64,000 nucleotides of DNA, from assembly GCF_020463795.1 (NCBI RefSeq), contig NZ_CP080025.1:995001-1059000 (forward strand), written 5' to 3'. Under the pieces are notes generated by a model. The model did not search any database and was not told the DNA's origin. It saw nothing but the letters and a program-made list of their open reading frames with translations. Shown one piece after another: positions 1 through 64,000 of the stretch. Numbering within the stretch: the stretch's first letter is position 1; each line of letters begins with the position of its first letter. Both the position numbers and the translations under genes were made by a program. Source of the DNA: Echinicola marina. GTDB lineage: Bacteria > Bacteroidota > Bacteroidia > Cytophagales > Cyclobacteriaceae.

Positions 1-2805
1 GGCCGCAGTTTCAGCATAAAGTCCAGTAGCGTTACCAAAGCCCATATCGTAGCTTATGATATCACCACCTTTTTGCATATCAATCAAGAAACTGAAAGAC
101 AAGCCTTTATAGCTAAAGGTGTTATTGATACCACCAATCCAATCAGGTTGGATATTCCCAATGATTTCATTGGTAGACTCAGTTCTCAAATATTTACCAT
201 CAGCCCCAACTACTTTTTGACCGGTTGCTTCATCATAAACATAGTCAGTACCGGTAATTGTACCATAAGGCTGTCCTTTTCTGGCATTAATGGCAGTAGA
301 CCAAGCAGAATAAATCAATAGATTCTCTCCTCCTTCATAAAGTGAAACAACCTTGTTTCTATTTCTTGCCCAGTTTACATTAACTCTCCAAGTGAAATCC
401 TGTGTTTGAACTGGTACACCAAATACGCTGGCCTCAATACCCTTGTTCTCCATTTCACCAGCATTAACATACTTGTAATTAAAACCTGTAGCCGAAGAAA
501 TTTCCGCTGGAACTATCTGATCAATGGTATTCTTCTGATAGAAAGATAGATCTGCACCCACTCTATTGTTCAAGAAGTTTACTTCCAAACCAACTTCCAT
601 TTCATTGGTTTTCTCTGGCAATAAGGCTGGATTATTATAGGTATCAGGCGTGTAGAACAATGGCACACCGTCAAATGGAGTAGCTGCGCTAAAAGTATTC
701 AACACACTATAAGGTGCCGCATCTCCACGTACACTGGCATAACCCATTCTTAATTTACCAAAGCTCAATACAGAACTTTCCATCAATTCACTGAACACAA
801 AGCTACCAGCCACAGATGGGTAGAAGTAACTATTATTTCCTTCAGGCAAAGTAGATGACTGATCAATCCTACCTGTAGCATCCAAATACAAGTAATCCAT
901 ATAACCTAGGGTTACTTGTCCATAATAACCATATTTTCTGTGGTGAGAATCATGTTCTGTTGGTGGCTCTAGCGCATTCACAGAGTTACCCAAAGAGTAA
1001 ATACCAGGGTTCACCAAACCACCATTTGTACTTGCTCTCGTCCAAATAACCTTTGTATTCCTTACATTAAAACCTAATAGACCTGTCAAAGACAATGACT
1101 CATTAAGGTTTTTATCAAATGACAGGATAAAGTCACTGTTATACTGCTCAAATGTTCTTTGGTACTTAGTGTAGCTTGACTGATCCAAACTTCCTACCGC
1201 CATGCGCTCTTCCTGAAGATCAGAATAAGAATCAATACCTACTCTACCCATGGCCTTCAACCAATCAGTAATTTCATAAGTAGCCTGGAACTTACCGAAG
1301 AACCTATTACGCTTATCATTCTGATAATTCTCATACAAAGTCCAGTAAGGGTTATCAAAGAAATAAGGGGAAGTATCACCAAAGCCGTGAGGATTCCAAG
1401 TAATATTCTTACCTGTTTGCTTATAGGCCATTTCCTGTGCTTTAAGATCAACGTTGGTACCGAACCATTGGCGCAAGCCTTGAAGTACGTTTTTACCATC
1501 ATAACCCGTACCATATCGCCCTTTACCTTCTACTCTGGTATAAGTTGCTTTACCATCGATAGTAAGACGGTCACTCAAATTATATGAAGCGTGCATATCC
1601 ACCACGTTTCTCTTCACATTACTGTTTGGGAGGACACCAGAACGATCATCGTTTGTATATCCAAAACGAACAGATCCTTTTTCATTACTACCGGATAATC
1701 CGACATTGGTGATATTTCCTACACCTGTTTGGAAAATATAATCAGGACCATTCTTAGCAGCCACCCAAGGGCTTGGCGTCATATAGGTATCTAGCTCAGG
1801 ATAGAAAGACTCCCATCCATAAACCAATAGGTCTTCATCAAAAGCAGCTCCAAAAGAAGCATCTTCACCAGCAGGAACTTCAAGATCCAATGTTCCATCA
1901 CCATTTACATCGGTATCATAAAACCCACCGGTCTCACCATAATAAGGCCCATATCCCTGACCATATTTATTTTGGTATTTAGGGAAAGTGCTTTTATCCA
2001 CCACACTGAAATTGGTAGAGTGACTTAAAGAAACTCCCATACCTTTCTTTTTACCAGCTCCTTTTTTGGTAGTAATCATGATTACACCATTTACCGCATC
2101 AGAACCGTAAAGAGCAGCTGCAGTAGCACCTTTCAAAACGGAAATAGACTCGATAGTCTCTGGGTCAATATCTGAAGCAGCATTACCATAATCATAACCT
2201 CCACTACCAATAGCTTGGTCTGTTGTATTGATATTAGAGTTACTGATCGGCACGCCGTCTACAACAAACAATGCTTGGTTATTACCAGTAAATGAGTTTG
2301 AACCTCTAATAACTGCATTAACAGATCCACCTAGGGAGTTACTTTTCTTAACACTAAGACCAGCAACTTTACCTGATAGAGAACTTATAAAACTTGATTC
2401 TTTAGCTTTGGCAATTTCATCACCTTTTACTTCCTGTACAGAATAACCAAGTGACCTTTCCTCCCTCTGGATACCCAAGGCAGTTACCACCACTTCAGAA
2501 AGTTCCTCAGCATCAGAAGCCATGGCCACATCAACGATCGATCTGCCCTCGATAGCTACGTTCTGAGTAGTCATTCCTATAAATGAGAAGATCAATACTT
2601 CTCCATTTTCTGGTAAATCTAACATGTATTTACCATCCAAATCCGTGACCGTACCCTTGGAGGTACCTTTCACGAGAATACTTACACCTGGGATCGGCTC
2701 TCCATTATCTGCTGAAGTAACCGTCCCTTTTACTGATGATGTCTGTGCAAAAGAATATTGCAAAAACATACATAGCAAGAGGGCTAATTGTACACTTTTC
2801 TTCAT
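1..2805 (-). CDS. SusC/RagA-family TonB-dependent outer-membrane receptor (3' end cut by window)
   Basis: About 935 residues are visible from the ATG at 2803-2805; the frame stays open to base 1, so the C-terminal strands and stop lie outside. The protein starts with a signal peptide (MKKSVQLALLL, Ala-Gln cleavage near residue 21), then a carboxypeptidase-regulatory-like domain (about 25-110), the SusC-type linker ELSEVVVTALGI with REERSLGYS, a plug domain and the barrel. The SusC family imports glycans or peptides with a lid lipoprotein, SusD, powered by TonB. Its own SusD would lie beyond base 1. It is clearly paralogous to the receptor at 5155-8424, most strongly over the first 110 residues, including the bases just before the start. 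The substrate cannot be read from the sequence. Confidence 0.95.
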   Translation of the reverse strand, partial: MKKSVQLALLLCMFLQYSFAQTSSVKGTVTSADNGEPIPGVSILVKGTSKGTVTDLDGKYMLDLPENGEVLIFSFIGMTTQNVAIEGRSIVDVAMASDAEELSEVVVTALGIQREERSLGYSVQEVKGDEIAKAKESSFISSLSGKVAGLSVKKSNSLGGSVNAVIRGSNSFTGNNQALFVVDGVPISNSNINTTDQAIGSGGYDYGNAASDIDPETIESISVLKGATAAALYGSDAVNGVIMITTKKGAGKKKGMGVSLSHSTNFSVVDKSTFPKYQNKYGQGYGPYYGETGGFYDTDVNGDGTLDLEVPAGEDASFGAAFDEDLLVYGWESFYPELDTYMTPSPWVAAKNGPDYIFQTGVGNITNVGLSGSNEKGSVRFGYTNDDRSGVLPNSNVKRNVVDMHASYNLSDRLTIDGKATYTRVEGKGRYGTGYDGKNVLQGLRQWFGTNVDLKAQEMAYKQTGKNITWNPHGFGDTSPYFFDNPYWTLYENYQNDKRNRFFGKFQATYEITDWLKAMGRVGIDSYSDLQEERMAVGSLDQSSYTKYQRTFEQYNSDFILSFDKNLNESLSLTGLLGFNVRNTKVIWTRASTNGGLVNPGIYSLGNSVNALEPPTEHDSHHRKYGYYGQVTLGYMDYLYLDATGRIDQSSTLPEGNNSYFYPSVAGSFVFSELMESSVLSFGKLRMGYASVRGDAAPYSVLNTFSAATPFDGVPLFYTPDTYNNPALLPEKTNEMEVGLEVNFLNNRVGADLSFYQKNTIDQIVPAEISSATGFNYKYVNAGEMENKGIEASVFGVPVQTQDFTWRVNVNWARNRNKVVSLYEGGENLLIYSAWSTAINARKGQPYGTITGTDYVYDEATGQKVVGADGKYLRTESTNEIIGNIQPDWIGGINNTFSYKGLSFSFLIDMQKGGDIISYDMGFGNATGLYAETAA

Positions 2806-3574
2806 ATGCGGTTGATTTGATTTTGATGCAAAGTATACAGCCTCATCAAAAAAAAAAACTTTAAGAATTTTTAACATAAAAATAACACTAGGAAACTAAT
2901 CATCAACCATCTGGTTTTCAGCTATTTAAGTGAGTAAATATTTTTTCAAAAAAAATTGACCTATTTCAATATACCATATGACTATTGCAACAGACCAAAC
3001 CAACATAAAAACTCACTTATCACCATATATTTAGAGCACATATTTCAATTTCACCTAATTTAATTACACTTTGAACATAAAAACTAAATTTTAATTCCAA
3101 AGTTTCCAGTTTATAATTTTGTACTGACTAATCAATTAAAAGTTTCATTCTAAGCCCATATTACCACCCATCAAATTCAGAATTTTATTTTGTTTTTGAC
3201 GATTTTTTAAAATCTACACATTTTATTTAAACACTTACAAATTCGTAAAAAATAAAGCCTTTTGATTAGCAAAATCTCCCAAAAAAGTAATGGTATTCAA
3301 AGTTTTTACATGGATACCTATCAAATTATTTGAATTCTCTATTTTTCATTATTCTAGAATAATTCAAATTCACGGTATTAAAATCCAATATTTAAACCAA
3401 GGGCATAATTGATTTTGCGCTTAGATCTATAGAACACTTCTAAAAGCCCTTTTTATTCAGAAAACTTTTAAGTAAGCCATCTAAAACCATATCTTACTAA
3501 TAACAGGTTTTCATTAATATAGCCATCCGCCGTCGCGGATGGCTATAAATAAATCTCCTATTTTTTTAAATCAC
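2806..3574. other. AT-rich intergenic region between SusD and the truncated SusC
   Basis: A gene-free stretch of about 770 bases, very AT-rich. Apart from the hairpin at 3519-3546 I see no coding frame or RNA gene. It should hold the promoter of the truncated SusC near 2806-2900, but I cannot assign a clean TAnnTTTG box; the closest string, TATACTTTG on the minus strand near 2832-2840, has one extra spacer base. Confidence 0.5.
3519..3546 (-). terminator. Strong hairpin downstream of SusD
   Basis: Perfect 12-bp inverted repeat: ATAGCCATCCGC (3519-3530), 4-base loop, GCGGATGGCTAT (3535-3546). It lies 28 bases after the susD stop. On the minus strand no long T-run follows, so it may be a factor-independent terminator of poor form or a 3'-end stabilising hairpin. 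Confidence 0.6.
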
Positions 3575-5140
3575 TCAATCAATATCCCACCATAGTTTTG
3601 AATTCAGCGCATCGCCATTGGTTAACCTACTTACAGCTTGCCCTCTGTTATCCCCATTTAAGGTTCGCTCAAAATCTGGATATTGTAACCTAAAAGGCAA
3701 ATCAGTCAGTCCTTCCACCAATGATGTGAATGTATAATCAAACTTAGCACCAGGCTCAGGTATCACACTGAATTCAGTACCTGGCATGATCAGGGTCTTG
3801 GGATAACCCGTACGCCTATATTCTTGCCAAGCAGTATGGGCATCCATATATAGGGCAATGTACTTTTGAGTCAATACCGTCTCTTCGCTAGCGGGAGGCA
3901 ATGCAGCAATATAAGCCGCCACTGCATCCGGTTCCACTCCCCATTTTTGCATGGAGGCCCTAACACCATTTTCATAATGGGTCTGATCCCAACCATTTAA
4001 CTCGCTGAGAATAAAAGAAACCTCGGCAAACTCCATCAGAGATTGTGTAAAATCAGGTGTATTGATGATCTTATCCCCTGGAAAACTCTCCCAAACAAAA
4101 AGCTGAGACTGAGTAGAACTCTCATTGACCGGCATCCCCACATAAACACCATCCCTGTTTACACCAGCATACTGCTCAATCCTTGGATCACGTATTCCAA
4201 GAAATGGATTAGACGTAATATCATTAAGATCATGATCAAACAAATTATTACCCAGCAGCAACTGACAGAAGGGATGGGAAACTGCAAAGTCGGTTCGATT
4301 ACTCACATTGAAAGCCCGATAAAAGGGCCCTGCATTTACATCTGCCGCCTCATAAATGAAACTAGCATTATCTTCCACAGAGGCAAACACCCCTCTGGAA
4401 ATCGCATCTGCAATATGTGTATTTGCCAAAGTTGGATTTATTCCTCTTATTTTCAAGGCGACCCTTAACCTAAGAGAATTGGCAAATTTCTTCCATTTGG
4501 CCATGTCCCCTCCATATATAACATCTGCAGACACACCATCATCATTGACATCAATCATCGCTTCTGCCTCATCCAGCTCATTCAATATATCAGCATAGAT
4601 CTTATCCTGAGTCGCATAAACCGGCGCTAAAATCTCCGCTTCCACATCTGCCATTTGCAATGCCTGAAAATCAGGATCATCAGATCCGAATGAATAATAT
4701 GGAATATCTCCCCAAGTATCTGCCATCACATTAAAGGTCCAAGACATTAAAATCCTGGCCACCGCTATTTGATTGGCATTAGAACCATACTGGCTATTTT
4801 CCACCCGAGTTTCCTCATCAGTATTGAGTTGAATCACTTTTCTGAGATCCTCTAAGTTGGCATAGAAATCTTCCCATGTCTCTCTTTGGGACTCCCTGTA
4901 CACATACCTGTCTTCATCTGCATAGGCAGTCTGTGTCCAGAACTGCACCGTCACCAAAGTAAACCTACCTTGAAACCATTCATCATAAAAATCATCCATC
5001 ATCTTTTTGGTCGCATCGTTTAGCAAACCTGATGCTGGTGGATCTGTCACCTCATTGGGATTATTTTCATAATCCAAGCTACATGCAACGACCAAGGTCG
5101 TTATACCTAATATATATATTATTGATTTTAAGCTTTTCAT
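3575..5140 (-). CDS. SusD/RagB-family nutrient-binding outer-membrane lipoprotein (SusD-like_2 type)
   Basis: 521 residues with a lipoprotein signal (lipobox LVVAC, Cys20), so lipid-anchored at the cell surface. The body fits the SusD-like_2 family: an N-terminal helical TPR-like part with TVQFWTQTAYADEDRY and the conserved block KWKKFANSLRLRVALKIRG. SusD proteins cap the SusC barrel and capture the substrate. It begins 14 bases after the SusC stop at 5155, so the two are co-transcribed and form one transporter. No glycoside hydrolase or sigma/anti-sigma pair accompanies them, so the ligand is open; SusD-like_2 members are often in loci without carbohydrate enzymes. Confidence 0.93.
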   Translation of the reverse strand: MKSLKSIIYILGITTLVVACSLDYENNPNEVTDPPASGLLNDATKKMMDDFYDEWFQGRFTLVTVQFWTQTAYADEDRYVYRESQRETWEDFYANLEDLRKVIQLNTDEETRVENSQYGSNANQIAVARILMSWTFNVMADTWGDIPYYSFGSDDPDFQALQMADVEAEILAPVYATQDKIYADILNELDEAEAMIDVNDDGVSADVIYGGDMAKWKKFANSLRLRVALKIRGINPTLANTHIADAISRGVFASVEDNASFIYEAADVNAGPFYRAFNVSNRTDFAVSHPFCQLLLGNNLFDHDLNDITSNPFLGIRDPRIEQYAGVNRDGVYVGMPVNESSTQSQLFVWESFPGDKIINTPDFTQSLMEFAEVSFILSELNGWDQTHYENGVRASMQKWGVEPDAVAAYIAALPPASEETVLTQKYIALYMDAHTAWQEYRRTGYPKTLIMPGTEFSVIPEPGAKFDYTFTSLVEGLTDLPFRLQYPDFERTLNGDNRGQAVSRLTNGDALNSKLWWDID

Positions 5141-5154
5141 AATACTTTAAGTGT

Positions 5155-8100
5155 TTATAGTCCGATATCCAACTTAAATCCATATGTCCTTGAGGTAGGC
5201 ATAAAGGCCCCCTCAATACCTTGAATATTTCCAGAACCATTGACGGCGATTTCAGGATCTAATCCTTTATAATCCAAACCAAAGGTCCAGAGATTCCTTC
5301 CATATGCCGAAAGTCTTAATGACCTGACCAAAGGCACAGAACTCATATCGAAATTATACCCCAAGGCCAATTCCCTGACTTTGATATAATCAGCATCAAA
5401 CACGCTTTGTGCACTTGGCATTCCAAAGCCATGATAATGTCTTGCCGCCCAAGCCTGTCCCTCTACATAGGTTTCATTGGGAGCCGTATTTGACACAGTA
5501 TAAGTACCATCCTCATTAAATTCAACATCACCGGTCACACCGTCTAACTTAATACCACCTCCTTCAGCAACTGGGGAACGAATTTCATTGCCTTGGTCAT
5601 TTACACCTGCAGTAGGCTCCCATACGCCTGAATAATGCCCCCACATATGGGAAACAGAATAGAATTTACCGCCCCGTTGAATATCAAGCAGCACACTTAA
5701 ATCAAAACCACCATAAGTAAAATAATTTCGGATCCCCATATTATAGTCAGGCATAACAGACCCAAGTGGTACCAAATTGGGGGTCCTAGCCCAATAACCA
5801 TTGTCTTGAACTACTCTATTACCATCATCATCATACAAGAAATCATAGCCCCAAAGCTGCCCATATCTTTCTCCAACAGAAGCCCTCAAGGTCACCCCAC
5901 TAAAAGGTGCCACACCTATATCCATGGCCTCAATCCCCTCAATAATACTCTTCACTTCATTATCTACCTTGGTATAGTTCACCGTAATATCCCAGCTAAA
6001 ATCGCTGGTCCGAACCGGCGTACCGCGCAGCATCACCTCTATACCTTTATTGACAATCTCACCGGCATTGATAAACTTCGCCTTATACCCTGTCGATCTG
6101 GAAACTTCCAATGGAATGATTTGATCAGTAGTGACATTTTTGAAATAAGTCACATCAAAACCAAGCCTGTCATTCAGAACACTGGCTTCCAAGCCTATTT
6201 CCCATGTATCTGTATTTTCTGGCTTCAAATTGCTGTTCAAAAATTCTTCGGGTGTAAAAACCCTGGGCAAACTTTGGAAAGTACCATCCTCATTAAACTG
6301 GTAGGTATTGATCACCCTGTAAGGGTCAGTATCTTTGGATACCCTGGCAGCCCCTAAACGCAACTTACCATAACTCAACCATGACAGGTTCAATCTCTCA
6401 GAAAACAAAAAACTCACTGAACCTGAAGGATAGAAATAAGAATTATTGCCCTCTGGAAGGGTGGTAGACCAGTCATTTCTTGCCGTCAAATCCAAATACA
6501 ACATATCCATAAAGCCCAAACTGGCTGTAGCAAAAATACTGTTAATCCCTTTCCTGGTTGTTTGATCATTTACCAAAACTGCCCCAGCAGAATTCAACAA
6601 ATTATAGACTTTGGCCACTACAAGTCCACCTGATGTCTCACCTCTATTTAGATGGAGCCTTTGTCTCATTTGATTCCCCCCAATCAAGGCGTTGATATGA
6701 AATTTCTCATTGATCCTCTTATCATAACCTAATGTCAGCTCATAATTATATTCATAATTGTTCCTTACCGCTTCGTAATAATAAGGCTGCGCTTGGGAGC
6801 CTACAGCGACTCTTTCCCTGTTATAAAACGAATACAAATCACCACTCACACGTCCACTTAAATTCAAGCCTTCCATTATCTCATAGGTCAAGCCTAAATT
6901 ACCATAGAACCTATCTCTTTCATCATCTGAAAAGTTTTCATAGGCGGCCCAGTAATGGTTATCTGAGTAATGAGGGGTAGGATCATCCCACGCATTTCTA
7001 TTCCAAGAGCGCTGTGTCCCATCATTATTGAGGTATTTTTTTGAGCGCCCAAAATCAATCTGCCTTTGTGTCCACTGAAAAAGTGTCTGCCCCAGCGTAT
7101 TTCCATATGGCTGATCTGAAGCGGGATACCCCAATAGCGGCCTTCCCTTGGTGCTGGTCCTCACAAAATTCAAAGTGGAATTGGCACTCAGTTTATCCAA
7201 TATTTTGGTCTTGCCACTCAGGGAAAAATTATTCTTGAGCATATTTGAACCAGGCAAAGTACCCGTGGTTTTGGTATTTGAATAACCAAAGCGGACGGCT
7301 GAATTGCTATTGGAACTGGAGACTGCCACAGAATTCACATAGGACACACCAGTCTCAAAAAAGTCACGGACATCATTTTCAGGACTCACCCAAGGCCGTG
7401 GATTTAGATAATCCTCAGGATAATCTTCACTGAATGCATCCCAATGCAAAACAGACACATCCGGATTATACCTTGGGCCCCAGCTTTCATCAATCCCATA
7501 CTGAACTATCTTATAATCCGTACCGTTAATATTGGCTACTTCAAAACCATCAACACCACCATCCTCATCACTTATGACGGCTCCACCACCATATTTCGTT
7601 TGAAGATCTGGCATTAAATAAACACTCTCAAAGTTTACTGATGAACTTACATCCACGCTAAAGGCCTCTTTACCGGGCACACCTCTTTTGGTGGTGATCA
7701 CCAAAACACCATTTGCTGCACGGGAGCCATAAAGTGCTGCTGCAGTCCCCTTAAGAACTGAAATACTTTCGATATCGTTGGGATTAAGGTCATTCAACAT
7801 ATTACCATAATCATACCCTCCGCTACCTTCCTGCATATTCTCATCATTGAAGTTAGAGTTATTGACAGGCAAACCGTCAATCACAATCAATGGCTGGTTT
7901 TCGCCAAAAAATGAACTGGCACCACGAATGGTAATCCGCTTCGATCCTCCCATATTGGTCGAAGAGTTTAACTGAACACCAGAAACACGACCTGAAAGAG
8001 AACTCAACACATCTGTCTGCTGAGACTTATTAAGCTCTTCTGAATCCACCTGCTGAACTGAATAACCTAAGGATGCCTTCTCCCTCGTAATACCCATTGC

Positions 8101-8424
8101 AGTAACGACAACTTCGGACAATTCCCTTGCATCGGATTCCATCACTACATCAATAACAGTCTGGTCACCTATAACAATTTCTTGTGAAGTCATACCTATA
8201 AATGAGAAGATCAGTACTTCTCCTCCTGATGGTATCTCCAAAGAATACATACCATCCAAATCTGTGATGGCCCCCTTAGAGGTGCCTTTCACCAGAATAC
8301 TTACGCCGGGAATCGGCTCTCCACTTTCAGCTGAAGTAACCGTTCCTTTTACTGAACCAGATTGTGCAAAAACAAATTGCACAACCAATCCCAGCAAGAG
8401 GGCTAATAGTACACTTTTTTTCAT
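5155..8424 (-). CDS. SusC/RagA-family TonB-linked outer-membrane receptor
   Basis: 1089 residues from MKKSVLLALLL. A longer frame opens at 8475 but its first 17 residues precede a good signal peptide, so the ATG at 8422-8424 is preferred. Domain order: signal peptide (1-20), carboxypeptidase-regulatory-like beta domain (about 24-110), SusC linker SEVVVTAMGITREKASLGYS, plug (about 115-260, with GSSRAANGVLVITTKRG-like end), and a 22-strand-type barrel closing on GFKLDIGL, a typical C-terminal beta-signal. It pairs with the SusD at 3575-5140. The first 110 residues are nearly the same as those of the receptor at 1-2805, while barrels differ, suggesting duplication with divergent substrate specificity. 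Confidence 0.95.
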   Translation of the reverse strand: MKKSVLLALLLGLVVQFVFAQSGSVKGTVTSAESGEPIPGVSILVKGTSKGAITDLDGMYSLEIPSGGEVLIFSFIGMTSQEIVIGDQTVIDVVMESDARELSEVVVTAMGITREKASLGYSVQQVDSEELNKSQQTDVLSSLSGRVSGVQLNSSTNMGGSKRITIRGASSFFGENQPLIVIDGLPVNNSNFNDENMQEGSGGYDYGNMLNDLNPNDIESISVLKGTAAALYGSRAANGVLVITTKRGVPGKEAFSVDVSSSVNFESVYLMPDLQTKYGGGAVISDEDGGVDGFEVANINGTDYKIVQYGIDESWGPRYNPDVSVLHWDAFSEDYPEDYLNPRPWVSPENDVRDFFETGVSYVNSVAVSSSNSNSAVRFGYSNTKTTGTLPGSNMLKNNFSLSGKTKILDKLSANSTLNFVRTSTKGRPLLGYPASDQPYGNTLGQTLFQWTQRQIDFGRSKKYLNNDGTQRSWNRNAWDDPTPHYSDNHYWAAYENFSDDERDRFYGNLGLTYEIMEGLNLSGRVSGDLYSFYNRERVAVGSQAQPYYYEAVRNNYEYNYELTLGYDKRINEKFHINALIGGNQMRQRLHLNRGETSGGLVVAKVYNLLNSAGAVLVNDQTTRKGINSIFATASLGFMDMLYLDLTARNDWSTTLPEGNNSYFYPSGSVSFLFSERLNLSWLSYGKLRLGAARVSKDTDPYRVINTYQFNEDGTFQSLPRVFTPEEFLNSNLKPENTDTWEIGLEASVLNDRLGFDVTYFKNVTTDQIIPLEVSRSTGYKAKFINAGEIVNKGIEVMLRGTPVRTSDFSWDITVNYTKVDNEVKSIIEGIEAMDIGVAPFSGVTLRASVGERYGQLWGYDFLYDDDGNRVVQDNGYWARTPNLVPLGSVMPDYNMGIRNYFTYGGFDLSVLLDIQRGGKFYSVSHMWGHYSGVWEPTAGVNDQGNEIRSPVAEGGGIKLDGVTGDVEFNEDGTYTVSNTAPNETYVEGQAWAARHYHGFGMPSAQSVFDADYIKVRELALGYNFDMSSVPLVRSLRLSAYGRNLWTFGLDYKGLDPEIAVNGSGNIQGIEGAFMPTSRTYGFKLDIGL

Positions 8425-9015
8425 ATGCGGTTGTTTATTTTGGTTTAATATTTTAGGAAGAAAAGCAAGCTTCACCCTAAATTACTCAGCAAGCATAACA
8501 TAACTCACTGTATATCATCAATTTAAAAAATTAAAACCATTATAAAAAGACTTTTGACCTATTCAAACATTATATATAACTTTAATTATAACAACTACTG
8601 ACACAAGCCAAACAAAACAATCAATCGTATCAATACATTTATAAAAATTTTATTTTACAAACACCCATCATTCATGATCAGAAAAAATAAATTCAAAAAA
8701 CAGGTAATCAATTACTTAAACACAATTCATTTTTTAAGTAAATCAACTCACAAAAATCATAAATCAAAATTTTATTACAAACACCATAAACTTACATTCG
8801 AATTTTCACATTATATAGTTATAACTATTCAAATATTTTATCAAACTTTATTTATTATATACTAAAATTTATCCATTAAAGATCTCGTAGGTATAATTCT
8901 CTGTTTTTCACACCCTTAACCACTATAAAATCCGACTTATATACAGCAAATACTAAAAATAAAGGGGAAGTGAAAATTAATTCACTCCCCCCTTATTTTC
9001 TTTTAGTGTTCGGGA
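8425..9015. other. AT-rich intergenic region upstream of SusC
   Basis: About 590 bases with extreme AT content. A 63-codon open frame at 8674-8865 is low-complexity (Lys/Asn/Ile/Phe/Tyr/His) and not credible as a gene. It contains the terminator of the gene at 9016 (8961-8996) and presumably the susC promoter next to 8424, which I cannot pinpoint. Confidence 0.5.
8961..8996 (-). terminator. Terminator of the beta-propeller lipoprotein gene
   Basis: On the minus strand AAGGGGGGAGTGAA and TTCACTTCCCCTT pair around an AATTAA-type loop with one bulged base, and the stem is followed by ATTTTTAG. It lies 20 bases after the stop of the gene at 9016. Confidence 0.7.
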
Positions 9016-9906
9016 TCAATAACTTAACTTATAAGCAGTCACCTTATTTTTCATAAATGTTGGAACCAACACTATTTGCTCCTTCTCAAGATAACCAATA
9101 TCTGCAGTATTGGCCCCAGCATCCTTTGTATCTAACAATTTTGTAGCCGACCCGTCTTGGACTATCCATATTTCTCCAATCCATCTGCTGGCAAGAAAAT
9201 CATTGTCCCCCAAAACAATCAGACCATCACCACCTGTGACTTCGCTATTAAGCACTTCTACAGCACCTCCTTCACTATACTTTTTGAGCCCAGCTCCATC
9301 CAAACTGTATAAAATACCATCGTCATCAAGCCGTAAACCATTAACACTCTTTTGCTCTGCTGCATACTCACTGATTTCACCCGCTTCCAAAACATGGATT
9401 TTACCTGTCTCCATATCTGAAAAGTAAACCTTCCCTCCATAAACATCGACATCATTCAGAAAACCGGCTCCCTCCACGGCATAGCGATGCGCTATTTCTG
9501 CCTTTTCAATATCAATTTCTACCAACTCATCAATATTGGTCACATATAACTTACCCTCAAGGATGCCCATGCCTTTTGGAGCATCTATTCCGGCCACCCA
9601 TTCCTTCTCTTCAATCTCCCCATTCTTATTGATAATGGAGATAAAGCCAACACCATCTTTTTCCCTCGGATCACCTGCAATATTGGACACATAAATGATT
9701 CCTGTATCCTCATCGACCAAAACCGATTCGCATGTAGTAAGTTCTTCGGGAGTCTCCCATAAAAGCGTCAGGCTAGGCTCTACCTTCTCCTCCTCAACTT
9801 CCACCAGGGTTTCTTCCTCAGCCACTTTTTTACTTTCTCCTCCACAGTTCCAAAACAGAACTGGAGATAGCATCATCATAATCAGAAAATTGTTCGTTTT
9901 TTTCAT
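9016..9906 (-). CDS. SMP-30/gluconolactonase-like beta-propeller lipoprotein
   Basis: 296 residues from MKKTNN; an ATG two codons upstream (9912) is equally possible. It has a lipoprotein signal with Cys21 (LFWNCGG), then an acidic linker (EEETLVEVEEEKVEP) and repeated propeller-type blades such as GIIYVSNIAG, GKLYVTNIDE, GKVYFSDMETG and GILYSLDGAG. This pattern resembles the SMP-30/Gluconolaconase/LRE-like family, which binds a divalent metal and may hydrolyse lactones, but a catalytic set cannot be confirmed by eye. It is monocistronic with its own terminator. A surface or periplasmic binding role is as likely as an enzymatic one. Confidence 0.75.
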   Translation of the reverse strand: MKKTNNFLIMMMLSPVLFWNCGGESKKVAEEETLVEVEEEKVEPSLTLLWETPEELTTCESVLVDEDTGIIYVSNIAGDPREKDGVGFISIINKNGEIEEKEWVAGIDAPKGMGILEGKLYVTNIDELVEIDIEKAEIAHRYAVEGAGFLNDVDVYGGKVYFSDMETGKIHVLEAGEISEYAAEQKSVNGLRLDDDGILYSLDGAGLKKYSEGGAVEVLNSEVTGGDGLIVLGDNDFLASRWIGEIWIVQDGSATKLLDTKDAGANTADIGYLEKEQIVLVPTFMKNKVTAYKLSY

Positions 9907-10292
9907 GGTCACATTGAACTTTATTGGTTATAACATTAAAAATACTAAAATAAACTTAGTGAAAATAATCACCTACTAACATGCTTATTGCATAAAATAC
10001 TTTATCATGGAACAAATTAACACCTCTAACAACTTAGAAAAACCTTCCTCCCACACTTTCTCCTCAGAATTTTAAGCAATCCATGAAAATCACTTGCTAT
10101 ATCCGAAATGACTTAGCATATTTAATCTTAGTATTGGCCGTGCGGCATTTAACATTTTATACCTACCCAAAATCCCTGTAATTTTAACTTCAAAACACTG
10201 TTACAGCCACGTCCCAAGGAACATAAATTAACCTAAAGCAATAATTCCCCACCAATTGACACCATCCTTTTAATAAATTTAAACTTCCATAT
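9907..10292. other. Divergent intergenic region, no gene seen
   Basis: About 385 bases between the divergent lipoprotein gene and the dipeptidase gene. It must contain both promoters. I see no clear -7 box, RNA gene or repeat. Confidence 0.4.
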
Positions 10293-11537
10293 ATGAAAAA
10301 CTATCTTACCATTAGCGCATTTTTGCTTGGTCTTTCGGTTTCTTCCTGCAACTCAAACCAGGAAAAAATTGATTATACCACGGTTTCGGATGAGGAAAGG
10401 CTCGAATATGCCAAGACCATTGCCCATGAAACCATCATGGTGGATGGCCATGTGGATTTACCCTACAGAATGAAAGTAGGTGGCTTTACCCTACAACGAG
10501 AAATCCTCGATGTTTCCACTAGAACAGATGGGGGCAATTTCGATTTCCCCAGGGCAAAGCAAGGAGGCTTAGATGCCCCTTTTATGTCCATTTATTTACC
10601 TTCTAGGTACCAGCAAACTGGAGGGGCAAAAATTCTGGCGGACTCACTTATTTTAATGACCAAAAGATTGGCCGAGACTTGGCCGGAAAAATTTGCCATG
10701 GCCTATAGTCCTGATGATATTGAAAACAATTTCAAAGCAGGAAAAGTCTCTTTGCCCATGGGAATGGAAAATGGGGCAGGAATAGAAAACAACCTTTCCA
10801 ATGTCGCCTATTTTCATGAAAAAGGCATCAGGTATATTACGCTTACCCATGGCAAGGACAATCTCATTGGCGATTCCTCCTACGACACTACCAGAACCCA
10901 TGGCGGACTTTCTGAATTTGGTAAACAGGTGGTCAAGGAAATGAATAAGGTAGGCATCATGGTGGACATTTCCCATGTTTCGGATGATACCTTTTATGAT
11001 GTAATGGAGCTGACCAATGTCCCCGTCATCGCATCACACAGCTCCTCCAGAAAATTCACACCTGGATTTGAAAGAAACATGAATGACGATATGGTCAAAG
11101 CACTAGGAAAAAACAATGGTGTCATCATGATCAATTTCGGCGGCAGCTTCATCGATGGTGATTATAACGAAAGAACGGCCTCTGTCAGAGAACATATTGT
11201 CAACTGGCTGGCACAAAATGAACTGAGCAGAAGCGATTCTACAGCCCAAGTATATATCAAAAAGTACCTTGCAGAGCATAATGTATTTCCCGATGTAAGC
11301 TTGGTGGCAGACCATATTGATCATATTGTAAGTTTAATCGGCATAGAACACGTAGGTTTTGGCTCTGACTTTGATGGCGTGGGAGACTCTCTGCCCAATG
11401 GGCTAAAAGACGTTTCTATGTACCCCAACCTCATTGCGGAACTGCTAAAAAGAGGATATAGCAGAGAAGACATCGAAAAAATCTGCTACAAGAATGTCTT
11501 TAGGGTATGGAAAGCCGTGGAAGAAGCCGCTAGCTAA
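10293..11537 (+). CDS. M19-family (renal-type) dipeptidase lipoprotein
   Basis: 414 residues. Lipoprotein signal with lipobox SVSSC (Cys19), so membrane-anchored outside the cytoplasm. Peptidase M19 features: the zinc motif HVD (His53, Asp55) in VDGHVDLPYRMK, the Glu of GMENGAGIENN, the His of MVDISHVSDD, the His of VIASHSSSRKF followed by RNMNDDM, and Asp in HVGFGSDFDGV. These are the binuclear-zinc ligands and substrate residues of membrane dipeptidases, which cut dipeptides, some with D-residues. It is convergent with the M1 peptidase gene and they share a hairpin terminator at 11546-11590. Two exported peptidases side by side suggest peptide scavenging. Confidence 0.93.
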   Translation: MKNYLTISAFLLGLSVSSCNSNQEKIDYTTVSDEERLEYAKTIAHETIMVDGHVDLPYRMKVGGFTLQREILDVSTRTDGGNFDFPRAKQGGLDAPFMSIYLPSRYQQTGGAKILADSLILMTKRLAETWPEKFAMAYSPDDIENNFKAGKVSLPMGMENGAGIENNLSNVAYFHEKGIRYITLTHGKDNLIGDSSYDTTRTHGGLSEFGKQVVKEMNKVGIMVDISHVSDDTFYDVMELTNVPVIASHSSSRKFTPGFERNMNDDMVKALGKNNGVIMINFGGSFIDGDYNERTASVREHIVNWLAQNELSRSDSTAQVYIKKYLAEHNVFPDVSLVADHIDHIVSLIGIEHVGFGSDFDGVGDSLPNGLKDVSMYPNLIAELLKRGYSREDIEKICYKNVFRVWKAVEEAAS

Positions 11538-11545
11538 ACTAGCTA

Positions 11546-11590
11546 AATTCCCCAATGCGGTACCTGCTAAGGTTAGCATTGGGGAATTTT
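11546..11590. terminator. Bidirectional hairpin terminator between convergent peptidase genes
   Basis: Perfect 14-bp inverted repeat, AAATTCCCCAATGC (11546-11559) and GCATTGGGGAATTT (11577-11590), between the stops at 11537 and 11604. T-tracts are short on both sides. Confidence 0.75.
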
Positions 11591-11603
11591 CCATTTATTT
11601 CAA

Positions 11604-13187
11604 TCACTTTTCCAACAAGTACCATCCATTGGGATCCACTTCAATTGGTGTATCGCTTTTCAATCTTACAGGACTTTTTGAAAGCACCACCTTTTCCACC
11701 CCTTCAGAAGTTTTTATTTCAATGGGGAGTGCAAAATCAATATTGGACAAAGACACATCATACCTGTTCTTTCCCTTTTGATTGATCTTTACCTCGGGGT
11801 ACTCGGTACTATACAGGTATATATCAAAGAAACCGCGTAAATCTTTCCCGGAATAATTGGCTACAAAATCAATAAAATCACTGGTGCTCACCTGATTTTC
11901 ATAGGTAAACTCTTCCCTTTCGATAAAGCCTTTGATCAATGGAAAAAACAACTCATCACCCAATACAAACCTCAAACTGTGGAGAATAAAAGCGCCTTTA
12001 GTGTAAATATCCCCTTGATAAGCCTCATCAGAATTGATATTTTTACCCAATACAAGCGGCTGCTCATTTTTGATACCACTTGCCAAAAGCCTGGCCCTTT
12101 CTTGGTAAGCCACTTGCCCCTCCTGTGCTAGATAATAAAGTAAATCCCCATAGGAACAAAAACCTTCGTGAATCCAAAAATCCCCCCAGTCTCTCACCGA
12201 CATTTTATTGCCCCACCATTCATGCCCTAACTCATGATGAAGCAAGGGATCAAAATCATTTCCTCCTACAGTCACAAAATTAAATTCATTACCATAGGCA
12301 TTGATGGTTTGGTGCTCCATACCCAGATATGGAGTCTCAACAACTGCTATCTTATCATCTGCAAAAGGATATTCCCCGAAATATTTCTCTTGGGTCTGGA
12401 CACTTCTTTCCAAAACCCCCATCAACTTATCCGCCATATTTCTATGCTCCTCCAGTAAATACACCTTCATCGGAATACTTCTACCATAAAGCGAGGTATA
12501 TTCCTTTGCATTTTCCACAAACCTTCCCATGGTAAAATTGATCCCGTAATTATGGATGGGATAAGCCGATGCCCAGTGAAAATAATTATACCCTAGACTA
12601 GTTTCTTGATTTAACAAAATGCCATTGGAAGCCACAAAATAAGGAAAAGGGACTTTAAAATATAGGTCAACACCTTGACTGGCCTTGCTAGAAGGATGAT
12701 CCAGACAGGGCATGAAAACCTTTGCCCCTTCATTTTGACAAGATAGCCCTACCCAGCTGTTTCCACTGCCATCATTACTCCAAGTAAAGCCTCCTGACCA
12801 TGGTGGGTTTTCAGCAACCGGGGGCCTACCCCTATAAAAAACTTTCACCTTATTGCTGGGTGCCTTCAGAAAGACATCAAGCAGATCATTTTGGTGACTA
12901 AAATCAAGCTCCTGCCCTATAGTTTCCACCTTGAGCACCTCAAAATTATCCACTAGGTCCAAGCGCAAAGTATCTAAATCCTCATCTGCATCAAATAACA
13001 TCTCCATGCTCGCATTGATCCCTTCGATCCTAGGCAATATTTCAATTTCCAGAGAATAATGCTGTACCCTAAACTTACGCTGCAAAGGATCCATTTCTCC
13101 TCCCCATGACCATCCTCCTTCTGCTTGCGCATAAAGAGCATTGTAAGAAATCATTAGCAGGTAAAATATCATCAAAAACTGTCTCAT
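11604..13187 (-). CDS. M1-family zinc metallopeptidase, secreted
   Basis: 527 residues with an N-terminal signal peptide (LMIFYLLMISYNALYAQA). The gluzincin motif HELGH with a second Glu is complete: His318, Glu319, His322 and the Glu of FWIHEGF 18 residues on. The N-terminal 200 residues form the beta-saddle domain of M1 peptidases. Where aminopeptidases carry GAMEN this protein has GMEHQ, a departure also known in some short M1 homologues, so strict aminopeptidase activity is not certain. There is no C-terminal ERAP/HEAT domain; the length (527) fits the short bacterial branch. No T9SS sorting domain is visible at the end. Confidence 0.92.
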   Translation of the reverse strand: MRQFLMIFYLLMISYNALYAQAEGGWSWGGEMDPLQRKFRVQHYSLEIEILPRIEGINASMEMLFDADEDLDTLRLDLVDNFEVLKVETIGQELDFSHQNDLLDVFLKAPSNKVKVFYRGRPPVAENPPWSGGFTWSNDGSGNSWVGLSCQNEGAKVFMPCLDHPSSKASQGVDLYFKVPFPYFVASNGILLNQETSLGYNYFHWASAYPIHNYGINFTMGRFVENAKEYTSLYGRSIPMKVYLLEEHRNMADKLMGVLERSVQTQEKYFGEYPFADDKIAVVETPYLGMEHQTINAYGNEFNFVTVGGNDFDPLLHHELGHEWWGNKMSVRDWGDFWIHEGFCSYGDLLYYLAQEGQVAYQERARLLASGIKNEQPLVLGKNINSDEAYQGDIYTKGAFILHSLRFVLGDELFFPLIKGFIEREEFTYENQVSTSDFIDFVANYSGKDLRGFFDIYLYSTEYPEVKINQKGKNRYDVSLSNIDFALPIEIKTSEGVEKVVLSKSPVRLKSDTPIEVDPNGWYLLEK

Positions 13188-13239
13188 CAGTGATTCTTTA
13201 ATGTTTCTATCCCAAAAACCTTGACCTATTGTCCTTATG

Positions 13240-13247
13240 CAAATTTA
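13240..13247 (-). promoter_or_regulatory. Candidate -7 box for the M1 peptidase gene
   Basis: TAAATTTG on the minus strand matches the Bacteroidota TAnnTTTG consensus, about 53 bases upstream of the start. No good -33 TTTG at the usual distance was found, so this is tentative. The rest of the divergent gap 13188-13525 shows nothing else I can name. Confidence 0.4.
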
Positions 13248-13525
13248 GCATTAAGCCATTCAAAAATAAGCAGCCTAAGATATTTTGCTACACAAATAAC
13301 ATAAGCTTAAACACCATCATAGAGCGGCTAACATTCCGAATTGAAAAGCTTGCAAAACTATTCAGTACTGGGTTACAAAACCCTGTTTAGTCCATTATTA
13401 TCACCTTATTATTTTTTTTTAGCACTATTATAGGTAATTTATTGTCACTGATATGGTTTAAAAGATTAATTACCGGTCAACAGGCCCCTCACTTGTTTCT
13501 GTATTAAATTTCTAAACCACGTAAA

Positions 13526-14896
13526 ATGAATGTAAAAACTTTTATTCCTTGGAAGCGCCTGATTCAGCAATGTGCCTTATTTTTTGTATTCATCTGTACC
13601 TCCACCTTGGGTAGTACATTATACAAATCCGACAGCATTAAAGAAAATAAAAGTATTCAATTAGTTTTTCAAAAAGACTATGGAACCAGTAAAACAAGCC
13701 TTGAAAGGGGCAATTGGGCAGCTAAAGAAATAAACAGGGACACCTCTTGGCTAAAAATCGGCGGAGCACTCAGGCTAAACGCCATTTACAGTTTTTATGA
13801 GGGACAGACCTTTCCTCTCGGAACAGCTTCCAGAAACGAGTGGACATGGGATACATGGAGGATCAATGTAGATTCTTATGCTGATGGATTGCAATTTTCT
13901 TTTGAATATCGCTTTTATCCCACCTTCAACACCCACTTTATCAAATATGGCTGGATAGGCTACCGCTTCAATCCCGAATGGAATTTACAAATGGGAATTT
14001 CACAGGTTCCATTTGGATTGCTGACCTACGCCTCGCACAGCTGGTGGTTTCAAGCCCCATATTATTTGGGACTGGAAGATGACCACCAAATGGGCTTTAA
14101 CCTTAGTTATACACCTGACAAATGGACATTTAATTTTGCCTATTTCCCCTTATCCGAACCCAGAGGCACCAATGACCCTGATTTTGGCGCATATTCCAGT
14201 GCTAGGTATTCATACGATGTGGTTCCCATTCCGGGAGAAAGTAATATTGAGAGAAACCAACTTAATCTAAGAGCTACTTATCAGCTAGGAAACACTCAGC
14301 TAGGCACATCCACCCAGTGGATGGAAATTTATAATCAAAGTACTGCCAACAAAGGGAATCAAATTGCAGGAGCTATCCATGCTGAGTGGCAGCAAAACCG
14401 TTGGAATTTAAAAACGGAGATCATATACTATAAATACAACAAAGTTAAAAATGATGATGGCACCTTACTATCAAGTCTCCAAATGGGTGCCTATGGATTT
14501 GGCACTTATGATGTGGCCTCAGAAGCTTCTTTATACCTTATAGGCTTGGCCTATGATATCCCGACTAATTGGGGCCCTATCTCCAATATCCAAATTTATA
14601 ATGACTATACATATATACACAAACCTGGAAAAATAAATTTAGGCAATGAACTTTTCCCTTTTAGAAAAACCCAACAAAACGTCTTGGGCGCCTTAATTAC
14701 CGCAGGGAAAATATATACCTATGTAGACATTGCCTCAGGATATAACCATCCATGGATCAGTGACTCATTTGGCGGCCACGCACTTGGAACCGGAAGAGGA
14801 ATACAATATGATTTGCCCATTTCTGAAACAAACCCTATCGACCCAAAACCGGGCTGGAACACCCGGCTAAACATCAATTTGGGTTATTATTTCTAA
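13526..14896 (+). CDS. Outer-membrane porin-like beta-barrel protein
   Basis: 456 residues. A signal sequence (CALFFVFICTSTLGS, about 15-32) precedes a protein of alternating hydrophobic strands rich in Trp/Tyr, ending in LNINLGYYF, a classic beta-signal with terminal Phe. Phrases such as FSFEYRFYPTF, WIGYRFNPEWNLQMGISQVPFG and GFNLSYTPDKWTFNFAYF resemble the phosphate-selective porin O/P superfamily. It is followed after 12 bases by a BCCT transporter gene, so the pair probably gives passage of the same compatible solute or organic cation across the outer and inner membranes. Exact family assignment is by pattern only. Confidence 0.8.
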   Translation: MNVKTFIPWKRLIQQCALFFVFICTSTLGSTLYKSDSIKENKSIQLVFQKDYGTSKTSLERGNWAAKEINRDTSWLKIGGALRLNAIYSFYEGQTFPLGTASRNEWTWDTWRINVDSYADGLQFSFEYRFYPTFNTHFIKYGWIGYRFNPEWNLQMGISQVPFGLLTYASHSWWFQAPYYLGLEDDHQMGFNLSYTPDKWTFNFAYFPLSEPRGTNDPDFGAYSSARYSYDVVPIPGESNIERNQLNLRATYQLGNTQLGTSTQWMEIYNQSTANKGNQIAGAIHAEWQQNRWNLKTEIIYYKYNKVKNDDGTLLSSLQMGAYGFGTYDVASEASLYLIGLAYDIPTNWGPISNIQIYNDYTYIHKPGKINLGNELFPFRKTQQNVLGALITAGKIYTYVDIASGYNHPWISDSFGGHALGTGRGIQYDLPISETNPIDPKPGWNTRLNINLGYYF

Positions 14897-14908
14897 ATAT
14901 ATAGCACT

Positions 14909-16498
14909 ATGAATAAAAAATATTTTGACGTCCATGCACCCGTATTTTGGCCCGCCTCCATACTGATCATCATTTTTATCGTGATTACCTTATCAGTGGG
15001 AAAACCCATGGAACAGGTATTCAACAACATCCAACATTTCATAACGGATAAAACCGGATGGCTTTTCATAATATCCATCAATGCCTTTATCGTATTTTGC
15101 TTTTATTTGGGTTTTAGCAAATATGGCAGCGTAAAACTAGGCGGTAAAAACGCAGAAACAGAATTCTCCACTTCTTCTTGGTTTGCCATGCTTTTCAGCG
15201 CGGGCATGGGCATCGGGCTTTTATTTTGGGGAGTAGCCGAACCTGTCTCCCACTATGCCAGCCCTCCCTATGGACAAGGCTACACCATAGAATCTGCGAC
15301 ACGGGCAATGAACCTCACTTTTCTTCACTGGGGCTTTCATGCTTGGGCAATTTATGCCATTGTTGCCCTTTCGCTTGCCTTCTTTACCTATAACAGGAAG
15401 TTACCTCTGACGATTAGATCCGTCTTTTACCCCATACTTGGGGAGAGAATTCATAGCTGGATTGGAGATGTTATTGACGTTATGGCTGTTTTGGCCACCT
15501 TATTTGGCCTGGCCACTTCCTTGGGACTAGGCGTAAAACAAGTCAATGGCGGGCTTTCATTTTTATTCGACATTCCCAATAGCACCACTACTCAAGTACT
15601 GCTCATCGCAGGAATTACCGGAATTGCCACCATCAGTGTATTTTCGGGTATTGACAAGGGCGTAAAACTCCTCAGCGAGTGGAATGTCAGGATTGCAGGG
15701 ATTTTACTGATTTTCATTTTGATCGTAGGCCCCTCCCTTTTCATTTTCAGATCATTGGTACAAAACCTCGGCAATTATATCAATGAAATCATTACTGTGT
15801 CCACCTGGACAGAAGCATACAGGGACAATGGCTGGCAGGGAGACTGGACAATATTCTATTGGGCATGGTGGGTATCTTGGTCTCCTTTCGTCGGCATGTT
15901 CATTGCCCGGGTTTCTAGGGGAAGGACCATTCGGGAATTTATCTTTGGTGTTTTATTGGTCCCTGCATTACTCACCTTTCTTTGGCTTACGGCCATGGGT
16001 GGAGGTGCCATATTTCTGGATCTTCAAAATGAAGGGCATGAATTAGCCAAAAACATCATTGCCGATGAAGCCACTGCGCTATTCGTCTACCTTAATCAGT
16101 TCCCGCTCAAAACAATCGGGTCCATGGTGGGCGTCCTGTTGGTCATCAGCTTTTTTGTCACCTCATCAGATTCCGGATCCTTGGTAATTGACAGTATTAC
16201 AGCAGGCGGAAAGCTGGATGCCCCCGTAGGCCAAAGGATATTCTGGGCACTTTCAGAAGGTGGAGTGGCTGCGGTATTGCTGGTAGGAGGCGGACTCACC
16301 GCTTTACAAACAGCCGCAATAACCACAGGCCTGCCTTTCCTGATAGTTTTACTGATAATGGTCTATAGCCTCCATAAGGGATTACAAAAAGAGTACGCCC
16401 GTAACCAGGCTCTCAAAGAAGAACTTAACAAAAAATCCTACGAAAAGAACCTGAACCAGGTCATCCAAAAAACCCTTCAAAAAAGACAAGAAAAATGA
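14909..16498 (+). CDS. BCCT-family (betaine/carnitine/choline) transporter
   Basis: 529 residues with twelve predicted membrane segments. Family signatures are present: GMGIGLLFWGVAEP (around residues 99-112) in TM3 and the Trp-rich block YWAWWVSWSPFVGMFIARVSRGRTIREF in TM8 followed by a G/A-rich helix. These are the substrate-box tryptophans of BCCT carriers. It imports a trimethylammonium-type or related zwitterion, probably with Na+ or H+. The C-terminal tail (about 40 residues, KEYARNQALKEELNKKSYEK) is long and charged; in BetP such a tail senses osmotic stress, which is only an analogy here. Its TGA overlaps the ATG of the Usp gene by four bases (ATGA), so expression is coupled. Confidence 0.95.
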   Translation: MNKKYFDVHAPVFWPASILIIIFIVITLSVGKPMEQVFNNIQHFITDKTGWLFIISINAFIVFCFYLGFSKYGSVKLGGKNAETEFSTSSWFAMLFSAGMGIGLLFWGVAEPVSHYASPPYGQGYTIESATRAMNLTFLHWGFHAWAIYAIVALSLAFFTYNRKLPLTIRSVFYPILGERIHSWIGDVIDVMAVLATLFGLATSLGLGVKQVNGGLSFLFDIPNSTTTQVLLIAGITGIATISVFSGIDKGVKLLSEWNVRIAGILLIFILIVGPSLFIFRSLVQNLGNYINEIITVSTWTEAYRDNGWQGDWTIFYWAWWVSWSPFVGMFIARVSRGRTIREFIFGVLLVPALLTFLWLTAMGGGAIFLDLQNEGHELAKNIIADEATALFVYLNQFPLKTIGSMVGVLLVISFFVTSSDSGSLVIDSITAGGKLDAPVGQRIFWALSEGGVAAVLLVGGGLTALQTAAITTGLPFLIVLLIMVYSLHKGLQKEYARNQALKEELNKKSYEKNLNQVIQKTLQKRQEK

Positions 16499-17361
16499 AA
16501 AACATAAAAAATATAGCTGTTTGCCTGGACCTGACAGAAATGGATGGGGTACTCCTCACTTATCTCAAAAAGCTGCACGACCTGATCCCTTTTCAACACC
16601 TCAGTATCCTGCACCTGATGGAATTAGAAGAACTTCCTGATGATATCAGTGCCCTAATCCCCAAACTGGGAAAATCACTAGATCAAATAATAGAAAGTGA
16701 ATTAATAGAAAGTACCCAAGAACATTTCCACATCGAGAATGGCCCACAGATAAATTGCCATATCCATTCCAATCCAGACGTAGAAGATTTTTCTGATTAT
16801 ATAGACCGCCAAGACTATAGTCTTATTATTTATGGGAAAAAGACAAGCTATATTGGGTCGGGCATTTTAAGTGCTAAACTGGTCAGGCTTTCACACTGTA
16901 ACACCTTGTTTGTCCCTGAAATCGGCCAGCCAATATTTGAAAATGTCACCATTGCTATTGACTTCAGCACTTACTCGGATAAAATCATTCCTATTGCTAA
17001 AAAATTCCAAGAAATCGCCCATAGCAATATTCACCCCGTCAGCATCCTTAAGATTGGCCGCCAATATTTTCCCTATATCAAAAACTACCAACAAATCAGT
17101 GCCGATATGGAGGCGGAAGCCCTATCAAAATACAAAAAACTACAAAAAAAGCATGGCTTCAGCACCGCCTTATCCATCATCAAAGACAATGAGCAAAACA
17201 TAGGCAAACTGATCTATAATTTTGCCGTACAGACTTCCTCTAGCCTTATCATTGTTGGAAATAAAGGAAGAAATGACGAAGGAGACCTCTTAATCGGCAG
17301 CGTCACGGAACAATTGATCTCACATGAAAAAAATCTTCCGGTCTTAATTGTAAAAAAATAA
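16495..17361 (+). CDS. Tandem universal stress protein (two UspA domains)
   Basis: 288 residues in two Usp halves (about 1-140 and 146-288). The second half keeps the ATP-binding signature G-x2-G-x9-G-S: Gly255, Gly258, Gly268, Ser269 (VGNKGRNDE...LIGS). The first half has a degraded version (IYGKKTSYIGSGILSAKL). This two-domain form is common in Bacteroidota. The ATG overlaps the transporter stop, so it is translationally coupled to the BCCT gene; Usp proteins are known to bind and modulate some transporters, so a regulatory partnership is plausible but inferred. The stop lies inside the shared terminator at 17356-17381. Confidence 0.92.
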   Translation: MKNIKNIAVCLDLTEMDGVLLTYLKKLHDLIPFQHLSILHLMELEELPDDISALIPKLGKSLDQIIESELIESTQEHFHIENGPQINCHIHSNPDVEDFSDYIDRQDYSLIIYGKKTSYIGSGILSAKLVRLSHCNTLFVPEIGQPIFENVTIAIDFSTYSDKIIPIAKKFQEIAHSNIHPVSILKIGRQYFPYIKNYQQISADMEAEALSKYKKLQKKHGFSTALSIIKDNEQNIGKLIYNFAVQTSSSLIIVGNKGRNDEGDLLIGSVTEQLISHEKNLPVLIVKK

Positions 17362-17381
17362 AGGGCCGAGGCCCTTTATTT
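17356..17381. terminator. Bidirectional terminator overlapping two stop codons
   Basis: AAATAAAGGGCC (17356-17367) and GGCCCTTTATTT (17370-17381) form a perfect 12-bp stem with a 2-base loop. The TAA of the Usp gene and the TAA of the convergent gene at 17380 both lie within the arms, so the hairpin serves both strands. Confidence 0.8.
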
Positions 17382-17817
17382 ATTCTTGTACATTATAACT
17401 ATCGATCTGCTCCATCACCCAATCCTTGTATTTCATGCGACGGTACTCCAGCCATTTATCCTTATAGGCTTTGGACTCCTCTATTAAAAAGGTAAATCTC
17501 TCCATCGCTTTGCTCTTGGTCAAGGCATCATATAAGTCCTCCTGAAAGGACCTATCTTCCACAAACTGCTCCGTAAACTGGTCCATGATCAGAGACTCCT
17601 GGGCAGGCTCCATCTTAATAAATTCGGCATAATTCATCGGATCTGCGTCGATCTCATCAAGTAAATCCTCCTCTTCTTCAGTCAGATCTTCATTAAAATT
17701 TTCCTCCTCATCAGGCAGGTGATGGATCAGTTTCTTGTCTTCTTGGTAATAACAAACCTTTCCTTTTAGCAAATATTTTGCAATAGTTTCTATTTCTTTT
17801 TCAGATAAGCTGAGCAT
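17380..17817 (-). CDS. UPF0158-like acidic protein
   Basis: 145 residues, soluble, strongly acidic (EDLTEEEEDLLDEIDADP). It begins with a helix LSEKEIETIAKYLLKGKVCYY and ends with a motif pattern F-x-F-L-I-E-E-S-x-x-Y-K-D-K-W-L-E-Y-R-R-M-K-Y-K-D-W, which I associate with the UPF0158 family of uncharacterised proteins. No function is known. It lies downstream of the sensor-like gene at 17957 in the same direction with a 139-base gap, so co-transcription is possible but not shown. Confidence 0.65.
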   Translation of the reverse strand: MLSLSEKEIETIAKYLLKGKVCYYQEDKKLIHHLPDEEENFNEDLTEEEEDLLDEIDADPMNYAEFIKMEPAQESLIMDQFTEQFVEDRSFQEDLYDALTKSKAMERFTFLIEESKAYKDKWLEYRRMKYKDWVMEQIDSYNVQE

Positions 17818-17956
17818 TGCTTTATTTAAGTGTATAATGCTTGAAAATTAAATAACCCTGCACTAAAATCAAATAATCAGGATATAATATTATAAAAAAA
17901 TTAATCCGTTTCTACTGCCCTACAAGGACCTAATAAAAAGTAAAGCCATAATTTCA

Positions 17957-19699
17957 CTACTTGACCATATCCCCAATATTTTTTAGACTATCTTTTCCCT
18001 TATTCAACTCAATAAATTTTGTGTCGATCTGTGCCCGCTCTACCTTCTCTATCACTTGGTGAATCATCCCATCCAATTCCTGACAACTATTGGCAATGAT
18101 CCTTAATGCCTCCTTTTCTTCTAACTCAGAATATCCATTTTCCAAAATAAAATTAGCCACAGCCATAATTCTGGTAAGTGGCTCCCTCACATCATGGGAT
18201 TGCATCTGGATAATCTCTCTAAAATAGGCTTTCTGAGCATTTATCTTCTTCAAATATTGATAGATAAAAGTAACATCCTGCATGGCTCCACAAAATTTGA
18301 CAGGACGCCCGTCTGCATCTCGGAGAACATACCCCCTACTTTTTACTCGGGCAAACTCTCCATTTTCCTTAAGAAACCTGTATTCATGTTCCCACGCCGT
18401 CCTTTCCAAATCCAATGTGATTTCCTCCAGATTTTTAAAAACCCTTTCACAATCATCCGGATGAATTCTGGACCGTATATAATCCTTACCAACTTCCTGC
18501 TTTCCCAGATCTATACCAAACAGGTTTTTAAATCCATCACCAAATAGCAACTTGTCCATTTGCACGTCATACTGCCACATCGCTTCACTAGAAACACTGG
18601 AAATTATTTGATAAACCTCATCAAAATCATCCACTTTGGGCTTTTCGGAAATTAAAGCCACATCATCCTCCAAAAACAATAATAGCTGCTCATCTTCGCT
18701 CCCCTCAATGCCCAACAACTGCCCTTCTGCCCATATTCGTCCTATTTTTCCCCCCAGCTTTTTTCCCTCAAAGGAAAATTTCCTACAAGTACTTCCAAAC
18801 AATAGCTGCATACATTTATCCTCAAATCTTCTCTTCTCTTCAAAACATGATACAATATCAATAAGCTGAGGAATGGACTTCCCATTTCCCGTACCAAGAA
18901 ACAACCTGGCTTTTGAATTCAAGTTCAAAACTCCCCCCCAACTGGATATCAAAAGGACAGGAACCTTAAATTTCTCCAAAAAGACATCTCTATCAGAACT
19001 CATTTTCATCTTTATTCTGCTTTTTTCAAACATCGCCCATAGACCTGTAAAGCCTAGTATCGCGAAGGAAAATGCTTTGAGCGAAAAAAAAGAAATCTCA
19101 GCAGCCAATGAATCCATAAAAAGGTATAACCACAGAAACAAACCTATTCCCAAATTCAAAATGACCGAAATTTTCCAAAATGAATGGAACCCATCCCCTC
19201 TTAAAATACCGGTCAATGAATAAATTAATGCCACCGTTATCTGAACATAAAATCCGAAATATATAATATCGAAAACAAAGTGCTCAGGACCTACATTAAA
19301 ACTTACTGTACTCGGACCTTCTCCCCCCATCAGTAAGGACGCAAGTGTCAAAAAAACCACAAATCCATAATTAAGGGATAAAAGCACAGGACATTTGCTA
19401 AGCTGCTCATAAACTCCCAGAATAAAATGTAAAAGCACCGCCCCTAACAAAACTTCAAGGTATTTATTAGCTCCACTCAATTGAGAAAATCCCAAACTTG
19501 ACCCTAGCATATTCACCTGAACGAGCAGACAAAGGATCGCTAGCCCATAACAAACCTTGTTGGTCTTAATGCTTTCTGACTTAATGATGGCAAAAACCAA
19601 TAAAAAAGCATTAATCCCAATAAGGAATACACCAAAAAAACCAAATAACCTAGGAAGCTCATGTAGCAACACAAAGGCCAATAAAAAATCCGTCCCCAT
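17957..19699 (-). CDS. 7TM/PAS sensor-like protein with His-box but no ATPase domain
   Basis: 580 residues. Residues 1-230 hold about seven hydrophobic helices; residues 235-340 look like a degenerate PAS fold; residues 365-490 are a PAS plus PAC domain (ending FARVKSRGYVLRDADGRPVKFCGAMQDVT). A HisKA-like helix follows with SHDVREPLTRIMA, His502 being the expected phospho-acceptor. The protein stops 78 residues later with no N, G1 or G2 box of HATPase_c. The 139 bases after the stop contain no ATPase-like frame, so a simple frameshift is not the cause. It could accept phosphate from another kinase, act as a dimerising decoy, or signal without phosphorylation. No response regulator is adjacent. 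Confidence 0.8.
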   Translation of the reverse strand: MGTDFLLAFVLLHELPRLFGFFGVFLIGINAFLLVFAIIKSESIKTNKVCYGLAILCLLVQVNMLGSSLGFSQLSGANKYLEVLLGAVLLHFILGVYEQLSKCPVLLSLNYGFVVFLTLASLLMGGEGPSTVSFNVGPEHFVFDIIYFGFYVQITVALIYSLTGILRGDGFHSFWKISVILNLGIGLFLWLYLFMDSLAAEISFFSLKAFSFAILGFTGLWAMFEKSRIKMKMSSDRDVFLEKFKVPVLLISSWGGVLNLNSKARLFLGTGNGKSIPQLIDIVSCFEEKRRFEDKCMQLLFGSTCRKFSFEGKKLGGKIGRIWAEGQLLGIEGSEDEQLLLFLEDDVALISEKPKVDDFDEVYQIISSVSSEAMWQYDVQMDKLLFGDGFKNLFGIDLGKQEVGKDYIRSRIHPDDCERVFKNLEEITLDLERTAWEHEYRFLKENGEFARVKSRGYVLRDADGRPVKFCGAMQDVTFIYQYLKKINAQKAYFREIIQMQSHDVREPLTRIMAVANFILENGYSELEEKEALRIIANSCQELDGMIHQVIEKVERAQIDTKFIELNKGKDSLKNIGDMVK

Positions 19700-20218
19700 A
19701 TTTTATAGAATAAAACATCAATTTTCTAAAAGCATTCCCAACCACTTATCCAACCTGACCAATTGTAAAATTCAACAATTATTCATCAGCTTAACAAAAA
19801 ACACAATATTATGTCATCTAAAAACCTCTTTTTGTAAAGAAAATACATGACACTAAATCAAAACAATATAACACTGAATTTCATTTACAAATAATGTAAT
19901 TTCGTACCGTTTTTTTAACCATTTATTTACAAATTTGCACCGTACACTTTTTAATAATTCCAGTTTTCATGGTTTCAAATCCAAAAACTTGGGAAATGGT
20001 ATAAACGAAAGTCCAACAATAACGCTATTAATCAACTTCAAAAATTACCACACTATAAAAATCATTATGTACATCCTAATACACTCCCCGTTTTGGTCAA
20101 CGCTATATGCTTAAAATAAAAACGTAAAAGGTCATACCCTCCCCCCAATACATTGAAAATCAAAAAACATAAATACCGAACCCACCTAGTCATCAACTAC
20201 TTACATTTATAAAACTTA
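19700..20218. other. Intergenic region, no gene seen
   Basis: About 520 AT-rich bases between the start of the sensor gene and the stop of the PepSY gene, so it is a promoter region on one side and a 3' end on the other. A 97-codon frame at 19557-19850 mostly overlaps the sensor gene and is not credible. No clear terminator for the PepSY gene is visible. Confidence 0.4.
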
Positions 20219-21436
20219 TCAAGCGGGAACCGCCATTTTTCTATTTACTTGTACTTTTTTCCTGGCCTTTACCTTGCTTTTCCGTTTCTTCTTTTCCTTT
20301 CCCCACCAAATAATAAATCCTGTAACTGGCAAACTAGCCGAAACGATAGATACCAAAAAGGCGATGATCTTGGTCCAAATACCACCAATCAAGCCTAGGT
20401 GAAGGTCATAGTTCAGTTTCATCAATTGGTCTCCACCATTAGCTTCAGAAAATTCCGGATCTACTTTAAGCAGATCCAAGCTCCCCTGCTCAAAATGGTA
20501 GTTGCGGCTTCTAAAGGTATTGATAAGGCTGGAGTTTACCTGTAAATTCCAAGTACCAGATGCTCCTCTAGGATAGAAAATACTAAAACGACTTTCATCA
20601 GGATCAAAACCACTTTCCAGCAAATTATTCATAAGTACATCTTCATCCACTTGGCCTTCTACTGCCACCAAGGTTGTATCTGAATGCATTCGTTCAAACA
20701 CCTCAGTTTTACCTCCAGAAGCTACCCAGTAGGAACTGCTCCTAAACCATTTCATGCCATAAACCATACCGGTAAGGGCCAATACCAAGGCGATCAGCAG
20801 GGAATAAAAGCCAACTACATTGTGCAAGTCATAGTTGAACCTTTTGGGGCTTGCCGGCCATTTTATCTTAAAACTGGCATTTTTGGTTGCTTTGGTCCAT
20901 TTTTTTGGCCACCAAAGAACCAAACCAGTGACCAAGGTAATGACAAAGATCAGTGTGCTATATGCAACTACTGGTTTTCCTATTGGTCTGGGTAACCACA
21001 ACTGGTAATGCCCCATCAACATGAACCTGAAAAAATCATCATTTAACTTTCTATTATGCAATACCTCACCCGTGTAAGGATTGATCAGAGCTTGCTGATA
21101 GTTTGACCTGTCCTCATAGTAAGGGACCATTGCACTTCTACCCTCTCCCCGGTACATAACCCCATAAACTGAAGGCCAACCATATTTTTCTTTTACCCTT
21201 ACTGCAAGTTCGGAAGGAGGCAAGAGTTTTTGGCCTTCTATTTTAGAGACCTTCTCATGCTCGGCTTCAAATATCAGCCGAATTTCTTCCTCGAAGGTCA
21301 ATAATGCAGCAGTCAAGCTGACGATAACCACTACGATTCCTGACACTAAACCTAACCAAAGATGTAGCCACGCAGATATTCGATAAAAAAATGAGCGGTT
21401 TTTCTTTGTGCTTTTATTGGAATTCATTGGTTTCAT
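20219..21436 (-). CDS. PepSY-domain inner-membrane protein (XusC-like)
   Basis: 405 residues. An alternative start three codons downstream is possible. Architecture is that of PepSY_TM (iron-regulated membrane) proteins: TM1 with WLHLWLGLVSGIVVVIVS, a periplasmic PepSY part, TM2-3 with YDLHNVVGFYSLLIALVLALTGMVY, a second periplasmic part, TM4 with LNYDLHLGLIGG and a Lys/Arg-rich cytoplasmic tail. Conserved membrane His residues (WLHLW, DLHNV, DLHLG) suggest heme or metal handling, as in siderophore reductases. In Bacteroides thetaiotaomicron the same trio (TonB receptor, DUF4374 lipoprotein, PepSY protein) is XusABC for foreign siderophores. It is third in the operon and separated from the second gene by a terminator-like hairpin. 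Confidence 0.88.
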   Translation of the reverse strand: MKPMNSNKSTKKNRSFFYRISAWLHLWLGLVSGIVVVIVSLTAALLTFEEEIRLIFEAEHEKVSKIEGQKLLPPSELAVRVKEKYGWPSVYGVMYRGEGRSAMVPYYEDRSNYQQALINPYTGEVLHNRKLNDDFFRFMLMGHYQLWLPRPIGKPVVAYSTLIFVITLVTGLVLWWPKKWTKATKNASFKIKWPASPKRFNYDLHNVVGFYSLLIALVLALTGMVYGMKWFRSSSYWVASGGKTEVFERMHSDTTLVAVEGQVDEDVLMNNLLESGFDPDESRFSIFYPRGASGTWNLQVNSSLINTFRSRNYHFEQGSLDLLKVDPEFSEANGGDQLMKLNYDLHLGLIGGIWTKIIAFLVSIVSASLPVTGFIIWWGKEKKKRKSKVKARKKVQVNRKMAVPA

Positions 21437-21462
21437 GACTTTTGGATAAACAGGTGATGATC

Positions 21463-21504
21463 AAAAAAAGCCACCGGCAATGAGCTGTTCCTTTGCCGAC
21501 GGCT
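21463..21504 (-). terminator. Intrinsic terminator between DUF4374 and PepSY genes
   Basis: On the minus strand AGCCGTCGGCAA and TTGCCGGTGGCT pair over 12 bp (two G-U wobbles, 12-base loop) and are followed directly by seven T. This is the canonical form and sits in the 81-base gap inside the Xus-like operon, 13 bases after the second gene's stop. Confidence 0.75.
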
Positions 21505-21517
21505 ATATAAATGTCAA

Positions 21518-22750
21518 TTATTCAGCTACATTCAATTTGCTGATAGCAGTAATGGTACCGCCTTCTACTTTAAGCCCCTGAGTGGCCACGGCTGTTTCTG
21601 CATCTACTTCATACACCCAGCTGCCTTCTTCTGTGGTATACCCAATATAAGCTGTATTGCCATCCATCAAGGAGTAATTGTTAGTGGTTACCCTTAGCAC
21701 CTTTTCTACTGCTGGTGTTCCGCTCACCCACTTGAAGGATTTTTCATGGACATTTACTATACCAAGTCTTGCTCCTGTAGTATAAGCACCTTTTTCATTG
21801 TGCATATGGACTACAAATTTACCATCACCCAGATACGTTTTATCGGTAACATGGTAACCGTCTGCCACGGCTTCGATATTGAAATAGTAACTTTCGTCAA
21901 ATTCAGTTTCACCGGCCTTGATTCTCAGGAAGGCAGAAGGAAGTGTAGAACTCCCTTCTCCGTTGGTCGTCGCCACACCAGAAGAGAAAGCATACACATC
22001 CCCATTTTCTACAACAGTCAGTCCTTCGGTGAAATACCTGCCGATATAACTTGTCCTATTGTCTTTGATCACTTTTTCCAGCTCCATACTTGGGTAGTCA
22101 TAGACAGCTATCCAGGCACTGTCCGGGTAATTGGTACCAAAGGTATCGTCACAGCAGCCCTTAATACTCATATACGGGGCAAACACCTTGTCTCCCACTT
22201 GAGTCAGCCAAGTAAAGTGTGCCCTTTCTCCATTATTAGCCACATCAACGATATTGGTCAGACCATCATCCGTAATCTGAAGCAGTTCTGTATCCATCTG
22301 GTACCAAGTAGCATCTTCAGCACCAGAGCGAGGAATTTTCATCATTAGGAGATCATCGTCGACCTCTGCAAAAGCCTGAACAGTTTCGGACTGGAAATTG
22401 GACTGCTTTGTTAATTTCCCCTGATTGTTCAGCTCATAGGTGGTCACGGCTCCTGGATTCCCCTGCCCATATAATAGGCTAAAGAACTTATCATTGATAG
22501 TGATATAATAACGATAGGTTCCGTCCTGCTCAATACCATTTGCAACTGTGCTAATGGTACCTGAAGTAAGCGATGTTGTAGTCAGGAGGTAATCAGCCAC
22601 CCCATCCGAAGCAGTAGGAGTTGAAGCAATAACAAAACTTTCTGAAACATTTCCTGCAGGGCCATCTACCACCTCATCGTCAGTACAGCCTAGCAAAGAA
22701 AATGAAGCCAGCGCACCTGCTACTAGCCAATTGTTTAATTGATTTCTCAT
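21518..22750 (-). CDS. DUF4374 surface lipoprotein (XusB-like siderophore-binding protein)
   Basis: 410 residues with a lipobox SLLGC (Cys22) followed by TDDE, an acidic stretch that fits the Bacteroidota surface-lipoprotein export signal. The remainder is a beta-propeller-like repeat protein with phrases DGTYRYYITINDKFFSLLYGQGNPG, WLTQVGDKVFAPYMSIKG and GNTAYIGYTTEEGSWVYEVD, which I recognise as DUF4374. The homologue XusB in Bacteroides captures ferric enterobactin-type siderophores at the cell surface. The gene starts 12 bases after the TonB receptor stop, so the pair is co-transcribed. Ligand preference here is unknown. Confidence 0.88.
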   Translation of the reverse strand: MRNQLNNWLVAGALASFSLLGCTDDEVVDGPAGNVSESFVIASTPTASDGVADYLLTTTSLTSGTISTVANGIEQDGTYRYYITINDKFFSLLYGQGNPGAVTTYELNNQGKLTKQSNFQSETVQAFAEVDDDLLMMKIPRSGAEDATWYQMDTELLQITDDGLTNIVDVANNGERAHFTWLTQVGDKVFAPYMSIKGCCDDTFGTNYPDSAWIAVYDYPSMELEKVIKDNRTSYIGRYFTEGLTVVENGDVYAFSSGVATTNGEGSSTLPSAFLRIKAGETEFDESYYFNIEAVADGYHVTDKTYLGDGKFVVHMHNEKGAYTTGARLGIVNVHEKSFKWVSGTPAVEKVLRVTTNNYSLMDGNTAYIGYTTEEGSWVYEVDAETAVATQGLKVEGGTITAISKLNVAE

Positions 22751-22762
22751 GATTTTTGGTAA

Positions 22763-25135
22763 TTAATAAATAAAATATCTGATTTTTCCACTGAAATTTC
22801 GCCCAGGCTTTTGCAAGCTGAAATTATCGTATAATTGACTATCCAATAGATTTCTACACTCAGCAGTAAACTGGAAGCGATTGTTTTTTCCAAAAGTATA
22901 GGTGGCATTCAGGTCATGGCTGACCTGCTTGGGCACATCAAGCTTGTCACTGCCCAAGCTTGGCCAATACAAGTAGAAGCCATGAACATAGAGCAAATTA
23001 TAGCCAATCACGATGTGGTTGTCTTTGGACAGGACATCCTTGATGGTATAAGAAGCATTGGCATTACCAAAGAGATAGGGCATATTGGGAATTCGATCCC
23101 TGTACACTACACTTTCCACTGTTTGCCCCTCATCAAACCGCGTATTGTTTCTTAGGTTTTGATAGGTAAGATTGGCTCCCACAGTGAAGTTGCTGCTATG
23201 GAAATACCTCATGTCTACTTCAAAACCTGCATTGGTAACATTAAAGAGGTTATCCATCACCTGCATGGATTGATTGGTATTCAATCGCGCCCGGATAAAA
23301 TCCTTAGCATCTCTGAAGAGCAGATTTGCATCCACCTCCAAACGCTGTTCAGGTGTCCATACTTTATTATAGAATACACCCAAATTATAGTTATAGCTAC
23401 TTTCCGGTCTTAGGCTTATATTTCCCTCAAGGTTAACCATATCACCAAAGAGTTCTTGGGGATCAGGAAGGCGGTAAGTCTTCTCTGCAGATGCTTTTAA
23501 TTGGACATTCGGGTTAATGAAATAGGTGGCTGCCAGCCCATATCCTGCATAATTAAAATTCTCCCGGGTATTGGTATAGGCGACATCCCCGTAATTCCCT
23601 GTAGGATTATAAGCCTTGGCAAAATAATTCGATTGATGATATTGTTTCCCAAAGACCGAGATACTCATATCGGTATTAGGCTGATAACGATAGCCCAGTC
23701 CCAAAACATTTTTGACCGTTTCCCGTGGTTGTTGATACCTGTCTTGATCGGGAAACAGAGGATCGCTTCCCTGTCTATTAAAAGTATTCAAGGTATTGCT
23801 AAGCGAAAGGCTATGTACCTCATTAATAATATAATCCGCTGCAAATGACCCTACGGCATTATTATTTTTGTACTTGTACATGCTATAACTTCTTTCTCCA
23901 CCTGGAGTATCGTATTCCCTATATTGCTGAAACCAATTATACCTTCTGTGTACCGTATCAATATTCTGTTCAGTTCCAAGATTATAGTTGGCATTAAAGG
24001 TCACATTAAGGCCTTTGGTAAAGAGGTTCTCCTTCCGGTACTTGAGAGTAGGCATAATGATATCCCCTTTCCGGTGCCAATCTCCAAAAACGCTTACCAG
24101 TCTGGCCCCGGTCTGAATTTCTTTGTACATTTTGCCCAAGGTAATGCCAAACAATAAGCGATCGGCATAGGGCTTATTTTGCACACCAATCTGGGTGATC
24201 AGTGTTTCATTGTGGTATTGGTCGTTAAAACGCCTTACGGTTTGCTGAGGATAATATTGTCCTGTATTAATGTCGGCCACATCCACCTTAACCTTGTAGT
24301 CATTGTCCGAGAAATTTTGGAAAGCGTTCATTTCAAGTGTAAACCCTGAAGGAGCTACATACGCCGCATTTACCGCCGTCCGGTGCGTATTAAACGAGCC
24401 ATAAGAGTAAGAAGCATCCAGAAAGCTTTTGCCGGATTTCCGGGTGATAATATTAATGGCACCGCCAAGGGCATCCGCCCCAAGACTGACAGGAACCACT
24501 CCTTTATATACTTCAATTCTTTCCGCCAAGTTGATAGGAATATTGTTCAGCTGGAAGGATGAACCGAAATTTTCCATAGGTATCCCATCGATAAAGATTT
24601 TGACCTGTCTACCTGTAAAGCCATTAAGCGAAAGGTTCATATTCGAACCTACTCCACCAGATTCCCTCACCCTGATACCGGATACCCGATCAAGCGCATG
24701 TCCCAAATCAAGGTTCGTATTATAGAGTTTCTTAGCATCGATCACGTCCACATTGAAGGCCTTTTCTTCGATTTCCTGTATGATCGATTTTCCGGTTACA
24801 GTGAATTCTGCCAAATCCTGTTGTGATTCCCTAAGAACAATCCTCAATTGAGGATTGGAATCACCTACCCTAACGGTTTCTTCATGGGGTTCAAACCCTA
24901 AAAAACTAAAAGTGAAGGTATAGGTATAATTGGTTTGACCAGAAATAACAAATTCACCAGCGGCATTGGTCACCGTCCCCTTGGAGATAGTGCTTTCCTT
25001 GATCAACACACCTGGCAGTGGATGGCCGGAAGAGTCAATTACTATCCCTGTGATTGTCGCTGTTCCTTGCGAAAAGGCAATACTATAGAATATAGCAAAT
25101 AGCCATCCCGTCAACAATATTTTCTTATATTGCAT
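22763..25135 (-). CDS. TonB-dependent siderophore receptor (XusA-like)
   Basis: 790 residues: signal peptide (ILLTGWLFAIFYSIAFSQG), a carboxypeptidase-regulatory-like domain (about 25-110), TonB-type plug (LGHALDRVSGIRVRESGG, then GADALGGAINIITRKSG) and a barrel ending in SGKIRYFIY with a terminal aromatic. The length and absence of a SusD partner mark it as a classic metal-chelate receptor and not SusC. It is first in an operon with DUF4374 and PepSY genes, the arrangement of XusABC. The promoter at 25242-25274 and the leader inverted repeat at 25174-25203 lie just upstream. Confidence 0.92.
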   Translation of the reverse strand: MQYKKILLTGWLFAIFYSIAFSQGTATITGIVIDSSGHPLPGVLIKESTISKGTVTNAAGEFVISGQTNYTYTFTFSFLGFEPHEETVRVGDSNPQLRIVLRESQQDLAEFTVTGKSIIQEIEEKAFNVDVIDAKKLYNTNLDLGHALDRVSGIRVRESGGVGSNMNLSLNGFTGRQVKIFIDGIPMENFGSSFQLNNIPINLAERIEVYKGVVPVSLGADALGGAINIITRKSGKSFLDASYSYGSFNTHRTAVNAAYVAPSGFTLEMNAFQNFSDNDYKVKVDVADINTGQYYPQQTVRRFNDQYHNETLITQIGVQNKPYADRLLFGITLGKMYKEIQTGARLVSVFGDWHRKGDIIMPTLKYRKENLFTKGLNVTFNANYNLGTEQNIDTVHRRYNWFQQYREYDTPGGERSYSMYKYKNNNAVGSFAADYIINEVHSLSLSNTLNTFNRQGSDPLFPDQDRYQQPRETVKNVLGLGYRYQPNTDMSISVFGKQYHQSNYFAKAYNPTGNYGDVAYTNTRENFNYAGYGLAATYFINPNVQLKASAEKTYRLPDPQELFGDMVNLEGNISLRPESSYNYNLGVFYNKVWTPEQRLEVDANLLFRDAKDFIRARLNTNQSMQVMDNLFNVTNAGFEVDMRYFHSSNFTVGANLTYQNLRNNTRFDEGQTVESVVYRDRIPNMPYLFGNANASYTIKDVLSKDNHIVIGYNLLYVHGFYLYWPSLGSDKLDVPKQVSHDLNATYTFGKNNRFQFTAECRNLLDSQLYDNFSLQKPGRNFSGKIRYFIY

Positions 25136-25173
25136 AGCTTTTTAATTGGAGAATTAAGAAGTAGTTTATCTAG

Positions 25174-25203
25174 AAAGTCATGTAGTGGCAGCTACATGGC
25201 TTT
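25174..25203 (-). promoter_or_regulatory. Inverted repeat in the 5' leader of the Xus-like operon
   Basis: AAAGTCATGTAG (25174-25185) and CTACATGGCTTT (25192-25203) pair over 12 bp with one G-U and a 6-base loop. It lies between the predicted transcription start and the receptor ATG, so it may be a protein operator or an RNA leader hairpin. It does not look like a standard Fur box. Confidence 0.5.
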
Positions 25204-25241
25204 CCTTTATTTATTTTATTTAGATTAATTTTAAATTGAAA

Positions 25242-25274
25242 CAAAGGTATCAAAAACGATTTTCTTGATGCAAG
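25242..25274 (-). promoter_or_regulatory. Promoter of the Xus-like operon
   Basis: On the minus strand TACCTTTG (25242-25249) matches the Bacteroidota -7 consensus TAnnTTTG, and CTTG (25271-25274) lies 21 bases upstream as a -33 element. The predicted start is about 100 bases before the receptor ATG. Confidence 0.6.
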
Positions 25275-25941
25275 AAATTTTAAATTATTTTAATAGTTAA
25301 TACCTATTGTTATTCACAATTCATATATTTTCCCCTATTTACATTGATCATGAGGAAAAATTGGGGATCAACCATCTTCAATACCGTCCTTTAGGCAGTT
25401 CGACAGTACATATTTAACCCTACAGATGAAGGCAGGTAAAACCTTACAAACTCAAGCCTAAAACCAAATATCAGTGGCCATCACCTTATTATCAATGGTC
25501 AACAATAATTGTCCACCGACGAACATACAATAACCCAGATGTTTTAGTTTTTTTTCGATTAGGCTAGCATTGAACGATTATAATTTAGATTTGAAATCTT
25601 TAAAAGCAGCATTTTAATATTTTCTCCGGAAATTTTGTCGATTCTCGGACCAAGCCGAAAAGCTGGAGAAAAACAGTCTATTTTAACTTTGATATGCGCT
25701 ATTTATTAACCACTGATAGATAAGGATGAACACGGAGATGCTTATTTATAATACATCTGTGTTCATCCTTTTACGCAATTGATTGTCTAGGCTGGTTGAT
25801 TACTTAAACTACACTTGATCTGACAAGGGTAGACAAAATTTAAGTTTCAAATTATCCACCCCAGAAATATTGCCTGATTCCTAACTTTTAGAACTGATCC
25901 CAATTCTCTATTTAGGCCAACTATTAAAAAAATCCTAAAAC
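25275..25941. other. Intergenic region between Xus-like operon and tRNA
   Basis: About 670 bases with no credible reading frame. The only structured element I see is the imperfect hairpin at 25722-25770. I could not recognise a known structured RNA here. Confidence 0.4.
25722..25770. repeat. Long imperfect hairpin, candidate miniature repeat
   Basis: AAGGATGAACACGGAGATG (25722-25740) pairs with CATCTGTGTTCATCCTT (25754-25770), 17 bp with a 2-base bulge and a 13-base AT-rich loop. It is too far from any stop codon to be an obvious terminator. The wording recalls short palindromic intergenic repeats. Confidence 0.45.
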
Positions 25942-25968
25942 AAAAAAAGGATACCAATTGGCATCCTT
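25942..25968 (-). terminator. Terminator of the tRNA-fMet gene
   Basis: On the minus strand AAGGATGCC, loop AATT, GGTATCCTT, then a T-run through 25942. The stem is 9 bp with one wobble and starts 5 bases after the tRNA 3' end. Confidence 0.8.
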
Positions 25969-25973
25969 CGTAG

Positions 25974-26046
<73 letters not shown>

Positions 26047-26129
26047 ATATATCTTAAATATTTTATATCTTTTTCAGATTTTAAAGGTGAAGCAAGCATT
26101 TCTGACTCCCTGTTTCCTTTATTGTGATA

Positions 26130-26168
26130 CAAAGGTAAGTAGATATTATGAAAAATCAAGTACCTTTG
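26130..26168. promoter_or_regulatory. Back-to-back promoters for tRNA-fMet (minus) and era (plus)
   Basis: On the minus strand TACCTTTG (26130-26137) has CTTG 19 bases upstream (26157-26160), pointing at the tRNA, whose 5' end is 84 bases away. On the plus strand TACCTTTG (26161-26168) lies 15 bases before the era ATG at 26184, giving a very short leader. The two boxes are identical and only 23 bases apart. Confidence 0.6.
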
Positions 26169-26183
26169 TAAAAAATTATTCAT

Positions 26184-27074
26184 ATGACCGAAAAAACACA
26201 CAAAGCTGGTTTCGTAAATATCATTGGAAAACCCAATGTAGGTAAATCTACATTAATGAATATCCTTGTGGGTGAGCGGCTTTCTATTATTTCTTCCAAA
26301 GCACAGACCACCAGACACCGTATACTGGGATTAATGAATGACGAAAACTACCAGATTGTTTTTTCGGACACTCCAGGTATGCTGAAGCCAAAATACGAAT
26401 TGCACAAAAGCATGATGAGCTTTGTCAACCTCTCTCTGGAGGATGCCGATGTGATCGTTTTTGTAACGGACCTGTATGAAACTGAAGAGGAAATCCAGGA
26501 AGTAATTGAAAAAATCAATGTTTCAGGAGTTCCTGTATTATTGGTCATCAACAAAATAGACCTTTCCAAAGAGAACAAACTGGAAGAAGTCACCGAATAT
26601 TGGACCGCAAGGATCAAAGCAGATACAGTTATACCTATTTCAGCTACCGAAAATTTTAATATTGAAAGAGTTCTTCAGGAAATCCTTGATCGACTGCCCA
26701 TCCACCCTCCTTATTATGACAAGGGGGAACTAACGGATAAACCAGAACGTTTTTTTGCCTCTGAAATCATCAGGGAAAAAATATTTACCAATTACAAAAA
26801 GGAGATTCCTTACAGCTCCGAAGTAGTCATTGACGAATTCAAAGAGGATGACAAAATCATCAAAATAAGGGCGCTGATCTTCGTAGAAAGATCCAGCCAA
26901 AAAGGTATCATCATTGGCGAAAAAGGCAAAGCACTCAAAAGAGTGGGCACGCTCGCCCGAGAGGCCCTGGAAGAGTTTTTTGGCAAAAAAGTATTCCTTG
27001 AAACTCATGTGAAGGTAGAGGATGACTGGAGAAAAAATAAAAATAAATTAAGAAAATTTGGTTACGACCAATAA
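26184..27074 (+). CDS. era: GTPase Era
   Basis: 296 residues. G1 is GKPNVGKS (15-22), G3 is DTPG (62-65), G4 is NKID (near residue 120), followed by the C-terminal KH domain with IIGEKGKALKRVGTLAREALEEFFGKKVFLETHVKV. Era binds the 3' end of 16S rRNA and checks 30S subunit assembly at the membrane side of the cytoplasm. Length is normal for the family. It is followed by der after 19 bases, so both ribosome-assembly GTPases are made together. The leader before the ATG is very short if the TACCTTTG box at 26161-26168 is used. Confidence 0.97.
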   Translation: MTEKTHKAGFVNIIGKPNVGKSTLMNILVGERLSIISSKAQTTRHRILGLMNDENYQIVFSDTPGMLKPKYELHKSMMSFVNLSLEDADVIVFVTDLYETEEEIQEVIEKINVSGVPVLLVINKIDLSKENKLEEVTEYWTARIKADTVIPISATENFNIERVLQEILDRLPIHPPYYDKGELTDKPERFFASEIIREKIFTNYKKEIPYSSEVVIDEFKEDDKIIKIRALIFVERSSQKGIIIGEKGKALKRVGTLAREALEEFFGKKVFLETHVKVEDDWRKNKNKLRKFGYDQ

Positions 27075-27093
27075 TATAAAGGAAATAGAAAAG

Positions 27094-28407
27094 ATGTCTA
27101 ATATCGTAGCAATAGTAGGAAGGCCAAATGTAGGGAAATCTACTTTTTTCAATCGACTGATAGAAGAACGGAAAGCCATTGAAGATAATGTGAGCGGAGT
27201 CACCCGCGATCGACATTATGGTCATGCACAGTGGGGAGGTAAGTTTTTCTCTGTAATTGATACAGGAGGATATGTTACCGGATCGGACGATGTCTATGAA
27301 GCCGAGATCCGAAAGCAGGTAAATCTTGCTTTGGATGAAGCCAGTGTCATCTTGTTCGTGGTGGACTGTATTGATGGCCTAACAGATCTGGACAAGGAAT
27401 TTGCCAATGAACTGAGATCAGCCAAAAAGCCTATTTATTTAGTGGCCAACAAAGCAGACACGCAAGAAAGGATGTTCATGGCCAATGAGTTTTATGAACT
27501 GGGTATTGGCAATGAAAAAATATTCCCTATTGCAGCCGTAAGTGGTAGTGGAACTGGTGATTTATTGGATGAACTGATTACTCATTTCGAAGATAATGGC
27601 GAAGAAAACCCTGACCTTGGCATTCCCAAAATAGCCATTCTTGGCAGGCCAAACGTTGGCAAATCCTCATTCCTCAATGCACTATTGGGATCTGAAAGAT
27701 CTATCGTCACCAATGAAGCGGGGACTACCAGAGACGCGATCCACACGCATTACACACTATATGGTAAAAACTTTATCATCACAGATACTGCTGGGATCAG
27801 AAAAAAATCCCGAGTAAAAGAAGATATCGAATTCTATTCGGTAATGCGCTCCCTGCGTACCTTGGAAGACTCTGATGTCATCATCGTGATGGTGGATGCT
27901 ACCAGAGGCCTGGAAGCACAGGATGTCAATTTGATTTCCCTAGGTATCAAAAACAATAAAGGCATCATGATCATGGTCAATAAATGGGACTTAATTGAAA
28001 AAGACCACAAGACTATGGACAAGTTCAAGGAAAACATGATGGAGAAATTGGGAGAAAACAAGTGGATTCCCATCATCTTTACCTCCATGATCACCAAGCA
28101 AAGAATTTTCCAAGCTATCGAACTGGCCGTGGAAGTTTATGACAATAAAACCAGGAAAATATCCACCTCTAAACTGAATGATAAGATCCTTCCTGAAATC
28201 GAGCGTTATCCACCGCCAGCCTACAAAGGAAAGTATATAAAAATCAAATATATCACTCAGCTGCCGACCAAAAATCCGGTATTTGCTTTCTTCTGTAATC
28301 TTCCTCAATACCTGAAGGCCCCTTACACCAGGTACCTAGAAAACAGACTGAGAGAACATTTTGATTTCCAGGGAGTTCCAATAAAAATTACGTATAAGAA
28401 AAAGTAA
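27094..28407 (+). CDS. der: GTPase Der (EngA), double G domain
   Basis: 437 residues from MSNIVAIVGRPNVGKSTFF; an upstream in-frame ATG at 27058 overlaps era and would add 12 residues not seen in the family. The first G domain has GRPNVGKS at 9-16, DTGG and NKAD; the second has GRPNVGKSSF near residue 180, DTAG and NKWD; a KH-like domain closes the protein (PPPAYKGKYIKIKYITQ). Der acts in 50S subunit maturation. It is in one unit with era. Confidence 0.97.
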   Translation: MSNIVAIVGRPNVGKSTFFNRLIEERKAIEDNVSGVTRDRHYGHAQWGGKFFSVIDTGGYVTGSDDVYEAEIRKQVNLALDEASVILFVVDCIDGLTDLDKEFANELRSAKKPIYLVANKADTQERMFMANEFYELGIGNEKIFPIAAVSGSGTGDLLDELITHFEDNGEENPDLGIPKIAILGRPNVGKSSFLNALLGSERSIVTNEAGTTRDAIHTHYTLYGKNFIITDTAGIRKKSRVKEDIEFYSVMRSLRTLEDSDVIIVMVDATRGLEAQDVNLISLGIKNNKGIMIMVNKWDLIEKDHKTMDKFKENMMEKLGENKWIPIIFTSMITKQRIFQAIELAVEVYDNKTRKISTSKLNDKILPEIERYPPPAYKGKYIKIKYITQLPTKNPVFAFFCNLPQYLKAPYTRYLENRLREHFDFQGVPIKITYKKK

Positions 28408-28450
28408 AAATATTTTTCATGCTTTTGATAAAAATATTGTTTCGTAGATG

Positions 28451-28458
28451 TACATTTG
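28451..28458 (+). promoter_or_regulatory. -7 box for the small acidic lipoprotein gene
   Basis: TACATTTG fits TAnnTTTG; TTTG at 28424-28427 is a possible -33 element with a 23-base spacer, a little long. The ATG at 28486 is 27 bases downstream. Confidence 0.5.
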
Positions 28459-28485
28459 CGAGCTTATTTTAATATAATTCAACAC

Positions 28486-28707
28486 ATGAAAAAACTATTC
28501 GTGATGTTTGCCATTTCCGGTCTGGCATTGACCGCATCATGTGGCAAAAAAGATGTTCAACAATCTGAGGAGATCATCGAAGTTCAGCCTGAAGAGGTTG
28601 AAGAAACCATTGAAGAACCAGTTGAAGAATTGGATGAATCCGTGGAAGAATTAATTGATTCATTAGAGGAAACTACAGAGGAACCTCTTGAAGACCTCAA
28701 TGGTTAA
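28486..28707 (+). CDS. Small acidic lipoprotein, function unknown
   Basis: 73 residues from MKKLFVMFAISG; an upstream ATG at 28456 lies within or next to the promoter box and is disfavoured. Lipobox LTASC gives Cys19. The mature part is almost entirely acidic, with repeated EEx/VEE units (EVQPEEVEETIEEPVEELDE and onward), and may form an extended or helical acidic spacer. It has its own promoter and a canonical terminator at 28732-28760, so it is a free-standing gene and probably abundant. I do not recognise a family. Confidence 0.8.
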   Translation: MKKLFVMFAISGLALTASCGKKDVQQSEEIIEVQPEEVEETIEEPVEELDESVEELIDSLEETTEEPLEDLNG

Positions 28708-28731
28708 TTAAGCTTTATTGAAATTTCATGG

Positions 28732-28760
28732 GAGCACTGAGCAATCAGTGCTCTTTTTTT
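28732..28760 (+). terminator. Intrinsic terminator of the small lipoprotein gene
   Basis: GAGCACTGA, loop GCAA, TCAGTGCTC, then seven T. A perfect 9-bp stem with tetraloop and T-run. Confidence 0.9.
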
Positions 28761-28777
28761 ATTTAATTAGCCTTCGG

Positions 28778-29416
28778 ATGGAAAACAATACAAAACTGGA
28801 AATCTTAAGCATATTCAAAAAAAAAGTACCAGAAAATGCTGTGCAGTACTGCTGGGACCTTTGGGCAGAAGACCCCTTCCACTTTTATATCAGCAGGTCC
28901 AGACAAACCAAACTTGGTGACTTCAGGTACAGGACAGACCAGAAAATCCAAAAAATAACCATCAACCACGACCTTAATCCCTATCAATTCCTCATCACCT
29001 ATATCCACGAAGTGGCCCATTACCGAACTTTTAAACTTTTTGGCATCAAAATCAAACCACATGGGGTAGAATGGAAGCGACAATTTCAACTACTCTTGGA
29101 CCCTTTATTATCTGACTTGATTTTCCCCAAGGATATTCTACTCCCACTAAAAAGGCATATGCTCAACCCCAAAGCTAGCACTGGAGCTGATTTCTGGCTG
29201 AGCAAGGAATTAAGAAAATATGACCAAAAAAATACAGATTTTAACCCTACCTACCTGAATGAAGTAAGCATAGGAACCATATTTGAGATCAAAGGCCGCC
29301 AATTTAAAAAAGTCCAACCTAGACGCACAAGAATCTTATGTGAAGAAATTACCTCTGGAAGACAATTTCTTATCTCTGGAAATGCGGAAATTAAAATAGA
29401 ACAGAATAATGCTTAA
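28778..29416 (+). CDS. SprT-like zinc metalloprotease-domain protein
   Basis: 212 residues from MENNTKLEIL. The frame opens at 28718 but that start would lie before the terminator at 28732-28760, so 28778 is preferred. The zinc motif HEVAH (His77, Glu78, His81) with His95 in KPHGVEWKRQF is typical of the SprT-like family. Bacterial members are poorly characterised; eukaryotic Spartan cuts DNA-protein crosslinks, which should not be assumed here. The C-terminal part (TIFEIKGRQFKKVQPRRTRILCEEITSGRQFLI) is a small beta domain seen in SprT-like proteins. It converges with the T9SS cargo gene at 29449. Confidence 0.88.
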   Translation: MENNTKLEILSIFKKKVPENAVQYCWDLWAEDPFHFYISRSRQTKLGDFRYRTDQKIQKITINHDLNPYQFLITYIHEVAHYRTFKLFGIKIKPHGVEWKRQFQLLLDPLLSDLIFPKDILLPLKRHMLNPKASTGADFWLSKELRKYDQKNTDFNPTYLNEVSIGTIFEIKGRQFKKVQPRRTRILCEEITSGRQFLISGNAEIKIEQNNA

Positions 29417-29448
29417 AACATAAAAACAAATCAGCAGTCCTTGGCCAT

Positions 29449-31380
29449 TCAAAGCATCAGCTTTATATATTCCTTTCTATTTTCCCAACGAATTTCCAAG
29501 ACCACAATTCCAGATGCCATGCTTCCCAATACATATCTTAATTGGCTATTTAATTGATCAATAGAGTCTGCAACTATTTCTTCAGATTGATGAAAAGAAT
29601 GATAAACAATGAGCTTAAATGCTTGTACCTCATCAATTTTCCTTTTACACACCAAGCTAACCTCCTGACCATTTGCAGGATTGGGAAAGACCTTCCAAAA
29701 ACCCTCGGTCCTCTTCACTGAAGGCAATAATACAGATACCGTTTTGCTGTAGGAATGTTTGCCAGAAACATCCACCTGTCTTAACCTATAATATACTCTT
29801 TCCCCTAGATGAGGCAATTCAATATCTTTAAACTGGTACGATAAACGCGCTCCATCTTGAACACTTACTTTCCCTATTTCGCTAAAATCCTGAACACCAT
29901 CGATCGAACGTTCTATTACATAGTGATCCACAGCCAGCTCCTCCAACAGGGTCCAATTAAGCTGTATCCCACTTTGATCAGTCAATAATTCCGCATTTAT
30001 CTCTCCCCAAACTACCGGTAAAATCTTTGCTCCAAGTTTGACCACTACAACACCATCGGCCCCTTTCCCTCCTTTGGTCAATCCAGCACCTCCACCTGAA
30101 CCAGTATTTTCCTTTCCTGAACCGCCTTCCCCATTGGAATTGCCATCACCACCAATGCCAGAACCTCCTACAGAATACCGCTTATCCCCATTATTCTGCC
30201 TTCCTGTAGCACCACCACCAGCGGCAAACAGGTTTCCAATCGTTACTTCTGGAAAGCCAGAAAACATATCAATTTGCCTGCCAGGCCCACCATCACCGGG
30301 GTTATGGCCATTTCCCCCACTGTTCCCCATGCCACCTGCTCCGCCGCCACCACCGCCTGCACGGTTATTACTTGAACCACTTTGATGTCCATTTCCGCCT
30401 GCATGGCTATGACTGGGAGCATTGCCATTTCCACTTCCTCCATCAAAACTCAATCCTGAATCTGCAGCACCGCCACCACCATTCCCGCCGACTTTTCCTT
30501 TAGCAATATCGGAATTGCTGGAAGAAGTGCCGCCACCGCCGCCACCCTTGGCCACCCAATTATTAAAACTTGAATTTCCACCATTATGGCCTGCCTCCGA
30601 TGACAAAAGCGCTCCTTTGCCCCCATTCCCTACAGCCACTTGATAGCTCGAACCAGGATTAAGCATCATGGAAGCCTGATAGTGCACCTCCCCACCGCCA
30701 CCGCCGCCAGCGCTTTCCCCAAGCCCACCGCCACCGCCACCGGCCACGATCAAAACCTCCACATCATCATAATCCTGTGGCATCGTAAACACACCATCGC
30801 AGTAATAAACATATAAAATCCCCGTACCATCTGGAGCATAAAATGTTTCGAAACATTCCTCGGCATCCAACGGGGCATCACAATCTAAAGTAACTGACCG
30901 GGAAGATATCCCAGGCCCCTCTATGACCAAATCTATACTACTGCAGCCCACATTTGCAAGGGAAGGCGCCACGGCACAATTGGCCCAAGCATTCCCACTT
31001 GAAACCAGCCTTCCACTGCCACCTTCATTTGGCAAATTGAAATAAAGATCATTACATCCTGCATAGCCCTGTAAGGTATACAAAACTGGACTACCACCGG
31101 TAAAAGTGACATTATAGTCTATTATAATGTCATAATTATACCCTCCTTCTGTAAAACATTTATCATCATTGATAACCACCTCTACCATCTCTAAGTCCAC
31201 ATTCACGGTATAAGCATCACCTGCTATCACGTAAGTATTACAACGGGCAGCGACATTTATGGCTGGTACCAGAAGAAAGAGCATGAATACCAAAAGCCCC
31301 CTTAAAACAGAAGTCCTACAAAAAAATGAACAAGAAACACATTTTAGTTCAGTTATTTGTTTCCAATTTCTAAAAAGCAT
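29449..31380 (-). CDS. T9SS cargo protein with glycine-rich passenger
   Basis: 643 residues from the ATG at 31378-31380; the longer frame to 31416 adds 12 residues before a plausible signal region (RGLLVFMLFLLVPAINVAA). The passenger includes a Cys-containing beta part (about 45-200) and a long glycine-rich domain (about 230-460) with several GGGGGG runs, resembling the Gly-rich domain of bacterial surface adhesins. Then comes a fibronectin-like module (LPVVWGEINAELL..., IERSIDG..F, YYRLRQVD, YSKT) and an 80-residue type-A sorting domain with FPNP and ending SGIVVLEIRWENRKEYIKLML. It should be exported by Sec and then the type IX system to the surface. First-named of four related genes, here last in transcription order. 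Confidence 0.85.
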   Translation of the reverse strand: MLFRNWKQITELKCVSCSFFCRTSVLRGLLVFMLFLLVPAINVAARCNTYVIAGDAYTVNVDLEMVEVVINDDKCFTEGGYNYDIIIDYNVTFTGGSPVLYTLQGYAGCNDLYFNLPNEGGSGRLVSSGNAWANCAVAPSLANVGCSSIDLVIEGPGISSRSVTLDCDAPLDAEECFETFYAPDGTGILYVYYCDGVFTMPQDYDDVEVLIVAGGGGGGLGESAGGGGGGEVHYQASMMLNPGSSYQVAVGNGGKGALLSSEAGHNGGNSSFNNWVAKGGGGGGTSSSNSDIAKGKVGGNGGGGAADSGLSFDGGSGNGNAPSHSHAGGNGHQSGSSNNRAGGGGGGAGGMGNSGGNGHNPGDGGPGRQIDMFSGFPEVTIGNLFAAGGGATGRQNNGDKRYSVGGSGIGGDGNSNGEGGSGKENTGSGGGAGLTKGGKGADGVVVVKLGAKILPVVWGEINAELLTDQSGIQLNWTLLEELAVDHYVIERSIDGVQDFSEIGKVSVQDGARLSYQFKDIELPHLGERVYYRLRQVDVSGKHSYSKTVSVLLPSVKRTEGFWKVFPNPANGQEVSLVCKRKIDEVQAFKLIVYHSFHQSEEIVADSIDQLNSQLRYVLGSMASGIVVLEIRWENRKEYIKLML

Positions 31381-31560
31381 AGAATCAGGGCCGCGCACAT
31401 AATAATAGAGTGACAAATAATTTATTGGGAAGGCTATCTTTGATTAGAGCCAAGCTTAAAAACTAATAGCCCTATCCACAAACAAAAATATAAAAACTGA
31501 AACAAGTAAAAATAGTTTTTCCTGTTTTTTACCGTTCATTTCGACAATATAGCGCTTTAT

Positions 31561-33117
31561 TTACCTGTTAATTACTTTTATATACTCTACATTTTCTCCC
31601 CAACGCAGTTCGATCACCACCAATCCATTAGAAAAATCACGGACAGTTTCTGCTATATTTTGATTCAGTTCCACCAAAGAATTTACTTTCTTATAATCTG
31701 AGGCATTTAAAGTATTAAAAATCCTAAAGTTGATTACTTCACCATCGTATTGCTCTTTTTTGGCCAATATCAGATTTAATATTTCGCCTTTTGTGGGATT
31801 TGGAAATGCCTTCCATACCCCGTACTTATAATTGATCTCAGGCATCTCGACCAACAAAGTCTTACTGTAGGAATAACTTCCATCCAAATCCATTTGCCTG
31901 ATGCGGTAATAGAGTCTTTCCGCATAAATAGGCAATTCCGTATCCTTATAAGAATAATAAGAAATCAAATCCGACCATCCCACAGCATCAACTCTTCCTA
32001 TCACCTGGTATTTACCTACACCATCTATAGATCGCTCGATTTCAAAATGGCTGTTTTCCCATTCCTTGGATGTGGACCAATGTATTTTCACTTCCTTGGC
32101 ATCAATTAAAAGCTCCACTAGAAAATCATTCCACTCTACCGGAAGAATACTGAAACAAGCATCTCCTTCACTTAAAAGTTCACCATTTAAAACGAACTCT
32201 TCAGGCTCACCCTCAAAATATTCATCATATCTATCTTCTTCCTCGGAATAAGAATAAAGCACCAAATTATTGACCTCATCTGACTGAGAATAAACACCTC
32301 CGTTACCGTTTATCACTCCTGCTGTCCTAATTAATGCACAAGAATTTATCGTAACAACAGTCCCACTATCGGAGTTCCTTTGATTTGCAAAACCACCAAT
32401 TACAGACTCCATAACCCCTCCTAAATTGATAGTGCCAGTATTTGTGATTTCCCCATACACCAAAATAGAATAGGTTTCCGTGAAACCCGATTCATTATGA
32501 AACTCATTACCTACGTTGGTTATGGCACCTTCACCAGAAATGAATTCCCCATCATTTATTATATCACCTGAAACATTTATGGAACCATAGTTATTAAATT
32601 CACCCACTATATTTATTTGATCGTTATCATCACGACCCTCTCCTCCCGGCCGGATATAAAATCCAGCTTCCACTAACAAATCTGCATCCACATCACCATA
32701 ACCTTCATAATCCCCATAACTATAATTATTAAATACTTGACCATCTTGAATAGTAATCACTGTATTCCCAATAAACTTACCATAATTATTTATCGTCCAT
32801 GTACCGGGCCAAATCTGGCCCCAGTCTGGATCTGAATTATCTGTTATTGCACTACTAAATTCATAAGTAACCTCTTCATCAATACAAATTATTGCACCTA
32901 CAGATAAATTGGTGATTGTTCCTGAAAAGGTACCAGCACCCTCAATACATACATTTGTTTTTCCAGCAGCATCATGACTTCCATTATCACTATCTGAAAT
33001 AGTAATCGTCAAGTCATTAACCGGATGGCAGTTACAACTCTGCCCATACACCTTCCCTTGATAGAAAAGCGCCAGAAAAATCACTAAAAATATGAAAGGT
33101 AGATTTTTCATGATCAA
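31561..33117 (-). CDS. T9SS cargo protein with repeated beta-solenoid-like passenger
   Basis: 518 residues. Signal peptide LPFIFLVIFLALFYQGKVYG. The passenger (about 25-310) has repeats of the form NNYGxFxGN, FNNYGSINVSGDIINDGEF, ITNTGTINLGG, the pattern of a right-handed beta-solenoid or lesser known adhesin fold. The C-terminal 200 residues are the shared module (LPVEW, HFEIERSIDG, YYRIRQMDLDGSYSYSKT) plus sorting domain (AFPNPTKGE, NGLVVIELRWGENVEYIKV). Gene start at 33117 is 119 bases from the hairpin terminator upstream, so it has its own promoter. It is separated by about 180 bases from the gene at 29449 and the two could be co-transcribed. Confidence 0.85.
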   Translation of the reverse strand: MIMKNLPFIFLVIFLALFYQGKVYGQSCNCHPVNDLTITISDSDNGSHDAAGKTNVCIEGAGTFSGTITNLSVGAIICIDEEVTYEFSSAITDNSDPDWGQIWPGTWTINNYGKFIGNTVITIQDGQVFNNYSYGDYEGYGDVDADLLVEAGFYIRPGGEGRDDNDQINIVGEFNNYGSINVSGDIINDGEFISGEGAITNVGNEFHNESGFTETYSILVYGEITNTGTINLGGVMESVIGGFANQRNSDSGTVVTINSCALIRTAGVINGNGGVYSQSDEVNNLVLYSYSEEEDRYDEYFEGEPEEFVLNGELLSEGDACFSILPVEWNDFLVELLIDAKEVKIHWSTSKEWENSHFEIERSIDGVGKYQVIGRVDAVGWSDLISYYSYKDTELPIYAERLYYRIRQMDLDGSYSYSKTLLVEMPEINYKYGVWKAFPNPTKGEILNLILAKKEQYDGEVINFRIFNTLNASDYKKVNSLVELNQNIAETVRDFSNGLVVIELRWGENVEYIKVINR

Positions 33118-33235
33118 CGAATCAAAAACCGAAATGTATTTTTACATATATTTTTCTGTATTATAAATATATAATTTAGCTTTTTGAAGTGTAAATAAAA
33201 AATGTTCAGCCCTAAAAAAATGCAGTTCACAAAAA

Positions 33236-33269
33236 AATCCTCTCCGGGGAACCACACCCAGAGAGGATT
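33236..33269 (-). terminator. Intrinsic terminator, orphan-like
   Basis: On the minus strand AATCCTCTC, 16-base loop, GAGAGGATT, then a T-run (TTTTTTT counting the stem end). Nine perfect base pairs. Confidence 0.75.
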
Positions 33270-33382
33270 AAAAAAAACAATAAAAGCAACCTGAATTTTA
33301 ACCTAAATAATCTATCAATTTTCTCTTACTCGAATAGCAGATAATATTTAATACATGTTTCATACAAAATAAGTTTGTTTCC

Positions 33383-33437
33383 CACAGATTACTCCGGTTT
33401 TCACAGAGTTAACGGTATTTTTCCGTGCTAATCTGTG
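33383..33437. repeat. Nested palindromic element
   Basis: Outer arms CACAGATTA (33383-33391) and TAATCTGTG (33429-33437) pair perfectly; inside, ACGG and CCGT form a small second hairpin. Adjacent text (TTCACAGAGTT, AAATCCGTGAGAT) repeats the same words. Likely a decayed palindromic intergenic repeat. Confidence 0.45.
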
Positions 33438-33616
33438 AAATCCGTGAGATACCTTTTTATAAAATATGTATATCCGCAATTGCACCAGTAAAAGTTAAAA
33501 GCGAATCGAAATGTTCGTTTTAATTAAAATATCAACTCCTTCGGTCTTCAGTCTTCAAACTCCCCACCACTTAAGCAAAGGATTTAAGGTTACTGGCATC
33601 ATTGCGGATAATCAGA

Positions 33617-35086
33617 TTATAAAATCACCTTAATATACGCTACATGATTATCCCACATCATCTCCACCACCACCAAACCTGAAGAGAATTGGCTTAAAAC
33701 TTCTGCCACCTTAGGATTAAGCGCTTGGGCATTGCTCACTTTAACCAATTCAGAAGAATTCATACTATCAAAAACCCTAAAGCTCACCTCTCCACCTGTA
33801 TACAGTTCATCATTGAGCAAGGCGACTTTTACCTGCTCACCCCGACTAGGATTAGGGTAAGCCCGCCATACATTTTTGGTGGTTTTGATATTCGGAAAAT
33901 CAATAGCAATTACATCACTGAACGTTTCTTTGGCATTTAAACTCACCTGCTTAACTCTATAATAAGCTTTCTTCGCTGTTACCAAAAGATCCTGATCTTC
34001 AAACTCATAATAAGTCATCTTATCAGACCAGCCTATTCCCTGGATGGTGCCTATCTTTTCGAAATGATCAATTCCATCAAAAGAACGCTCTACTTCAAAA
34101 TGACTGTTATCATTCTCCTTCGCTGTCGACCAATCCAACTTAACTTTACGCTCATCCTCATCATATTCTCCAGAAATCTCTAAAGATTGAACCGGAAGAA
34201 GTCGGCAACTAGGATGAAATTTTCCGGTATTTTGCTCTTCTGTACCCGACCCTGTATTAGGATCAGGATATTTCCCACATACATAAACTTGAGCGTTTTC
34301 ACTCGCTATTACTTCTGCAGATCCTTTTACCACAATATCATTCCCTACATCCACCTCACTATCTCCATTAAACGTAATATCTGAAGTTCCTCCCAAAACA
34401 ATATCAGTCTCGACAATGATTTCTGCAGTTCCATAGGAATTCAATTGGTGATTACTACCTCCTTGAATATCAACCTTGGTAGTTCTAAAAAACCCATAAA
34501 CATCCACTTGGGAACTATTACCATTATATTCGGTAGGTCCACTAGAAATAAGAGAACCGTCTTCCATTACCTCAACAATAGCTCTACCTCTTAAATCTAT
34601 TAATTGAGTATAAACATAAGAATCACCATCACCATCTACCCTAAAAATTGTTGCATTGGCATTCGTCCCCAAAGTCAACATTAATTCCCCTTGAATATCA
34701 ATTTCTCCTTGGTTTTCTGTATAAAAAGTGACTACATCCTGCGAATTTATCTCCACATTACCCACAATTGTAAAAACTGCTCCATTACCCACTGATATTT
34801 GATTAAAAGATCCTCCAAAAAGCCAATACTCACCTCCTGTATCATAAGTCAAATCATCATTGATCACAATATTCACTTCACAATTTGAAGCCGAAGGGTT
34901 GGTGGGTGGTGGAGCGGAATTGGCAGTACATCCTGATGTAGCACTGACATCCCAACAATCTGCATCTCCCCAAGTACCATCGCAATTGGTATTACTTGGA
35001 CTATAGGTAAAAGTTTGCCCGAATACATTGCCCCCAAATGCTAGCAAAAAGGCTATTTGCATCAATATGGACAATTTTCTATTCAT
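33617..35086 (-). CDS. T9SS cargo protein with G8/solenoid-like passenger
   Basis: 489 residues. Signal peptide SILMQIAFLLAFGGNVFGQ. The passenger (about 22-290) begins with TWGDADCWD and contains an INDDLTYDTGG / ISVGNGAVFTIVGNVEIN pattern with serial short beta repeats (VDIQGG, IVLGGTSDITFNGDSEVDVGNDIVV), again solenoid-like. The C-terminus shares the family module (LPVQSLEIS..., HFEVERSFDGIDHFEKIG, YYRVKQVS) and sorting domain (AYPNPSRGE, SGLVVVEMMWDNHVAYIKVIL). It is preceded by a terminator (35234-35266), so it has its own promoter within 35087-35230, next to a 23-bp direct repeat. Confidence 0.85.
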   Translation of the reverse strand: MNRKLSILMQIAFLLAFGGNVFGQTFTYSPSNTNCDGTWGDADCWDVSATSGCTANSAPPPTNPSASNCEVNIVINDDLTYDTGGEYWLFGGSFNQISVGNGAVFTIVGNVEINSQDVVTFYTENQGEIDIQGELMLTLGTNANATIFRVDGDGDSYVYTQLIDLRGRAIVEVMEDGSLISSGPTEYNGNSSQVDVYGFFRTTKVDIQGGSNHQLNSYGTAEIIVETDIVLGGTSDITFNGDSEVDVGNDIVVKGSAEVIASENAQVYVCGKYPDPNTGSGTEEQNTGKFHPSCRLLPVQSLEISGEYDEDERKVKLDWSTAKENDNSHFEVERSFDGIDHFEKIGTIQGIGWSDKMTYYEFEDQDLLVTAKKAYYRVKQVSLNAKETFSDVIAIDFPNIKTTKNVWRAYPNPSRGEQVKVALLNDELYTGGEVSFRVFDSMNSSELVKVSNAQALNPKVAEVLSQFSSGLVVVEMMWDNHVAYIKVIL

Positions 35087-35097
35087 ACCTAAAAATA

Positions 35098-35193
35098 TTT
35101 ATTTACACTTTTATGTTTTTCCTATACAAATATTAGTATTTAATATTATTTATAAAAGTAAAATTAATTTTTTATTTACACTTTTATGTTTTT
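35098..35193 (-). repeat. 23-bp direct repeat upstream of a T9SS cargo gene
   Basis: The same 23 bases (TTTATTTACACTTTTATG plus five T) occur at 35098-35120 and 35171-35193, 73 bases apart, i.e. about seven helical turns. They flank the probable promoter of the gene starting at 35086. A 12-base core (AGTGTAAATAAA) recurs in the next intergenic gap at 33188-33199 in the opposite orientation. Possible operator or duplication. Confidence 0.5.
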
Positions 35194-35233
35194 TACATAT
35201 TATTTTTTACATTTCAATTTTATTACACATAAA

Positions 35234-35266
35234 AAAAGCCCTCATACACATCGTATGAGGGCTTTT
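35234..35266 (-). terminator. Intrinsic terminator of the 866-residue T9SS cargo gene
   Basis: AAAAGCCCTCATAC (35234-35247) and GTATGAGGGCTTTT (35253-35266), a perfect 14-bp stem with 5-base loop, continuing into a T-run on the minus strand. It lies 33 bases after the stop at 35300. Confidence 0.9.
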
Positions 35267-35299
35267 ACAAAAAACAAACTATTTATTACTTCAGATTAT

Positions 35300-37900
35300 T
35301 TATCGCTTAATCAGTTTTAAAATCTCTTTCTTATTATCCCATTGAATTTCAAGCAAATAAAAACCATTACCCATATCAGCTAACAATCCCTTTAAGGCTA
35401 TACTTAACATCTCCTCACCCAAAACATCCACATAGGACGAAACACTGGACACACCCAACAACCTAAACCTTAAGTGCTCATTTGTTCCAAAATCTATTCC
35501 TTTAGCCACTACAGATAATTCATTACCAGTTATAGGATTGGGATAAACTTCCCAAAATCTAGACCTGGCCGAAATGCCAGGAATCTTTAACGACCGCAAC
35601 TCACTATAAGAAAACTTCCCATCCAAATCGACCTGCTTAACTCTATAATACAGCAAAGATCCGCTGATAGGTAAATGCTCATCCATAAATTCATAGTGAA
35701 TAGACTCATCTGCCCAACCCACAGCATCAACTTCACCAACTTTCTCAAACTCCTCAATCCCATCAACTGACCTCTCTATTTCATAATGACTGCTTTCCCA
35801 TTCTTTACTGACAGTCCATTTGATCGATGAACTTCTCTCATCCTTTAAAAAGTCTACCTTCCACTCTCCCCAGATCACCGGCAAAACAGCCGTAACCCTT
35901 AACCCAAAATTCGCATTGACCACCGAGGTATTGTTCAAATCAAATGCCTCTATCACACCATCTTGTCCTTTGAGGTTCTCTCCCACACCTGTCCCCAGTT
36001 GCTCTCCCGAATTTTCCCAATTTTCAGGCAATGACGGAACAGGACTTGTCTCTCCTTCCATAGCATCTTCAGTAGAGAGTATTACCTTATATACTCCATC
36101 AGGAACGCGATCAATGGTATAGGTCCCGTCCACCAAAACCGGTGCAGAGGCTACTACCAGATTGGATTCATCCACAATCAACGCATACAAACCGCTGGCT
36201 AATGTCGGACTCCCACTTACTAAATTATCCTCCAACCCATCCTCATCATCAAGCACATTTCCTTGAAAAGTAAGGTAACGATAACCATCTTCCTCATTAA
36301 CTTCTGCATAATAGGACGCAGCCCATGTATTAATGGTATTATTTTGACTAAACCCATTATCACCGTCCGCATACCAAATATGGGACGTACCTGCTTCTCC
36401 TGTAACATTTAGGACATTAGAAATTGCGCTTACATCCCCATCGTCATCTAAGTCAACAAAGCCACTTTCCTCATCCCTTGGAATCAAAGAATCATCCCAG
36501 TAAATTGCATTGTCCTCAATACTTCCAGGCCTTACATTCGTAATAGTAATCCCCAAACTTTGCTCCATATCATAAACCGGAAAATGTACCGGTGAAAAAA
36601 TTACTGCTGCGAAAACCTCAATTGTCGAACCGCTAACAATCACATTTCCATTAGCATCCTTTCCATCCCAATAAACCTGGTATTCCCCGGGAGCATCATA
36701 ACTCTCACTGAGAACAATATCTACCCCATCATCATAAACGCCATTACCATCCAAATCAATCAATACATCCACTATCCCTGGCAGGCTTATATCAATATCC
36801 ACCCAAGCATGGCCACCACTCCCAGAAGGAACCCTTTCTTCATAGGTTATATTCATGGAAGCTGTAGGCACCTCAGTTGTAGGCCAAAACTCATGATCCG
36901 GATCATTAATAAAAAGAGGGTATTGGTAGTTTGAAGAAGTACCTTGAATGGATTTTCGATTATCCACATGACTATCCTGATCATTCCTTGGACCATCCTG
37001 ATTAGCAAAAAAATTCACAAAACCTGAATTAGAACTTGAAAACCTGGCATGTTTAACAAAATATTCACTTCCACCCCCCTCAAAAGTATCATCTACAGGT
37101 ACATAAAACCCAAAATCATCATGCAAAGCTTTATCATTGGCCACCCCAGCACTTTCAGGTAAATCGCTTATTATACTCCAATATTTAGAATAAACCCTGC
37201 CAGGTTGGACTTCATCAGCAGAATTAGCAACAGTAATGTCCCAAAAACTTATAGGAAGCCCATCCGTTAATGGATTCCCATTTGAACTCGAAATCTCAAC
37301 CCAAAAAGCCCTATCAGCCCCCGTATTGTTGGTAAATGAATAAGCATCATAACCACCAGAACCTATAATTTCATTTGGACCATTAGCAGCAGCAGTTGCA
37401 TTTGCTGGCCTCCCTTGTAATCCACCGTTGGCATGTGCATTATATTGATGATCATCTATTAAGCTTCGCTCTCCTCCACTAGTACCATTAGGAAAAAAAC
37501 CTTCATCTGATCCATCATAATACCAGCGAACCCTGATATCATCATCATTATTATAATATGTATACCAACTACTTGAAGAAAAATAAAAGGACCTAACTTT
37601 CCGAAACCCCCAGTAAACAGTTTCTCCTGACTTCACATAAACAAATAGCCTATGTTCAGGGTTATAATCCGTGGCACTAGATGGCATCATCATATAACCT
37701 CGAGTTATATAATGCCCATTCCCTGTAGAACTGGTTCTATGCTCTGGCACCCATAGCCAGCTTCTTCGATTAGTAGCCGTCCCCCAATCTCCAGAACCTT
37801 CAGCAAAACATAGATTTCCTTTCCCTCCATATAAGAGGGAGAGCACCATCATAAACAGCCAGATACAAGGCCTGTGAAAAATTTTACTTTGTAATTTCAT
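35300..37900 (-). CDS. Large T9SS cargo protein
   Basis: 866 residues, the longest of the four. Signal region CIWLFMMVLSLLYGGKGNLCFA. The passenger (about 35-680) starts with an Arg/Trp/Tyr-rich beta region (GSGDWGTATNRRSWLWVPEH), includes DLDGNGVYDDGVDIVLSES, an EF-hand-like Asp-rich loop (DLDDDGDVSA), and an SdrD-like segment (GLYALIVDESNLVVASAPVLVDGTYTIDRVPDGVYKVILST). The end matches the shared module (LPVIWGEWKVDFL, HYEIERSVDGIEEFEKVG, YYRVKQVDLDGKFSYSE) and sorting domain (VYPNPITGNE, GNGFYLLEIQWDNKKEILKLIKR). First of the four in transcription order and terminated on its own. Confidence 0.88.
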   Translation of the reverse strand: MKLQSKIFHRPCIWLFMMVLSLLYGGKGNLCFAEGSGDWGTATNRRSWLWVPEHRTSSTGNGHYITRGYMMMPSSATDYNPEHRLFVYVKSGETVYWGFRKVRSFYFSSSSWYTYYNNDDDIRVRWYYDGSDEGFFPNGTSGGERSLIDDHQYNAHANGGLQGRPANATAAANGPNEIIGSGGYDAYSFTNNTGADRAFWVEISSSNGNPLTDGLPISFWDITVANSADEVQPGRVYSKYWSIISDLPESAGVANDKALHDDFGFYVPVDDTFEGGGSEYFVKHARFSSSNSGFVNFFANQDGPRNDQDSHVDNRKSIQGTSSNYQYPLFINDPDHEFWPTTEVPTASMNITYEERVPSGSGGHAWVDIDISLPGIVDVLIDLDGNGVYDDGVDIVLSESYDAPGEYQVYWDGKDANGNVIVSGSTIEVFAAVIFSPVHFPVYDMEQSLGITITNVRPGSIEDNAIYWDDSLIPRDEESGFVDLDDDGDVSAISNVLNVTGEAGTSHIWYADGDNGFSQNNTINTWAASYYAEVNEEDGYRYLTFQGNVLDDEDGLEDNLVSGSPTLASGLYALIVDESNLVVASAPVLVDGTYTIDRVPDGVYKVILSTEDAMEGETSPVPSLPENWENSGEQLGTGVGENLKGQDGVIEAFDLNNTSVVNANFGLRVTAVLPVIWGEWKVDFLKDERSSSIKWTVSKEWESSHYEIERSVDGIEEFEKVGEVDAVGWADESIHYEFMDEHLPISGSLLYYRVKQVDLDGKFSYSELRSLKIPGISARSRFWEVYPNPITGNELSVVAKGIDFGTNEHLRFRLLGVSSVSSYVDVLGEEMLSIALKGLLADMGNGFYLLEIQWDNKKEILKLIKR

Positions 37901-38204
37901 GCATCTTCTAGTGTGGATAAAACATGCACTGCCCTTCTTTTACCATCAGGAAATATTTCCCAAAATTGACCAAGCTATTCCCAAGAAGAATTGTGCGGAT
38001 CAAAACTTATTGCACAATGCTTACTCCCCCTTCACAAAAAACGTCATTCAAACGCAGAAAAGCCCCGTATATAATTACTATAAACACTATAATTATATAC
38101 ATAATTAAAATAAAGTTAACAAATATAAAAATTATACAAAATATTATTTTAAAAAGCGTATTATTGATAAAAACCTGCAAAAAATTAAGTTCCTAATACA
38201 GCAA
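37901..38204. other. Intergenic region upstream of the T9SS cargo gene
   Basis: About 300 very AT-rich bases between the cargo gene start and the rho terminator. Overlapping short frames on the plus strand (37899-38196) are low-complexity and not credible. A promoter for the gene at 37900 must be here but no -7 box is clear. Confidence 0.4.
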
Positions 38205-38234
38205 AAGCCTCATCCTTGCATAAGGATGAGGCTT
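38205..38234 (-). terminator. Terminator of rho
   Basis: AAGCCTCATCCTT (38205-38217) and AAGGATGAGGCTT (38222-38234), a perfect 13-bp stem with 4-base loop, 25 bases after the rho stop; a short T-run follows on the minus strand. Confidence 0.8.
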
Positions 38235-38258
38235 CATTCAATCTATTTAAAAAAGAAT

Positions 38259-40019
38259 TTATCCGTTCATGCTGATCAGAAATTCTGCATTGTCTCTTGT
38301 TCCTTTCATTCTTTGAAGCAAGAACTCCATAGCTTCCTGTGAAGTCATATCCGACATCAGCTTTCTCAGGATCCAAACCCTTTGCATCTCTTCTTTCTCC
38401 ATCAATAGATCCTCTCTCCTTGTACCAGAACCAGGAACATCGATCGCTGGATAGATCCTTCTGTTGGAAAGCTTTCTGTCCAAGCTCAATTCCATATTAC
38501 CAGTACCTTTGAATTCCTCAAAGATTACCTCATCCATTTTAGAACCGGTTTCTACCAAGGCCGTCGCGATAATGGTCAATGAGCCACCATTCTCCACATT
38601 TCTGGCAGCACCAAAGAAACGCTTAGGCTTATGTAGTGCGTTGGCATCCACACCACCGGAAAGAATCTTTCCTGATGATGGTACTACAGTATTATAAGCC
38701 CTAGCCAATCTGGTAATAGAATCCAAAAGGATAACCACATCATGTCCACACTCCACCATTCTTTTGGCCTTTTCCAAAACCATGGCCGAAACCTTTACAT
38801 GGCGCTCAGCCTGCTCATCAAAGGTAGAAGAAATCACCTCTGCCTTTACAGATCTGGCCATATCAGTCACCTCTTCAGGACGTTCATCGATCAAAAGAAT
38901 CATCAAATGACACTCAGGATGATTTTCTGCGATGGCATTGGCAATCTTCTGTAACAACACCGTCTTACCTGTCTTAGGCTGTGCCACGATCATTCCTCTT
39001 TGACCTTTACCGATAGGTGCAAAAAGATCTACAATCCTTGTAGAGAAATTATCCGCCTTAGTAGTCAATTTCAAACGCTCCTCAGGAAACAATGGTGTAA
39101 GGTATTCAAATGGAATCCTATCCCTAATTTCCTCTGTGGTCTTACCATTGACAGAACTCACCTTCAATAGGGCAAAATATTTCTCCCCCTCTTTTGGAGG
39201 CCTGATCTGTCCTTTGATATTATCTCCAGTCTTTAGCCCAAAAAGTTTGATTTGGGATGGAGACACATAAATATCATCAGGAGATGCTAAATAATTATAA
39301 TCCAATGACCTCAAGAAACCATATCCATCAGACATGATCTCCAAAACACCCTCATTTTCAATTATACCATCAAATTCTTTGACGGCTACGGCATATTTTT
39401 TCTTATTCCCATTGGAAGGCACAACAGCTCCTTCTTCCTGGTTTTTAATGTTTCTTCTTTTCGGAATATCAGCATCAGCATCCGCTGGACGCTCTACCGC
39501 CACACGTTGCGCTTCCTCGTCCACCACTGCTTTTCTTCTTGGCCGAAAGCTTCTAGGCCTATTTTCTTCCTCAGTTTTAACGGGCGTTTCTTCTTTCTTA
39601 GCTTGAGGTTTTGGCGCTGGACTACTCACTTCCTCTTTTGCCTTAGGCTTCGGCTTTGCACTTGAGTCAGCAGCCTTTTCCTCTACTTTCTCTCTCTTCG
39701 GAGCAGCTTTCTCTGCCTTCTCAGTCGCGGCAGTCTCTTGCTTAACTTCGGAAACATTTTGTCGCTTAAACTTAGGCTTGCTTTCCTTTTTCTCTTCTAC
39801 TTCAGGAGCTTTACTTTCTTCAGTTTGGACTTTCTCAGTTTCAGCTTTGGAAGGCTTTTTCTTTGGAAGGGCTTTCTCTGGGGTGATAGCTTGCTGATCT
39901 AAGATGGCATAAATGAGATCATCCTTTTTTAGAGACTTGAAATTCTTAACTCCAAGTTCTTCTGCTATCTCTTTTAATTCAGATAGCAATCTGATTTTTA
40001 GTTCTTCAATATTATACAT
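38259..40019 (-). CDS. rho: Transcription termination factor Rho, with long N-terminal insertion
   Basis: 586 residues against about 420 for E. coli Rho. Residues 1-45 form the SAP-like Rho_N helix bundle ([33 protein letters not shown]-type), then about 160 residues of Lys/Glu/Pro/Ala-rich disordered sequence, then the cold-shock RNA-binding domain ([34 protein letters not shown]) and the RecA-like hexameric ATPase with Walker A PKTGKT (near residue 345), Walker [17 protein letters not shown] and the R-loop/Q-loop segments. The insertion type is usual in Bacteroidota. It is divergent from serS. Confidence 0.97.
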
Positions 40020-40445
40020 AAAAAACGTATAAGATGTACTTGATGTGATTAATTGAAATGAGTACTGTGACTATTTAATTGATTGGTATAAAAAGATATC
40101 TGTGAATTAGATGGATCCACAGGGCGTGGATCATGAACTTTTTGATATTACAATATTACAGTAAGCATCTGTAATACGCAAATTTTTTCTTCTAGTATAT
40201 TATATAATCCGATTATTTCTTGCCTATTTAAGCATTTGAAGCCCATTTATACGGCTTAATTATTTTATTCCCAAGAACTTTTAAAAGACCTTTAAGCCCT
40301 TCACTCTATTCAAACGGTATATTTTGGACTTTGGTACATATAGCAACCATCAAAATACAAAATGCCCATTTTTTTGTCCTGGCAAGCCTCCTGCTCTATA
40401 TGAAATCATTATCTTTGCTGTTCTAAATAAAGCTAAGCGATACTC
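40020..40445. other. Divergent rho/serS intergenic region
   Basis: About 425 bases. On the serS side TATCTTTG at 40410-40417 fits a -7 box 28 bases before the ATG. On the rho side the inverted repeat GATCCAC / GTGGATC (40114-40132) lies about 95 bases upstream of the rho ATG and could be in its leader, but there is no direct evidence of regulation. Confidence 0.45.
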
Positions 40446-41720
40446 ATGCTACAAGTAAATTTTATCCGTGACAATTTTGACCAGGCCGTGGAAGGACTGA
40501 ACAAACGTTTTTTCCCAGAAGCAGCACAAAAACTGCAAGAAGTCCTGGATTTAGATAAAAAAAGAAAAGAAACTCAACTGGAGAGAGACCAGCTCCAAGC
40601 CGAATCGAATAGCATTTCAAAAAAAATAGGAATGCTCATGAAAGAAGGTAAAAAAGAGGAAGCCAATGAGGTCAAAGCAAGGACCGCTGAAATCAAGGGG
40701 CAAATAAAATCCTTGGAAGAAAGCTATAATGAAACAGAAGAGGCACTTCGCACGCTTTTATATAATATCCCCAATATCCCCCATAGCGCTGTTCCTGCAG
40801 GAAAATCCGAAGAGGACAATGAAGTTATATTGGAGCATGGAGAAACACCAAGCCTGTACGAAGGTAAGCAAGCCCACTGGGACTTAATCAAAAAGTACGA
40901 CATCATAGATTTTGAACTTGGCAATAAAATCACTGGTGCCGGATTCCCTGTTTACAAAGGAAAAGGAGCCAGACTCCAAAGAGCTTTGGTCAACTTCTTC
41001 CTGGATGAAGCCATCAAACAGGGCTATAATGAAGTTCAACCGCCCATCCTTATCAATGAGGACAGCGGCTATGGCACTGGGCAGTTACCTGACAAAGAAG
41101 GTCAAATGTACCATGCTACTGCAGACAACCTTTTCCTGATCCCAACAGCTGAAGTCCCTGTGACAAATATGTACAGGGATGTGATGGTCAAGGAATCTGA
41201 TCTCCCTATAAAAAATACTGCCTTTACGCCATGTTTTAGAAGGGAAGCGGGCAGCTGGGGTGCCCACGTGAGAGGACTGAACAGATTGCACCAATTTGAC
41301 AAGGTGGAAATTGTACAGATTAGTCACCCGGACAAATCATATGAAGCCTTGGAAGACATGAGCCTTTACGTTCAAGGACTCTTAAAAAAACTAGGTCTTC
41401 AATACCGCGTCTTAAGACTTTGTGGAGGAGATACTGGCTTTACTTCTGCCCTTACGTATGATATGGAAGTTTACTCAGCCGCTCAGGGAATGTGGCTTGA
41501 AGTAAGTTCAGTAAGTAATTTTGAAACCTATCAGGCCAACAGGCTAAAACTAAGGTTCAAGGACGAGAACAAAAAAACGGTTTTGGCACACACTTTAAAT
41601 GGCAGTGCATTGGCTTTACCGAGAATTGTGGCATCCATTCTGGAAAACAACCAAACGGAAAAAGGCATTAAGATGCCTGAGGTACTGGTTCCTTATCTAG
41701 GCTTTGAATGGATTGATTAA
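40446..41720 (+). CDS. serS: Seryl-tRNA synthetase
   Basis: 424 residues. The N-terminal coiled-coil arm (about 30-105, KKRKETQLERDQLQAESNSISKK) is followed by the class II catalytic core with motif 2 (FRREAGSWGAHVRGLNRLHQFDKVE) and motif 3 (NGSALALPRIVASILENNQ). Normal length for bacterial SerRS. It charges tRNA-Ser and tRNA-Sec. A strong hairpin at 41742-41775 ends the transcript. Confidence 0.97.
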   Translation: MLQVNFIRDNFDQAVEGLNKRFFPEAAQKLQEVLDLDKKRKETQLERDQLQAESNSISKKIGMLMKEGKKEEANEVKARTAEIKGQIKSLEESYNETEEALRTLLYNIPNIPHSAVPAGKSEEDNEVILEHGETPSLYEGKQAHWDLIKKYDIIDFELGNKITGAGFPVYKGKGARLQRALVNFFLDEAIKQGYNEVQPPILINEDSGYGTGQLPDKEGQMYHATADNLFLIPTAEVPVTNMYRDVMVKESDLPIKNTAFTPCFRREAGSWGAHVRGLNRLHQFDKVEIVQISHPDKSYEALEDMSLYVQGLLKKLGLQYRVLRLCGGDTGFTSALTYDMEVYSAAQGMWLEVSSVSNFETYQANRLKLRFKDENKKTVLAHTLNGSALALPRIVASILENNQTEKGIKMPEVLVPYLGFEWID

Positions 41721-41741
41721 TTCTCATCTATCCATCATGCT

Positions 41742-41775
41742 AAATGCCTTTTCAGGATTTTCTGAAAAGGCATTT
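41742..41775 (+). terminator. Terminator of serS
   Basis: AAATGCCTTTTCAG (41742-41755), loop GATTTT, CTGAAAAGGCATTT (41762-41775): a perfect 14-bp stem ending in TTTTC. Confidence 0.85.
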
Positions 41776-41841
41776 TCTCTTTCAGCCCCTATTAGAAAAA
41801 AACAACTTGACAGCATCTTATTCAGCTAAACCAATCTTTCC

Positions 41842-41849
41842 TATATTTG
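41842..41849 (+). promoter_or_regulatory. -7 box very close to the ccmB start
   Basis: TATATTTG fits TAnnTTTG and ends seven bases before the ATG at 41857, so the transcript may be leaderless. No clear -33 TTTG is seen at the usual spacing. Confidence 0.45.
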
Positions 41850-41856
41850 TGCCGCT

Positions 41857-42522
41857 ATGTGGAATGAAATAATTGTATTGATCAAAAAGGAAATCACCTT
41901 GGAGTGGAGACAAAAATTCGCACTCAACGGTATCCTATTATATGTGGTCAGCGCAGTATTCATCACTTACCTGAGTGTCGGTGCCAAGCAGGGCAACCTT
42001 TCCATCCCTACTTGGAATGCACTTTATTGGATCGTTATATTATTCTCCTCAGTCAATGCTGTCGCCAAAAGCTTTGTCCAAGAACACCAAGGCAGACAGC
42101 TTTATTATTATATGATTGCTTCCCCCGAATCAATCATTCTTTCCAAGATTATTTATAATACACTGCTCACTTTAATATTGGCCCTACTAGGTTATACTGT
42201 CTTCAGTATCATCTTGGGCAATCCAGTCCAGGATCAGCCCATGTTCATCTTGAATCTTCTATTAGGAGCCATAGGTTTTTCTGCTTGTCTTACCATGGTG
42301 TCAGGAATTGCTTCCAAAGCCAGCAACAATGCCACTTTGATGGCCATACTCAGCTTCCCTATTATCATCCCCATACTGCTAATGGCCATAAGAATCTCAA
42401 AAAATGCAATAGACGGTCTTGACAGAGGCATTAGCTTGGACAAACTCATCACCCTTCTGGCCATCAACGCCATAATCGGTGCGACTGCCTACATCCTCTT
42501 TCCTTACCTCTGGAGAAGCTAA
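41857..42522 (+). CDS. ccmB: Heme exporter membrane subunit CcmB
   Basis: 221 residues with six membrane segments, of CcmB length. N-terminal IIVLIKKEITLEWRQKFALNGILLYVVSAVF matches the family, as does EHQGRQLYYYMIASPESIILSKIIYNTLLT. CcmB is the membrane part of the CcmAB transporter used to release holo-CcmE in cytochrome c maturation. ccmA is not in the window. It opens the ccm cluster and may be leaderless (see 41842-41849). Confidence 0.92.
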   Translation: MWNEIIVLIKKEITLEWRQKFALNGILLYVVSAVFITYLSVGAKQGNLSIPTWNALYWIVILFSSVNAVAKSFVQEHQGRQLYYYMIASPESIILSKIIYNTLLTLILALLGYTVFSIILGNPVQDQPMFILNLLLGAIGFSACLTMVSGIASKASNNATLMAILSFPIIIPILLMAIRISKNAIDGLDRGISLDKLITLLAINAIIGATAYILFPYLWRS

Positions 42523-42597
42523 AGCATTTTGTAGGCCTGTAAATCTCCACTTATACAACTTTTTGAGGAAAAGGTCGAAAATGAGGAACTTATACCT

Positions 42598-42605
42598 TAC
42601 TTTTG
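42598..42605 (+). promoter_or_regulatory. Candidate -7 box before ccmC
   Basis: TACTTTTG fits TAnnTTTG, 24 bases before the preferred ATG at 42630, suggesting a second promoter inside the ccm cluster. Confidence 0.4.
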
Positions 42606-42629
42606 CACTTGTATAGCAAATTTATCAAA

Positions 42630-43307
42630 ATGCGAGCACACTGGTGGAAAGTATTGGCGATCATACTATTAGCATACACGATTGTCGCCGGTCTTCTATT
42701 TGAAGTACCTAGATTACCCATTCTCAACGAAACAATCCGCGCACTTTATTTTCACGTGACCATGTGGTTTGGGATGATTCTCATGCTGATGGTGGCAGTG
42801 GTATATAGTGTAAAATACCTCAGGTCCGGCAAGCTGCAGGATGATGATGTAGCCTTGGAATTCACCAATGCCGCCATACTATTTGGGGTATTGGGTATCG
42901 TTACTGGAATGCTATGGGCCAAGTTCACATGGGGAGATTATTGGAGTGGAGACCCCAAGCAAAATGCGGCTGCCATTGGGCTACTGATGTATTTTGCCTA
43001 CCTCATCTTAAGGAATTCACTTACTGATGTCCACCAAAGGGCCCGAATCGGTGCAGTATATAATATTTTTGCTTTTGCGGCCTTCATCCCGCTTATTTTT
43101 ATTTTGCCGCGCCTCACTGACAGCCTTCATCCGGGAAATGGGGGAAACCCTGGCTTCAACGCCTATGATATGGACAGCAAACTGCGCATGGTTTTTTACC
43201 CCGCAGTAATTGCCTGGACATTATTGGGGGTCTGGCTTTCAAACCTTAGAATAAGGGCAAAAAGATTAGAAAGAAAATTAGAAGATAAAATTATCAATCA
43301 ACAATAA
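42630..43307 (+). CDS. ccmC: Cytochrome c assembly protein CcmC
   Basis: 225 residues from MRAHWWKV; an in-frame ATG at 42603 lies within the putative promoter box. Six membrane helices. The heme-handling segment reads WGDYWSGDPKQNAAA where E. coli CcmC has WGxWWxWDxRLTS, so it keeps the first two Trp and the Asp but not the third Trp. A His before it (LYFHVTMWFG) and one after (SLHPG) could be axial ligands. CcmC loads heme onto CcmE. Followed at once by the ccmD-like gene. Confidence 0.92.
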   Translation: MRAHWWKVLAIILLAYTIVAGLLFEVPRLPILNETIRALYFHVTMWFGMILMLMVAVVYSVKYLRSGKLQDDDVALEFTNAAILFGVLGIVTGMLWAKFTWGDYWSGDPKQNAAAIGLLMYFAYLILRNSLTDVHQRARIGAVYNIFAFAAFIPLIFILPRLTDSLHPGNGGNPGFNAYDMDSKLRMVFYPAVIAWTLLGVWLSNLRIRAKRLERKLEDKIINQQ

Positions 43308-43550
43308 ATGCAAAAGTGCTTAGTGGTTTTCCTACTTTTCATCAGCCTACAGGTGATGGGACAGGAAAAAAAAGAAATCAAAACTGAAGATTATCAAAAT
43401 TACAGCGTGGACATGGCAGACCAAATGCGCGAAAACGGAAAAATCTATGTTTTGGTCGGTATAATTGGAATTGTTATGGGTGGTATATTGGTTTACTTAA
43501 TAGGAACCGACAAAAAACTCTCACGTCTGGAAAAGGAATTTAACAGCTAA
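43308..43550 (+). CDS. CcmD-like small membrane protein
   Basis: 80 residues starting directly after the ccmC stop. It has a signal-like N-terminus (LVVFLLFISLQVMGQ), a short linker, and one membrane helix (KIYVLVGIIGIVMGGILVYLIG) with a charged tail (KKLSRLEKEF). Position between ccmC and ccmE and topology match CcmD, which helps release holo-CcmE. The added N-terminal hydrophobic stretch is unlike the short CcmD of E. coli. Confidence 0.75.
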   Translation: MQKCLVVFLLFISLQVMGQEKKEIKTEDYQNYSVDMADQMRENGKIYVLVGIIGIVMGGILVYLIGTDKKLSRLEKEFNS

Positions 43551-43599
43551 ACCCCAAGCATCCGATTTGCGTAAGGTTTTTAGTTAACAAAATCAAACC

Positions 43600-44016
43600 A
43601 TGAAAAAGGGACATATATTAGGACTGGGTATTATTGCAGTGGCCATTATGATCATTATCTCCTCCATTGGGGATGCCAGTTCATACGAAAGTTTTTCCAC
43701 CGCCAAAGAAATGGCCAACAGTGGAGATGATGCACCCATACATGTGGTGGGTCAATTGACCAAAGACAGCATGGGTACTGTCACTGGCTTGGAAGTAAGT
43801 GAGGACAAAACCTCTTTTACCTTTACCATGATAGACAATGACGGTACAGTACAGCAAGTTTATTATAACGAACCCGTTCCTTCAGACTTTATACGTTCTG
43901 AACAAGTGGTGGTCATCGGAGCATATAAAAATGAAAACATGTTTGTTGCAGATAAAATACTGATGAAGTGCCCATCCAAATACCAGGAAACAGAGCTTAA
44001 AACGGCTTCAATGTAA
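43600..44016 (+). CDS. ccmE: CcmE heme chaperone, Cys (CxxxY) variant
   Basis: 138 residues. One N-terminal membrane anchor (ILGLGIIAVAIMIIISSI), then the OB-fold periplasmic domain (IHVVGQLTKDS...VTGLEVSED..., EQVVVIGAYKNENMFVADKILMKCPSKY). The usual heme-attaching motif is HxxxY; here it is Cys124-x3-Tyr128. Cys-type CcmE forms are known from archaea and sulfate reducers and work with a heme bond to Cys. The protein ends 10 residues after the Tyr. Confidence 0.92.
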   Translation: MKKGHILGLGIIAVAIMIIISSIGDASSYESFSTAKEMANSGDDAPIHVVGQLTKDSMGTVTGLEVSEDKTSFTFTMIDNDGTVQQVYYNEPVPSDFIRSEQVVVIGAYKNENMFVADKILMKCPSKYQETELKTASM

Positions 44017-44056
44017 TCCTTCGTCAAATTTTGCACCATCGATTTCCTCTATAATT

Positions 44057-46585
44057 ATGATCAATACCTTTATAGGTAACCTCGGCCATTTCATGGTGAT
44101 CTTGGCTTTTGTTAGCTCCCTTGTCACGGCCTACTCCTATTATCAATACACCGTCGTTTCCGAAATAGAAAAAGCAAGCTGGAGAAAATTCAGTAGGGTA
44201 TTCTTCTATATTCATGCCATTTCTGCGGTCTCTATAGCAGCCGTACTTTTCTATATCATCTACACGTTCAGGTTTGAATACTTTTATGCCTATTCCCACG
44301 CTTCCAAGTCACTCCCTGTCCATTATATGATTTCCAGTTTCTGGGAAGGCCAAGAGGGCTCTTTTATCCTTTGGATATTCTGGGATGTAATTCTAGGCTT
44401 AGTTTTAATTCATACCAATAAGTCTTGGGAAGGCCCGGTTATGGTGGTATTCTCTTTGGTTCAGGCATTCCTTGTTTCCATGATTTTGGGTGTGGTGATC
44501 GGAGATTTGAAAATTGGAAGTTCCCCTTTTATTCTATTGAGGGAAGTGGCCAATGCGCCCATATTTGAAGTCAATCCAGATTTTGTCCCGGAAGATGGAA
44601 CAGGACTGAATCCTTTATTACAAAACATTTGGATGGTTATCCACCCTCCAACACTATTTTTGGGCTATGCTTCTACATTAGTTCCTTTTGCCTATTTGAT
44701 GGCAGGTCTGTGGACAGGAAGATTCAAGGAATGGATCAGACCTGCCTTACCTTGGACCATATTCTCAGCGCTGATTCTGGGTATGGGAATTATCATGGGA
44801 GCCTATTGGGCTTATGTCACGCTTAACTTCGGCGGCTACTGGAACTGGGATCCTGTGGAAAATGCCTCATTTGTTCCTTGGCTCATCATTGTGGCCGCTA
44901 TCCACACCATGATCACCTTTAAGAAAAGTAGCACAGCCCTTAAAACTTCAATAGTTTTAGTCACGCTTCAATTTATCCTGGTTTTATATGCTACCTTCTT
45001 GGTAAGGTCCGGTGTGTTAGGAGATACTTCTGTGCACTCCTTTACTGATTTAGGGCTATCGGGTCAATTACTGATTTACCTTTTCTTTTTCATGTTTGTG
45101 GCCATTTATTTCTCTGCAAGGTCATGGAACAAAATCCCGACTTCAGAAAAAGAAGCATCCGTATATTCCAGGGAGTTTTGGATATTCATTGGGGCCACCA
45201 CACTTGGGCTTATGGCATTCCAGATTATCCTTCCAACTTCCATTCCGGTATTCAATGCCATTGTGGAAGCCTTTGGTGGGATTTCCAATATGGCTCCTCC
45301 TGCAGATCCCGTTACTTTCTATACCAAGTTCCAATTATGGTTTGGTGTAGTCTTGGCTCTATTGACAGCCGTTGGGCAGTTTTTCTGGTGGAAGAAAATG
45401 GACAAAAAGGCACTGAAAAATGCCTTGGCCACGCCATATATCATTTCTCTGCTTTTAGCTGCTGTGATCATTACTGTGGCCAAGGTTTTCAATATAGCTT
45501 ATATGGTCATTGTCTTGGCAGGCACTTTCACCATTGTTGCCAACGCTACAATACTGGCCGGACTACTCAAAAAGTCCACCTTTAAATTGGCAGGAGGCTC
45601 TCTGGCACATATAGGTCTTGGTTTAATCCTAATAGGCGTCATGTTCTCATCGGGATATTCAGATGTGATCTCCATCAATATGTCCGGATTGACCTACAAA
45701 AAGGACTGGGAAGACGAACTGAATAAGGAAAACGTACTGCTTTGGATCAACAAGCCACTTCAAATGAAGGACTATGAAGTGGTCTATAGGGGCAGAAACA
45801 AAAAACTGGAAGGTGTACCAGGCTATGTAAGTGTCAATAAACTGGAGTCCACTGATAATATCAACGAAGCTATTGCCTTGGAGGATATCACCATAGATGG
45901 AAAAACCTACCATAAAAAGGGTGATAAGGTAAATATTGTACTAGAGGAAAATAGCTATTTCGAAATTGAATATTATCAAGATCAAAAGCTGCAGTTTACC
46001 CTCTTCCCTATGTCCCAGCCGAACCCAACCATGGGCTTGATATCTTCCCCAGATTCCAAGCATTTTCTGCAAAAGGACCTTTATACGCATGTTTCTGCGA
46101 TCAATAGCTATGAAGATCCAGAATGGAGTGAAGGAAACACATACGAGGCCTCTCCAGGAGAACAATTCCATTTGGGGGACTATGTGACCACATTTGAAGG
46201 GGGGGAAGTTCTGAACGAAGTAGAAGGCGTCGATCTTGAAGAAGGAGATGTGGCCGTCAAAGCCAAGCTTACCGTTCATGACCACGATATGAATATTCCT
46301 TTGGAACCTATCTTCTTGATCCGTGGTAATTCAGTGGGCAAAATCCCTAGCATCAATAATGACTTGGGAATAAAAGTACAGGTGGACAATATTTCACCCG
46401 AAACCAATAAATTTTCCTTTAAAGTCAATACCTACCAAAAAGATTATGTGGTAATGAAAGCATTGGTCAAACCACATATCAATGTACTGTGGATCGGTAC
46501 CATCATCATGCTGATTGGCTTTGGTGTAGCCATTTACAGAAGATATGATGAGTTTGTAAAAATGAGGGACAAAGGCTTGGAATAA
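44057..46585 (+). CDS. ccmF: Heme lyase CcmF / CcsA-type cytochrome c biogenesis protein
   Basis: 842 residues, longer than E. coli CcmF (about 650). The WWD motif is intact (LNFGGYWNWDPVENASFVPWL) and membrane helices fill residues 1-520. The conserved HPP of MVIHPPTLFLGYA and periplasmic His residues are present. Residues 540-810 are an extended extracytoplasmic domain rich in Glu/Asp/Lys, followed by a final helix. It joins heme to apocytochrome CxxCH. Last gene of the cluster; CcmG/CcmH are not present nearby. Confidence 0.93.
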   Translation: MINTFIGNLGHFMVILAFVSSLVTAYSYYQYTVVSEIEKASWRKFSRVFFYIHAISAVSIAAVLFYIIYTFRFEYFYAYSHASKSLPVHYMISSFWEGQEGSFILWIFWDVILGLVLIHTNKSWEGPVMVVFSLVQAFLVSMILGVVIGDLKIGSSPFILLREVANAPIFEVNPDFVPEDGTGLNPLLQNIWMVIHPPTLFLGYASTLVPFAYLMAGLWTGRFKEWIRPALPWTIFSALILGMGIIMGAYWAYVTLNFGGYWNWDPVENASFVPWLIIVAAIHTMITFKKSSTALKTSIVLVTLQFILVLYATFLVRSGVLGDTSVHSFTDLGLSGQLLIYLFFFMFVAIYFSARSWNKIPTSEKEASVYSREFWIFIGATTLGLMAFQIILPTSIPVFNAIVEAFGGISNMAPPADPVTFYTKFQLWFGVVLALLTAVGQFFWWKKMDKKALKNALATPYIISLLLAAVIITVAKVFNIAYMVIVLAGTFTIVANATILAGLLKKSTFKLAGGSLAHIGLGLILIGVMFSSGYSDVISINMSGLTYKKDWEDELNKENVLLWINKPLQMKDYEVVYRGRNKKLEGVPGYVSVNKLESTDNINEAIALEDITIDGKTYHKKGDKVNIVLEENSYFEIEYYQDQKLQFTLFPMSQPNPTMGLISSPDSKHFLQKDLYTHVSAINSYEDPEWSEGNTYEASPGEQFHLGDYVTTFEGGEVLNEVEGVDLEEGDVAVKAKLTVHDHDMNIPLEPIFLIRGNSVGKIPSINNDLGIKVQVDNISPETNKFSFKVNTYQKDYVVMKALVKPHINVLWIGTIIMLIGFGVAIYRRYDEFVKMRDKGLE

Positions 46586-46606
46586 GCCTTCTTGATGAAT
46601 ATGTTG

Positions 46607-46632
46607 AAAGTCTGCAGCCTGCTGCAGACTTT
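46607..46632 (+). terminator. Terminator of the ccm operon
   Basis: AAAGTCTGCAGC (46607-46618), 2-base loop, GCTGCAGACTTT (46621-46632), followed by TTTT: a perfect 12-bp stem. Confidence 0.9.
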
Positions 46633-46712
46633 TTTTATCTCCCTTTATATCAAAACCATCTAAAACTGTATCTTAGGAAACTAAATCATTAAATTTTCGT
46701 CTTTCAACTCCT

Positions 46713-47492
46713 ATGGAGAAATATTCTATTGCAGTTATCGGAACAGGAAATGTGGCCTGGCATTTGGCTCCAGCCTTGGAAAATGCAGGACATTCCATCA
46801 CTGAGGTGTACAGTAGGGATTTTCACCGTGCGGAAAAAATCACCAAAAACCTCTATACAGCTGAACCTAAAACCGACTTGGATTTTTCTGAAAGTAAAGC
46901 AGAGATTTATATTATGGCGATCAGCGATCATGCCATTGGACAAGTAGCAGATGCCATCATATTGCCAGAAAACAGCACCCTTTTGCATACCTCCGGAAGT
47001 ATGGACCTGAATATTCTAGCCTATAGCTCGGCCACTTATACAGGCATATTCTATCCACTGCAAAGCTTCAGCAAATCCCGTTCATTGGATTTTGAAGACG
47101 TCCCTTTCCTGGTGGAATCGGATGACCAGCAAACACTACAAATACTTAAAAAACTAGCCAAAAGCCTTCAATCAAACTTCTATCAAGTCAAATCCAAAGA
47201 CCGAAGGGCCCTGCATGTGGCAGCTGTTTTTGCCAGCAACTTCACCAACCATATGATCAGGATCTCTGAGGAAATTATGAACCGACAAGGGCTTGATTTT
47301 GAAATGCTCCAACCTCTGATCATCGAACAAATCAGCAAAACATTGCAAATAGGCGCTAAATCTGCACAGACAGGTCCCGCAGTTAGAGGAGACCTAAATA
47401 CCCTTGACCTGCACCACCAATTTTTAAATTATAATGAGCAATTGGCAGAAATATACAAGCAAATTTCTCAGGATATCATCGACGCCAACTAA
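46713..47492 (+). CDS. Rossmann-like DUF2520 protein
   Basis: 259 residues. The N-terminus is a Rossmann NAD(P)-binding fold (IAVIGTGNVAWHLAPALENAGH), like pyrroline-5-carboxylate reductase-type dehydrogenases; the C-terminal half is DUF2520 (RRALHVAAVFASNFTNHMIRISEEIM, TGPAVRGDLNTLDLHHQFL). The reaction is unknown. It is upstream of a UbiA-family gene with an 80-base gap. Confidence 0.88.
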   Translation: MEKYSIAVIGTGNVAWHLAPALENAGHSITEVYSRDFHRAEKITKNLYTAEPKTDLDFSESKAEIYIMAISDHAIGQVADAIILPENSTLLHTSGSMDLNILAYSSATYTGIFYPLQSFSKSRSLDFEDVPFLVESDDQQTLQILKKLAKSLQSNFYQVKSKDRRALHVAAVFASNFTNHMIRISEEIMNRQGLDFEMLQPLIIEQISKTLQIGAKSAQTGPAVRGDLNTLDLHHQFLNYNEQLAEIYKQISQDIIDAN

Positions 47493-47560
47493 CAGGCATA
47501 TCTGATTCAAGTTAGTCCAATATTTTAAGGGCTTAGCAACTGAATAACCATAGATTCGCC

Positions 47561-47568
47561 TATTTTTG
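47561..47568 (+). promoter_or_regulatory. -7 box immediately before the UbiA-family start
   Basis: TATTTTTG fits TAnnTTTG and ends four bases before the ATG at 47573. If used, transcription would begin at or just after that ATG, favouring the ATG two codons on (47579) or a leaderless mRNA. Confidence 0.4.
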
Positions 47569-47572
47569 AACC

Positions 47573-48445
47573 ATGAATATGTCCTCATCATCAAAAGCAT
47601 TTTCCTTTTCTGCCTTTTTCAAAATTATCAGGTCTGATAATTTGCTGATGATGGCTTTCGCCCAAATCATGACCGCTTACTTTTTGGTCGAAAAACAAAT
47701 GAATGGCCAATCAGTAATAGGGGATTACAAGCTCTATTTACTCATCCTTTCCACTATTACCATCGCTGCGGCCGGTTACCTAATCAATGATTATTATGAT
47801 GTTAAAATCGACTATATCAACAAACCCAATGAAGTCATCATAGGTAAGGGAATGCGCAGAAGAATGGTTATGTTCCTCCATACGGTATTGAATTTTGCAG
47901 GAATAGGCCTTGCCTGTCTGGTAGGCCTAAAAATAGGCCTTATACATTTTATCGCTGCATTTGTCCTTTGGCTTTATTCTAATTCTCTGAAAAGATTACC
48001 TTTTGTAGGCAACCTGGCCGTGGCTTCACTGACTGGGCTGGCCATTTGGATCATCGGCTTTTATTATCAGCGCTCGGAACTACTTGTCCTGACTTATGCC
48101 ATTTTTGCCTTTTTCATCAACCTGATCCGAGAGATCATCAAGGATATTGAAGACAGAGAAGGTGACCGAAAGCATGGTTGTAAAACCCTGCCCATAGTAC
48201 TAGGCTTTAGGGCCACCAAAAACATCATATTCATTATTGCTGCCATATTTATAACGGCCATTCTTGTCGTAGCTTACAAAGTCAACAATCCGCTTTTGTA
48301 TATATACTTTGGTGGCTTGGGGATATTGTTTTTCCTTTTTATGTACAAAATCTACTATGCCGACCGAAAAAGTCATTTCACTCAGTTAAGCCGATTATCC
48401 AAATTACTAATGCTCACGGGGGTCATCAGCATGGCTTTTCTATAG
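47573..48445 (+). CDS. UbiA-family prenyltransferase
   Basis: 290 residues with eight to nine membrane helices. First Asp-rich motif NDYYDVKIDYINKPNEVI, second DIEDREGDRKHGCKTLP. In Bacteroidota this form is usually named geranylgeranylglycerol-phosphate geranylgeranyltransferase, but its real acceptor is uncertain; menaquinone synthesis or a lipid step are alternatives. An ATG two codons downstream is possible (see 47561-47568). Confidence 0.85.
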   Translation: MNMSSSSKAFSFSAFFKIIRSDNLLMMAFAQIMTAYFLVEKQMNGQSVIGDYKLYLLILSTITIAAAGYLINDYYDVKIDYINKPNEVIIGKGMRRRMVMFLHTVLNFAGIGLACLVGLKIGLIHFIAAFVLWLYSNSLKRLPFVGNLAVASLTGLAIWIIGFYYQRSELLVLTYAIFAFFINLIREIIKDIEDREGDRKHGCKTLPIVLGFRATKNIIFIIAAIFITAILVVAYKVNNPLLYIYFGGLGILFFLFMYKIYYADRKSHFTQLSRLSKLLMLTGVISMAFL

Positions 48446-48505
48446 AGAGAACCCAACCAGATCCTTTCTAGGGCCAAAAATGCTTATGGGCTAAAAATTT
48501 ATCCC

Positions 48506-48513
48506 TATTTTTG
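48506..48513 (+). promoter_or_regulatory. -7 box of purN
   Basis: TATTTTTG, 39 bases upstream of the purN start. Confidence 0.4.
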
Positions 48514-48552
48514 TAGCCTCAATCATTTAGGATCATCTAAACAGGTAATCAC

Positions 48553-49110
48553 TTGAAAAAAATCGCCATCCTAGCCTCCGGAAATGGCAGCAATGCCGAG
48601 GAGATCATCAAGCATTTCAAAGGCTCCGACTTGGCCCAAATAATTTGCATCGCGTCTAATAAGAAAGATGCTTATGTATTGGAAAGGGCAAAAAACCATA
48701 ATATCCCCAGTTTTTCCTTTACCAAGTCTGAAATGGAAGCTGGAATTTTGGAAAAGACCTTTGAGGAAATGGAAGTGGATTTTGTCGTTTTGGCGGGATT
48801 CCTGTTAAAAATCCCTGACGGACTTATCCAGAACTTCCCTGACAGAATGATCAATATTCATCCTGCTTTGCTTCCAAAACATGGAGGAAAAGGCATGTAT
48901 GGCATGCGCGTACATGAAGCAGTAAAGGAAAATGGTGATCAAGAAACTGGCATTACCATCCACTTTGTCAATGAAAAATATGACGATGGCCGGGTCATCT
49001 TCCAGAAAGCAGTAGCTGTGGAAGAATCCGATAGCCCAGAGGACATTGCCAACAAAGTACATGCATTAGAATACAAATATTTCCCAAAAGTAATCGAAAG
49101 TCTGCTTTAA
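48553..49110 (+). CDS. purN: Phosphoribosylglycinamide formyltransferase
   Basis: 185 residues, with a TTG start (TTG AAA AAA ATC) supported by the family's N-terminal KIAILASGNGSNAEEI. The formyl-transfer motif is INIHPALLPKHGGKGMYGMRVHEAV with the catalytic Asn and His; Asp is in NEKYDDGRVIF. PurN uses 10-formyl-THF to convert GAR to FGAR in purine synthesis. It is followed after 69 bases by purH, with its own promoter box. Confidence 0.95.
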   Translation: MKKIAILASGNGSNAEEIIKHFKGSDLAQIICIASNKKDAYVLERAKNHNIPSFSFTKSEMEAGILEKTFEEMEVDFVVLAGFLLKIPDGLIQNFPDRMINIHPALLPKHGGKGMYGMRVHEAVKENGDQETGITIHFVNEKYDDGRVIFQKAVAVEESDSPEDIANKVHALEYKYFPKVIESLL

Positions 49111-49124
49111 TCGGCTGATTTTCC

Positions 49125-49132
49125 TACCTTTG
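49125..49132 (+). promoter_or_regulatory. -7 box of purH
   Basis: TACCTTTG, 47 bases before the purH ATG. Confidence 0.5.
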
Positions 49133-49179
49133 CAGTTTAAAATAAATAAGCAAACCTATTTCATACAATCCTTTCAAAA

Positions 49180-50706
49180 ATGGCTGTTAAGAAAATTCAA
49201 TCTGCCCTTATTTCTGTCTTTTATAAAGACAATCTTGAACCTATCATTGCCCTACTAAAAGAGCAGGGAGTAAAAATATACTCTACTGGAGGCACGCAAA
49301 AGTTCATTGAGGAGCAAGGTGCAGAAGTAACTGCTGTAGAAGATCTTACTGGATATCCTTCCATCTTTGGAGGTAGGGTAAAGACCTTGCACCCAAAAGT
49401 ATTTGGTGGAATCCTTCACAGAAGAGAAGATCAAGGAGATCTTTCCCAAGCCCAGGAATTTGACATTCCTGAAATTGATTTGGTGATCGTAGACCTTTAT
49501 CCATTTGAGGAAACTGTAGCTTCTGGAGCTCCTGAGCAGGATATCATCGAGAAAATCGATATCGGAGGTATTTCTTTGATCAGAGCAGCAGCCAAAAACT
49601 TCAAGGATGTAACCATCATCGCTTCCCGTGACCAGTACGGTGAATTGGAGGAAAGATTGAAAAAGAATGAAGGTGGAACTACCATTGAAGACAGAAGATA
49701 CTTTGCGGCCCAGGCCTTCCAAGTATCCTCTAACTATGATACCCATATCTTCAATTACTTTAACCAAACTGAAGAAATCCCTGCTTTGAAAATCAGTGAA
49801 ACCACTGCCAAAGCATTGAGATACGGTGAAAACCCTCACCAAAAAGCCCATTTCTATGGTAAGTTGGAAGATCTTTTCGAGCAATTGAACGGAAAAGAAC
49901 TTTCTTATAATAACTTGGTGGACATTGATGCAGCCGTGGCATTGATGGCTGAATTTGACGGAGAAACAGCTTTCGCTATCCTTAAGCATAATAATGCCTG
50001 TGGTGTGGCCAAGGGAGCTAGCGTAAAAGAAGCTTACCTTAAAGCATTTGAAGCAGATACCCTTTCTGCATTTGGAGGTGTGTTGATTACCAACCAGACT
50101 GTGGACAAGGCAGCTGCTGAAGAAATGCACAGCCTATTCTTTGAAGTATTGATTGCCCCTGCATTTGATGAAGATGCATTGGAAGTGTTGAAAGGCAAGA
50201 AAAACAGAATCCTTCTACTTCAAAAAACCAAAGTAGGTGGTACCAAGCAAATCAAGACTTTGTTGAACGGTATCATTGAGCAGGACAAGGACTTGTTCAT
50301 GGAAACCAAAGAAGACTTCAAAGTAGCTACTAAGTTAGCTCCAACTGAAGAGCAGAAAGAGGCGTTGGTATTTGCTGCCAAAGTTTGTAAGCACACCAAA
50401 TCCAATACCATCGTATTGAGCAACCAAGATCAGTTGTTTGCCAGTGGTGTTGGACAGACTTCAAGAGTAGATGCATTGAAGCAAGCCATCGAAAAGGCCA
50501 AGTCATTTGGTTTTGAATTGAAAGGTGCTGTAATGGCTTCAGATGCCTTCTTCCCATTCCCTGACTGTGTGGAAATCGCCTCAAAAGAAGGTGTAGCAGC
50601 AGTAGTTCAACCAGGAGGATCTATCAAAGACCAAGACAGTATCGACTTCTGCGATCAAGCAGGCATGGCCATGGTAATGACAGGAGTAAGACACTTCAAA
50701 CACTAA
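49180..50706 (+). CDS. purH: Bifunctional AICAR transformylase / IMP cyclohydrolase
   Basis: 508 residues. The N-terminal MGS-like IMP cyclohydrolase domain (KIYSTGGTQKFIEEQG, LTGYPSIFGGRVKTLHPKVFGGIL) is followed by the AICARFT domain (LRYGENPHQKAHFY, FAILKHNNACGVAKG, SDAFFPFPDCVEIA). It makes the last two steps to IMP. Codon choice is strongly biased compared with its neighbours, in line with high expression. A terminator follows at 50735. Confidence 0.97.
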   Translation: MAVKKIQSALISVFYKDNLEPIIALLKEQGVKIYSTGGTQKFIEEQGAEVTAVEDLTGYPSIFGGRVKTLHPKVFGGILHRREDQGDLSQAQEFDIPEIDLVIVDLYPFEETVASGAPEQDIIEKIDIGGISLIRAAAKNFKDVTIIASRDQYGELEERLKKNEGGTTIEDRRYFAAQAFQVSSNYDTHIFNYFNQTEEIPALKISETTAKALRYGENPHQKAHFYGKLEDLFEQLNGKELSYNNLVDIDAAVALMAEFDGETAFAILKHNNACGVAKGASVKEAYLKAFEADTLSAFGGVLITNQTVDKAAAEEMHSLFFEVLIAPAFDEDALEVLKGKKNRILLLQKTKVGGTKQIKTLLNGIIEQDKDLFMETKEDFKVATKLAPTEEQKEALVFAAKVCKHTKSNTIVLSNQDQLFASGVGQTSRVDALKQAIEKAKSFGFELKGAVMASDAFFPFPDCVEIASKEGVAAVVQPGGSIKDQDSIDFCDQAGMAMVMTGVRHFKH

Positions 50707-50734
50707 TTAGAAAATCAATTCTGATATATAATAG

Positions 50735-50769
50735 AACTCCCCGGCTGAAAAGTCGGGGAGTTTTTTTGT
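50735..50769 (+). terminator. Terminator of purH
   Basis: AACTCCCCGGCT, loop GAAA, AGTCGGGGAGTT with one wobble, followed by a T-run. Confidence 0.9.
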
Positions 50770-50782
50770 TGCTGTTTTTGCT

Positions 50783-50805
50783 ATTCAGGATTTGTAATCC
50801 CGAAT
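50783..50805. repeat. Solitary hybrid REP palindrome (copy 0)
   Basis: A 23-base imperfect palindrome with left arm ATTCAGGATT and right arm AATCCCGAAT. The left arm matches unit A and the right arm unit C of the clusters at 52055 and 52769, so it looks like an A/C recombinant that lost unit B. The remaining bases to 51069 hold no other feature I can name. Confidence 0.7.
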
Positions 50806-51069
50806 CTAAATCTTGTTGTAGAAAAAATTTACAACTGATAAACTAAGATTCGTTTATCAATATTTACAAAGAGTCACCCATTGTATATCATATTGAAACT
50901 TTATTCTCTGCAAGAAATGACAAACACCTCGAGGTTTGCCTCGAATTATTAAAAAAATCCTGCGCTGCCTCTTGGGCTTGCTTCGAAAGTGTTTACCTCA
51001 TATATTCAATCTAAGTGATTTAGATAATAAATCACTACTTTTATCCTACAACTTGATTGATATTTTTAT

Positions 51070-51990
51070 ATGAAATTTCGAATAATAATAACCATTTTAC
51101 TTCTCCCCCTTTCCTTACAGGTATTTGGACAGAACAGCAAACCTAAAAATGAAGACATTCCTCCTACTATTTTGTGGAAAATAACTGGAAAAGACATAAA
51201 TCAAACATCATATCTACTTGGAATACACCATTTAGTAAGTGCTAATTGGTTATATAATTTCCCAGAAATTAAGTATGCAATTGAAAATTCAGATTATTTG
51301 CTGACAGAGCTTTATGGCGAAAATATTGATACTACTCCACTCCCCGAAAATAACATCAAAGCATTGGATATTCTTACACCTGAGGAATTCAATATACTTG
51401 ATTCTTTTTTTATTGCCCGTGTAGGAGAAGGAATTGTTGATAACGAAGTGGCAGAGGAGATGAATGTATTTGATATGTGTAGCGGAATCCTCTCCACATT
51501 AATGACATCTACTGAGAGTAAAGAGTTACCTAGCATGGATAGAGAATTATTTTCAATTTTTCAGCATCAGGGTAAGCCAACATATCGTATGGACAAAATA
51601 GAATATCATGCTATAGGTATAAATGATACTGCGAGAGCACGAGAAGTAATCAAGCCAATGATAGAACTTGCCAAATTAGGCAGCCTTTCTGCATTAGATT
51701 TAGAAGATACTGTGGACACTCAAGGGTTAGTTCATATAATAAAAACTTACAAGAAAATGACTTTTAAATATAAACTGGAAGAAGCAGATCCACAGGAAAA
51801 GTCGCTAATCTCTAGACTTAGTGTAAAAGAAAGAAACCGACTGTGGCTACCAACCATTGTAGATAAAATCTCTAAATATGATTGTTTAGTTGCTGTAGGA
51901 GCATATCACTTGCTCTATAACACAGGTTTGATCTCTCATCTTCGTGCTAAAGGGTACACAGTGGAAGCAATTGCATTGAGAAAGGAATAA
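51070..51990 (+). CDS. TraB/GumN-family exported protein
   Basis: 306 residues. Signal peptide IIITILLLPLSLQVFGQ. TraB/PrgY/GumN features: SYLLGIHHLVS near the start, the Glu-rich middle, and VAVGAYHLLYNTGLISHLRAKGYTVEAI at the end. The family is a tiki-like metalloprotease clan with a G-x-x-H motif; activity is unproven for bacterial members. The base composition looks more AT-rich than neighbouring purH, and the gene lies between two REP copies (50783 and 52055), so it may have been gained with the accessory patch. Confidence 0.85.
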   Translation: MKFRIIITILLLPLSLQVFGQNSKPKNEDIPPTILWKITGKDINQTSYLLGIHHLVSANWLYNFPEIKYAIENSDYLLTELYGENIDTTPLPENNIKALDILTPEEFNILDSFFIARVGEGIVDNEVAEEMNVFDMCSGILSTLMTSTESKELPSMDRELFSIFQHQGKPTYRMDKIEYHAIGINDTARAREVIKPMIELAKLGSLSALDLEDTVDTQGLVHIIKTYKKMTFKYKLEEADPQEKSLISRLSVKERNRLWLPTIVDKISKYDCLVAVGAYHLLYNTGLISHLRAKGYTVEAIALRKE

Positions 51991-52054
51991 CTTTCATCTT
52001 GAAATATCTAAGACAGTAATTCACAAAACCTATTGCTTCACTGGAATACCTGCT

Positions 52055-52136
52055 GTTCAGGATTTGTAATCCTGAACTATAAATAGGGAGGATTTGAAAT
52101 CCTCATCATCTAGATTCGGGATTGCAAATCCCAAAT
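52055..52136. repeat. REP cluster copy 1, three palindromes A-B-C
   Basis: Unit A (52055-52077, arms GTTCAGGATT/AATCCTGAAC), unit B (52088-52104, GAGGATTTGAAATCCTC), unit C (52114-52136, ATTCGGGATT then AAATCCCAAAT). Total 82 bases, spacers of 10 and 9. It is 91 bases upstream of the transposase ATG. Confidence 0.9.
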
Positions 52137-52226
52137 AACCCCAAAATCCCTACCAACTTATAGTTACTAAGCTATAATTTACTTAATTTAAGATTGTTTA
52201 TATTTTTCAGCTAACACTTTTTAGGT

Positions 52227-52754
52227 ATGGCTTTTACGTATAAAATCAGAGATCAATATGGAATTTACTTTGTGACATTTACAGTCAAGCAGTGGGTAGA
52301 TGTTTTTTCGCGCAAAGTATATACAAACCTTCTTATTGAGAGTATAAAACATTGTCAAAAACATAAGGGATTATTGGTTTATGCCTATGTCATCATGACC
52401 AACCATTGCCATCTTATAGTTGGAAGTAAAAAGGAACCGTTAAGTGATATTATAAGGGATTTGAAAAAATACACGGCAAAAAGCATTATCAAAGCCATTG
52501 AAGAAAACCCTCATGAAAGCAGAAAAAACTGGTTATTATGGCTATTGAAAAAGGACAATGGTATCTGGTTCTGGAAAGAGGGCTATCATGGTGAAGAAAT
52601 CACTTCCCAATATTTCCTTGACACCAAAATCCGCTATATTCATCAAAATCCTGTAAAAGCAGGGATTGTCGAAAAAGAAGAAGAATACTTGCTGAGTAGT
52701 TGTGGTGAATTCTATGGAATCAGAAAATGTCCCATAGAACTCGCTCCATTATAG
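52227..52754 (+). CDS. REP-associated tyrosine transposase (RAYT, Y1_Tnp)
   Basis: 175 residues. HUH motif as HCH (His60, His62) in VIMTNHCHLIVGS, catalytic Tyr82 in DLKKYTAKSI, and the C-terminal YIHQNPVKAGIVEKEEEYLLSS that is standard for RAYTs. These enzymes make single-strand nicks at short palindromes and are thought to spread REP elements; they are single-copy genes and not classical insertion sequences. Direct copies of the same 82-base palindrome cluster lie on both sides (52055-52136 and 52769-52850), just what a RAYT-REP unit predicts. The gene is intact. Confidence 0.93.
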   Translation: MAFTYKIRDQYGIYFVTFTVKQWVDVFSRKVYTNLLIESIKHCQKHKGLLVYAYVIMTNHCHLIVGSKKEPLSDIIRDLKKYTAKSIIKAIEENPHESRKNWLLWLLKKDNGIWFWKEGYHGEEITSQYFLDTKIRYIHQNPVKAGIVEKEEEYLLSSCGEFYGIRKCPIELAPL

Positions 52755-52768
52755 TTTAATTGTTTGCT

Positions 52769-52850
52769 GTTCAGGATTTGCAATCCTGAACTAGAGATAA
52801 AGAGGATTTGAAATCCTCATCATTTAGATTCGGGATTTGTAATCCCGAAT
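52769..52850. repeat. REP cluster copy 2, three palindromes A-B-C
   Basis: Unit A (52769-52791), unit B (52802-52818, identical to copy 1) and unit C (52828-52850, arms ATTCGGGATT/AATCCCGAAT, the most perfect of the set). Same length (82), order and orientation as copy 1; it starts 15 bases after the transposase stop. Confidence 0.9.
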
Positions 52851-53077
52851 AGCTAAGTCTCTTTCTTTATAACAAGCCTCTGGCGGTCCACTTGGTATCT
52901 TTTCATACCTACCTCACCAAAGGCAAAGGCCTGTCCATAATATTAAGAAACTACAACGACCCTTCATCCTCTCAGTAATATCCCTAGGACAGATCGGTTG
53001 CTCCGCTTATATTTCTTTGGCTTAAACTAGCATTTCTCCCAAATTATCTTCGGAATTAACTCGGTATTTTCCGAGCT

Positions 53078-53121
53078 TGATCCGAAGGTGATCCGAGAGT
53101 GATCCATGAGTGATCCGAATA
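53078..53121. repeat. Tandem repeat, 11 bp x 4
   Basis: Four units of TGATCCGAGAG-type sequence (53078, 53089, 53100, 53111), each 11 bases with one or two changes. Confidence 0.75.
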
Positions 53122-53233
53122 TTATTCTGTTTTCCCTTAAATAAGGATGAAGCCACATTAAGGACATTGTACACTGAAATAAGTAGGAATGCCTGAATAA
53201 AAGCAAAGGGGACAGCGCTATCGAACAGAAAAA

Positions 53234-53303
53234 GCAATCCTGAACTTTAAATAGGGAGGATTTGAAATCCTCCACAATCCTATTCGGGATTTTAAATCCC
53301 AAA
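53234..53303. repeat. REP cluster copy 3, truncated on the left
   Basis: Right half of unit A (GCAATCCTGAAC, 53234-53245), complete unit B (53256-53272) and unit C (53281-53303). Same order and spacer lengths as copies 1 and 2; the left arm of A is missing. Confidence 0.85.
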
Positions 53304-53494
53304 TAGCCATATTGTGATCATTTTGGACTGCTTTTTGCTTCATCAGCCCGAGCCGTATATTGAAATTCAAATAATCACCAGAAAACGCGCATTTCAGTAC
53401 AGAAAATGTCTTTTATTATAAAGGTGTTTTCTTTCTCACTGCAAGTGATTTGAAAAAAAATTGTGCTCAAGATTATAAATCCAAATTAAGGTAA

Positions 53495-53502
53495 TAATTT
53501 TG
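53495..53502 (+). promoter_or_regulatory. -7 box of the mre operon
   Basis: TAATTTTG, fitting TAnnTTTG, 81 bases before the mreB ATG. Confidence 0.4.
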
Positions 53503-53583
53503 TTGTCCCTCGTTTTATTTAAGCATTGTTAATGCTAACTTTAAACGATCAACTCAAACGTAATTTATTAAGAAAAGACCAGG

Positions 53584-54612
53584 ATGGGATTATTCGACTT
53601 TTTCTCAAGTGATATAGCTATAGATTTAGGTACTGCCAATACCCTTATTATACATAAAGAAAAGATCGTAGTGGACGAACCCTCGATCATTGCCATAGAC
53701 AAATCCAGCAACAGGATTTTGGCGGTAGGTCGTGAAGCGATGAACATGCATGAAAAAACGCATGAAAATATCAAAACGATCCGTCCATTAAAGGATGGTG
53801 TGATAGCGGATTTCTACGCTGCAGAGCAAATGATCAGGGGATTGATCAAAATGATTCCTGGACATAAAAAAGGCATGTTTCCCCAATCTCACCGAATGGT
53901 AATCTGTATTCCTTCAGGAATCACCGAGGTAGAGAAAAGAGCGGTAAGGGATTCTGCAGAGCATGCCGGTGCCAAGGAGGTGTATATGGTTTACGAACCA
54001 ATCGCCGCGGCTATCGGTATCGGCATAGACATAGAAAAGCCTATGGGCTCCATGATCGTTGATATCGGGGGTGGTACTACGGAAATTGCCTTGATAGCCC
54101 TTTCAGGTATAGTTGCTGACCAGTCCATAAGAGTTGCCGGTGATACTTTCACCAAGGACATCTTGGACTATATGAGAAGGCAGCATAACCTACTCATCGG
54201 TGAAAGGTCAGCTGAAAAGGTAAAAATAGCCATTGGTTCTGCCTTGACTGAATTGGACGATGCTCCTGAAGATTATGAAATCAGGGGCCGTGACCTGATG
54301 ACAGGCATTCCAAAGGTCATCAAGGTTTCCTATTCGGAAATCGCCTTTGCTTTGGATAAATCAGTTTCCAAAATTGAAGAAGCCGTATTGAAGGCATTGG
54401 AAATCGCTCCACCGGAACTCTCTGCGGATATTTATGATAATGGCATCCACCTTACGGGGGGTGGCGCATTGTTAAAGGGACTGGACAAGAGACTTCATCA
54501 GAAGACCAAACTCCCTATTCATATCGCTGAAGATCCTTTAAGAGCAGTAGTAAGAGGAACAGGTACTGCCCTGAAAAATATAAATAGTTTCAGAACCGTC
54601 CTGATGACCTGA
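53584..54612 (+). CDS. mreB: Rod-shape determining protein MreB
   Basis: 342 residues, actin-like. N-terminus GLFDFFSSDIAIDLGTANTLI holds the phosphate-1 loop, DIGGGTTEIA the phosphate-2 loop, and LTGGGALLKGLD the adenosine segment. It polymerises under the inner membrane and guides sidewall synthesis. First gene of mreB-mreC-mreD-mrdA-rodA, with only seven bases to mreC. Confidence 0.97.
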   Translation: MGLFDFFSSDIAIDLGTANTLIIHKEKIVVDEPSIIAIDKSSNRILAVGREAMNMHEKTHENIKTIRPLKDGVIADFYAAEQMIRGLIKMIPGHKKGMFPQSHRMVICIPSGITEVEKRAVRDSAEHAGAKEVYMVYEPIAAAIGIGIDIEKPMGSMIVDIGGGTTEIALIALSGIVADQSIRVAGDTFTKDILDYMRRQHNLLIGERSAEKVKIAIGSALTELDDAPEDYEIRGRDLMTGIPKVIKVSYSEIAFALDKSVSKIEEAVLKALEIAPPELSADIYDNGIHLTGGGALLKGLDKRLHQKTKLPIHIAEDPLRAVVRGTGTALKNINSFRTVLMT

Positions 54613-54619
54613 TGATTGC

Positions 54620-55456
54620 ATGCAACGCATATTATTATTCCTATATAGCATAAGGGCCTTTTTGCTATTTATCATTTTAGAGGCAATAGCAATTTGGCTA
54701 ATCGTAAGTTATAATTCACCACAAGGAGCTGTTTTCTTCAACAGCTCCAACAGTTTTACAGGCAGCTTTCTAAACGCCAAAGATGGTTTCACCTCCTATT
54801 TCACCTTGGGAAGCACCAATGAAGACTTAGCAGCTAAAAATGCAGAACTAATGGCCAAGTTGGCCAGCTACACCCCAAAAAAGGACAGTGCTACCTTTGA
54901 GTTGGACAGTGTACTCAGTTCCAATTATGAATTTCGATCTGCAAAGGTCATCAATAATTCCATCAATCTTCAAACCAATCAAATCACCCTAAACAAGGGC
55001 GCTAAGGATGGCATTAAAGAGGGCATGGGCGTATTTAATGGTGAAGGAATCGTCGGAAGGGTTAAAGGGGTATCCAAAAACTTTGCATCTGTCATATCAC
55101 TTTTGCACACGGACTTACTGATATCGTCTAAAATCAAAACCAAAAATGAAATTGGCTCCACCCAATGGGATGGTAGAGACCCTCAATTTGCCAAGCTAAA
55201 ATATGTCCCAAGACACGTAGAAGTCAGCAAAGGTGACACGGTGGTAACATCAGGCTATAATGCCGTTTTCCCTGAGGGACTTTTGGTCGGCACCATCGAG
55301 GAAGTCAACAAGGGAACAGAAACCAATTATTTGGACATTACCATTAAATTGGCCACCAGTTTCAATAAACTGACCTATGTATACCTGGTAGAAAACAATA
55401 TGGAGGCTGAATTGGATTCACTCCAAGAAATTTCCACAAGCATCAATGAACAGTAA
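54620..55456 (+). CDS. mreC: Rod-shape determining protein MreC
   Basis: 278 residues: one N-terminal membrane helix (RAFLLFIILEAIAIWLIV), a coiled-coil-like segment (about 75-105), then the periplasmic MreC beta domains with LNKGAKDGIKEGMGVFNGEGIVGRV and GDTVVTSGYNAVFPEGLLVGTI. It links MreB to PBP2 outside. Its end overlaps mreD by 11 bases. Confidence 0.95.
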   Translation: MQRILLFLYSIRAFLLFIILEAIAIWLIVSYNSPQGAVFFNSSNSFTGSFLNAKDGFTSYFTLGSTNEDLAAKNAELMAKLASYTPKKDSATFELDSVLSSNYEFRSAKVINNSINLQTNQITLNKGAKDGIKEGMGVFNGEGIVGRVKGVSKNFASVISLLHTDLLISSKIKTKNEIGSTQWDGRDPQFAKLKYVPRHVEVSKGDTVVTSGYNAVFPEGLLVGTIEEVNKGTETNYLDITIKLATSFNKLTYVYLVENNMEAELDSLQEISTSINEQ

Positions 55457-55967
55457 AACCATATTTACATCCATCATAGGACTTGCCCTATACTTTTTGA
55501 TACAGATTCTGGTATTGAAAAACCTGGTGCTTTTTGGCATGGCTTTTTGTTTTCTCTATGTGATATACCTGCTCCTATTGCCCATTGAGATCAAAACCAT
55601 CCCTATGATGCTTCTCGCTTTTTTACTGGGCTTTGGCATTGATATATTCTATGATAGTATGGGGCTTCATACAGGTAGTGCAGTGATGATGGCCTTTTTG
55701 AGAAGACCTTGGATTCAGTTAATCACTCCAACTGGAGGCTATGACTCCAACACGCCTCCCAATCTGCTGAACATGGGAATGGGATGGTTCCTTACTTATT
55801 CCCTGCCATTGATATTGCTGCATCATCTTACATTCTTCTTCATTGATAATGTCGGCACTAACTTGTATATTCCAATGATATATAAGACTTTAGCCAGTAC
55901 GGCGTTTACCTTTGTAATAGGTATTATTGTTCAAGTCTTGTTTTATAAAAAAAGTAGAAGTTTATAA
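55446..55967 (+). CDS. mreD: Rod-shape determining protein MreD
   Basis: 173 residues with five to six membrane helices, Bacteroidota-type MreD. Assigned mainly by size, topology and place: it overlaps mreC and its stop is directly followed by the PBP2 start. The loop MGLHTGSAVMMAFLRRPWIQL is the most conserved-looking part. Confidence 0.9.
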   Translation: MNSKTIFTSIIGLALYFLIQILVLKNLVLFGMAFCFLYVIYLLLLPIEIKTIPMMLLAFLLGFGIDIFYDSMGLHTGSAVMMAFLRRPWIQLITPTGGYDSNTPPNLLNMGMGWFLTYSLPLILLHHLTFFFIDNVGTNLYIPMIYKTLASTAFTFVIGIIVQVLFYKKSRSL

Positions 55968-57770
55968 ATGAATGAGAACCGGCACAGTGTCATCACTGTG
56001 GTCATTATTATTGTCGGCATAGTTTTATTAACTAAGCTTTTTGTCATCCAAGTACTGGATGACAGTTTCCTGAGGCGTGCAGAAAGGAATGCGGTCCAAA
56101 GAATAGTCGATTATCCCTATAGAGGATTGGTCTATGACCGCCATGGAGAGTTGCTTGTTTATAATAATCCTGTCTTTGACCTGATGGTCATCCCAAAAGA
56201 ATTCAACATTGAAGACACGGCCAAATTCTGCAAACTGTTCCAAATTGAAAAAGATCAACTTATAGAGCGCTATCAGAAAGCTAGGAAATACTCCTATGTA
56301 AAACCTTCCCCTCTGATCAAACAAATCTCCAACACGGAATTTGCCAGAATTCAGGACTACCTGATCGACTACCCCGGCCTATTTATCATGACACGGTCAG
56401 TTCGGGCATACCCTGATTCTGTAGGCGCCAGTGCATTAGGCTATATTGCTGAAATCCAGCCCAAGCAATTGGAAAGAGATTCTGCCAATTATTATAATCA
56501 AGGAGATTATATTGGACATTCCGGCATTGAATCTTATTATGAAAAAATCCTAAGAGGCAAAAAAGGAGCAAAGTATAAAATGGTCAATGTACGAGGAGTT
56601 GATAAAGGCTCCTTTAAAAATGGCCAACTGGATACCGCCTCTATTCCTGGTGAAAATCTTCAATCGACCATAGACCTGGAATTACAGAAGTATGGTGAGA
56701 AACTAATGGAAGGCAAAAAAGGCTCAGTAGTAGCCATCGAACCTAAAACAGGTGAAATACTTTCCATCATTTCTGCACCAGTATATAATCCTAATCTATT
56801 GGCTGGAGCCGCATATGGAAAGAATTATGGTAAGTTACTCAATGACTCCACGATGCCATTGTTCAATAGGCCCATCATGGCCATGTATCCCCCTGGATCT
56901 ATCTTTAAAATCGTACAATCCCTTATCGGACTACAGTGGGGTATCATTACACCCAATACCACTTTTGCCTGCAACAAAGCCTTGGTTGCTTGCCATAACC
57001 ACCCAAGTCCTGTAAATTTATTTGGCGCCATCCGAAACTCCTGTAATCCCTATTACTACCAGGCTTACCGATTGATGATCAACCAAGATGTATCTTCTAA
57101 TACCTACACTGATACCCAAATAGGATTGGATAAATGGCATGAAGCGGTTGAAAAATTCGGGCTTGGAAACAGATTGGGCATTGATTTACCATCAGAAAAA
57201 AGTGGCAGTGTCCCCTCAAGCTTACTATATGATCGAATGTATGGTAAAAACAGATGGAAATACTCTACCATATATTCCCTATCCATAGGTCAGGGAGAAA
57301 TGCAAGTAACCCCAGTTCAGATGGCCAACCTTGCCGCCATCTTTGCCAATAAAGGATATTACTATACTCCCCATTTGATTAAATCTGTGGATGGAGACCC
57401 TGAAAAAATACCTGAAGAATATCAGATCAAACATGAAGTAGGCGTGTCTCCTCATCACTTTGACATGGTTCAGGACGCCATGGCTGAAGCACTTTATGGC
57501 ACTGCCATGAGGGCTATCATCAGTGACATCACCATAGCCGGTAAAACCGGTACGGCCCAAAACCCCCATGGTGAGGACCATTCGGTATTCGTTGCTTTTG
57601 CGCCCAAGGAAAATCCACAAATTGCCATTGCTGTATATGTGGAAAATGCTGGCTGGGGCGGACGTGCTGCTGCAAGTACGGCCAGCTTGATGATAGAGAA
57701 ATATTTAAGAGGACATATAGAAAGACCGGCTTTGGAAGACTATGTTTTGGTCGGCGATTTTGGAGACTAA
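55968..57770 (+). CDS. mrdA: Penicillin-binding protein 2 (transpeptidase)
   Basis: 600 residues. One membrane anchor (VITVVIIIVGIVLLTKLFVIQVL), the PBP dimerisation/pedestal domain (about 40-230) and the transpeptidase domain with active Ser311 in PPGSIFK (Lys314), the SCN of RNSCNPYYY as the second motif, and Lys526-Thr-Gly (KTGTAQ). It crosslinks peptidoglycan for elongation with RodA. Starts at the base after the mreD stop. Confidence 0.96.
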   Translation: MNENRHSVITVVIIIVGIVLLTKLFVIQVLDDSFLRRAERNAVQRIVDYPYRGLVYDRHGELLVYNNPVFDLMVIPKEFNIEDTAKFCKLFQIEKDQLIERYQKARKYSYVKPSPLIKQISNTEFARIQDYLIDYPGLFIMTRSVRAYPDSVGASALGYIAEIQPKQLERDSANYYNQGDYIGHSGIESYYEKILRGKKGAKYKMVNVRGVDKGSFKNGQLDTASIPGENLQSTIDLELQKYGEKLMEGKKGSVVAIEPKTGEILSIISAPVYNPNLLAGAAYGKNYGKLLNDSTMPLFNRPIMAMYPPGSIFKIVQSLIGLQWGIITPNTTFACNKALVACHNHPSPVNLFGAIRNSCNPYYYQAYRLMINQDVSSNTYTDTQIGLDKWHEAVEKFGLGNRLGIDLPSEKSGSVPSSLLYDRMYGKNRWKYSTIYSLSIGQGEMQVTPVQMANLAAIFANKGYYYTPHLIKSVDGDPEKIPEEYQIKHEVGVSPHHFDMVQDAMAEALYGTAMRAIISDITIAGKTGTAQNPHGEDHSVFVAFAPKENPQIAIAVYVENAGWGGRAAASTASLMIEKYLRGHIERPALEDYVLVGDFGD

Positions 57771-57771
57771 A

Positions 57772-59046
57772 GTGAGACAAGACGATTTATATATCAACAA
57801 AATTGATTGGCTAACCATATTAATATATTTAGCCTTGGTAATGATTGGCTGGATCAATATCTATGCTGCTGTTTACGACGAACAAGCGGCCAAAAGTATA
57901 TTTGACTTCAGTATCAATTCCGGAAAACAATTGGTATGGATAGGTACAGCTGTCCTGCTGATCACCATCATCATGGTAGCTGATTACCGGCTTTTTGATA
58001 ATCTCAGTTTGATATTGTTCGGTTTTTTCCTGCTCATCCTATTGCTTACTCCCTTTATCGGTAAGGAAATCAACGGGCAACGAGCCTGGTTTGAACTGGG
58101 TCCCTTTAGACTTCAGCCAGGGGAATTCGCCAAATTTGCCACTGCTTTGGCTCTTGCCAAGTTCATAGAAAAACCTTCCTTTGACCTGAGTCTTCCTAAA
58201 TACCAGTTCCAAGCGATTTTGATCATTTTATTACCCATTAGTTTGATCATGCTCCAGCCTGATACAGGGACTGCCATGGTCTATACTTCCTTTTTTATCA
58301 TGCTGTACAGGGAAGGAATGCCGCAGAAATATTATGTATTGGCACTGATATTTATAGCCATTTCATTGCTTTCCCTTGCCATAGAAAACAATATCTATAT
58401 TGTGGCTGCGGTCTCGGTTATCACCTTAACAATGATCCTCTCTGGCAAAAAGACCTGGAAAAGGACCTTGACTTTTTCATTGATTGGCGTGGCAATTATT
58501 GCGTATAGTTACAGTTTGGATTTAGTGGTTTCCAAATTACCTACTCACCAACAGAACAGGATCATGGTATTATTTAATCCTGACATTGATCCGTTGGGTG
58601 TAGGCTGGAATGTCACCCAATCCAAAATTGCCATTGGCTCTGGTGGCTTTTGGGGCAAGGGCTATTTGGAGGGGACACAGACTAAATTTGACTTTGTTCC
58701 AGAACAACATACAGACTTTATCTTCTGTACCTTGGGAGAGGAATTTGGCTGGATCGGTAGTTTGGTGGTAGTCGGCCTGTTCGTCGCCTTATTGATACGT
58801 TTGGTGTTTCTGGCAGAAAGACAGAAGACCCGATTTTCAAGGGTATATGGCTATTGTGTGGTCTCAGTATTGCTTTTCCACTTTATGATCAATATATCCA
58901 TGACCATCGGACTCTTTCCCGTGGTCGGCATTCCTCTTCCTTTCTTCAGCTATGGAGGTTCTTCTCTTTGGTCCTTCACCATCCTGTTATTTATATTCAT
59001 CAAATTGGATTCTCACAGAATCCAATTGCTAGGAAGGATGAATTAA
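57772..59046 (+). CDS. rodA: Rod-shape glycosyltransferase RodA (SEDS family)
   Basis: 424 residues from a GTG at 57772 (V/MRQDDLYINKIDWLTILIYLAL). An ATG at 57742 would overlap mrdA by 29 bases and add ten residues not typical of the family, so the GTG is preferred. Ten membrane helices; SEDS features LQPGEFAKFATALALAKF, LQPDTGTAMVY, and FSYGGSSLW near the end. It polymerises lipid II with PBP2. Ends in a shared terminator. Confidence 0.94.
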   Translation: MRQDDLYINKIDWLTILIYLALVMIGWINIYAAVYDEQAAKSIFDFSINSGKQLVWIGTAVLLITIIMVADYRLFDNLSLILFGFFLLILLLTPFIGKEINGQRAWFELGPFRLQPGEFAKFATALALAKFIEKPSFDLSLPKYQFQAILIILLPISLIMLQPDTGTAMVYTSFFIMLYREGMPQKYYVLALIFIAISLLSLAIENNIYIVAAVSVITLTMILSGKKTWKRTLTFSLIGVAIIAYSYSLDLVVSKLPTHQQNRIMVLFNPDIDPLGVGWNVTQSKIAIGSGGFWGKGYLEGTQTKFDFVPEQHTDFIFCTLGEEFGWIGSLVVVGLFVALLIRLVFLAERQKTRFSRVYGYCVVSVLLFHFMINISMTIGLFPVVGIPLPFFSYGGSSLWSFTILLFIFIKLDSHRIQLLGRMN

Positions 59047-59084
59047 AAAAAAGCCGAGGATTTGAATAATTCCTCGGCTTTTTT
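59047..59084. terminator. Bidirectional terminator between rodA and the sulfatase
   Basis: AAAAAAGCCGAGGA (59047-59060), a 10-base loop, TCCTCGGCTTTTTT (59071-59084). T-runs on both strands serve both converging genes. Confidence 0.9.
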
Positions 59085-59085
59085 A

Positions 59086-60492
59086 TTAATCCACTACTGG
59101 TTGAGTCAGCCGGTAGGTTTTATCATACTGTTCAACTTGTCTTATTCTCCAGACAGGTGCTTCCAAAAACAATGGATGTGGTAGCTGTACATCCCAAGTC
59201 CCCAGTTTTTTCAATAATCTTTTGGTAATATCAAGATTTTGCAAGGCCACATCATGCTGCTCAGAGATATCATTTTCAAGATCATATAACATAGGCAACC
59301 TATCAGGAATCCTGATCAACTTCCATTTTCCCTCACGAATAGCCGCACTGATGGTAAACCTCCACTTGATTTCATCATGCGGCCGTCCTTGTTTTTCCCC
59401 ATTCAAAAAAGGCATCAGGTTTAGACCATCAAATTTATCTTCTTCTCTTAATTCCCCACCAGCCAAAGCGATAAATGTCGGAGTAAGGTCAAGAGAAGAC
59501 ACCTGCTCCTTGTAAACCTTACCAGCAGGAAGCTGTGATGGCCAGTTGATGATAAAAGGCACCCTTATCCCTCCCTCCATCAATGTCCCCTTTTTGCCAT
59601 TAAAAGGTGCATTAATAGAAGCGTTGGTTTCTGCAGGGCCTCCATTGTCACTGATAAATACAATCATGGTATTTTCCCTCAGACCAGCTGCTTCCAAAGC
59701 TTGTACTATTCTACCTATGTTGAGATCAAGTCTGTGAACCATGGCTGCATAGGTTCTCCTTCTTTCATCCTTAATATGCTTATAAAGCTCCAAATCTGCC
59801 TCTGTGGCCTGTAGTGGTGCATGTGGTGCATTAAACGAGGCATATAAAAAAAACGGTTCCCCCTTATGCCTATGAATAAAATCAACGCATTCATCTCCCT
59901 TATCATCTGTAATATAGGTGATTTTCTGAGGTGTCTTATAGTTACATTCAATGGGACTCTGATAACCTTTTCCATCAGCGGAAGCTGTAAAATAATCATG
60001 TCCCCCGCCTCTATATCCCCAAAATTCATCGAATCCACGGTTCAATGGATAAAATTGATCTTCATAGCCTAAATGCCACTTCCCCACGATCCCATTCACA
60101 TAGCCCAAATTATGAAGATGATCCGCCACTGTGGCTACCTCCACAGGAAGACCATGAAAGTCGGGGTCGAAACCAGGCTGTACGCCTCCTAAATTATTAT
60201 CATAACCGAATGTGACTTGGTTCCTGCCTGTAAGTAATCCAGCGCGGGAAGGACTACATACTGCTGAAGAAACATATCCCTCTGGAAAAAACACCCCTGT
60301 ACTGGCCAACTTATCAATATTCGGGGTTTTAATTTGGCTACTTCCTGTAAAGCCCAAGTCTCCATAACCCAGATCATCTGCTACAATTAAAACATAATTG
60401 GGTTTTTCTAGGGCCTTTTCTGCTTTATCTTGGGCACTTAGTCCAAAAACATTGGCCAAGAGCAGAAGCAATACCAATCTCAGTGATTTCAT
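59086..60492 (-). CDS. Sulfatase (arylsulfatase-type, formylglycine)
   Basis: 468 residues from MKSLRLVLLLLLANVFGLSA, a signal peptide; the frame opens 11 codons earlier but that N-terminus would bury it. The active-site motif is Cys79-Ser-Pro-Ser-Arg (SSAVCSPSRAGLLTGRN), where Cys79 is converted to formylglycine. Metal ligands Asp39/Asp40 (VADDLGYGDLG) and the later DNGG (FISDNGGPAE) are present. Substrates in marine Bacteroidota are usually sulfated polysaccharides. It stands alone here: no SusCD pair or other polysaccharide enzyme is adjacent. Confidence 0.93.
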   Translation of the reverse strand: MKSLRLVLLLLLANVFGLSAQDKAEKALEKPNYVLIVADDLGYGDLGFTGSSQIKTPNIDKLASTGVFFPEGYVSSAVCSPSRAGLLTGRNQVTFGYDNNLGGVQPGFDPDFHGLPVEVATVADHLHNLGYVNGIVGKWHLGYEDQFYPLNRGFDEFWGYRGGGHDYFTASADGKGYQSPIECNYKTPQKITYITDDKGDECVDFIHRHKGEPFFLYASFNAPHAPLQATEADLELYKHIKDERRRTYAAMVHRLDLNIGRIVQALEAAGLRENTMIVFISDNGGPAETNASINAPFNGKKGTLMEGGIRVPFIINWPSQLPAGKVYKEQVSSLDLTPTFIALAGGELREEDKFDGLNLMPFLNGEKQGRPHDEIKWRFTISAAIREGKWKLIRIPDRLPMLYDLENDISEQHDVALQNLDITKRLLKKLGTWDVQLPHPLFLEAPVWRIRQVEQYDKTYRLTQPVVD

Positions 60493-60587
60493 AAATCCTT
60501 TTGTGTTGAAAACAGGCAAAACCATCCACCTTGGCCTGCACCATTTCGTAATAAACCTTATTTACAGATTACTGGATTTGTTAGGGA

Positions 60588-61676
60588 TTACTTTTCGTCA
60601 AACTTTCTGTAAATCAAGTGCAAAAACTCATGAACCTCTTCTGATTCTTTGTCCCAGCTCAATTCTGTCAAATACCTTGCATTGACCAAATCGATGGCTT
60701 CTACGAAACTATCGCATTGGTCGATGGATTTGAAGGCATGTCCCATCAGATCTGGATTGCCATCAAATAACTTCTTGGTAAACATAAACCGCTGGTTGAT
60801 GGCCACACCATCTTCCAAACTATCTATAGGCCCCTTCAATAGGCCGCTTTGTTCAGATTCAAACTTTGCCCAAGCCAATGCGGGGTCTATATTTCCTTCT
60901 GCAGCCCCCACTGTAACTTCCTTTCTCTCAGAGATAGGCAATTCCTCTTGTTCTTCATCTTGTACCTCTTGGGCCAAGGCATCTTCCTCACCTTTGTCCT
61001 GCTTTCCGGGCACAATCTCCTCTGCATCCACCGCACTTTGTGCTGTCAATTCCTCGACAGCGGGTAAAAGTTCATCCCAAGCAATCGGCAAGACCTGAGA
61101 CAAACTGGCCAATAGCTCTTTGGCAGGCGTCAGTTCAGCCTGTAGCTTTTCATAGGCTTTGCTCAATTCATTTTTAAGGGTATCTGCATCAGCTTGTCCT
61201 CCTCTCTCCAACAATTCCGTAAGTAAATTCCCATGCCATTTGATATACTTTTTACTCGCCTTCAGATGCTCAGCTGGATGCGGGGAGGTTGCTTTCTCTA
61301 TTTCCCCCCAAAGATAAACCATAGGGTCCAAAGCCAATAAAACCGTATCGATCACCGCTACCTCCATCATTGGTTCAAAATGAGCCCGCTCGACTTTGAT
61401 CGCCCTTGACAGAACATCCATAAACTCTTTCAGCGCAGAAGCCACCGCCATGTCTCTATAATCAAAAAAAGGATTGCTCTTCAGCTTCTCCAATTCTTCC
61501 TGCCACTTCTCAAAAAGGGTCTTAATGATCATGAAATTAACCTGGGAGTTGGGCGTAAGCTGGATAATTTCCTGTCCAGACATGTACTTTTTGGTACCGA
61601 AATATTCCGAACATACTTTGTTCGAAAAAGCCTGAGCATAGTTTTCTAAATAATTGAGGTTAATTTTATCGTTCAT
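60588..61676 (-). CDS. Hypothetical protein, mostly helical, acidic linker
   Basis: 362 residues, no signal peptide or membrane helix. I do not recognise a family. Residues 1-215 are predicted alpha-helical (e.g. FSNKVCSEYFGTKKYMSGQEIIQL, LFEKWQEELEKLKSNPFFDYRDMAVASALKEFMDVLSRAI), residues 220-265 form a Glu/Asp/Gln-rich linker, and 270-362 a second helical part ending FLHLIYRKFDEK. It is divergent from the ferredoxin gene, with only 34 bases between the two starts, so they may share regulation. Confidence 0.75.
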   Translation of the reverse strand: MNDKINLNYLENYAQAFSNKVCSEYFGTKKYMSGQEIIQLTPNSQVNFMIIKTLFEKWQEELEKLKSNPFFDYRDMAVASALKEFMDVLSRAIKVERAHFEPMMEVAVIDTVLLALDPMVYLWGEIEKATSPHPAEHLKASKKYIKWHGNLLTELLERGGQADADTLKNELSKAYEKLQAELTPAKELLASLSQVLPIAWDELLPAVEELTAQSAVDAEEIVPGKQDKGEEDALAQEVQDEEQEELPISERKEVTVGAAEGNIDPALAWAKFESEQSGLLKGPIDSLEDGVAINQRFMFTKKLFDGNPDLMGHAFKSIDQCDSFVEAIDLVNARYLTELSWDKESEEVHEFLHLIYRKFDEK

Positions 61677-61710
61677 TAGTAAGGATTTTCATAATTGAAG
61701 TAGAAGAATG

Positions 61711-62037
61711 ATGCCTAAAATAGTAATTGAAAACCTATACCACAAGGAGATTTACACAAAAGCACCTGATAGCAAAGTTATTGAAATTATCCATGAAAAT
61801 GCTATAGATTGGATGCACGCTTGTGGTAAAAAGGGTCGTTGCACTACTTGCCTGATGATAGTCATTGAAGGTCAGGAAAATCTTTCTGCTTTGAGTGATC
61901 GGGAAGAATATTTTCGAAAATTGGGCAGGCTAAAAGAAAATCAACGCTTAACTTGCCAGACAAAGATCAATCAAGGCAGTATCCACATTAAAGTGGATGA
62001 GCGGTACAAATTCCCGCATATGGATTATAGTGAATAA
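61711..62037 (+). CDS. [2Fe-2S] ferredoxin
   Basis: 108 residues from MPKIVIEN (an ATG one codon upstream is also possible). Cys38, Cys44, Cys47 (ACGKKGRCTTC, C-x5-C-x2-C) and Cys82 (RLTCQTK) are the cluster ligands of the plant/adrenodoxin-type fold. It could serve as an electron donor to an unidentified oxidoreductase. Next to tdk but with a 54-base gap. Confidence 0.9.
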   Translation: MPKIVIENLYHKEIYTKAPDSKVIEIIHENAIDWMHACGKKGRCTTCLMIVIEGQENLSALSDREEYFRKLGRLKENQRLTCQTKINQGSIHIKVDERYKFPHMDYSE

Positions 62038-62091
62038 TTTCCATCCCAAGCGCAACGCATTTAGTATATTCAGATAAAGACCAACGGAAAA

Positions 62092-62676
62092 ATGTTTATA
62101 GAACCTTCGATAGGGAACAAACATCCCAAGGATAAAATTGGCCATATTGAGGTTATCTGTGGCTCCATGTTTTCCGGAAAAACAGAAGAGCTGATCAGAA
62201 GGCTCAACAGGGCCCTTATAGCCAGACAAAAGGTCGAGATTTTCAAACCGGCCATGGATACCCGATACCATGACACCAATGTGGTCTCCCATAATGAAAA
62301 TGAAATCCGGTCCACACCTGTACAGTTTGCAGACGACATCATGCTTTTGGCGGGAGATTGTGAAGTAGTTGGAATCGATGAAGCCCAATTTTTCGATGAA
62401 AACCTTGCACAAGTAGCCAATAAGCTCGCCTTGACAGGAAAAAGAGTCATCTTGGCGGGCTTGGACATGGACTTTGAAGGCAAACCATTTGAGCCCATGC
62501 CGCAGCTCTTGGCCATGGCCGAATACGTCACCAAGGTACATGCAATATGCATGAAATGCGGTGACTTGGCTTCTTACAGTTTCAGGCTATCAGATGCCAA
62601 ACAAAAGGTAGTACTGGGAGAAAAAGACAGTTATGAGGCCAGGTGCAGAAAATGTTTCTATGAAGACAAAAAATAA
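62092..62676 (+). CDS. tdk: Thymidine kinase
   Basis: 194 residues. Walker A is GSMFSGKT (24-31), followed by the type II TK pattern [33 protein letters not shown] and the lasso/zinc region with two CxxC pairs (ICMKCGD and ARCRKCF). Phosphorylates thymidine in salvage. The N-terminus is about 15 residues longer than the core. Confidence 0.95.
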
Positions 62677-62709
62677 CCTGTCAGCTCATCCCATTTTCTC
62701 CATAAGGCC

Positions 62710-63396
62710 ATGATAAAAAAGACTCAAGGTATCGTCATCCACTATATCAAGTACAAGGAGACTTCCATTATCGCCAAAATTTTCACCAGGGACCTTGGCC
62801 TGAAAAGCTATATAGTCAATGGAGTACGAAGTCCTAAGTCAAAGTCTAAAATGGCATTTTTCCAGCCCCTAACCTTACTGGACTTGGTGGTCTACGACAA
62901 AGAAAATGCTTCCTTGAACCGGATTTCAGAAGTAAAACTAACCATCCCTTTTCAAAAAATCCCCTTCGATTATTATCGATCAGGAACAGCCCTGTTTATT
63001 GCAGAAATCCTTGGCAAGTCCATATATGAAAACTATCAAAACGAATACCTGTTTGATTTTATCTATCAAGCGATCATCCTATTGGATCAGGAGGAAATAA
63101 ATCTCGGCAATTACCCCATCGCTTTTTTATTGGAAACCTCCAGATTTTTAGGCTTCTCTCCCAATAATGCCGCTGAGTTCTTTGAACAAGTACATCCAGC
63201 TATAAACGAAGCTACTTATGCAGTAATGCAAAAGCAGCACTTTAATCAAATCCTTCAAGCTCCTTTCAATAAGGAAATCAAAATCCCTGGAGTGGTCCGA
63301 AAACAATTATTGGATGATCTAATAAAATATTACAGTATCCACCTTGAGACTTTTACGGAAGTAAAATCCCTGGAAGTGCTCAGAAACTTAATGTAA
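62710..63396 (+). CDS. recO: DNA repair protein RecO
   Basis: 228 residues: N-terminal OB fold (KKTQGIVIHYIKYKETSIIAKIFTRDLGLKSYIVNGVRS) then the helical C-terminal domain. No CxxC zinc pair is visible, as is common in this phylum. It loads RecA with RecR in gap repair. Follows tdk after 33 bases and converges with the gene at 63403. Confidence 0.93.
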   Translation: MIKKTQGIVIHYIKYKETSIIAKIFTRDLGLKSYIVNGVRSPKSKSKMAFFQPLTLLDLVVYDKENASLNRISEVKLTIPFQKIPFDYYRSGTALFIAEILGKSIYENYQNEYLFDFIYQAIILLDQEEINLGNYPIAFLLETSRFLGFSPNNAAEFFEQVHPAINEATYAVMQKQHFNQILQAPFNKEIKIPGVVRKQLLDDLIKYYSIHLETFTEVKSLEVLRNLM

Positions 63397-63402
63397 TCAT
63401 CA

Positions 63403-64000
63403 TCAGTTTTTCACTATAATTTCCTTGGTGCTTTTAGAAAAGATTCCTGGAATCTCCTTGTCATTGGCATCAATCAGTACCAGTTCCAGTTTATGCTTAC
63501 CAACAGGAAGACCATTGATCTTTACTTGCCCTAGATCATTGACCATATATTCCTTGTCAAATATGCTGATCTTAATACGCATACCATCCTCTTTCAAGTC
63601 GCCTCCCACCAATATAAAGTCAACCAAAACTGGGCTATCCTTTTCGAACACCTGACCATTATGGGGCAAATTAAGTCCTATCACTGGATCTTCATTTTCC
63701 GGAAAAGGACTAGATTCACCCACCACAAAATCCCTATCGACATAATTCCCATACTCCTTAAGGGCCAGGCCTTCATCATCCACTAAATATGCCAGCACCT
63801 TATACGTACCCCGGTTCAAGTCTTTTTTAAATATGGGCATATTATAGCCTACTGGGTCATTACCATTTATAATCATATTCAATTGGAATCCATTTCTTCC
63901 TTCCTCAAAAGGGTAATTTTTGATATTAAACTCAAAAGGCACCCCTCCTTCCTTAAATACCTCATTTTCCAAGGGACTATATAATTCCAACATAGCATCA
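63403..64000 (-). CDS. Hypothetical protein, 5' end outside the window
   Basis: About 199 residues are visible. An ATG lies at 63993 but the frame stays open upstream (Asp-Ala before the Met) to the window edge and no signal peptide is seen, so the true start is probably beyond 64000. The visible part consists of beta-rich Ig-like segments: LELYSPLENEVFKEGGVPFEF and IGLNLPHNGQVFEKDSPVLVDF share a similar layout, suggesting two repeats of an extracellular domain. No function can be named. Confidence 0.75.
   Translation of the reverse strand, partial: DAMLELYSPLENEVFKEGGVPFEFNIKNYPFEEGRNGFQLNMIINGNDPVGYNMPIFKKDLNRGTYKVLAYLVDDEGLALKEYGNYVDRDFVVGESSPFPENEDPVIGLNLPHNGQVFEKDSPVLVDFILVGGDLKEDGMRIKISIFDKEYMVNDLGQVKINGLPVGKHKLELVLIDANDKEIPGIFSKSTKEIIVKN

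Follow-up and report, generated by a model that had tools for sequence, protein, structure and literature searches.

A chromosomal RAYT (TnpAREP) gene of Echinicola marina lies between two repeats of a common design, and we consider it likely that gene and repeat belong together, the two-hairpin repeat being the predicted target of the enzyme. The anatomy of the repeat, its association with RAYT genes in related genomes, the covariation of its stem, its intergenic position and the existence of sites that hold the repeat and lack the gene are set out below. RAYTs of this kind are known; the repeat type is resolved here for a branch that the accounts cited describe mainly by its lack of a GTAG foot. 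The same design of two hairpins, a fixed tip and a GCT foot recurs beside many related Bacteroidota genes and gives this little-described branch a readable target.

A RAYT gene between two direct repeats

The features of the window, by which we mean the whole 64,000-nucleotide stretch that was analysed, are as follows (window coordinates).

50780–50805, plus strand: GCT foot and lone hairpin (left arm of A, right arm of C); model match of 40.6 bits, hairpin at 50783–50805
52052–52139, no strand assigned: REPIN 1, consisting of GCT foot, A (hairpin 1, plus), B (shared hairpin 2) and C (hairpin 1, minus); model matches on both strands with an 18-nt overlap, 64.2 and 55.9 bits
52055–52077, plus strand: palindrome A, copy 1; perfect 10-bp stem, 3-nt loop
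52088–52104, no strand assigned: palindrome B, copy 1 (hairpin 2, common to both units); from the model match and the sequence letters
52114–52136, minus strand: palindrome C, copy 1; from the sequence letters
52227–52754, plus strand: RAYT (TnpAREP-like) gene; open frame of 175 aa, Y1_Tnp profile, NCBIfam NF047646 above cut-off, fold match 4er8
Within the 175-aa protein: HUH motif N59-H60-C61-H62 and presumed nucleophile Y137 in YIHQNP
52766–52853, no strand assigned: REPIN 2, consisting of GCT foot, A, B, C and AGC; model matches on both strands with an 18-nt overlap, 67.1 and 52.8 bits
52769–52791, plus strand: palindrome A, copy 2; perfect 10-bp stem, 3-nt loop
52802–52818, no strand assigned: palindrome B, copy 2 (hairpin 2); from the model match and the sequence letters
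52828–52850, minus strand: palindrome C, copy 2 (tip reads as plus strand); perfect 10-bp stem, 3-nt loop
53214–53310, no strand assigned: damaged third REPIN, with truncated A, then B and C; model matches of 43.3 bits (minus) and 21.2 bits (plus)

The original prediction of an intact HUH transposase of 175 residues, belonging to the RAYTs, was borne out. The frame is open, the product matches the Y1_Tnp profile (E = 2.1e-8) and scores 104.5 bits against NCBIfam NF047646 (REP-associated tyrosine transposase; cut-off 80), while the IS200 profile yields 24.3 bits against a cut-off of 55. An AF2 model built on 66 sequences (pLDDT 93.5) has as its best fold match in the PDB 4er8, the structure of E. 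coli TnpAREP with a REP hairpin (E = 2.4e-8, 18% identity); ISDra2 and further transposases of IS200 type come next, and 4er8 is also ranked first by profile search (E = 3.3e-6). The protein carries a Y1 HUH domain with a Y...NP signature, in which N59, H60, H62, Y137, N141 and P142 are invariant across all 66 aligned homologues, and the residue at the middle HUH position is C in 32 of them, I in 19, V in 10 and L in 2. This alignment comprises the window protein, locus L042, 10 of 15 distant loci and 54 of the 69 stop-free loci among the 80 described below, 11 loci with stops or unread codons having been left out.

The host genome is a single contig of 5.69 Mb and contains one intact RAYT gene, besides which only diverged fragments occur, so its copy number is low. 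Fragments of more distant RAYT relatives lie at C1:1904633 and C1:1912173–1912687. A homologue from E. shivajiensis is 95% identical to the window protein and lies in a locus that matches the one in G009, a genome of the same genus. For the gene, dN/dS is 0.05 in the comparison of G000 with G009 and 0.07 in that of G000 with G007 (0.002–0.007 for mreB), which indicates past purifying selection; one stop interrupts the G007 copy.

The two direct copies predicted around the gene are indeed both 82 nt long (52055–52136 and 52769–52850) and identical at 72 of 82 positions, with A, B and C arranged and oriented alike; a repeat finder lengthens them to 87 nt at 89% identity. Only four perfect hairpins with a stem of at least 10 bp and a 3-nt loop occur in the window, and three of these are A of copy 1, A of copy 2 and C of copy 2, which argues that the hairpins did not arise by chance. 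The sameness claimed for the copies does not extend to the tip of C, which is TTGCAAA in the first copy and TTTGTAA in the second, and the prediction of two clusters omitted the damaged third cluster at 53214–53310 and the lone A/C-chimera hairpin at 50783–50805. On the C side, the foot of REPIN 1 is AAC in place of AGC. Compared with REPIN 1, with the copy at C1:1875574 and with the C palindromes in G009, G001 and REPIN 1 of G007, the C tip of REPIN 2 (52828–52850) is inverted; an in-place flip of the hairpin is one possible cause.

The repeat unit and its inverted dimers

The repeat unit is bipartite: a 5'-GCT foot precedes hairpin 1, whose tip reads ATTTGYAAT, and hairpin 2, which is smaller, follows after a short spacer. 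In a scan of strand-oriented loci for hairpins with a 3-nt loop, in which spurious matches from an N run in locus L123 (79) were excluded from the counts, ATTTG[CT]AAT was the dominant tip near the genes, with 115 occurrences in the 92 kb within 600 bp versus 20 in the 291 kb farther off, and hairpins with this tip were found within 600 bp in 41 of 80 loci. At 170 distinct tip-oriented sites, which were not chosen for GCT, the foot is G in 81%, C in 71% and T in 88%; the foot GT[AG]G was seen neither at these sites nor in the window copies, and no GTAG or CGTC tag was seen in the unit. Among 159 hairpins with at least six stem pairs, GCT precedes 115, a second hairpin follows 124 and both are present in 99. 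The loop of the second hairpin lies 22–25 nt past the tip of hairpin 1, and the spacer between the two carries a conserved AT. The flanks of the 170 tip-oriented sites gave no readable guide–target pairing or cleavage dinucleotide.

Hairpin 1 has a stem with compensatory changes: among 63 aligned units, 11 of its 16 pairs vary on both sides, and the covariation score of 0.373 compares with 0.117 in shuffled alignments (0 of 500) and with no more than 0.097 in slid ones. These 63 units, from 32 loci, are those of the 99 with GCT and hairpin 2 that remained once near-duplicates had been left out, a choice that inflates pairing and partly builds in the invariance of GCT there. The core GGATTTGNAATCC, which the original prediction took to be shared by all three palindromes, is not constant as such across relatives; what stays constant is the tip ATTTGYAAT together with the GCT foot, while the stems vary. 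As a definition of the repeat, GGATTNNNAATCC (33 matches in the genome versus 7 for a reversed-pattern control) was dropped, since several of the 33 looked unrelated by their flanks and units with other stems were missed.

In the window, A and B make up one unit on the plus strand, C and B make up another on the minus strand, and the 18-nt overlap of the two is the shared hairpin B. The direct copies are therefore two REPIN-like inverted dimers, each with two inverted REP units a short distance apart. The predicted palindromes A, B and C are all present, but the cluster pairs two inverted copies of a two-hairpin unit and is not a row of three equal REPs, a reading that was dropped after tip-oriented alignment. 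The same 18-nt overlap occurs in nine plus–minus pairs among the at least 47 matches in the host genome (E <= 0.01) and at the mreB site of G009, G001 and G007. In G010 and G006 two units stand tail to tail and hairpin 2 is not shared, and among the 300 listed matches of the 80 loci sharing was found twice, placed in L069 from the coordinates.

Association with RAYT genes in related genomes

Of 118 related genomes, 75 yielded RAYT homologues, and a covariance model of the unit was run over 80 loci, the best 80 of 533; all figures are from 300 listed matches out of 347. Among the matches listed, a unit lies within 700 bp of the RAYT gene in 72 of the 80 loci, on both sides in 59, whereas purH or mreB occurs in the fetched flank of only one, which upholds the predicted link between RAYT and repeat. 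Loci that gave no row to the model behave likewise (40 of 48 with a unit within 700 bp, among the matches listed). Overall, 255 of the 300 listed matches fall in the 107 kb within 700 bp of the gene and 41 in the 418 kb beyond 1 kb, the nearer zone also being richer in intergenic DNA. The nearest units are on the plus strand upstream and the minus strand downstream of the gene in 46 of 59 loci, and eight of the 80 have no unit near the gene, again among the matches listed.

Of 69 genomes surveyed, nine have a close RAYT (57% identity or more over nearly the full length), and all nine contain units; of the 60 others, 23 do (Fisher p = 0.0005; outside the genus 5 of 5 versus 16 of 53, p = 0.004; kinship ignored). 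As 82 candidates per genome were scored, these counts are lower bounds. With units in at least 23 of the 60 genomes without a close RAYT, and with units also flanking both the degraded, more distant RAYT of the host genome and one of 15 distant loci, the link to this exact RAYT clade is not exclusive; this second RAYT of the host genome (L021, C1:1903500–1914000) is in fragments of 41–47% identity with one stop and adjoining model matches.

Among 15 more distant RAYT loci (43–54% identity), one had a unit match. Several distant loci show other tips, e.g. AGTCT-NN-AGACT or GTTTGCAAC, and in L055, L058, L061, L063, L065 and L066 more distant RAYTs are flanked by such other-tip palindromes, e.g. 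AGTCT-NN-AGACT, which are perhaps further repeat types of the same family. Read by eye, tip type seems to track protein clade, though not in every case.

Distribution in the host genome and the genus

The palindromes are not confined to the window, an outcome that leaves the predicted link of RAYT and REP standing: scoring 150 of 2766 candidates gave at least 47 matches of the unit model in the host genome at E <= 0.01, two sites being matched twice. The best 30 of these all lie outside ORFs of at least 110 aa, where 36% of the bases lie, although some of the 30 adjoin each other and are not independent. Matches are thus dispersed in intergenic DNA, but close copies of the flanking type are few, making current activity doubtful. 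Most dispersed matches have stems unlike those at the RAYT gene, and a close copy with all three palindromes was seen at just one other place (C1:1875502–1875597).

The GCT-hairpin pattern GCTNNTCNNNATTTGYAATNNNGA has 18 matches in the host genome and matches in 10 of 11 Echinicola genomes, while its reversed-pattern control has none in any of the 11. In G010, 39 of 43 pattern matches start with GCTGTTCG, a type also found beside that genome's own RAYT, and this predominance fits a more recent spread there. Units also occur beside an ORF reading as superoxide dismutase (by eye) in G000, G001 and G009, and the corresponding loci of the other eight Echinicola genomes have no unit at E <= 1.

The interval between purH and mreB, in which the window's gene lies, varies among the 11 genomes. 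It holds REPIN, RAYT and REPIN in four (G000, G009, G007 and G010), whereas G006 has one REPIN and G001 one REPIN plus a degraded second one, the gene being absent from both; sites with a REPIN and no gene thus exist within the genus. Of lesser remains, there is a single unit in G002, half a REPIN in G003 (one weak match), a remnant hairpin in G008 and traces in G004 (the last two by eye), and nothing recognisable of REPIN or RAYT is left in the interval of G005. In a three-gene tree, presence and absence of the RAYT gene split three sister pairs (support 1.0, 0.94 and 0.76, the G000–G001 pair having 0.757). A definite repeat target would also allow gain and loss to be studied in Echinicola, whose species carry at this one site the RAYT flanked by REPINs, a solitary REPIN or only traces.

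Comparison with described RAYT and REP systems

The closest published group is subclass 2.6 of Quentin et al. 2018 (PMC6006769), which equals RAYT group 5 of Bertels, is mostly from Bacteroidetes and has a median length of 179. Its flanks are described there as having "atypical secondary structures" that need manual inspection, are without GT[AG]G and recur in the genome, and its listed motifs are NH[LIV]H, WQ and YIH[QN]NP. The window protein resembles this group in its length (175), in YIH[QN]NP, in flanking structures without GT[AG]G and in copies elsewhere in the genome, but has NHCH for NH[LIV]H and FWK for WQ; judged by its letters, it would lie near subclass 2.6, agreeing with it in YIHQNP and differing in two of the three motifs listed in that account. 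RAYTs of Bacteroidota, little described according to the original prediction, are not undescribed. Relative to the structures reported there, the one found here can be read in detail, as a unit of two hairpins that has a GCT foot and a constant tip. No printed consensus for this repeat was found among the article texts searched in one open-access library; supplementary tables may list such repeats (e.g. Table S1 of PMC6006769).

The E. coli TnpAREP REPtron (4er8; PMC8266576) shares the fold and the arrangement of a low-copy gene flanked by palindromes that are also intergenic. Its REPs, however, have an essential GTAG foot and a bulged stem by that account, in place of the GCT foot, perfect stem and second hairpin seen here. 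The Group 3 REPtron of Stenotrophomonas maltophilia is similar in its short perfect palindrome and 3-nt loop and unlike in its GTAG foot and single hairpin (PMC8266576). Both enzymes are reported to cut GTAG REPs in vitro, and for that of S. maltophilia a loop base is decisive (PMC8266576), a precedent for reading of the tip. REPINs and head-to-head REP dimers (PMC3733652) likewise have two inverted units with their feet outside (GCT...AGC here), and some published dimers have structured spacers; in this lineage, by comparison, the inner structure is a constant second hairpin common to both units. Elements of the IS200/IS605 family (IS608, ISDra2) have the Y1 HUH transposase fold and hairpins on both sides, but the Y...NP signature, the single intact gene in the genome and the sub-threshold IS200 profile set the present system apart.

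Alternative explanations

An insertion sequence of IS200/IS605 type, moving as one piece with the hairpins as its ends, is an improbable account of the gene and its flanks. The Y1 HUH fold is common to the ISDra2 and IS608 transposases, units face the gene from both sides in most relatives, and the location of the gene varies between genera, as the single locus with purH or mreB indicates; yet the IS200 profile falls far under its cut-off, the signature is Y...NP and not the Y...Q given for such enzymes in PMC6006769, one intact copy and diverged fragments stand where several near-identical copies would be expected, and the same site is kept in four Echinicola genomes. A reading of the hairpins as transcription terminators, or as structures that stabilise mRNA close to the ends of genes, with no functional tie to the transposase, appears highly improbable. 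The intergenic position of the best 30 matches would suit such a role and one palindrome (C1:2436467–2436505) looks terminator-like, but the enrichment beside RAYT genes (among the matches listed), the constancy of tip and foot while the stems change and the terminator-like hairpin that purH already has of its own all speak against it.

A further question concerns the pattern in Echinicola, for which repeated loss of the RAYT gene is the simplest reading, perhaps by recombination between REPINs, since presence and absence splitting three sister pairs can be explained by loss in few steps. With RAYT and REPIN still cognate, the gene, together with a REPIN, could instead have inserted repeatedly into an existing REPIN, or the interval could have passed between species. 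The dS between G000 and G007 is 0.46 for the RAYT gene and 1.40 for mreB, a difference that leaves room for transfer of the interval, and a REPIN or traces of one are found at the site in most species without the gene. Such a history nevertheless seems rather unlikely, as it requires several independent arrivals at one site, and two to three losses also explain the three split pairs (with support of only 0.757 for G000–G001).

A possible mechanism

The flanking repeat is probably the element that the RAYT recognises, its constant tip likely serving as recognition element and the GCT foot as guide element. Its fold and motifs suggest an enzyme that would bind single-stranded DNA in folded form, cleave it by way of Tyr137 and join it again; most likely it would bind the folded unit on exposed single-stranded DNA, reading tip and foot, and would cut near the unit. 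In the past it may have spread units to intergenic sites in this way, the RAYT gene itself remaining at one site under purifying selection, and the direct REPINs around the gene would allow its loss, leaving a lone REPIN behind.

More tentatively, a branch of Bacteroidota RAYTs may recognise a bipartite REP via the tip ATTTGYAAT and a GCT guide, with the hairpins held by the two subunits of a dimer, while REPINs would fuse via the shared hairpin 2 and act like miniature long terminal repeats, a lone REPIN being what is left after gene loss. A target defined by foot, tip, second hairpin, spacing and orientation would permit automatic annotation of such repeats and make it possible to examine directly how DNA that lacks GTAG is read by a RAYT.

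Other features of the repeat-bearing loci

At C1:5379500–5387000 (L022), repeated unit pairs about 233 bp apart flank a transposase-like ORF (2040–3569 of this locus) and are also found near sugar-nucleotide genes (named by eye). Within the window, an ORF of the TraB/PrgY/gumN family (51070–51990) sits between the lone chimera hairpin and REPIN 1 and is absent from the purH–mreB interval of the other 10 Echinicola genomes. A run of approximately 11-bp repeats around GTGATCCGA occupies 53070–53124 and is also present in the G001 interval. The block TGGACT[GA][CT]TTTTTGCT upstream of mreB (53584) is kept, as judged by eye, in 10 of the 11 Echinicola intervals, the exception being G005.
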